Below are positions 1-20,957 of a DNA stretch of 20,957 nt, one piece after another. The translations under genes and the position numbers were made by a program. The notes beneath the pieces are model-generated. The model was given only the letters and a program-made list of their open reading frames with translations. It did not search any database and had not been told where the DNA came from. Position 1 is the first letter of the stretch. Each line of letters opens with the position of its first letter. The stretch is from a virus, in the IMG/VR virus record IMGVR_UViG_3300034073_002234, positions 1 to 20,957 of that record; one strand, given 5' to 3'.

Positions 1-2250
1 CGCGCCAATAACTGAGTTAGCCGGTGGGTTTAAGTTAGTTGTATTGATGTAAACAATGCCACTACTATCAATCCTCATTCGCTCCGTCGGGCTGCTCGCT
101 CCATCGGCGGTAGTGGAGAACACTAATCTGCCCGGCATGTCATTAGCGTCGGGGGTGCCGTCTATATTGACGCCAATTGATGCAGCAGCGACCATTTCTG
201 ATCCATCCGCCCCTTGCCATGAAATGGTTCCTAAGCTGTCATTATCAGCTACTACTGTATTTGAGCCTACAGAACCTCCCCTTGTTTTGCCCAAAACAAT
301 GCCACCACTTGCGGAATTGTTTGCGTTTCTAACCACACTAAGTGCAGCTCCCGCGAAGGTAGTTGCTTCAAGCTGAAGTTGCGGAGCGTCCGCAGTGTTG
401 TTGAAGTTTGCACGCGCACTAGACGTGCCAACTAAAAGCTGCCCACTTGATGTGATGCGGGCGCGTTCGGAGGATCCTATTTGGAATGCGAGATTAGGGC
501 TTGATCCACCTCCTTTCCCTGCATCCAAAACAACTACAGGCGCTGCTTCAGTGTTGTCAATGTTGATATCTAAAAACTTGGAGTTAGATCCGTTGTAACT
601 AAGATACCTTGCAATGTTAAATGTTCCAGTGGTGGTTCCGTCTTCAATTTGAAGCTTTCGACTAGGACTCGTAGTGCCAATCCCTACCAAACCTGCGTGT
701 GTAATACGCATCGCCTCGCCAAGCACATCGCTTGCTGAGGCAGACGAGTGCGTAAGAAATGCTAGGCCAAGCTGATCGTCATCGGTGCTTGTCTGAACAG
801 ATGCGATGGCGCCGCCAGGGCGTCCACTGTTAATCTTGCTAAGTGTTATCGCTGTGCCGTACTGCCCTGATCCAATAGTTCCCCCGGATTGCTGGATAAA
901 TAATCCTGGCGTAAAGTTGGCGCTATTTGCGTCAAATTGGCTCGTGGTTACAAAATGACTTGTTGCGATAGGGCTACTAGTCCCCAGACCTAAACGGCCA
1001 CTAGAGTCCAGGCGCATTCGTTCAGATCCTGCAGTGCGGAATTCTAAATAGTCGCTGCTGTGAACATATTGAATAGCACCTCTACTAAAGCCATCTGGAT
1101 CGCTAAAAGCGATTAACGCTGGACGATCATTTGGGGTATAAAAATTCAAGCCAGCGGTTCTGCCCGCTGCGGCTTCGATAATAACGCCATCGACACCAGC
1201 AAGTTCGGAAGATACACCAGAATCTCCTGTCTTAACGTGAAAGACTTCAAGGGGCGAGCTTGTGCCTAAGCCAACCCTTCCATTCGCATCAACAAACAAC
1301 CGCCCAGTGCCATTAGTCGAGATGGCTACCTGGTCTGCGCCGGGGGAGTAGATGCCGGTGTTAGTATCGCCGGTAAAAGTAAGACTTGGAGTAGCTGCGG
1401 CTCCAAGTGGATGAATTACAGGTAACGTTGATGTGACTCCTGTTGTGGTTGTAGTCAGCCGTTGTGTACCACCAGTGCTGATGGCCACCTGGTCTGCGCC
1501 GGGGGAGTAGATGCCGGTGTTGGTATCGCCGGTAAAAGTAAGACTTGGAGTAGCTGCGGCTCCAAGTGGATGAATTACAGGTAACGTTGATGTGACTCCT
1601 GTTGTGGTTGTAGTCAGCCGTTGTGTACCACCAGTGCTGATGGCCACCTGGTCTGCGCCGGGGGAGTAGATGCCGGTGTTGGTATCGCCGGTAAAAGTAA
1701 GACTTGGAGTAGCTGCGGCTCCAAGTGGATGAATTACAGGTAACGTTGATGTGACTTCTGTTGTGGTTGTAGTCAGCCGTTGTGTACCACCAGTGCTGAT
1801 GGCCACTTGATTTGTACCAGCTAAGTATATTCCTGTGTCTGGATCATTAGTAAAACGGAGCGCCGGAACCGCAGCACTACCATTATCAAAAGTAATGGAG
1901 CCGGTAAAAGCACCAGAGACTAGCAAATTGCCTGGGATTGTTACAGAACCCGAAGAATCGACACTAAGCCGGGAAGCTCCTCCTGTAACTAACGCAATCT
2001 GATCTGCTCCAGGACTAATAATACCTGTATTAGGATCATTAATAAATTTCAACGCGCAACTAGATAAACTACCCACATTCAGAGCGCTGTTAGACCCATC
2101 TTCACGCAGCAGTGGATAACCGGCTATCTGAACACCGTCATTAACAACGCAAGTTTTTTTTGTAGTGTCAACAACAACTTCTCCGTCAGCACCTATAAAT
2201 GTGGAGATATCAGCTGTAGTACCACGGCGAAACTGTACTTGTGTAGCCAT
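1..2250 (-). CDS. Tail fibre / receptor-binding protein (C-terminus beyond left edge)
   Basis: The frame is open for 750 codons from the ATG at 2250 to the left edge with no stop, so this is a 5'-complete, 3'-truncated gene. The N-terminus (MATQVQFRRGTTADISTF, then GADGEVVVDTTKKTCVVNDG) matches the short N-terminal module of phage fibres and major tropism determinants (Mtd_N-like: QxRRGTT...GE..VDT....VV.DG). The body consists of repeated beta-rich segments: TGIYSPGADQVAISTGG repeats, then several SSGRLGLGTSSP / GLVGIGTTSP / RMRIDSSG motifs typical of marine phage fibres. Fibres of this type often end in an S74-type intramolecular chaperone, which would lie outside the window. It would sit at the tail tip and bind the host surface. 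It is the last minus-strand gene, separated from its neighbours by a plus-strand gene. No clear ribosome binding site is seen. Confidence 0.88.
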   Translation of the reverse strand, partial: MATQVQFRRGTTADISTFIGADGEVVVDTTKKTCVVNDGVQIAGYPLLREDGSNSALNVGSLSSCALKFINDPNTGIISPGADQIALVTGGASRLSVDSSGSVTIPGNLLVSGAFTGSITFDNGSAAVPALRFTNDPDTGIYLAGTNQVAISTGGTQRLTTTTTEVTSTLPVIHPLGAAATPSLTFTGDTNTGIYSPGADQVAISTGGTQRLTTTTTGVTSTLPVIHPLGAAATPSLTFTGDTNTGIYSPGADQVAISTGGTQRLTTTTTGVTSTLPVIHPLGAAATPSLTFTGDTNTGIYSPGADQVAISTNGTGRLFVDANGRVGLGTSSPLEVFHVKTGDSGVSSELAGVDGVIIEAAAGRTAGLNFYTPNDRPALIAFSDPDGFSRGAIQYVHSSDYLEFRTAGSERMRLDSSGRLGLGTSSPIATSHFVTTSQFDANSANFTPGLFIQQSGGTIGSGQYGTAITLSKINSGRPGGAIASVQTSTDDDQLGLAFLTHSSASASDVLGEAMRITHAGLVGIGTTSPSRKLQIEDGTTTGTFNIARYLSYNGSNSKFLDINIDNTEAAPVVVLDAGKGGGSSPNLAFQIGSSERARITSSGQLLVGTSSARANFNNTADAPQLQLEATTFAGAALSVVRNANNSASGGIVLGKTRGGSVGSNTVVADNDSLGTISWQGADGSEMVAAASIGVNIDGTPDANDMPGRLVFSTTADGASSPTERMRIDSSGIVYINTTNLNPPANSVIGA
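1321..1797 (-). repeat. Three tandem 159-bp repeats inside the fibre gene
   Basis: Units start at 1321, 1480 and 1639, exactly 159 bp (53 codons) apart, and a diverged fourth unit starts at 1798. By eye the three units differ at only a few positions (for example ggctacc/ggccacc, gttagtatc/gttggtatc, gactcctg/gacttctg), so the duplication is recent or homogenised. Each encodes TGIYSPGADQVAISTGG, TQRLTTTTT and HPLGAAATPSLTFTGD segments, and the frame is preserved throughout. Confidence 0.95.
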
Positions 2251-2288
2251 AACTGCTTTAACTATTTACATATTCTACGCCTAAACCC

Positions 2289-2375
2289 TCACTGGATTTT
2301 TAGGCCGCGCTGCATATTTTCCCATCTATTAGGTACTTTACCCTGAAAACTAGGCTGTTCTATCAAATTTGCCAT
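2289..2375 (-). CDS. Possible 28-residue peptide upstream of the fibre gene
   Basis: An ATG at 2375 opens 28 codons (MANLIEQPSFQGKVPNRWEN...) ending in TGA, 38 nt before the fibre ATG. No convincing ribosome binding site precedes it and I recognise no family. It lies in the 260-nt stretch between the fibre start and the divergent plus-strand gene, which otherwise shows no clear gene. The amino-acid composition is protein-like (W, N, Q, R mix), but an ORF this short can occur by chance. Confidence 0.2.
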   Translation of the reverse strand: MANLIEQPSFQGKVPNRWENMQRGLKIQ

Positions 2376-2462
2376 CGTGCTGACCGGCCGAATCTCACTA
2401 TTCACACTTACTGCTTTAGGCTCCTATTACATGTACAAATTTCATCATCAAACAGAACAAGT

Positions 2463-2492
2463 TTGAATTGTAGTGCTTTTTTACCTTAAAAT
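2463..2492 (+). promoter_or_regulatory. Candidate sigma70-type promoter for the plus-strand gene
   Basis: TTGAAT (2463-2468) and TAAAAT (2487-2492) are separated by 18 bp and lie about 20 bp upstream of the GTG start at 2511. A promoter is expected here because no other plus-strand gene could supply a transcript. The match is moderate and such matches are frequent in AT-rich DNA. Confidence 0.35.
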
Positions 2493-2510
2493 AGAAGAAG
2501 AAGTTAAAAT

Positions 2511-2765
2511 GTGCCAGTGACTCCAGAACTGATTGTAGCTGTATTATCCGGAAGCGCAGGCGCTTTTGCTGGCCTGTCAAGAGCGTTGTCAAACTTCAAT
2601 AAAAAGATAGAAACACGTTTTGGCAATTTAGAACGAGAAATTGACAGTTTACAAGACCGTGTAATACAGAACTATGTACTTAAAGAAGATTTCCTGCGCG
2701 AGGTGCAAGCTGTACATTTAAAATTAGATCGTATACTGGATCACATCTTAAATCACGGTCGCTAA
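2511..2765 (+). CDS. Small hydrophobic/coiled-coil protein, only plus-strand gene
   Basis: 84 residues. The start is GTG at 2511, preceded by a purine-rich AGAAGAAGAAG stretch; the overlapping ATG at 2509 is in another frame and stops at once. The N-terminus (residues 6-26, ELIVAVLSGSAGAFAGLSRA) is a hydrophobic, small-residue-rich helix that could insert into a membrane. The rest (residues 27-84) is charged with heptad-like spacing (FNKKIETRFGNLEREIDSLQ), so probably coiled coil, ending in ILDHILNHGR. A single hydrophobic helix plus coiled coil fits a small holin-like, spanin-like or virion accessory protein, but no function can be assigned. The gene opposes all others. Its stop codon directly abuts the stop codon of the convergent gene at 2766 with no spacer and no visible terminator. 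Confidence 0.75.
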   Translation: MPVTPELIVAVLSGSAGAFAGLSRALSNFNKKIETRFGNLEREIDSLQDRVIQNYVLKEDFLREVQAVHLKLDRILDHILNHGR

Positions 2766-3191
2766 TTAAGTAGCAAGCCAAGAAGCCGTCGTTAAGTCAT
2801 ATATAAAAAGTCCAGGGATCAGCTTATCGTAATGAAGTTGGCCGTCAACAGGGTTAACCGGCTTGCCGTTACCAATAGAAGAAACAGCTTTTGGTGTTTG
2901 CCACGTACTCCCATCATACAGTTTTTGAATGTGTGTACTTGATGTATCTAGCCAAGATTCGCCTTTACTGAATAAGTTAAAGCCGGTAGCTGGAGTATTA
3001 GGCGCTGTAGCGCCAATAAAAGTAGGCCCAACTTTTATTAAATTTGTGGAGGGCGCCGCTATGTTATCCGCAAAATAAAGACCAGGATCAGAAGAATTGA
3101 AATTAATTGCTAGTTCTGCATTCCCTAGGCGAATCGGAAAAGGCCTGTCGAAGGCAATAGATGAACGTCTCGAAAGAATCTGAACAGCCAT
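2766..3191 (-). CDS. Short tail/adhesin-like virion protein
   Basis: 141 residues; ATG at 3191, two bases after the stop of the upstream 765-residue gene, so probably translationally coupled. The N-terminus MAVQILSRRSSIAFDRPFP is followed by IRLGNAELAINFNSSDPGLY, the 'GELAxNxxxxxPGLYF.D' pattern common at the start of phage tail-fibre and tail-collar proteins. The middle has KGESWLDTSSTHIQKLYDG and the end DGQLHYDKLIPGLFIYD, beta-rich and resembling fibre head-binding or short adhesin modules. It probably forms part of the tail tip or connects the fibre. The call rests on sequence style and position next to other tail genes; I recognise no enzymatic motif. Confidence 0.7.
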   Translation of the reverse strand: MAVQILSRRSSIAFDRPFPIRLGNAELAINFNSSDPGLYFADNIAAPSTNLIKVGPTFIGATAPNTPATGFNLFSKGESWLDTSSTHIQKLYDGSTWQTPKAVSSIGNGKPVNPVDGQLHYDKLIPGLFIYDLTTASWLAT

Positions 3192-3193
3192 CG

Positions 3194-5491
3194 TTAACTA
3201 TTGATGTAAAGGCTTGCATCGACTATTGTATCCAAGGCTGTTACAGGACTGTACGTTTCTGCCTCAATTTGGACAAGTGTATCTACATTCTCGAGTGGGA
3301 CGCCGTTGCGGTACTCACCACCGTCAACAAATCCAAACTCAAATTCACTAGTATATTCACTTAAGGGCTTATCAAGAAAACCAAATTTAGCTTCCTGAAT
3401 AATTTTAGGATCTAGATTAAATAACTTATTAACTAAACCCGTAAAACGGTTTGTACTATTTGCTACAATACCTATCCGACTTAATTTGCCTTCCCCATTG
3501 CGGCGAATATTGTCAGTTAATACCATTGTTGTTAGTGCTGGACCGAAGTTTGCAGCTTGCTCTGGGTTATTGCCTGCACCAGTAATTACTTGGCTTCCAG
3601 CCCAGCCTAGATTTTGCGAATCAAAAACATAACGCTCGGTCACTTCTTTCAAACGTTGACTCTCACGATCAAAATTTTTGTAGAATGTCTCTAATCCAGT
3701 TCCCACAGGTTGATCACTGGGTTCTAACAACCAAGTATTTACATATTCGTGTGGTTTTAAATTAGATACCGTGCAGTACCCTGATGTTGTATCAGCAAAG
3801 GGATAGACAATTGTAAAAGTGTCTTTAGTTGGGACACTTGTTATTGTGTACTCTCCCGCAATTGCGTTACCACTTGTAAAATCTAGCTGGATACGTCTGT
3901 TAGCCAAAAGGCCATGATTGGGTGCTGTAACTGTAATATTTGGTCCAGATTGCTCGTACCGGGCGTTAATTGAAATAGTGCCGCCACCTTCATCATGAAT
4001 TAGCGCCCACATCGAAGCGTAAATGTGTTTACACCACCGCATCTGATAATAAAGTAGATTCTGGAACGAAAACCGCTCAATATCCTCGTATTCAGGTAGT
4101 TCGTAAAAGTTGTTTATCGTTGTATATCCAATATCTTGGAAAACACCAGGTGAATCCCGAGTTTCGGTAAAAGTGCCGTCAGAATTTAAGATAAGACCTG
4201 GTTTTAAATTTGCTAATTGTGTTTGAGGAAACCTACGCTGCCTAAGTTGGCTATATAAGTTGTAATTATCTCGTTTACTGAAGTCTTCGCAAGAACATTG
4301 CCAACGTAATTCAGTTGTTAGATATCTGCCGACTTGAAATCCTCTGTGCGCAGGAACAACTGTTGCCGTAATTCCATTTGTAGTTTTTGCTGCGTAACTA
4401 TCGTCTCTTTGAAAAATTAATTCATTTGTAGTAGCGTCCGATCCGGTGACCGTATAACCTACATAATCTAAATAATTAAATCCACGGAGAAGACGGTTAA
4501 CTGTAGCGTTCCCTAAAGTTGAGCCACTCGTGATTGTAGTAATTTCAAATACAGTTGCACTGGTAACAGTCACTTCGTAGCGTCCAGAGGACACAAGTCC
4601 TGTTCCAATGTCTAAATAAATTGTATTTCCAGTGGAGAGACCATGATCTAAAGTGCATGTGACGGTTACAGTTGACCCTGTGCGGCTATAAGTAGCAGTG
4701 ATGCCCGGATCGCGTTCAATTACACGATCAGTCATCCGTTCACCTGGTAATAATGCCGTCTCGGTCGGTAAGAACCTTAACGCAACTCGAATAAAGCGCC
4801 AGCGCGAGTCTGTAAATGCTGTTGAAATGGCGTAAGCAACGTTTCCGCTTGTTGTTAACGGTGTTCCAGCAGTAACTGTAAAGGTATTTTGTGTTTTTTC
4901 GGTAATTGTGAGCGTATTATTTACAGCAGTACCCGATGAAAATGCTAAATAAACGCTATCCCCAGGAAATAAACCGTGGTCAGCCTTGGTAACAGTAATT
5001 ACAGTTCCACTTTGAGTGTATACTGCTTCTACTGAAGCACCTACATAACGTACACCAAGAATTGGAAGCCCATAATCATAGAAAGTGAACGAATTGGTAT
5101 CTCGCATACCAACAAGTTGCTCTCCAATGTCTTGATTTGTTGAGGGATACGTGAATAAACGTGCCGGAACAAAAACTCCTGGATATTGCTGAAAAGAAAA
5201 ATAAAGCCGGTAGTCACCTCTAACAGGCCGCTCGATATCACTTGAGCCTAAAGCGCTTTGTGTGATTGAATAAAGTTCATAGCCACGACGCCATCGAGCC
5301 CACAGTGAATCGTGGTTGTAAAACCGCACTTCACTTTCAATTTCCGGAGAAAGTGATGGGTCAAACGGATTCTTAATTTCCGCTCTCTTATCTGTTCCGT
5401 TAAATTTTGTGAGACTAGAAAATTTCTTATCGAGCTTCCCACTAAAAGGGCTGCCCTTTGATCTAGAGAATCCGCCTACACCAAAGGGCAT
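3194..5491 (-). CDS. Large virion/tail protein with three beta-domain repeats and a split SWIM-like CxC...CxH site
   Basis: 765 residues, start ATG at 5491. The N-terminus (MPFGVGGFSRSKGSPFSGKL) is followed by a unique region, then three copies of a roughly 65-residue beta-rich module at residues 154-222, 264-333 and 508-575. The shared pattern is GHGL..G..VYL.F.SG......YT.T....TFTV, which resembles modules sometimes annotated E1-FCCH-like in phage structural proteins. Residues 397-404 read WQCSCEDF and 486-491 read WCKHIY. These are the two halves (CxC and CxH) of a SWIM zinc-binding signature, separated by 85 residues. The C-terminal 180 residues are unique (FYKNFDRESQRLKEVTERYV...). Size and position between lysins and fibre fit a tail-tube or baseplate-like adhesin component. 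The function is inferred, not recognised from a named family. Confidence 0.8.
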   Translation of the reverse strand: MPFGVGGFSRSKGSPFSGKLDKKFSSLTKFNGTDKRAEIKNPFDPSLSPEIESEVRFYNHDSLWARWRRGYELYSITQSALGSSDIERPVRGDYRLYFSFQQYPGVFVPARLFTYPSTNQDIGEQLVGMRDTNSFTFYDYGLPILGVRYVGASVEAVYTQSGTVITVTKADHGLFPGDSVYLAFSSGTAVNNTLTITEKTQNTFTVTAGTPLTTSGNVAYAISTAFTDSRWRFIRVALRFLPTETALLPGERMTDRVIERDPGITATYSRTGSTVTVTCTLDHGLSTGNTIYLDIGTGLVSSGRYEVTVTSATVFEITTITSGSTLGNATVNRLLRGFNYLDYVGYTVTGSDATTNELIFQRDDSYAAKTTNGITATVVPAHRGFQVGRYLTTELRWQCSCEDFSKRDNYNLYSQLRQRRFPQTQLANLKPGLILNSDGTFTETRDSPGVFQDIGYTTINNFYELPEYEDIERFSFQNLLYYQMRWCKHIYASMWALIHDEGGGTISINARYEQSGPNITVTAPNHGLLANRRIQLDFTSGNAIAGEYTITSVPTKDTFTIVYPFADTTSGYCTVSNLKPHEYVNTWLLEPSDQPVGTGLETFYKNFDRESQRLKEVTERYVFDSQNLGWAGSQVITGAGNNPEQAANFGPALTTMVLTDNIRRNGEGKLSRIGIVANSTNRFTGLVNKLFNLDPKIIQEAKFGFLDKPLSEYTSEFEFGFVDGGEYRNGVPLENVDTLVQIEAETYSPVTALDTIVDASLYINS

Positions 5492-5500
5492 TTTTAACGA

Positions 5501-6289
5501 TCAATAGTAACCGCCTTGCGCAGTGACATAAAATCCGTTAGTGAGTGCAGTCGTCCCACTATAAGCAGCATATAGTGCCTGTCCACGCTTCAGCATCATG
5601 CCACGAATTTTAGGTGCAGTTGCGCTATTAGCTGTGAAAAAATTTGAACCAGCCTGTACGGTTGGATGGTTAATCAAAGGCAGAACATCATATTCAGTAA
5701 GACTGTAATACTGATATTCGTAAGTAGCTGGAATGCTAACGGTAAACAGGGGGAAAAATTGATTGGTGTTTGTGACTGACCCAGTTTCAACCAAGTAGAT
5801 ACAAAAATCTAAAGGCAGTCTGCACTCAACATTACCTGTAATTGGTCCAGAGACGCTTGGGATGGTGCCAGTGAACGTGGTTGGTGTTACTGCAGTGACA
5901 TTGACGGCCTGGTCAATTGGAGTGGTTCCGCTGCTGTACGAAGTAAAGTTCAGATAAACCTGCTGTCCAACCTGAACATTATGGCCACCACTAATAGTGA
6001 CAACAACATTGGTGCTGTTAGCTGAGTAAGTGCCCGTAACCGCAGAAGTTGCGTCAATAAACTCGGTATTACGTTTTGAATACTGGAACCAAATCTCATC
6101 AATATACGCACCACTAATCGACGTATCTGTCTGTGCAGAGTCCACGTCAAAAATTTTGGTCGCATTTCCAACCGCAGTCGGTACTAAGCTAGTTGAAAAC
6201 GCTTGGCCTGAAGCCACAGTAACTAAGCTAGAAGTAGTCGCCGGACGATCAACGAGAAGCGGCTGCTTGTTTGAGCTAGACGATGACAA
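5501..6289 (-). CDS. Virion structural protein with one beta-domain insert
   Basis: 262 residues from a TTG start at 6289; an in-frame TAG lies three codons upstream, so no longer start exists, and GGGAG about 10 nt upstream can serve as ribosome binding site. The N-terminus reads MSSSSSNKQPLLVDRP. Residues about 84-155 (VTGTYSANSTNVVVTISGGH ... VYLNFTSY) are the same beta module that occurs three times in the next gene, here inserted between RNTEFIDATSA and RLPLDFCIYLVETG. The C-terminal part (GMMLKRGQALYAAYSG) is unique. It ends 9 bp before the 765-residue gene, so the two are probably cotranscribed. Probably a tail or head-surface component. Confidence 0.72.
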   Translation of the reverse strand: MSSSSSNKQPLLVDRPATTSSLVTVASGQAFSTSLVPTAVGNATKIFDVDSAQTDTSISGAYIDEIWFQYSKRNTEFIDATSAVTGTYSANSTNVVVTISGGHNVQVGQQVYLNFTSYSSGTTPIDQAVNVTAVTPTTFTGTIPSVSGPITGNVECRLPLDFCIYLVETGSVTNTNQFFPLFTVSIPATYEYQYYSLTEYDVLPLINHPTVQAGSNFFTANSATAPKIRGMMLKRGQALYAAYSGTTALTNGFYVTAQGGYY

Positions 6290-6351
6290 TTGACGCTACT
6301 CTCCCTGTACGATGCGTTTTGTTGGGTAAATTCTAATGCAGACAACCTTAA

Positions 6352-6528
6352 TCAGGATGCCTTCTTTTTCTCCATCCGCATCCGCGCTTTTTTCACAGCC
6401 TCTTTGCGACGCTCTTTGTCAGTAGGTTCCTTATCAGATTTTTTATCAGATTCCTTTTCAGACTCTTGGCCGCCTTTTTTCTTAAAATGGGCCAGCAGCT
6501 CGGGAGGCATCTTACCTTTAGCAGGCAT
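6352..6528 (-). CDS. 58-residue Lys-rich small protein
   Basis: ATG at 6528, TGA at 6352-6354. The product starts MPAKGKMPPELLAHFKKKGG, continues with an acidic/basic repeat (SEKESDKKSDKEPTDKER) and ends in KKARMRMEKKKAS. A 'KGKMPPELLxxFKKK' opening followed by charged low complexity is a recurring small-protein type in aquatic phages; I do not know its function. The start is supported by a second Met at residue 7 and by the complete MPPELL motif. It lies between two structural genes on the same strand and just below a candidate terminator. The highly basic C-terminus could bind nucleic acid, but this is speculation. Confidence 0.7.
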   Translation of the reverse strand: MPAKGKMPPELLAHFKKKGGQESEKESDKKSDKEPTDKERRKEAVKKARMRMEKKKAS

Positions 6529-6542
6529 CGTATTGAGTACTG

Positions 6543-6571
6543 AAAAAACGTATAGGTATATTCTAATACGT
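6543..6571 (-). terminator. Candidate weak intrinsic terminator
   Basis: On the minus strand ACGTAT, a 12-nt loop and ATACGT are followed immediately by a T run (plus-strand A6 at 6543-6548). It lies in the 54-nt gap after the stop of the 96-residue gene at 6583. The stem is only 6 bp and AT-rich, so termination would be partial at best. Confidence 0.35.
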
Positions 6572-6582
6572 GCCTAAGCTAT

Positions 6583-6873
6583 CTAATACAAGCTTTCTTG
6601 GAGATCATCTACCTCACCACCAGCTGCGTAGGGATCTTCAAGAACTGGTGCCTCAGCAAGATTGTTTAAATCCACATTAAAGGCTTCGCCAGCGAGGCGG
6701 GAACGACCGGAATCTCTACGTGGTAATCGACTACCTATTGCGTAGTAACCACCTTCGGTAGCCAGCATCGACTGAAAATCCTCAGCATTAGTCCGGAGCG
6801 GAAACTCATATGGCTCGCGTTTAGTGGTGAGACCAAGTGTATAGCCCATTTTTTCTCCAGCGCGTCTAGCCAT
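6583..6873 (-). CDS. Hypothetical protein, 96 residues
   Basis: ATG at 6873, overlapping the end of the upstream gene by 8 nt. The N-terminus is basic (MARRAGEKMGYTLGLTTKR), the middle has YYAIGSRLPRRDSGRSRLAG, and the C-terminus is acidic (EDPYAAGGEVDDLQESLY). No recognisable domain, signal peptide or membrane helix. Tight packing with minus-strand neighbours supports it as a real gene. The split charge distribution and small size suit a virion accessory or assembly factor, but no function is claimed. Confidence 0.65.
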   Translation of the reverse strand: MARRAGEKMGYTLGLTTKREPYEFPLRTNAEDFQSMLATEGGYYAIGSRLPRRDSGRSRLAGEAFNVDLNNLAEAPVLEDPYAAGGEVDDLQESLY

Positions 6874-7081
6874 TGTTCTTTCTCCTAGAAGCTAATTCGA
6901 CGGCACGGCGTGCTTTGCTTGCACGTTCTGTATTCGGTACAAACTGACGACCTGTTCGAGAAGCCCGTTGCTTCTTTTCATCTGTACGCTTACGTTCCTC
7001 GGGACTCAACCTCGCCCACGCTTCTTTTGGCAAGTAGCGTTCGGTGCTCTTCTGTCCGGGCTCGATTGCTTTGTCGTTCAT
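6866..7081 (-). CDS. Small charged protein with LSPEERKRTDEKK motif, 71 residues
   Basis: The ATG at 7081 (MNDKAIEPGQKSTERYLPKE) was chosen because it lies 4 nt after the stop of the upstream gene. A longer version could start at 7138 (MQAPAAAMLG...) but would overlap that gene by 53 nt. The segment WARLSPEERKRTDEKKQRAS and then TGRQFVPNTERASKA resembles a small, very charged helical protein type common in aquatic phages (LSPxERxxTDxKK...GxQFVxNT). The C-terminus ARRAVELASRRKNNG is basic. The function is unknown; DNA or RNA contact is possible from charge alone. It overlaps the following gene by 8 nt, suggesting translational coupling. Confidence 0.65.
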   Translation of the reverse strand: MNDKAIEPGQKSTERYLPKEAWARLSPEERKRTDEKKQRASRTGRQFVPNTERASKARRAVELASRRKNNG

Positions 7082-7085
7082 CGAA

Positions 7086-7523
7086 CTACTGAATTGGCCC
7101 GCCATGCAGCCAAGCATCGCAGCTGCGGGAGCCTGCACACTTAAATTTAAATAGCTGACAGTAGCCTAAATCAGCTCGGCATTGTACATCGTAAGGATCT
7201 GCTGCGCCCTGCTCATTGATACCTTCAATGATGCAAGATAGAATTTTATCGGATTGATCAAAAGCCGCGCAATTACAACAACGAGCTGTTTGCACAGTAT
7301 CAAGATCACTGTTCCAAAGTTCAGCCTTCTTTTCCCAGAAGCCCGGATCAGGTACATCTGGATTTAAAGGACCGTAAGCAAAATTCTGAATAGTCCAGTT
7401 TCTATTTTTGATATTTTCTTTAATATCAGTTGTAGAACGTGGACAAGCCCCACCAACTTCTGTTACTTTTCTGTTGAGCAGAATAGTTGTTTTTGGGTTG
7501 TCTTCCAGAGCCAAGAATTCCAC
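7086..7523 (-). CDS. Cys-rich protein, possible metal-cluster-binding domain
   Basis: 145 residues from a GTG at 7523, with AGGTG 8 nt upstream. Nine cysteines: C27, C82, C83, C85, C97, C115, C122, C129 and C135. Eight fall in the C-terminal half: ARCCNCAAF, SCIIEG, LGYCQLFKFKCAGSRSCDAW. The order CxxC ... C ... G-aromatic-C resembles high-potential iron-sulfur proteins in spacing style, although no real homology is shown; a zinc or structural cluster is equally possible. The N-terminal half (KVTEVGGACPRSTTDIKENI) is unassigned. Proteins with a CCNC...GYC...C...SCDAW layout recur in aquatic phage structural regions, as far as I recall. It lies between small structural genes, so a virion or assembly role is inferred. 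Confidence 0.7.
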   Translation of the reverse strand: MEFLALEDNPKTTILLNRKVTEVGGACPRSTTDIKENIKNRNWTIQNFAYGPLNPDVPDPGFWEKKAELWNSDLDTVQTARCCNCAAFDQSDKILSCIIEGINEQGAADPYDVQCRADLGYCQLFKFKCAGSRSCDAWLHGGPIQ

Positions 7524-7547
7524 GTTGATAACACCTATGGAAACAGT

Positions 7548-7781
7548 CTAACCTTTACCTTTCTCGTATTCTTTACGAGTCATCCACTTCTGCTCTCCCC
7601 AGCGGTCTAAAGATTTTTGTGATTCCGTCTTACCGCCGGAATAACCACCACCTTTACTTTTGTAAGCTTGTGCTAGAAGTTGGGCTTTACGCGCTGACCA
7701 CTGGCCAGGCTTGCCACCTTTTGAGCCCGCCATAATCCGATCTTTGAGATTTTCGCGTAATTCTGGTTTGGTGTAGCTCAT
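7548..7781 (-). CDS. DUF5872-like small basic protein
   Basis: 77 residues; ATG at 7781, sharing one base with the stop of the upstream gene (TAATG). The sequence YTKPELRENLKDRIMAGSKG, GKPGQWSARKAQLLAQAYKS, KGGGYSGGKTESQKSLDRWG, EQKWMT fits the DUF5872 pattern (KPxLRExxKxxxxxGSKGGxPGxWSARKAQLLxxxYKxxGGGYxGxKxxxQxSLxxWxxxxW). That family is found in phages and large viruses and has no established function. The domain fills the whole protein. Strong basic charge and conserved aromatic residues suggest a compact nucleic-acid- or protein-binding fold, which is inference. Confidence 0.75.
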   Translation of the reverse strand: MSYTKPELRENLKDRIMAGSKGGKPGQWSARKAQLLAQAYKSKGGGYSGGKTESQKSLDRWGEQKWMTRKEYEKGKG

Positions 7782-8059
7782 TAGAAACCTTGCGAAGGCT
7801 GTTTATTTAAAATGACAGGTGGAATATTGTCTACCCTGCTACGCGCCACCTCACGCATGTAAGCAGGATTGTTCAACTGGAACCTAGGATCATCTTCTCC
7901 ATTATACGCAACAACAAAATCACACTTGCTGTGCTGCTCCTTACGTTTGTTGTTGAAAGGGTCACTAAAACCTGAAGTCGTCAAGCTGTAATCCCTGTAC
8001 ATATTCTCGTACGTAACAGGGAAAGAGGGCGAATAACCGGGAACAGCAGCGAAACGCAT
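7781..8059 (-). CDS. Hypothetical protein, 92 residues
   Basis: ATG at 8059, overlapping the peptidase stop by one base (TAATG), so probably coupled to it. It starts MRFAAVPGYSPSFPVTYENM, contains FNNKRKEQHSKCDFVVAYNG and ends RVDNIPPVILNKQPSQGF. Aromatic- and Pro-rich, with no signal peptide, membrane helix or recognised motif. The position directly after two virion lysins suggests a tail component. The function is unknown. Confidence 0.65.
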   Translation of the reverse strand: MRFAAVPGYSPSFPVTYENMYRDYSLTTSGFSDPFNNKRKEQHSKCDFVVAYNGEDDPRFQLNNPAYMREVARSRVDNIPPVILNKQPSQGF

Positions 8060-8739
8060 TACGCTAAATAATTCGGAGTCTGGTTAAATGCACCCATTAA
8101 AAGCTGCAATGGATTAATTGACGATCTAATTTGCGGTGTCTCTCCAGACATTAGCTGTTTTGCATACGCGGCCAGAAAATCATCACCACCTTGTTTTTGA
8201 GTTTCTCCAATGCCAGGGAGAATGATATAAGTGTCTCCCTGTTTTGGTTGTTGTTGTGTGGGAGGTTGCACAGCTTGTGGCTGCATTGCAGCCTGTTCTC
8301 CTTGCTTACCCCCGACAGTATGAAGAAGACGAATCTCATATGGAGTGCCCTGAGCATCAGTTGTTTTGATGCTGCCATAACCACGACCAGGAGTGAATGT
8401 TCCTGGACCTTCCCAGGCTAAAGGTACTCCTGCGCCAATACCATAATCCTGGCCCAAGTGAAACGTCGATGCACCCTTGGTGGGTGCGACACGTTTACCA
8501 TAGCCAGAAGTGATTGGATACGCAGGATTCCATTGTTCGCCTTGTTGTTGCCACAAAGCTTCACGGTCTTTATCTACTTTTAGGCGAGTTAAAAGCGAGC
8601 GAATTGTACCTGGGTCAATATATTGTCCGTCTTTCAGAACCCGCACATCCAGGTGCGCTCCTGTAGTCGGATAAATATCTTCCGCAGTGGTGGCAATACG
8701 GCCGACGTCCAAGTAGTCTTGTGCTGCTGTTTTCGCCAT
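8059..8739 (-). CDS. M23-like peptidase, motifs in circularly permuted order, virion-associated
   Basis: 226 residues, ATG at 8739. Residues 14-43 (RIATTAEDIYPTTGAHLDVR, then DGQYIDP) match the C-terminal block of M23 peptidases (IG..G.TG...GPHLHFEV....VDP). Residues 73-118 (AYPITSGYGKRVAP, STFHLGQDYGIGAGVPLAWE) match the N-terminal block (ITS.FG.R..P...FH.G.D...P.GTP..A), with H94 and D98 as expected zinc ligands and H140 in RLLHT as the later Y.HL-type His. The blocks are therefore swapped relative to the usual order. The usual HLH reads H29-L-D31, so one ligand is Asp. A Gln/Pro linker (150-167) leads to a tail (168-226) shared with the neighbouring transglycosylase. It likely cleaves peptidoglycan cross-bridges during DNA entry; activity is unproven given the altered ligand. 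Confidence 0.75.
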   Translation of the reverse strand: MAKTAAQDYLDVGRIATTAEDIYPTTGAHLDVRVLKDGQYIDPGTIRSLLTRLKVDKDREALWQQQGEQWNPAYPITSGYGKRVAPTKGASTFHLGQDYGIGAGVPLAWEGPGTFTPGRGYGSIKTTDAQGTPYEIRLLHTVGGKQGEQAAMQPQAVQPPTQQQPKQGDTYIILPGIGETQKQGGDDFLAAYAKQLMSGETPQIRSSINPLQLLMGAFNQTPNYLA

Positions 8740-8748
8740 AGTACGTAG

Positions 8749-9345
8749 TTAATATTGCGGTACTTGGTCTAAACCAAAAGCTTTACTTAGTAGAGCAAGA
8801 GAATTCAGACCTGCATCTATTTTTGGTGTATCTGGATTAAAAATAGTCTTTAAAATGAATCGATCTAAATTCTCTTTGGGGTCGACCTGTGGCTGCATGC
8901 CTCCAAACAAAATAAAAGTGCGGCCACCTGGTGCAGCTGCTACATCTTGTGGTTGTTGCTGTGGTTGCTGCGGCGTAGCTTGTGTAGCCTGCGCGGCTTG
9001 CTGTGCTTGGGGTAAAAATTCTTTGTACTTGCCGCTTTTATAAACTGACCAAGCGCCAAGACCTTGACTACCTAAAATTTGTTTAGCAGCTTTGACGTTA
9101 GTTGTTGGGTCAAATAACTGGCTCTCTTTTTGAAGGCCAAACTGCTTCATCCGTGCAGGTCCAAGTCCACCGTGCATGTTGACTTGAAACAATCCATAAG
9201 ATTTGTCAAGTCCTTCGGGATTGAATGCCTGCGTGCGTCCTCCTGATTCCGCCATTGCAATGGCAGTCATCGTCGGTATCTTGTCCTGCGGGAATCCTTG
9301 TTGTTTTAACAGGTCCGCAATTTGCTGTGGATTTAGCTGCGACAT
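8749..9345 (-). CDS. Virion-associated lytic transglycosylase (SLT-like)
   Basis: 198 residues from the ATG at 9345 (MSQLNPQQIADLLKQQGFPQ). The same frame continues to an ATG at 9504, but that start would overlap the upstream gene by 137 nt. Motifs (numbered from 9345): AIAMAESGG with catalytic Glu33, SYGLFQVNM (49-57), DPTTNVKAAKQIL (about 79-91) and GLGAWSVYKSG, the usual order in SLT/lysozyme-like transglycosylases, which cut the MurNAc-GlcNAc bond. A Gln/Ala/Pro-rich linker (TQATPQQPQQQPQ) follows. The C-terminal 55 residues (GRTFILFGG...TPKIDAGLNSLALLSKAF) match the tail of the next protein. No adjacent holin is seen; location among virion genes points to a tail lysin that opens the wall during infection. 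No strong ribosome binding site precedes either start. Confidence 0.8.
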   Translation of the reverse strand: MSQLNPQQIADLLKQQGFPQDKIPTMTAIAMAESGGRTQAFNPEGLDKSYGLFQVNMHGGLGPARMKQFGLQKESQLFDPTTNVKAAKQILGSQGLGAWSVYKSGKYKEFLPQAQQAAQATQATPQQPQQQPQDVAAAPGGRTFILFGGMQPQVDPKENLDRFILKTIFNPDTPKIDAGLNSLALLSKAFGLDQVPQY

Positions 9346-9367
9346 GACAGAACTAGACTGCTTGGCG

Positions 9368-9847
9368 TTAACGGAAATCGTTTGAGAGCATAAGGCGAGT
9401 GCCAACAGCGACGTCGGCAGGGCCTGGAAGGGCTTGAATAAATTCAGCACCTTCGCGATTAAACCGATACCGGGCTTGCTCGGGGTTTCGGTAATTCGGA
9501 ACATACAAATGTAGGGCTAATCGATCCGTCTCGTATAGGTAAATTGCCGTCCAGGTTTTCAGCGTGTCTCTAAAATCAGAGGTTGCAATCGTACGATCGA
9601 CGTCACCGGCTATGCTTTCGATACGACTCCTGGGAACAGTATTGTTGTTCACACTTCCAGTCATGTCAGTGCGCTTTTCAGCTTCGTCGCACCGACTGAC
9701 TTGTTCGACAATTTTCGAATACCAGAAAGAATCTGGGATGTTGTTGACAGCTTCTTCAAGACGCGCTAAGTCACCTGCCGGAATAGACGTGGTGTTATAA
9801 CCAAGGTGCCAGCGAACTTTAGACTTGAGGAAGTTATCGAGTTGCAT
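9368..9847 (-). CDS. Hypothetical structural protein (neck/adaptor position)
   Basis: 159 residues, ATG at 9847. The N-terminal half looks helical (MQLDNFLKSKVRWHLGYNTT, LARLEEAVNNIPDSFWYSKI, VEQVSRCDEAEKRTD). The centre has DVDRTIATSDFRDTLKTWTA. The C-terminal part is IYLYETDRLALHLYVPNYRN. Size and place after the capsid genes and before the tail lysins fit a head-completion or connector protein, but I recognise no family. Its 5' region carries a long RNA-type hairpin (9864-9899) ending 16 nt before the ATG. It stops 22 nt before the preferred start of the transglycosylase. Confidence 0.68.
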   Translation of the reverse strand: MQLDNFLKSKVRWHLGYNTTSIPAGDLARLEEAVNNIPDSFWYSKIVEQVSRCDEAEKRTDMTGSVNNNTVPRSRIESIAGDVDRTIATSDFRDTLKTWTAIYLYETDRLALHLYVPNYRNPEQARYRFNREGAEFIQALPGPADVAVGTRLMLSNDFR

Positions 9848-9863
9848 TACTCAAAAGAAATGC

Positions 9864-9899
9864 GTTATTGGATACAACTCTCTAGTTATACCCAATAAC
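9864..9899 (-). promoter_or_regulatory. 16-bp RNA hairpin in leader of the 159-residue gene
   Basis: On the minus strand the arm GTTATTGGGTATAACT, the loop AGAG and the arm AGTTGTATCCAATAAC form a continuous 16-bp stem with two G-U pairs. On the plus strand those two positions are A-C mismatches, so the full fold exists only in the RNA of the gene direction. It lies between two genes in the 72-nt gap. A TTTCTTTT tract lies a few nt after the stem, so attenuation is possible, as are an RNase III-type processing site or an RNA stability/translation element. Confidence 0.75.
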
Positions 9900-9919
9900 A
9901 CACTAGCACGCGCAAATTA

Positions 9920-10360
9920 TCACTCAACCCGGACCAGGCTATCTTTGAACATTTCGTCCCAGTCAATTCGCTTGATTGATTTTAGTTGATCCAATCGAGT
10001 GAATTTCTCGCCAGGGAGAGAAAGTTGTAAATCTTTGATATCACGCGCTGTTTTAAGTCCAACTCCAGGAAGCGCGTCAGCAATCTGTCGAGCGCTTGCA
10101 GTATTGATATTGATACGCGTATCAAGAGGGAACGTTTCCCGTTGGGTCGGTTTCGGCGGCTTGACCCCTTCCGATTCAAGTTGAACGGTCAGGCGCTCTT
10201 CGGTGCGAATCTTTTCATTGGTAGCCTCCAGATGTGGCGTCAAATCAGCTTCATTGACGTATAAAACCTCATCTTGCGAGTCGATGCACATCACAATGTC
10301 TTCACCATGTTTGGAGATCATCTCTACAAGACCCCCAGTCAGGCGGTATTGATACAGCAT
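9920..10360 (-). CDS. Helix-hairpin-helix (ComEA-like) protein
   Basis: 146 residues, ATG at 10360. Residues 1-40 (MLYQYRLTGGLVEMISKHGE, DIVMCIDSQDEVLYVNEADL) look like a small beta barrel. Residues 41-72 are a charged linker. Residues 83-130 contain the helix-hairpin-helix signature ININTASARQIADALPGVG followed by LKTARDIKDLQ and DQLKSI, the 'IN.NTA...L..LPGIG...A..I' pattern of ComEA/Tex-type non-specific DNA-binding modules. It could contact DNA at the portal or head neck; this is inference from the motif and from its position right after the capsid genes. It is the first gene after a strong terminator, so it needs its own promoter or read-through. No clear promoter was found in the 57-nt gap. 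Confidence 0.75.
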   Translation of the reverse strand: MLYQYRLTGGLVEMISKHGEDIVMCIDSQDEVLYVNEADLTPHLEATNEKIRTEERLTVQLESEGVKPPKPTQRETFPLDTRININTASARQIADALPGVGLKTARDIKDLQLSLPGEKFTRLDQLKSIKRIDWDEMFKDSLVRVE

Positions 10361-10417
10361 TTTTGTTAGTTGAACCTTCGCTTAGCTTATCAAAATAAAT
10401 CCTAGATGCCTAGACAC

Positions 10418-10443
10418 AAAAAACGGACCCCGAAAGGTCCGTT
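10418..10443 (-). terminator. Strong intrinsic terminator of the capsid unit
   Basis: On the minus strand AACGGACC, a 6-nt loop TTTCGG and GGTCCGTT form a perfect 8-bp stem running into a T tract (plus-strand A run 10418-10423). It lies 21 nt after the stop of the second capsid-region gene (10465). This is a textbook rho-independent terminator. Confidence 0.93.
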
Positions 10444-10464
10444 CGTTGCATCTTGGAGTTACGA

Positions 10465-11283
10465 TCAGATGTCGTCTCCGCCCACCTGCGAGACGAAGTC
10501 GATGTACTCGTTGATGGACTCCCAAGCGGCCGCAGCGGCAGGACGGAGGTAGTTCACACGGCACACCAGGTAGCCAGCCTTGCCAGCATCCTTATCGGTG
10601 GAGCTAATGAACACACCGTCGCCATCCACGGTAGTGGAGGTCACACCGTTCACGTTGAACACCTTGAAAGTGGTGTCCGCAGTGACCTTATAGAACATCG
10701 AGTTAGCAGCGTCCTGATCATCGATACCAGCAGTGGTAACAGCAGTCCAGAACGGCAGGTCAGCAACAGTGGTGTCACTCAGACCCTGGGCAAACAGCGA
10801 GCTAGTAGCGCTCACAATGGCGCTAGCAGCAGCAAGGCCGTCGGCTTGAGTCGAAGGCACGCCGAAAGGAGCACCAGCGTTGTTAGGGCCAAGCAGCAGA
10901 CCTTCGGTAGAAGTACCACCGATGTCAGCGGTAACAGGGGAGGCAGGGAAACCAGCCAGACCACCAGCGGGCAGGTCCTGAGCCACGGCGATAGAAGCGC
11001 CGTAAACATAAGCAGGACGAGCAGAGGAGGCTTGCACCACCAGGGAGGTGCGGTTGTCGCGCACCCGGTCATCAGGACGACGATCAGGCGAGGGAACAAT
11101 AATGTCGAAGCTCTTAAAGGAAGCTTTGTCTGCGGCAAGGTTATCAATCTTGACGTAGCCAATCAGCTCAAAAGCTTCTACGCCGGGCCAAGCATAAACA
11201 CCTTCGGTGTTATAGGAGGACAGGCGGTTGATTTGGTTACCGGGTTGCAGGATTGCACCGGCTTCTTCTTTGTAAGCAGCCAT
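10465..11283 (-). CDS. Abundant capsid-region protein, candidate decoration/structural protein
   Basis: 272 residues, ATG at 11283 with a perfect AAAGGAGGT Shine-Dalgarno sequence (11293-11301). The product starts MAAYKEEAGAILQPGNQINR. It is rich in Ala, Gly, Thr, Ser and Asp with mixed beta character (GYVKIDNLAADKASFKSFDI, YKVTADTTFKVFNVNG, GVFISSTDKDAGKAGYLVCR). No enzymatic motif or membrane segment. It directly follows the major capsid gene (19-nt gap), has the strongest ribosome binding site seen here, uses G/C-ending codons like the capsid gene, and is closed by a strong terminator. These features indicate a protein made in large amounts, such as a head decoration or second coat protein. 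The family is not recognised. Confidence 0.72.
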   Translation of the reverse strand: MAAYKEEAGAILQPGNQINRLSSYNTEGVYAWPGVEAFELIGYVKIDNLAADKASFKSFDIIVPSPDRRPDDRVRDNRTSLVVQASSARPAYVYGASIAVAQDLPAGGLAGFPASPVTADIGGTSTEGLLLGPNNAGAPFGVPSTQADGLAAASAIVSATSSLFAQGLSDTTVADLPFWTAVTTAGIDDQDAANSMFYKVTADTTFKVFNVNGVTSTTVDGDGVFISSTDKDAGKAGYLVCRVNYLRPAAAAAWESINEYIDFVSQVGGDDI

Positions 11284-11292
11284 TAGTTAGGT

Positions 11293-11301
11293 ACCTCCTT
11301 T
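11293..11301 (-). promoter_or_regulatory. Perfect Shine-Dalgarno sequence AAAGGAGGT
   Basis: Nine bases complementary to the anti-SD of 16S rRNA, 9 nt before the ATG at 11283, lying wholly within the gap after the capsid stop at 11303. It is far stronger than the ribosome binding sites of most other genes in the window. Confidence 0.9.
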
Positions 11302-11302
11302 A

Positions 11303-12448
11303 TCACTCAACGATGGTGAAGGCAGTGGTAATGAAGTCCTTATTCAGGTTAGCAAAACCGGCGTACAGCTGCCAAATTAAAATAATAAAGCGGCTGAAAT
11401 CGTCGTTATTGTTGATAAGAACCTGAGCATTGGGACCGCCAATACCTACACCGACAGCCTGAGGACCGAAGAACAGACCAGCAGGAGTAGTACGAGTTGC
11501 AGAGCCGCCGCCACTGCCGATGTCGACGGAGATACTCTTGTCGGGGAAGTTGGTGGATTCGAAGAAACGCACACCTTCAAACACGAAGCCGGAAGGCATG
11601 ACGGGTTCGCCAGCCACGAACTGAGCTTGACCGAACTGACCGCCACCGTACAGAGCAGCGTTGGGGGCCATCATTCCCATCAGGGGATTAGGAACACCAG
11701 TGCCAGGATAGCGGGCCACTTCGCGGAAGCCCTGGTCAGCACGCAGATCCTTCATGAAAGAGGGATCGGCGATACAACGGTAATAGCCGTCAGCGAACAC
11801 GGGGGTGTTACGCTTACGCAGCTGCTTCACAACCTCAAGAAGGTCGGTCTTGACGTTGAACTTGAACCGCTCAGAAGCGTATTCGGTAGCGGTGTAGTTG
11901 TTGAGAGCAGTAGCGGAAGATTTGGTCTTACCGTTGGGGTAGTAGTAACCACCCTGGCTATCAGAAGCAGCGCCGCGAGACTCAGCCTTGAACAGCTCGT
12001 CCAGGAACACACGGTCGCGCCAGCGGCGATAGTCGTCCAGGAGGGTCAGCGAACCGATGGACTGGTGGAACATATTAAGGTTCCCGGTGTCCAACAGCAG
12101 GCGCTGAGCGGTCATCAGCGTCTCACGGGCAATCTTGAAAGTGCTCGGGAGGTTAGTATTGTTCGGGTCAGCGGGACCGGTGTACTCACGCAGAGACACC
12201 AGCACCTTATCTTTTACGATAGACCGGCTATTAGCAGTACCGATGGTTTGATCCTGGGTACGCTCACGGCTAGTCTTCGTTCCAGGGCTACCCCAGAAAC
12301 GATAGCGGTCAAGTTGAACGGTTTGACCCGGCTGTTTGGTGAAGTCGTGGACAACAACAGGCTCGCAAGCCATTTCCACGATATAAGCTGGATGGGGGCG
12401 GTACAGCTCCGCACCCAACAGCTTGGGAAAATCGTTATCAATAAACAT
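11303..12448 (-). CDS. Major capsid protein (HK97-fold, possibly N4 gp56-like)
   Basis: 381 residues, ATG at 12448. The N-terminus MFIDNDFPKLLGAELYRPHP is followed by VVVHDFTKQPGQTVQLDRYR, TQDQTIGTANSRSIVKDKVL and VSLREYTGPADPNN. The pattern (promiscuous edge, then 'GxTVxxxRYxFWG', then a V.V.LREY strand) recalls N4 gp56-type coat proteins. The middle holds LLEVVKQLRKRNTPVFADGY and YRCIADPSFMKDLRADQGFR ('...yvcivhP....dL...' style), and the C-terminus FIILIWQLYAGFANLNKDFI. Size, order (after portal and scaffold-like genes) and G/C-ending, highly biased codons support a very abundant coat protein. The ribosome binding site is weak (GAG); translation may be helped by leader structure or coupling to the small ORF upstream. 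No maturation protease gene is recognised in the window. Confidence 0.82.
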   Translation of the reverse strand: MFIDNDFPKLLGAELYRPHPAYIVEMACEPVVVHDFTKQPGQTVQLDRYRFWGSPGTKTSRERTQDQTIGTANSRSIVKDKVLVSLREYTGPADPNNTNLPSTFKIARETLMTAQRLLLDTGNLNMFHQSIGSLTLLDDYRRWRDRVFLDELFKAESRGAASDSQGGYYYPNGKTKSSATALNNYTATEYASERFKFNVKTDLLEVVKQLRKRNTPVFADGYYRCIADPSFMKDLRADQGFREVARYPGTGVPNPLMGMMAPNAALYGGGQFGQAQFVAGEPVMPSGFVFEGVRFFESTNFPDKSISVDIGSGGGSATRTTPAGLFFGPQAVGVGIGGPNAQVLINNNDDFSRFIILIWQLYAGFANLNKDFITTAFTIVE

Positions 12449-12457
12449 GTTGGTTTC

Positions 12458-12541
12458 TCAGCGTAGAGTAAGCTGATACCTGAGACGGTAAGCCTCAAAC
12501 TCAACAGCCAAAGCTGTTAACTCTGGAACTGTTGGTTCCAT
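12458..12541 (-). CDS. Possible 27-residue leader ORF upstream of the capsid gene
   Basis: ATG at 12541 and TGA at 12458-12460, 9 nt before the capsid ATG; the product starts MEPTVPELTALAVEFEAYRL. No Shine-Dalgarno sequence precedes it. The predicted transcription start from the extended -10 at 12549-12554 falls at or just upstream of this ATG, so it would have to be translated as a leaderless message. The frame runs through both leader hairpins. It is either a short leader peptide coupling translation to the capsid gene, or chance. Confidence 0.3.
   Translation of the reverse strand: MEPTVPELTALAVEFEAYRLRYQLTLR
12503..12539 (-). promoter_or_regulatory. Two adjacent hairpins in the capsid mRNA leader
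   Basis: On the minus strand GGAAC-CAACA-GTTCC (12539-12525) is followed 6 nt later by AACAGC-TTTG-GCTGTT (12518-12503). Both stems are perfect. They would lie at the very 5' end of the capsid transcript if the TATAAT at 12549-12554 is used, a position where hairpins commonly protect phage mRNAs from 5' decay. Confidence 0.6.
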
Positions 12542-12548
12542 TAAGAAA

Positions 12549-12554
12549 ATTATA
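12549..12554 (-). promoter_or_regulatory. Extended -10 promoter (TGCTATAAT) for the capsid unit
   Basis: On the minus strand TATAAT is preceded by TGC, giving an extended -10 element. The hexamer 17 bp further upstream is not a good -35, which is common for extended -10 promoters. The predicted start is near 12541, about 95 nt before the capsid ATG. Confidence 0.55.
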
Positions 12555-12578
12555 GCAAGACTTTATCAATCCGGATTA

Positions 12579-12842
12579 TTAAGCTTCCGGATTCACCATC
12601 TGACCAAAGTTATAGCCACTGATCATGTTGCCAGGGGAATAAGCCATTGGAGCCATGTAACCAAGTGCACGATATGGATTGACGTAGCCATCTGCTGGCT
12701 GCATATCCACTCGTTCTGCTTGGATTTCAGGATCAATTAGTTGCGCTTGCGCCATCTGAAGAGCAGCCTCAAGCTCAAGAGTGCGTGCCCCAGCTTGCTG
12801 TTTACGCGCCTTAGCTTTTTTAACGGCTTTTTCTTTTTTCAT
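12579..12842 (-). CDS. Hypothetical Lys-rich/coiled-coil small protein, 87 residues
   Basis: ATG at 12842 with AAAGG 8 nt upstream, 4 nt after the stop of the upstream gene. The N-terminal third is highly basic and helical (MKKEKAVKKAKARKQQAGAR), continuing into ALQMAQAQLIDPEIQAERVD. The C-terminal half is Tyr/Met/Pro/Gly-rich (YVNPYRALGYMAPMAYSPGN). Not recognised. It lies between scaffold-like and capsid genes, so a minor head or assembly protein is plausible. Confidence 0.65.
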   Translation of the reverse strand: MKKEKAVKKAKARKQQAGARTLELEAALQMAQAQLIDPEIQAERVDMQPADGYVNPYRALGYMAPMAYSPGNMISGYNFGQMVNPEA

Positions 12843-12846
12843 TACT

Positions 12847-13278
12847 TTAACCTTTTTTAGAGTTGTTGGCGGCTAACAAACCCATAGATAACATTCCAAG
12901 CGCTGGCATTCCCTGCAAACGTGCATATTGCTCATTTGTGAGGATATTATTCTGCGTCACTTCAGCAGCACTTTGATTTTGAGCCGAAAGCAACGCATTG
13001 CCCGGTAACGGAGATCCTGGAAGATTTAACTTCAAGTAAGCACTATCGAGGTCTCGAGGCATCGCAGGTGCGGGTGCATTTGTCGTGCCAATCACACGAC
13101 CGGCGGTAGCGTCACGCATTGCTGCATACTGGTCAACTCTGCCAGACTGCACTTGAGAGGCTAAGTTAGCAGCGCCAAAAGTATACAGAGCATCTGATCC
13201 GACCGGCCCACCTGCGGTTCCGACATTAATCAAAAATTGCTCAGCTCGTGCTCTGGCACTACTCTTTTGGACTGCCAT
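12847..13278 (-). CDS. Hypothetical protein, 143 residues, capsid region
   Basis: ATG at 13278, just downstream of a terminator-like hairpin. It starts MAVQKSSARARAEQFLINVG, contains LASQVQSGRVDQYAAMRDAT and SAYLKLNLPGSPLPGNALLS, and ends with EQYARLQGMPALGMLSMGLL followed by AANNSKKG. The C-terminal segment is hydrophobic but short. No known domain. Possible roles are a scaffold partner, internal head protein or head-tail factor; none is supported beyond position. Spacing of 4 nt to the next gene suggests a shared transcript. Confidence 0.65.
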   Translation of the reverse strand: MAVQKSSARARAEQFLINVGTAGGPVGSDALYTFGAANLASQVQSGRVDQYAAMRDATAGRVIGTTNAPAPAMPRDLDSAYLKLNLPGSPLPGNALLSAQNQSAAEVTQNNILTNEQYARLQGMPALGMLSMGLLAANNSKKG

Positions 13279-13292
13279 AATAAAATCCGCTA

Positions 13293-13320
13293 AATAAAAA
13301 GAGGTAGCATCGCTACCCCT
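13293..13320 (-). terminator. Intrinsic terminator between scaffold-like gene and next gene
   Basis: On the minus strand AGGGGTAGC-GAT-GCTACCTCT forms a 9-bp stem with one G-U pair, running into TTTTTATTT. It lies 55 nt after the stop of the 332-residue gene and just before the ATG at 13278. Confidence 0.8.
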
Positions 13321-13342
13321 TATTTTACAGCTACTTATTTTC

Positions 13343-13363
13343 CTAATAAACGTCGTTTATTAG
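13343..13363. repeat. Perfect 9-bp inverted repeat with 3-nt loop
   Basis: CTAATAAAC-GTC-GTTTATTAG is a perfect dyad beginning 11 nt after the stop of the 332-residue gene and preceding the terminator at 13293-13320. It lacks a T tract on either strand, so it is not itself a terminator. It may be an mRNA 3'-end stabiliser or a protein-binding dyad. Confidence 0.75.
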
Positions 13364-13374
13364 AACTACAAGTA

Positions 13375-14373
13375 TCACTCCATCACCAGCATTTTCTGGC
13401 GGAACACTTCAGGGTTCTGTTGTGCAGAGTTCAGATAACGCCAGGCGTTGGCGGGATCCCGCTCAGCCAGGGCTCCAAAATTATTCCAGAAGGCGGCGGG
13501 ATTGCCTTGCATCTGGGGCTGAGGAGGAACCGGCATCTCAGGGCGCTCAGGAGCAGTCGGACGCTGATATTGAGTACCAACCGCCTGACCCTGGGGACGA
13601 CCGTAACCAATTTCTGAATCGGGAATTGGATAAGGACCATTCTCGCCAAAGAATTCGCAGGTGTAATCGGCCAGGATATCTGGATCAGTCAGGATAGCCT
13701 CATAAGCGCGATGCTCATGAGAGAGCTCCTGAAGCAGACCGATGGCCTCTTGAAGCTGCGCATTGGTAGCGAGCAGCGTGTCTTCTACAGAACAAGCGTA
13801 CTGGTTCAGGAGAGCAGGAGCATCAGCACCGAAGTGGTTGATGACATCAAGACTTTGCTCGCTTACCCCGTTGTCCAGCAGCATTTCCTCCGTTATTACC
13901 GGAGAAGTTTGGGAATAGTCGTTGTAATACGCCTGGTTGCTGTTGTTCGAAGGCGTATAGGTCTCCGTCGCCAAATTGTTGTACTGGAGACCCTGTTGGG
14001 AAGCGTAATTGGCCTGGTCGTAGGCCTGGTTCTGACTGTACTGTTGACCCTGGAACGGGAATTGGACGGGCGAACTCAGGAGCCCCACCACCTTGTTGAA
14101 CGCCTCCTTGTAAGGGTTCTCCGCTTGTGGAGTTGCCTGGTACGCTTGGGGGTATGACGCTGTAGGGGTTGACAGGTACGGATTGACCCCCATCTGGGCC
14201 TGCATTTGCGGGGCTGGGGCCACCGCTTGCTGGTAGGGCGCCACCCATTGGGACGTCGTTGAAACCGTTGGCGCTTGTGCCGCCGTCTGCGCCACCGGAG
14301 CCCCGTAGCTGCTCGGCTGGATCGGGGATGCTTGGGGTGCCGATTGGGTCGGCATTGCGGTATCGGCCTGCAT
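13375..14373 (-). CDS. Scaffold-like Pro/Gln-rich protein, overlapping the portal gene
   Basis: 332 residues, ATG at 14373 with AAAGAGGT 5 nt upstream. The first 175 codons lie inside the portal gene in another frame. Residues 1-175 are Pro/Gln/Ala/Ser/Tyr-rich and disordered-looking (MPTQSAPQASPIQPSSYGAP, AVAPAPQMQAQMGVNPYLST, QGQQYSQNQAYDQANYASQQ). Residues 180-255 are acidic and helical (AQLQEAIGLLQELSHEHRAY, LTDPDILADYTCEFFGENGP). The C-terminus DPANAWRYLNSAQQNPEVFR resembles ends of scaffold-like or capsid-assembly proteins. Position between portal and capsid genes fits a scaffold or assembly factor; no protease motif is seen. The C-terminal half is free of overlap, and the good ribosome binding site makes it a real gene. 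Confidence 0.78.
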   Translation of the reverse strand: MQADTAMPTQSAPQASPIQPSSYGAPVAQTAAQAPTVSTTSQWVAPYQQAVAPAPQMQAQMGVNPYLSTPTASYPQAYQATPQAENPYKEAFNKVVGLLSSPVQFPFQGQQYSQNQAYDQANYASQQGLQYNNLATETYTPSNNSNQAYYNDYSQTSPVITEEMLLDNGVSEQSLDVINHFGADAPALLNQYACSVEDTLLATNAQLQEAIGLLQELSHEHRAYEAILTDPDILADYTCEFFGENGPYPIPDSEIGYGRPQGQAVGTQYQRPTAPERPEMPVPPQPQMQGNPAAFWNNFGALAERDPANAWRYLNSAQQNPEVFRQKMLVME

Positions 14374-16105
14374 AAGTTACCTCTTTTTGTAGGCTTTCGA
14401 GTGTTCGGTAAAGGAAGGGAGTGAGATCTAATCTCGGATCCGCAGCCATCGGTAAATTCGGTTGCTGCGGATGTGGTGTTCGCATTTCTTGATTGATTAG
14501 ATCAATAAATGCTGAGTAGGCCCTCTGTACTTCCCCTACCATTCGGAATGGGAAACCGGAGAGCATCCCCGCGATTTCATCATCCGTTTTAGAAGGGAAT
14601 AAATACTTCAGTGCTTCAATGCTATCAACCCCTAATTCCTGTAGGTTCCTCGTAAAGATAGATTGGTTAAGTTTATCTTGTGCCGTATCTTCATATACAG
14701 GTCCCATCCAACGCCACATAACAGCGCGATCCCCGTCTGGAGCAAGTCCTAAAACACCACTGGGAATCTCGCGGTTTTCAATGACAGCATCTAGAGCTTT
14801 TTGGAGCTTCTTCTCATAGGTCACCAACTGCTTTTCGTATTTAGTTACAGCAGCCACATCTTCCGTATCTTCAGGAGGAACTGGATATTTGATGCCCAGT
14901 GAGTAGGCTAATGATTTGCGGAAGATCTGCTCTTCCTGGAAGATCATTAACTCGAAGCAACGACAAATGCCGTACGTATAAAGCATCAAGCACTTCTTCT
15001 TGGCTGTAGCACTGACACGTCCATAAGCCGATTTGATCTCGGTTGCAGTTACGTTGGTGATGCTTAAATCATCAATACCACCAAGTGCTAAGCGGATTTC
15101 ACTACGAAGCTGTTCTGCATATCGCGCCTGATCTGTGCTAACTGCGTTTGGAGTGATAAAACCGACACGATCTGTGGGCTCCAGGTTCGCGATGACTCGA
15201 GGCACACGCATGCCGGAGCCAGGCTTTCCGATATACCCAGGAGGCTGCCGTGTAACGTTATCCTGTTTGAAGGTTGAGCTGGATAAGAAAAACTCAGACT
15301 GGAATCCAGACTGACTGGAAATACTGGGGCGCTGTGCTATGTCGGTGTCGTTGCTCTCGACAATATCCTGTTTTGGCCTGGAAGAGAGTAATGTGGGATT
15401 GCCGAAAAATGAAAGGTTTGCTCGGATGTTTTTAACCATTTCATCGTGAGCGATGATCTGGTTAGCCATCCAATCAAATTCACCGCTACCTTCGGTGCCA
15501 AAAGCATCTGGATTGTTAAATACTTCCACACATGGAATAAATTCCATGCTGTTGACAACGGTCTTCTTTTCGAAGGCGCCAGCTTCCAGTGACGGCATGT
15601 CGAAAGAAATTTCTTGTTCGCTGTGGAACTCTTCAATTTCAGTCGCCGTAATACGAAGACGCATATAACGTTTATCCGTACTTAAACCAACACCTTGAAA
15701 GCCTTTCGTAGACTTTACTTTGTACGGATAAATAATGATGACTTCTTCTAAATCTCCCTCTGTGGAGTAGTAAGTTCGATACGCATCTTTATCGAACCAG
15801 TAGAGTCGATATGTTTTCTTAGTCGGTCGAATATAAAAAAGACCTTTACCGTAGGCCAGAAAGCGATCCCAGATCGAATCCAGACGAGCATCCAGTTTAT
15901 TAAACTTGATGACCTGCTGAATAAAATCAAATCGCTGTGTGCCCAAGTTGTCTTGGGCTGGGTAGAACTCAACACCCTGACGCACCCCAAACATCTTCAT
16001 TTGGGAGAGGTGGGCATTCACCAGCATAGTATCGGTTTGATCGCTACCATCGCGGGAAATGACCGCCTTGAGCATAGAATCTAGAACGTTTTTACTATCG
16101 CTCAT
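13847..16105 (-). CDS. Portal protein
   Basis: 752 residues from the ATG at 16105; a TTG two codons earlier (16111) is the alternative start. The frame shows portal-type features: a helical N-terminus (SDSKNVLDSMLKAVISRDGS), FDFIQQVIKFNKLDARLDSI, WDRFLAYGKGLFYIRPTKKT ('GxGxxxIRP' strand), MEFIPCVEVFN, a central helix-rich stem (QARYAEQLRSEIRLALGGID, TATEIKSAYGRVSATAKKKC) and YTYGICRCFELMIFQEEQIF. It follows the terminase as expected for the dodecameric DNA gate of the head. The last 175 residues (from about residue 578, Gly/Pro/Asn-rich, for example GGALPASGGPSPANAGPDGG) overlap the next gene in a different frame and are low complexity. The conserved core probably ends near SLQKEVTYAGRYRN. 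The extension may be genuine or merely a stop-free frame. Confidence 0.82.
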   Translation of the reverse strand: MSDSKNVLDSMLKAVISRDGSDQTDTMLVNAHLSQMKMFGVRQGVEFYPAQDNLGTQRFDFIQQVIKFNKLDARLDSIWDRFLAYGKGLFYIRPTKKTYRLYWFDKDAYRTYYSTEGDLEEVIIIYPYKVKSTKGFQGVGLSTDKRYMRLRITATEIEEFHSEQEISFDMPSLEAGAFEKKTVVNSMEFIPCVEVFNNPDAFGTEGSGEFDWMANQIIAHDEMVKNIRANLSFFGNPTLLSSRPKQDIVESNDTDIAQRPSISSQSGFQSEFFLSSSTFKQDNVTRQPPGYIGKPGSGMRVPRVIANLEPTDRVGFITPNAVSTDQARYAEQLRSEIRLALGGIDDLSITNVTATEIKSAYGRVSATAKKKCLMLYTYGICRCFELMIFQEEQIFRKSLAYSLGIKYPVPPEDTEDVAAVTKYEKQLVTYEKKLQKALDAVIENREIPSGVLGLAPDGDRAVMWRWMGPVYEDTAQDKLNQSIFTRNLQELGVDSIEALKYLFPSKTDDEIAGMLSGFPFRMVGEVQRAYSAFIDLINQEMRTPHPQQPNLPMAADPRLDLTPFLYRTLESLQKEVTYAGRYRNADPIGTPSIPDPAEQLRGSGGADGGTSANGFNDVPMGGALPASGGPSPANAGPDGGQSVPVNPYSVIPPSVPGNSTSGEPLQGGVQQGGGAPEFARPIPVPGSTVQSEPGLRPGQLRFPTGSPVQQFGDGDLYAFEQQQPGVLQRLFPNFSGNNGGNAAGQRGKRAKS
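14379..14386 (-). promoter_or_regulatory. Shine-Dalgarno sequence AAAGAGGT inside the portal gene
   Basis: AAAGAGGT lies 5 nt before the ATG at 14373 and is fully inside portal coding sequence. It is one of the best ribosome binding sites in the window and fixes the start of the overlapping scaffold-like gene. Confidence 0.8.
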
Positions 16106-16125
16106 GGTCAATTGGGAAATTCAGC

Positions 16126-16308
16126 TTATTGTTCAATATCGTAGCCAGCAGCAACGCGTTTGAGCGTGATGGTGTCATCCTCCACTTCGACTTCGAATCG
16201 CTCATTAGGTTGGAGCGCCATGTCGTGACACAGTTCGTCAGGCAGAGGAATGACGGCAGAGCCGTAGGCATCCTGCTCAAGCTCTAAGGTGTAATAGCTG
16301 GTGGACAT
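16126..16308 (-). CDS. AbrB/MazE-like swapped-hairpin protein
   Basis: 60 residues, ATG at 16308 with AAAAGG about 11 nt upstream. The pattern SAVIPLPDELCHDMALQPNE followed by RFEVEVEDDTITLKRV fits the SpoVT/AbrB/MazE half-barrel (xxxIPxxLxxxLxLxxGdxxEVxxxdxxIxLxxV). Such proteins dimerise and bind DNA, either as transition-state regulators or as antitoxins. No toxin-sized partner gene lies beside it; the neighbours are the terminase and portal, 20 to 60 nt away. In this setting it may be a late-gene regulator or have been recruited as a packaging or structural accessory. The fold call is fairly safe and the role is open. Confidence 0.72.
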   Translation of the reverse strand: MSTSYYTLELEQDAYGSAVIPLPDELCHDMALQPNERFEVEVEDDTITLKRVAAGYDIEQ

Positions 16309-16367
16309 TGGGAATAGGACCTTTTTAGTTTAGATCCAAAATACTTTATCTCTGTTCATATCCAGAG

Positions 16368-19037
16368 TTAAAACTCCAGCTCTAATTTGCCACGTGTCAT
16401 CAGACCGTTGCAAAGCCATACCAATGCGTCGACTGTGTCATCATGGGAGCTAACACCAAAATTAATGATTTCATCTGTTAACGGCCCGAACCGTCGATAC
16501 TTATTGAAAATTAACTTACGCTGCTCGAACAAGCCCATAATGCCACGGAAGCGTGCAACCTTATCGCCCCGAAAACCTTTGACCGCGTGCCAGTGCATAT
16601 TATAAAGTCCGTGGTCACCAAGACAGATTCGTTTAAAATCAGCTTCTAGAGAGGCTTGGTAGGCAACAGCCTCTGACCAGATGTCGATGTTGCTTCCAGT
16701 GGGAAAATATCGCCCGCCATCCTTATGGATGACGCCCCACTCCTCCATCATCTCCATAAGGGCTTCCAACTTTTCTAAGTTTCCCATAATGCGGATTCGT
16801 TTACAGTCGATGATGTGAATTTTATCTTTGACGCGACCACCCATCACGAACGCAGTGTAATCATTCTGTTCTCGAACACCAGCAGAAAGATCGACACCAA
16901 CCCCCATGGCATCAAATTGTGTTGCAATTGTGCCCTTCACAATTAAGTCAGGTGAGAGTGACAGCTCACTAGTTTGTACAATTTGGTTCTGGTACTGGAA
17001 ACTAAAAGCAATTGGTGCTTGTCGTCGTCGATCTTGCAAATACTCTAAAGACCACATGTCGGGCCAATAGGAGATTTCTTCACCTTCCTGATCAACGACA
17101 ATCGCTGACTGCACCAGTTGGACCCAGTCGTTAGCCGGAATAAAGGTGGTTCCGTGCATATCATCATGCCGAAAACGCGTACCTAGGCAGATAGCGCGAC
17201 CACCTTCAAACATAGTGGGAACAATAACTGAATTCCAGTTATCTTCCATTGCTGTTCGAATATCTCTATTTTTAATTTCGTCAGCAGATTTACAAATGTC
17301 GTCAATAATACAGAGGTGTGAACGCTTGGATGTCACAGCTCCTTTCAAACCCGCGCAACAAACAGTAAATTCTTCTTCACCGGTTGATTTAATCCCAGCA
17401 AATTTCCAATCAATGCTCCAATACTCGTTAGAGTTAATCCCCTTGGCAATTTTAACCATCGGAAAAATTTCGTTATAAGTTTTACTCTCTTCGATAATTC
17501 TTTTGATCGCCGCACTTTTTGGACGTGCAACGTCAATTGTGTACGAAATATAAAGAATCTTCAACGGCATTTTATGCAACGCGTGCACGCCAATTGTCCA
17601 GGCTGTGAATAAACCTAGGACGCTCGACTTTGCTGAGTTCTTGCTGACAATATAGTCTTTTGTCAGGAATGTATGCTTCTCATGTGCGACGGTTATACAA
17701 CGTACTTTTTCTGGTAACGCAGGTTTGATATCAACAATAGACCTACAAGGTAGATATTTTGTGCAGGGTTTGTACAACAAAGCTTTCCGTTGAAGGTAAA
17801 AAGGCTTTATCGATGGTGGAAGTTTAATGCCTACTTTCCAGGAAGGGTTTGTAGTTCGTATTTTCTCACCTGTTGGCGAATTGTATTGATTGTATTGCGG
17901 TGCATTAATTGTTGCAACTCCGCCTAATGATTGGACTAGTTCCACTACGTCGAGGATTAATTGGTAGGAAGCGCTGCAAAATGAAATTTTTCCACCTCCG
18001 GAACGATTGGATCCTACGGTTCCATCTGTATCTAGTAATCCTTGTAAAAGGGAAATACGATCCTCGACGCAAGCAAACTTGTACTCTGCTGGAATGAACT
18101 TCTCTATTGATCCTTTACCTTGTAACCCGAGGGTGCGCAAAGCGTCTAAAACTTTATTTGGCTTATTCTTTTCTCTACTTGTTTTGACAATCTTGTACCC
18201 ATATTTAGAACCAAAAACACTAACTAGTTCGTGGTCAGGAGGGAGAGAATTGCCGCAGCGGTCAACAATATCTTTATCAGCTGACGTAAGTAGAACACTT
18301 GATTTCTTTGTCAGTCCACCATCCCCAATAAGTACCCCCAGCAAGTATGGATCTGCAAGTAAGTCAGATTTAGGGTACTGGACAGGCTCAGTAATTGGGA
18401 TTTGATAACGCGCACACCCGCGTGAATCCAACCATGGGGCACTACCTTCTTCACAGGCCTCTGTAATTCTTTTTCCTCCAGTCCTCCAATTACCTTCCAG
18501 TCCTGTAGTTTTTTGTGTTCTAATATCATTCAACGTCATCAAGCGCCAAGTGCCTTTTTCATCTGTACCTACTCTCCTGACTTTCCAAAGATGCTGATCA
18601 TCACAAGCGACAGACGAACCATCAGAAAAAATCACGTTCCAAGTAGGACTTTCTGCGTAGTCGTGGATATCTATAATTTCAGTCGAGCTACCGTCTTCTG
18701 CAAAAACAAGGTCTCCTAAAGCGAGTTCTCCGATAGGGCGCCACCCGTGCGGCGTGGCTACCGGCATGGAAACCGCCAAAGGCCCCCTAGGGGCCAGAAT
18801 ATCGATGTTTGGTCCAGCAATGCCTTTTAGGCAGACCGAGTCTTCATCAGTGCATAGATGTTTGTGCCACTCGAGGTGATGTGCTGCTGGTGGCTTGTCT
18901 CCGACTACATCACAAAAATAAGCAAAATCCGTACGTGCACGCTCAATGTCGACGCTACTAGTTTGTTTAACTACTCGCTTCTGAGCTGCTGCTCGCGCCG
19001 TACGTCTATAAACTGAATAAAGACTTGTTCCGGCCAC
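16368..19037 (-). CDS. terL: Terminase large subunit containing an intein
   Basis: 889 residues before splicing and 507 after. The start is GTG at 19037; an in-frame TGA lies 9 nt upstream, so no earlier start is possible. The ATPase: Walker A LAPRG/SAKSS is split between Gly85 and Ser468 by the intein; Walker B is SHLCIIDD (D579-D580), followed by an ATPase coupling segment AICLGTRFRHDD (615-626). The nuclease: D716 in GVGVDLSAG, E789 in WSEAVAYQ, and D866/D867/D870 in SSHDDTVDAL, the RNase H-like acidic set. It translocates and cuts DNA at the portal. Without splicing the P-loop is broken, so packaging depends on intein removal. It lies 41 nt after the candidate small subunit and upstream of the portal gene, in normal packaging order. 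Confidence 0.95.
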   Translation of the reverse strand: MAGTSLYSVYRRTARAAAQKRVVKQTSSVDIERARTDFAYFCDVVGDKPPAAHHLEWHKHLCTDEDSVCLKGIAGPNIDILAPRGPLAVSMPVATPHGWRPIGELALGDLVFAEDGSSTEIIDIHDYAESPTWNVIFSDGSSVACDDQHLWKVRRVGTDEKGTWRLMTLNDIRTQKTTGLEGNWRTGGKRITEACEEGSAPWLDSRGCARYQIPITEPVQYPKSDLLADPYLLGVLIGDGGLTKKSSVLLTSADKDIVDRCGNSLPPDHELVSVFGSKYGYKIVKTSREKNKPNKVLDALRTLGLQGKGSIEKFIPAEYKFACVEDRISLLQGLLDTDGTVGSNRSGGGKISFCSASYQLILDVVELVQSLGGVATINAPQYNQYNSPTGEKIRTTNPSWKVGIKLPPSIKPFYLQRKALLYKPCTKYLPCRSIVDIKPALPEKVRCITVAHEKHTFLTKDYIVSKNSAKSSVLGLFTAWTIGVHALHKMPLKILYISYTIDVARPKSAAIKRIIEESKTYNEIFPMVKIAKGINSNEYWSIDWKFAGIKSTGEEEFTVCCAGLKGAVTSKRSHLCIIDDICKSADEIKNRDIRTAMEDNWNSVIVPTMFEGGRAICLGTRFRHDDMHGTTFIPANDWVQLVQSAIVVDQEGEEISYWPDMWSLEYLQDRRRQAPIAFSFQYQNQIVQTSELSLSPDLIVKGTIATQFDAMGVGVDLSAGVREQNDYTAFVMGGRVKDKIHIIDCKRIRIMGNLEKLEALMEMMEEWGVIHKDGGRYFPTGSNIDIWSEAVAYQASLEADFKRICLGDHGLYNMHWHAVKGFRGDKVARFRGIMGLFEQRKLIFNKYRRFGPLTDEIINFGVSSHDDTVDALVWLCNGLMTRGKLELEF
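17637..18782 (-). mobile_element. Intein with LAGLIDADG homing endonuclease, class 3-type splicing residues
   Basis: 382 residues (Pro86 to Asn467 of the precursor), inserted in the Walker A loop. Block A is PLAVSMPVATPHGWRPIGEL, so residue 1 is Pro instead of Cys/Ser. Block B is SVACDDQHLWKV, with His149 and Trp151 two residues later (B:12). Block F is VRCITVAHEKHTFL with Cys447 at F:4. Block G is YIVSKN/S, with Ser465 at G:5, Lys466 in place of the usual His, terminal Asn467 and Ser as the +1 residue. The Trp plus block-F Cys are the class 3 signature (WCT), here WCS. The endonuclease motifs are LLGVLIGDGG (D239) and LLQGLLDTDG (D338), both with their acidic residues, so homing may be active. 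Confidence 0.93.
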
Positions 19038-19078
19038 GTCCTTTCAACATCACTAAGCCGTAGCTTAGCGCACTCAGC

Positions 19079-19564
19079 TTACGACTCTTCTTGTAGGATT
19101 TTAGTCCAAACGCCCATAGAGGCTTCAGTGAGCGGGCCTTCAATAGGATCATCACGGAAAATCGATAACATTTCACGCAGAGCCCTATCGGCACCAGCAA
19201 GAATCAAACCTTGTTTATCTAATAGGACACGCTCATCACTCAGTTGTTTAATGGTTCCACGTAATTCTTTCTGCAGCATAGCAATTCGGGCAGTGCCCAT
19301 ATCTTGCTTCACCATGCCCATGTCGATGGCATCGCGTAATTTTAAAATATCCTGCTGCATAGAATCGATCTCATCCTCTAATAGAGCACTGAAATCGCGT
19401 TTTTTATGCTTGCGGTTTGCCCACTCGTCGCACTCAACAATGCCTCCTGTAAAGCCAAGGAATCTGGCATAAAGGTATATTTGAACTGGTGAGTTTGTCC
19501 TTTTACAGAAGTTAAGAAAAACTTCCCGATCTTTATCGGTTAGGGTTTCAAGCCACGAGATCAT
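19079..19564 (-). CDS. Putative terminase small subunit
   Basis: 161 residues, ATG at 19564, overlapping the upstream repeat gene by ATGA. The N-terminal 55 residues (MISWLETLTDKDREVFLNFC, SPVQIYLYARFLGFTGGIVE) look like a small helical DNA-binding domain. Residues 60-120 are a long charged helix (LEDEIDSMQQDILKLRDAID, LQKELRGTIKQLSDERVLLD) suited to oligomerisation, and the C-terminus (RDDPIEGPLTEASMGVWTKI) could contact the large subunit. This layout (DNA-binding head, coiled-coil oligomerisation, C-terminal tail) and its place directly upstream of the large subunit are the grounds for the call. No sequence signature was recognised. Confidence 0.6.
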   Translation of the reverse strand: MISWLETLTDKDREVFLNFCKRTNSPVQIYLYARFLGFTGGIVECDEWANRKHKKRDFSALLEDEIDSMQQDILKLRDAIDMGMVKQDMGTARIAMLQKELRGTIKQLSDERVLLDKQGLILAGADRALREMLSIFRDDPIEGPLTEASMGVWTKILQEES

Positions 19565-20957
19565 ACTCGGTACTGGCGCTGAGCCTGCTCATAATCACGC
19601 TCTTCTTTATAGCGCCTGAACATCTCTTGCTGCAAGCCGGTTTGCCGCTGCTCACTGCCGGTTTCACGAATTCCAGCACGCTCTTCTTCGCCACGGACGC
19701 GAGTGAGCCCTGTTTCTCCGGCAAAGCGTTCACGCTGTGTCGCACGCTCTTGCTCTCCAGTCAAGCCAATTTGACGTTCTTGTCCGGCAAGTAACTCAGC
19801 TTGTGTTCGTCGTTGCTGTGCCCCAGTAGTTTCGATTCCGAGACGTTCTTGAATCCCGCGTGCACCAATAAGTCCTGTTTCACCAGCAAAACGTTCTGTT
19901 TGCGTCTGACGTTCTTGTGCGCCAGTAGCTGCAATTCCGAGGCGTTGCTCTCGTCCAGTTAGACCAATTTGCCGTTCTTGTCCAGCAAGAAGTTCAGCTT
20001 GAGTGGCCCGCTGCTCTCGTCCAGTTAGACCAATTTGCCGTTCTTGTCCAGCAAGAAGTTCAGCTTGAGTGGCCCGCTGCTCTCGGCCTGTAGTAGCAAT
20101 ACCTAAACGCTCTTCAAGTCCACGTGCTGCAATACCTAAACGTTCTTCACGTCCAGTTAGACCAATTTGCCGTTCCTGTCCAGCAAGAAGTTCAGCTTGA
20201 GTGGCCCGTTGCTCTCGTCCAGTTAGACCAATTTGCCGTTCTTGTCCAGCAAGAAGTTCAGCTTGAGTGGCCCGCTGCTCTCGTCCAGTTAGACCAATTT
20301 GCCGTTCTTGTCCAGCAAGAAGTTCAGCTTGAGTGGCCCGCTGCTCTCGGCCTGTAGTAGCAATACCTAAACGCTCTTCAAGTCCACGTGCTGCAATACC
20401 TAAACGTTCTTCACGTCCAGTTAGACCAATTTGCCGTTCTTGTCCAGCAAGAAGTTCAGCTTGAGTGGCCCGCTGCTCTCGTCCAGTAGTGGCAATGCCT
20501 AAACGCTCTTCTTCACCGCGAACACGAGTTAAACCTGTTTCACCTGCAAAACGTTCTTGCTGTGTAGCTCTTTCTTCACGGCCTGTAGCTGCAATCCCAA
20601 GACGCTGCTGTTCGCCGGTTAAACCAATCTGCCGTTCTTGACCTGCAAGTAAATCGGCTTGTGTCCGGCGTTGTTGTTCTCCGGTAGTTGCAATCCCACG
20701 CCGCTCTTCTTCACCTCGGATACGAGTAAGTCCTGTTTCACCTGCAAAACGTTCTGTTTGCGTCTGACGTTCCTGTAAACCAGCAGCCTCAATACCTAAA
20801 CGCTGTTGTAAACCAGTGGTTTCAATTCCAAGACGTTCTTGTGCTCCACGTGCACCGATAAGCCCTGTTTCACCTGCAAAGCGTTCTTGCTGGGTTTGAC
20901 GTTCTTGTGCTCCAGTTAAACCAATCTGCCGTTCTTGTCCGGCAAGTAACTCAGCTT
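19561..20957 (-). CDS. 11-residue-repeat helical protein (5' end beyond right edge)
   Basis: The frame is open from the right edge down to a TGA at 19561-19563; at least 464 codons are visible and no start need lie in the window. Almost the whole visible protein is made of 11-residue units such as LGIAARGLEER, LGIATTGREQR, RQIGLTGREQR and ATQAELLAGQE. They are rich in Glu, Gln, Arg and Gly with regularly spaced Ile/Leu/Ala. An 11-residue period is the hallmark of right-handed (hendecad) helical repeats, as in LEA-type or hendecad coiled-coil proteins. Only the last 30 residues (RRYKEERDYEQAQRQYRV end) are outside the repeat. There are no cysteines or membrane helices. It overlaps the next gene by ATGA. 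It could be an internal virion or fibrous protein; its function is unknown. Confidence 0.85.
   Translation of the reverse strand, partial: AELLAGQERQIGLTGAQERQTQQERFAGETGLIGARGAQERLGIETTGLQQRLGIEAAGLQERQTQTERFAGETGLTRIRGEEERRGIATTGEQQRRTQADLLAGQERQIGLTGEQQRLGIAATGREERATQQERFAGETGLTRVRGEEERLGIATTGREQRATQAELLAGQERQIGLTGREERLGIAARGLEERLGIATTGREQRATQAELLAGQERQIGLTGREQRATQAELLAGQERQIGLTGREQRATQAELLAGQERQIGLTGREERLGIAARGLEERLGIATTGREQRATQAELLAGQERQIGLTGREQRATQAELLAGQERQIGLTGREQRLGIAATGAQERQTQTERFAGETGLIGARGIQERLGIETTGAQQRRTQAELLAGQERQIGLTGEQERATQRERFAGETGLTRVRGEEERAGIRETGSEQRQTGLQQEMFRRYKEERDYEQAQRQYRV
19952..20479 (-). repeat. 66-bp tandem repeats in a 264-bp higher-order duplication
   Basis: Unit starts fall exactly every 66 bp: 19952, 20018, 20084, 20150, 20216, 20282, 20348, 20414 (and 20480). 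Six are the same A-type unit (REQRATQAELLAGQE... 22 residues). The units at 20084 and 20348 are a second B type (EERLGIAARG..., 22 residues). The order AABA AABA makes 19952-20215 and 20216-20479 near-identical 264-bp copies, with two visible substitutions in the unit at 20150. This shows recent expansion inside the hendecad gene. Confidence 0.92.

Follow-up and report, generated by a model that had tools for sequence, protein, structure and literature searches.

The gene at 8059..8739 on the minus strand of the viral DNA analyzed here (the window, positions 1 to 20,957 of IMG/VR record IMGVR_UViG_3300034073_002234) raises the question of how to read a protein in which the closing block of an M23 peptidase precedes the opening one. 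Our results suggest that the gene product is probably a zinc endopeptidase of the virion with a circularly permuted M23-type domain. The 226-aa product, which has full-length relatives in viral contigs, is predicted to consist of a permuted M23-type domain and a C-terminal tail, whose coding segments are all on the minus strand. Its N-terminal block, residues 12 to 43 (8611..8706; VGRIATTAEDIYPTTGAHLDVRVLKDGQYIDP), corresponds to the end of canonical M23 domains, an assignment supported by a profile match and by shuffles, and contains TTGAHLDVRV...IDP; the canonical end motif is presumably IGxxGxTGxSTGPHLHFEV. The C-terminal block, residues 73 to 141 (8317..8523; AYPITSGYGKRVAPTKGASTFHLGQDY...YEIRLLHT), corresponds by profile match to the start of canonical M23, as far as the YxHL strand, and contains ITSGYGKR...H94LGQD98...LLH140. 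Between them, residues 44 to 72 (8524..8610), defined by subtraction, would form a new connection between the former C- and N-termini, and residues 146 to 226 (8062..8304) comprise a Gln-rich linker and a C-terminal tail common to the protein with an SLT (lysozyme-like) domain encoded upstream. A preliminary description made from the DNA letters had placed a reading frame at 8059-8739 and proposed its permuted motif order, and both are confirmed; the order and coordinates that it gave for the blocks were right, but its second block (residues 73 to 118) was too short, since the match extends to H140.

The window protein contains only three histidines, at residues 29, 94, and 140, each at a canonical M23 active-site His position. 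No HxH motif can therefore follow the second block, and a second half hidden downstream was ruled out, the protein being without His after residue 140. The H(x)nD zinc motif is present as H94-LGQ-D98, and H...D occurs in 91/91 distinct domains. At the HxH motif, the protein reads H29-L-D31, with Asp in place of the second His: the codon at 8653..8655 (minus strand) encodes H29, the putative catalytic His equivalent to the first His of HxH, and that at 8647..8649 (minus strand) encodes D31, the putative third zinc ligand, a position held by His in canonical M23. A further catalytic His is found as LLH140, inside the stretch aligned to canonical columns 9 to 79. In LytM, the catalytic His260 lies about 30 residues before HxH, according to the part of a review that treats it (PMC9662197); owing to the swap, H140 of the window protein comes after H29-x-D31 in the chain. 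Likewise, the canonical chain order, H(x)nD before HxH, is reversed in the window protein and in 203 open reading frames (ORFs). H29, H94, D98, and H140 are invariant across an alignment of 48 permuted sequences. In all, five active-site positions are kept: H94, D98, H29, H140, and D31, the last replacing the usual His.

Relatives were collected in several rounds. A first search of viral contigs gave 32 loci from 38 candidate stretches; a second gave 499 among 577 stretches and a third at least 512 among 599, 80 being taken from each of these two. Bacterial genome contigs gave 371 among 431 stretches, and the 80 taken comprise nine permuted loci (L119 to L127) and a canonical remainder (L128 to L198). 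Among named phages, tblastn matches extending over 80% or more of the L127 query were found in 31 of 50,697 records (24 Acinetobacter, 6 Moraxella, and the Synechococcus phage S-EIV1), a count that includes one phage entered twice; the DNA was read for four of them (L035, L036, L037, and L041). At an E value of 1e-12, matches were present in 3/388 genomes from the class of Leptolyngbya, Leptolyngbya included (L280, L283, and L284), and in 3/390 genomes from the order of Acinetobacter, the central genome included (L279, L285, and L286); all six loci are permuted. One of them, L284, represents a second small-protein type, of 208 aa. Two further candidates for the permuted form, in Microbacterium phage Floof (L038) and Synechococcus phage Sf-CH3 (L039), both proved to have the canonical order. 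The permuted order thus occurs in phages or prophages of two phyla, Cyanobacteriota and Pseudomonadota, and the window virus is itself related to a cyanobacterial phage. Recurrence of the swap in phages with very dissimilar hosts suggests an old rearrangement that has been kept. No homolog without the N-terminal block was found among the permuted relatives read.

Whether the two blocks are genuinely homologous to M23 was addressed by cutting a profile of 48 permuted relatives into halves and comparing them against a profile built from 32 canonical M23 domains (129 columns). The N-terminal half alone (residues 8 to 44; columns 5 to 37) matched canonical columns 95 to 123 (probability, 96.5; E, 8.9e-10), and the C-terminal half alone (residues 73 to 145; columns 2 to 70) matched canonical columns 9 to 79 (probability, 99.3; E, 7.8e-21), the latter similarity being somewhat favored because the canonical set was fetched mostly by C-block motifs. 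This bias largely spares the N-block tests, except that the canonical rows were required to contain G.HxH. The whole permuted domain gave both matches in swapped order (probabilities, 99.1 and 94.4), and about 15 canonical columns lying between the halves (columns 80 to 94) had no counterpart in the profile matches. The N-block had a profile-profile score of 48.0, whereas none of 200 column-shuffled versions exceeded 26.2. Against a hidden Markov model (HMM) of canonical M23, the first 60 residues of the window protein scored 10.1 bits at model positions 95 to 115, a score reached by 0/1,000 shuffles (best, 5.0), and when the N-block was shuffled within doubled sequences, 0/1,000 reached the real score for each of six sequences, and the outcome was again 0/1,000 with the N-block by itself. 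These sequence comparisons indicate that each half is homologous to the corresponding part of canonical M23, and that the order is reversed.

The comparison was also made in the opposite direction. Twelve permuted sequences were used to build an HMM, which matched the canonical loci L128 to L198 in two pieces, with the late part of the model first, in 70/71 loci; counted by ORF, 71 matched in swapped order and one (L198) by the C segment only. Unbroken matches were obtained for 203 ORFs, namely, the 9 in L119 to L127 and 194 in phage or viral loci, the latter counting some contigs more than once and including the sequences from which the HMM was built; three phage or viral ORFs matched by the C segment only (L038, L039, and L201). 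When the permuted sequences were doubled head to tail, the canonical HMM (120 positions), which in native rows reached positions 36 to 71, reached 105 to 117 and spanned the junction. Doubling raised the best-domain score in 48/48 rows, by 0.2 to 28.3 bits, with a gain below 1 bit in two (L071 and L109). With the Pfam M23 model, the best stretch lengthened from 2-51 to 2-86 of 96 positions in L126 and from 2-53 to 2-88 in L127, and L112 went from no match to 3-96; the length of the stretch was used here rather than bits, because whole-protein bits of doubled rows count the second copy. Among solved structures, the 48-row profile matched 3SLU, 6MUK, ShyA, and others; along the 3SLU and 6MUK chains, query residues 67 to 128 came first and query residues 5 to 39 second, and a tape-measure profile behaved alike. 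Taken by itself, the second piece fell short of significance in these structures (6 to 9 bits); in 3SLU it had 6.6 bits and an independent E of 51, and the tape-measure profile gave 8.8 bits.

The Pfam result for the window protein itself counts against the permuted-M23 reading: Pfam M23 found no match in it, whether native or doubled, the doubled protein matching six weak, unrelated families with M23 not among them, and the curated cutoff of PF01551 (28.7 bits) was not reached. The relative L037, scored over the whole fragment, has 31.2 bits to Pfam M23, in two stretches of which the better lies in the C-block. A single-sequence Pfam scan thus overlooks the window protein; the permuted order helps to explain the miss, and ordinary annotation tends to overlook the swap. 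Together with the shortness of the N-block (about 35 residues), the Pfam miss could be taken to mean that the N-block is a chance motif resemblance without M23 homology, a reading that we find scarcely credible, as it is contradicted by the shuffle controls, the profile tests, and the tape-measure relatives.

Structure prediction gave confident models of the whole domain. AlphaFold models, built from alignments of the collected relatives, had a pLDDT of 90 to 98 in ten-residue blocks over residues 11 to 150 of the window protein, followed by a loose tail (overall, 81.3; pTM, 0.65), and of 90.3 for the L126 domain (pTM, 0.86). The N-block forms two strands in both models (residues 9 to 15 and 30 to 36 in the window protein; 2 to 7 and 17 to 22 in L126). 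With VIA-align, L126 residues 37 to 128 aligned to residues 252 to 338 of lysostaphin (4QPB; Z, 5.9; root mean square deviation [RMSD], 2.8; 85 residues), residues 34 to 128 aligned to LytM residues 185 to 269 (Z, 5.2), and residues 33 to 128 aligned to EnpA (Z, 5.2). The L126 N-block was left unaligned, as expected of a permutation under a chain-order aligner (the order handling of VIA-align is unstated), although this could equally count against a close spatial match to M23. For the window model, residues 48 to 150 gave 2GU1 as the best M23 (Z, 4.1; RMSD, 3.3; 84 residues), and LecB lectins scored level with the M23s (Z of about 4), which counts against the reading. These Z scores are modest and are no proof of an M23 fold. 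Foldseek returned no match at E values of 0.001 or below in PDB or BFVD (best PDB E values, 0.15 and 0.43), and none of the 50 matches displayed for the window model was an M23 protein. One BFVD entry drew attention, A0A0R6PJE2, with a probability of 1.00, an E value of 0.098, and 36% identity across 80 columns.

In our preferred reading, the chain would fold into the ordinary M23 sheet, its termini having moved to the region past the YxHL strand. The same sequence pattern would arise if half-domains were swapped between the subunits of an oligomer, so that the permuted order reflected a domain-swapped assembly, and tape-measure and virion proteins do sit in multicopy assemblies; that arrangement seems quite improbable to us, given the high confidence of the monomer models across the domain and the identical order of the 226-aa and tape-measure types in very different settings. 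The two-way profile tests, the confident models, and the recurrence in two phyla support a circular permutation whose new connection spans approximately residues 44 to 72, as had been proposed at the outset. A natural permutant that keeps its active-site positions would show that the M23 fold tolerates new ends.

The third-ligand position deserves separate consideration. Among 91 distinct continuous domains from the collected loci, it was occupied by Asp or His only, reading HLD in 89/91 and HLH in 2/91 (L013 and L015), and L286 likewise combines the permuted order with HLH. In the canonical order, a narrow pattern applied to the collected loci found His in 75/75 matches. Locus L282 holds a 331-aa ORF for a canonical-order M23-like protein with H-Y-D instead of HxH. 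The idea that Asp occurs only in permuted forms was therefore ruled out, by L282 on the one side and by L013, L015, and L286 on the other; given HLH in L286 and HYD in L282, Asp prevails among the permuted domains, although some of them do without it and it also occurs outside their group. The earlier suggestion of an Asp ligand thus stands as a conserved substitution and falls as a hallmark. In the mechanism that we propose, H94, D98, and D31 would hold the metal, while H29 and H140 would activate water. To our knowledge, a His-Asp-Asp metal site is unusual, and we counted this against the proposal. Degenerate LytM factors are without catalysis, and the replacement of the third-ligand His by Asp in nearly all domains could mean that the permuted fold has likewise lost activity and now binds peptidoglycan or builds the virion; we regard such a loss as unlikely, because the remaining four active-site residues do not vary across 48 rows and the third-ligand position varies only between Asp and His. 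The conserved Asp offers a direct test of metal choice within the family.

The setting of the gene bears on when such an enzyme would act. It lies in a virion block with the order large terminase, portal-like structural protein, major head protein, small proteins, SLT protein, M23 protein, and tail genes. The neighboring ORF (8749..9504, minus strand) encodes an SLT/lysozyme-like glycan-cutting protein (Pfam SLT_3, E of 1.2e-13; SLT, E of 6.5e-8), a probable partner that carries the same tail: about 75 residues are shared at 36% identity (E, 2.9e-4), and an HMM of the tail matches the window SLT protein with an E value of 8.2e-7. As listed, the SLT ORF overlaps an upstream 159-aa ORF by 137 bases (9368-9504), so the SLT gene probably starts at a site downstream of the listed one. 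In many related contigs, the tail HMM also identifies an ORF that bears the tail and lies upstream of the M23 gene. Within the S-EIV1 locus the tail HMM found no match, which counts against our explanation. The shared tail makes the pair look like two peptidoglycan-cutting heads, one for glycan and one for peptide, on a common anchor. We envisage that the permuted enzyme cuts the peptide cross-links of host peptidoglycan as infection starts, that the SLT-type protein would cut glycan alongside it, and that both would be fixed at the same virion site through the tail.

Many phage M23 proteins are lysins, and a permuted, active enzyme might instead serve host lysis at the end of infection. Two of three weak PHROGs matches are indeed named endolysin (phrog_3578, E of 0.03; phrog_3572, E of 0.14), but the remaining one names a tape measure (E, 0.032), the gene sits in the virion block between the major head protein and the tail genes, its tail is common to the SLT protein, and related domains are built into tape measures. 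We therefore think a role as endolysin fairly unlikely, the virion neighborhood, the shared tail, and the tape-measure relatives together making entry likelier than lysis. A natural M23 permutant would flag a set of putative phage entry enzymes that are now labeled as tail protein or hypothetical.

The tape-measure relatives carry the permuted domain, with HLD and LLH, inside long proteins of the Acinetobacter phages Ab105-2phi and Aclw_9 and of Moraxella Mcat20; proteins with the embedded domain range from 810 aa (Ab105-2phi) to about 1,460 aa. Such a location fits a job during entry. In Ab105-2phi (L036, 928-4983), the annotation divides the tape measure into three ORFs, of which the first, of 810 aa, stops soon past the permuted domain. 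The tape-measure match in Moraxella Mcat18, Mcat21, and Mcat22 falls into two pieces under two annotated tail proteins, which indicates a gene split within the matched stretch in those records. By eye, the long ORF with a permuted domain in Leptolyngbya PCC 7375 (L127, ORF 2-7021) also reads as a tape measure. Two more stretches of the same ORF were picked out by eye: a lipase-like one (GHSAGG) within the initial 300 residues displayed and, beyond the permuted M23 domain, one resembling lysozyme.

Compared with the M23B/PF01551 peptidases (lysostaphin, LytM, ShyA, NMB0315, and EnpA), the permuted form shares HxxxD, the His that ends the opening half, TG.H.x, and FGxR..P, with sequence matches to 3SLU, 6MUK, ShyA, and lysostaphin and a weak one to LytM (E, 0.07); it differs in its swapped halves, its new connection, and the Asp that mostly replaces the second His of HxH. 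The closest named protein considered, the "peptidase M23 family" product of S-EIV1 (AHV82231.1), has the permuted order and 49.6% identity over residues 10 to 145, and its record carries the M23 family label with the order unmentioned. In the Acinetobacter and Moraxella tape measures, by contrast, the domain is embedded in a long protein rather than forming a separate small one as in the window. Circularly permuted NlpC/P60 proteins (YaeF-like and LRAT-like) offer a parallel, in that a peptidoglycan-enzyme fold has its catalytic residues swapped; as portrayed in the parts of the two sources used here, however, they are cysteine enzymes of an unrelated fold whose permuted forms are linked to lipids (PMC6403190, PMC12994826). 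The MT3 domain of the TM4 tape measure, or VldE, is likewise an M15/M23-related zinc peptidase and is named after a tape-measure motif, but its H301, followed by H373 and H375, reads as the ordinary order in the portion of that report concerned (PMC11667670); a word search of the text found no "permut." A 2022 review, in the sections covering the family, treats M23 as one fold distinguished by the motifs H(x)nD and HxH (PMC9662197), and a word search of it found no word starting with "permut." A literature search found no permuted M23 domain among the matches listed, as judged by titles and the openings of abstracts. The domain is M23-homologous and, we infer, M23-like in its working, but it departs from canonical M23 in two features, the order and HxH.

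The cyanophage and tape-measure types have in common, by eye, the connection pattern L..R(L/F)..GK.L....(I/V)(T/S)S. A tree of rotated sequences (50 permuted and 32 canonical; 123 columns) placed one change of state between the forms (SH-aLRT, 91), although its resolution is poor, with few columns, long branches meeting, and a narrow canonical sample. Taken together, the shared pattern and the one-change tree allow a single origin but do not show it. The permutation may have followed the usual route, a tandem duplication and then the loss of the outer halves. We suggest, tentatively and as a possibility on the doubtful side, that one ancient permutation gave rise to a distinct M23 subfamily of phages, in which the moved termini allow the domain to be threaded through or embedded in the entry machinery, as part of a tape measure or as a tail-tagged small protein, and in which the mostly His-Asp-Asp site gives a different metal or latency until ejection.

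Elsewhere in the virion block, the large terminase ORF (16368-19037, minus strand) has a LAGLIDADG_3 match at residues 329 to 387, and its best terminase match begins at residue 468; from its sequence, this ORF seems to hold an intein.
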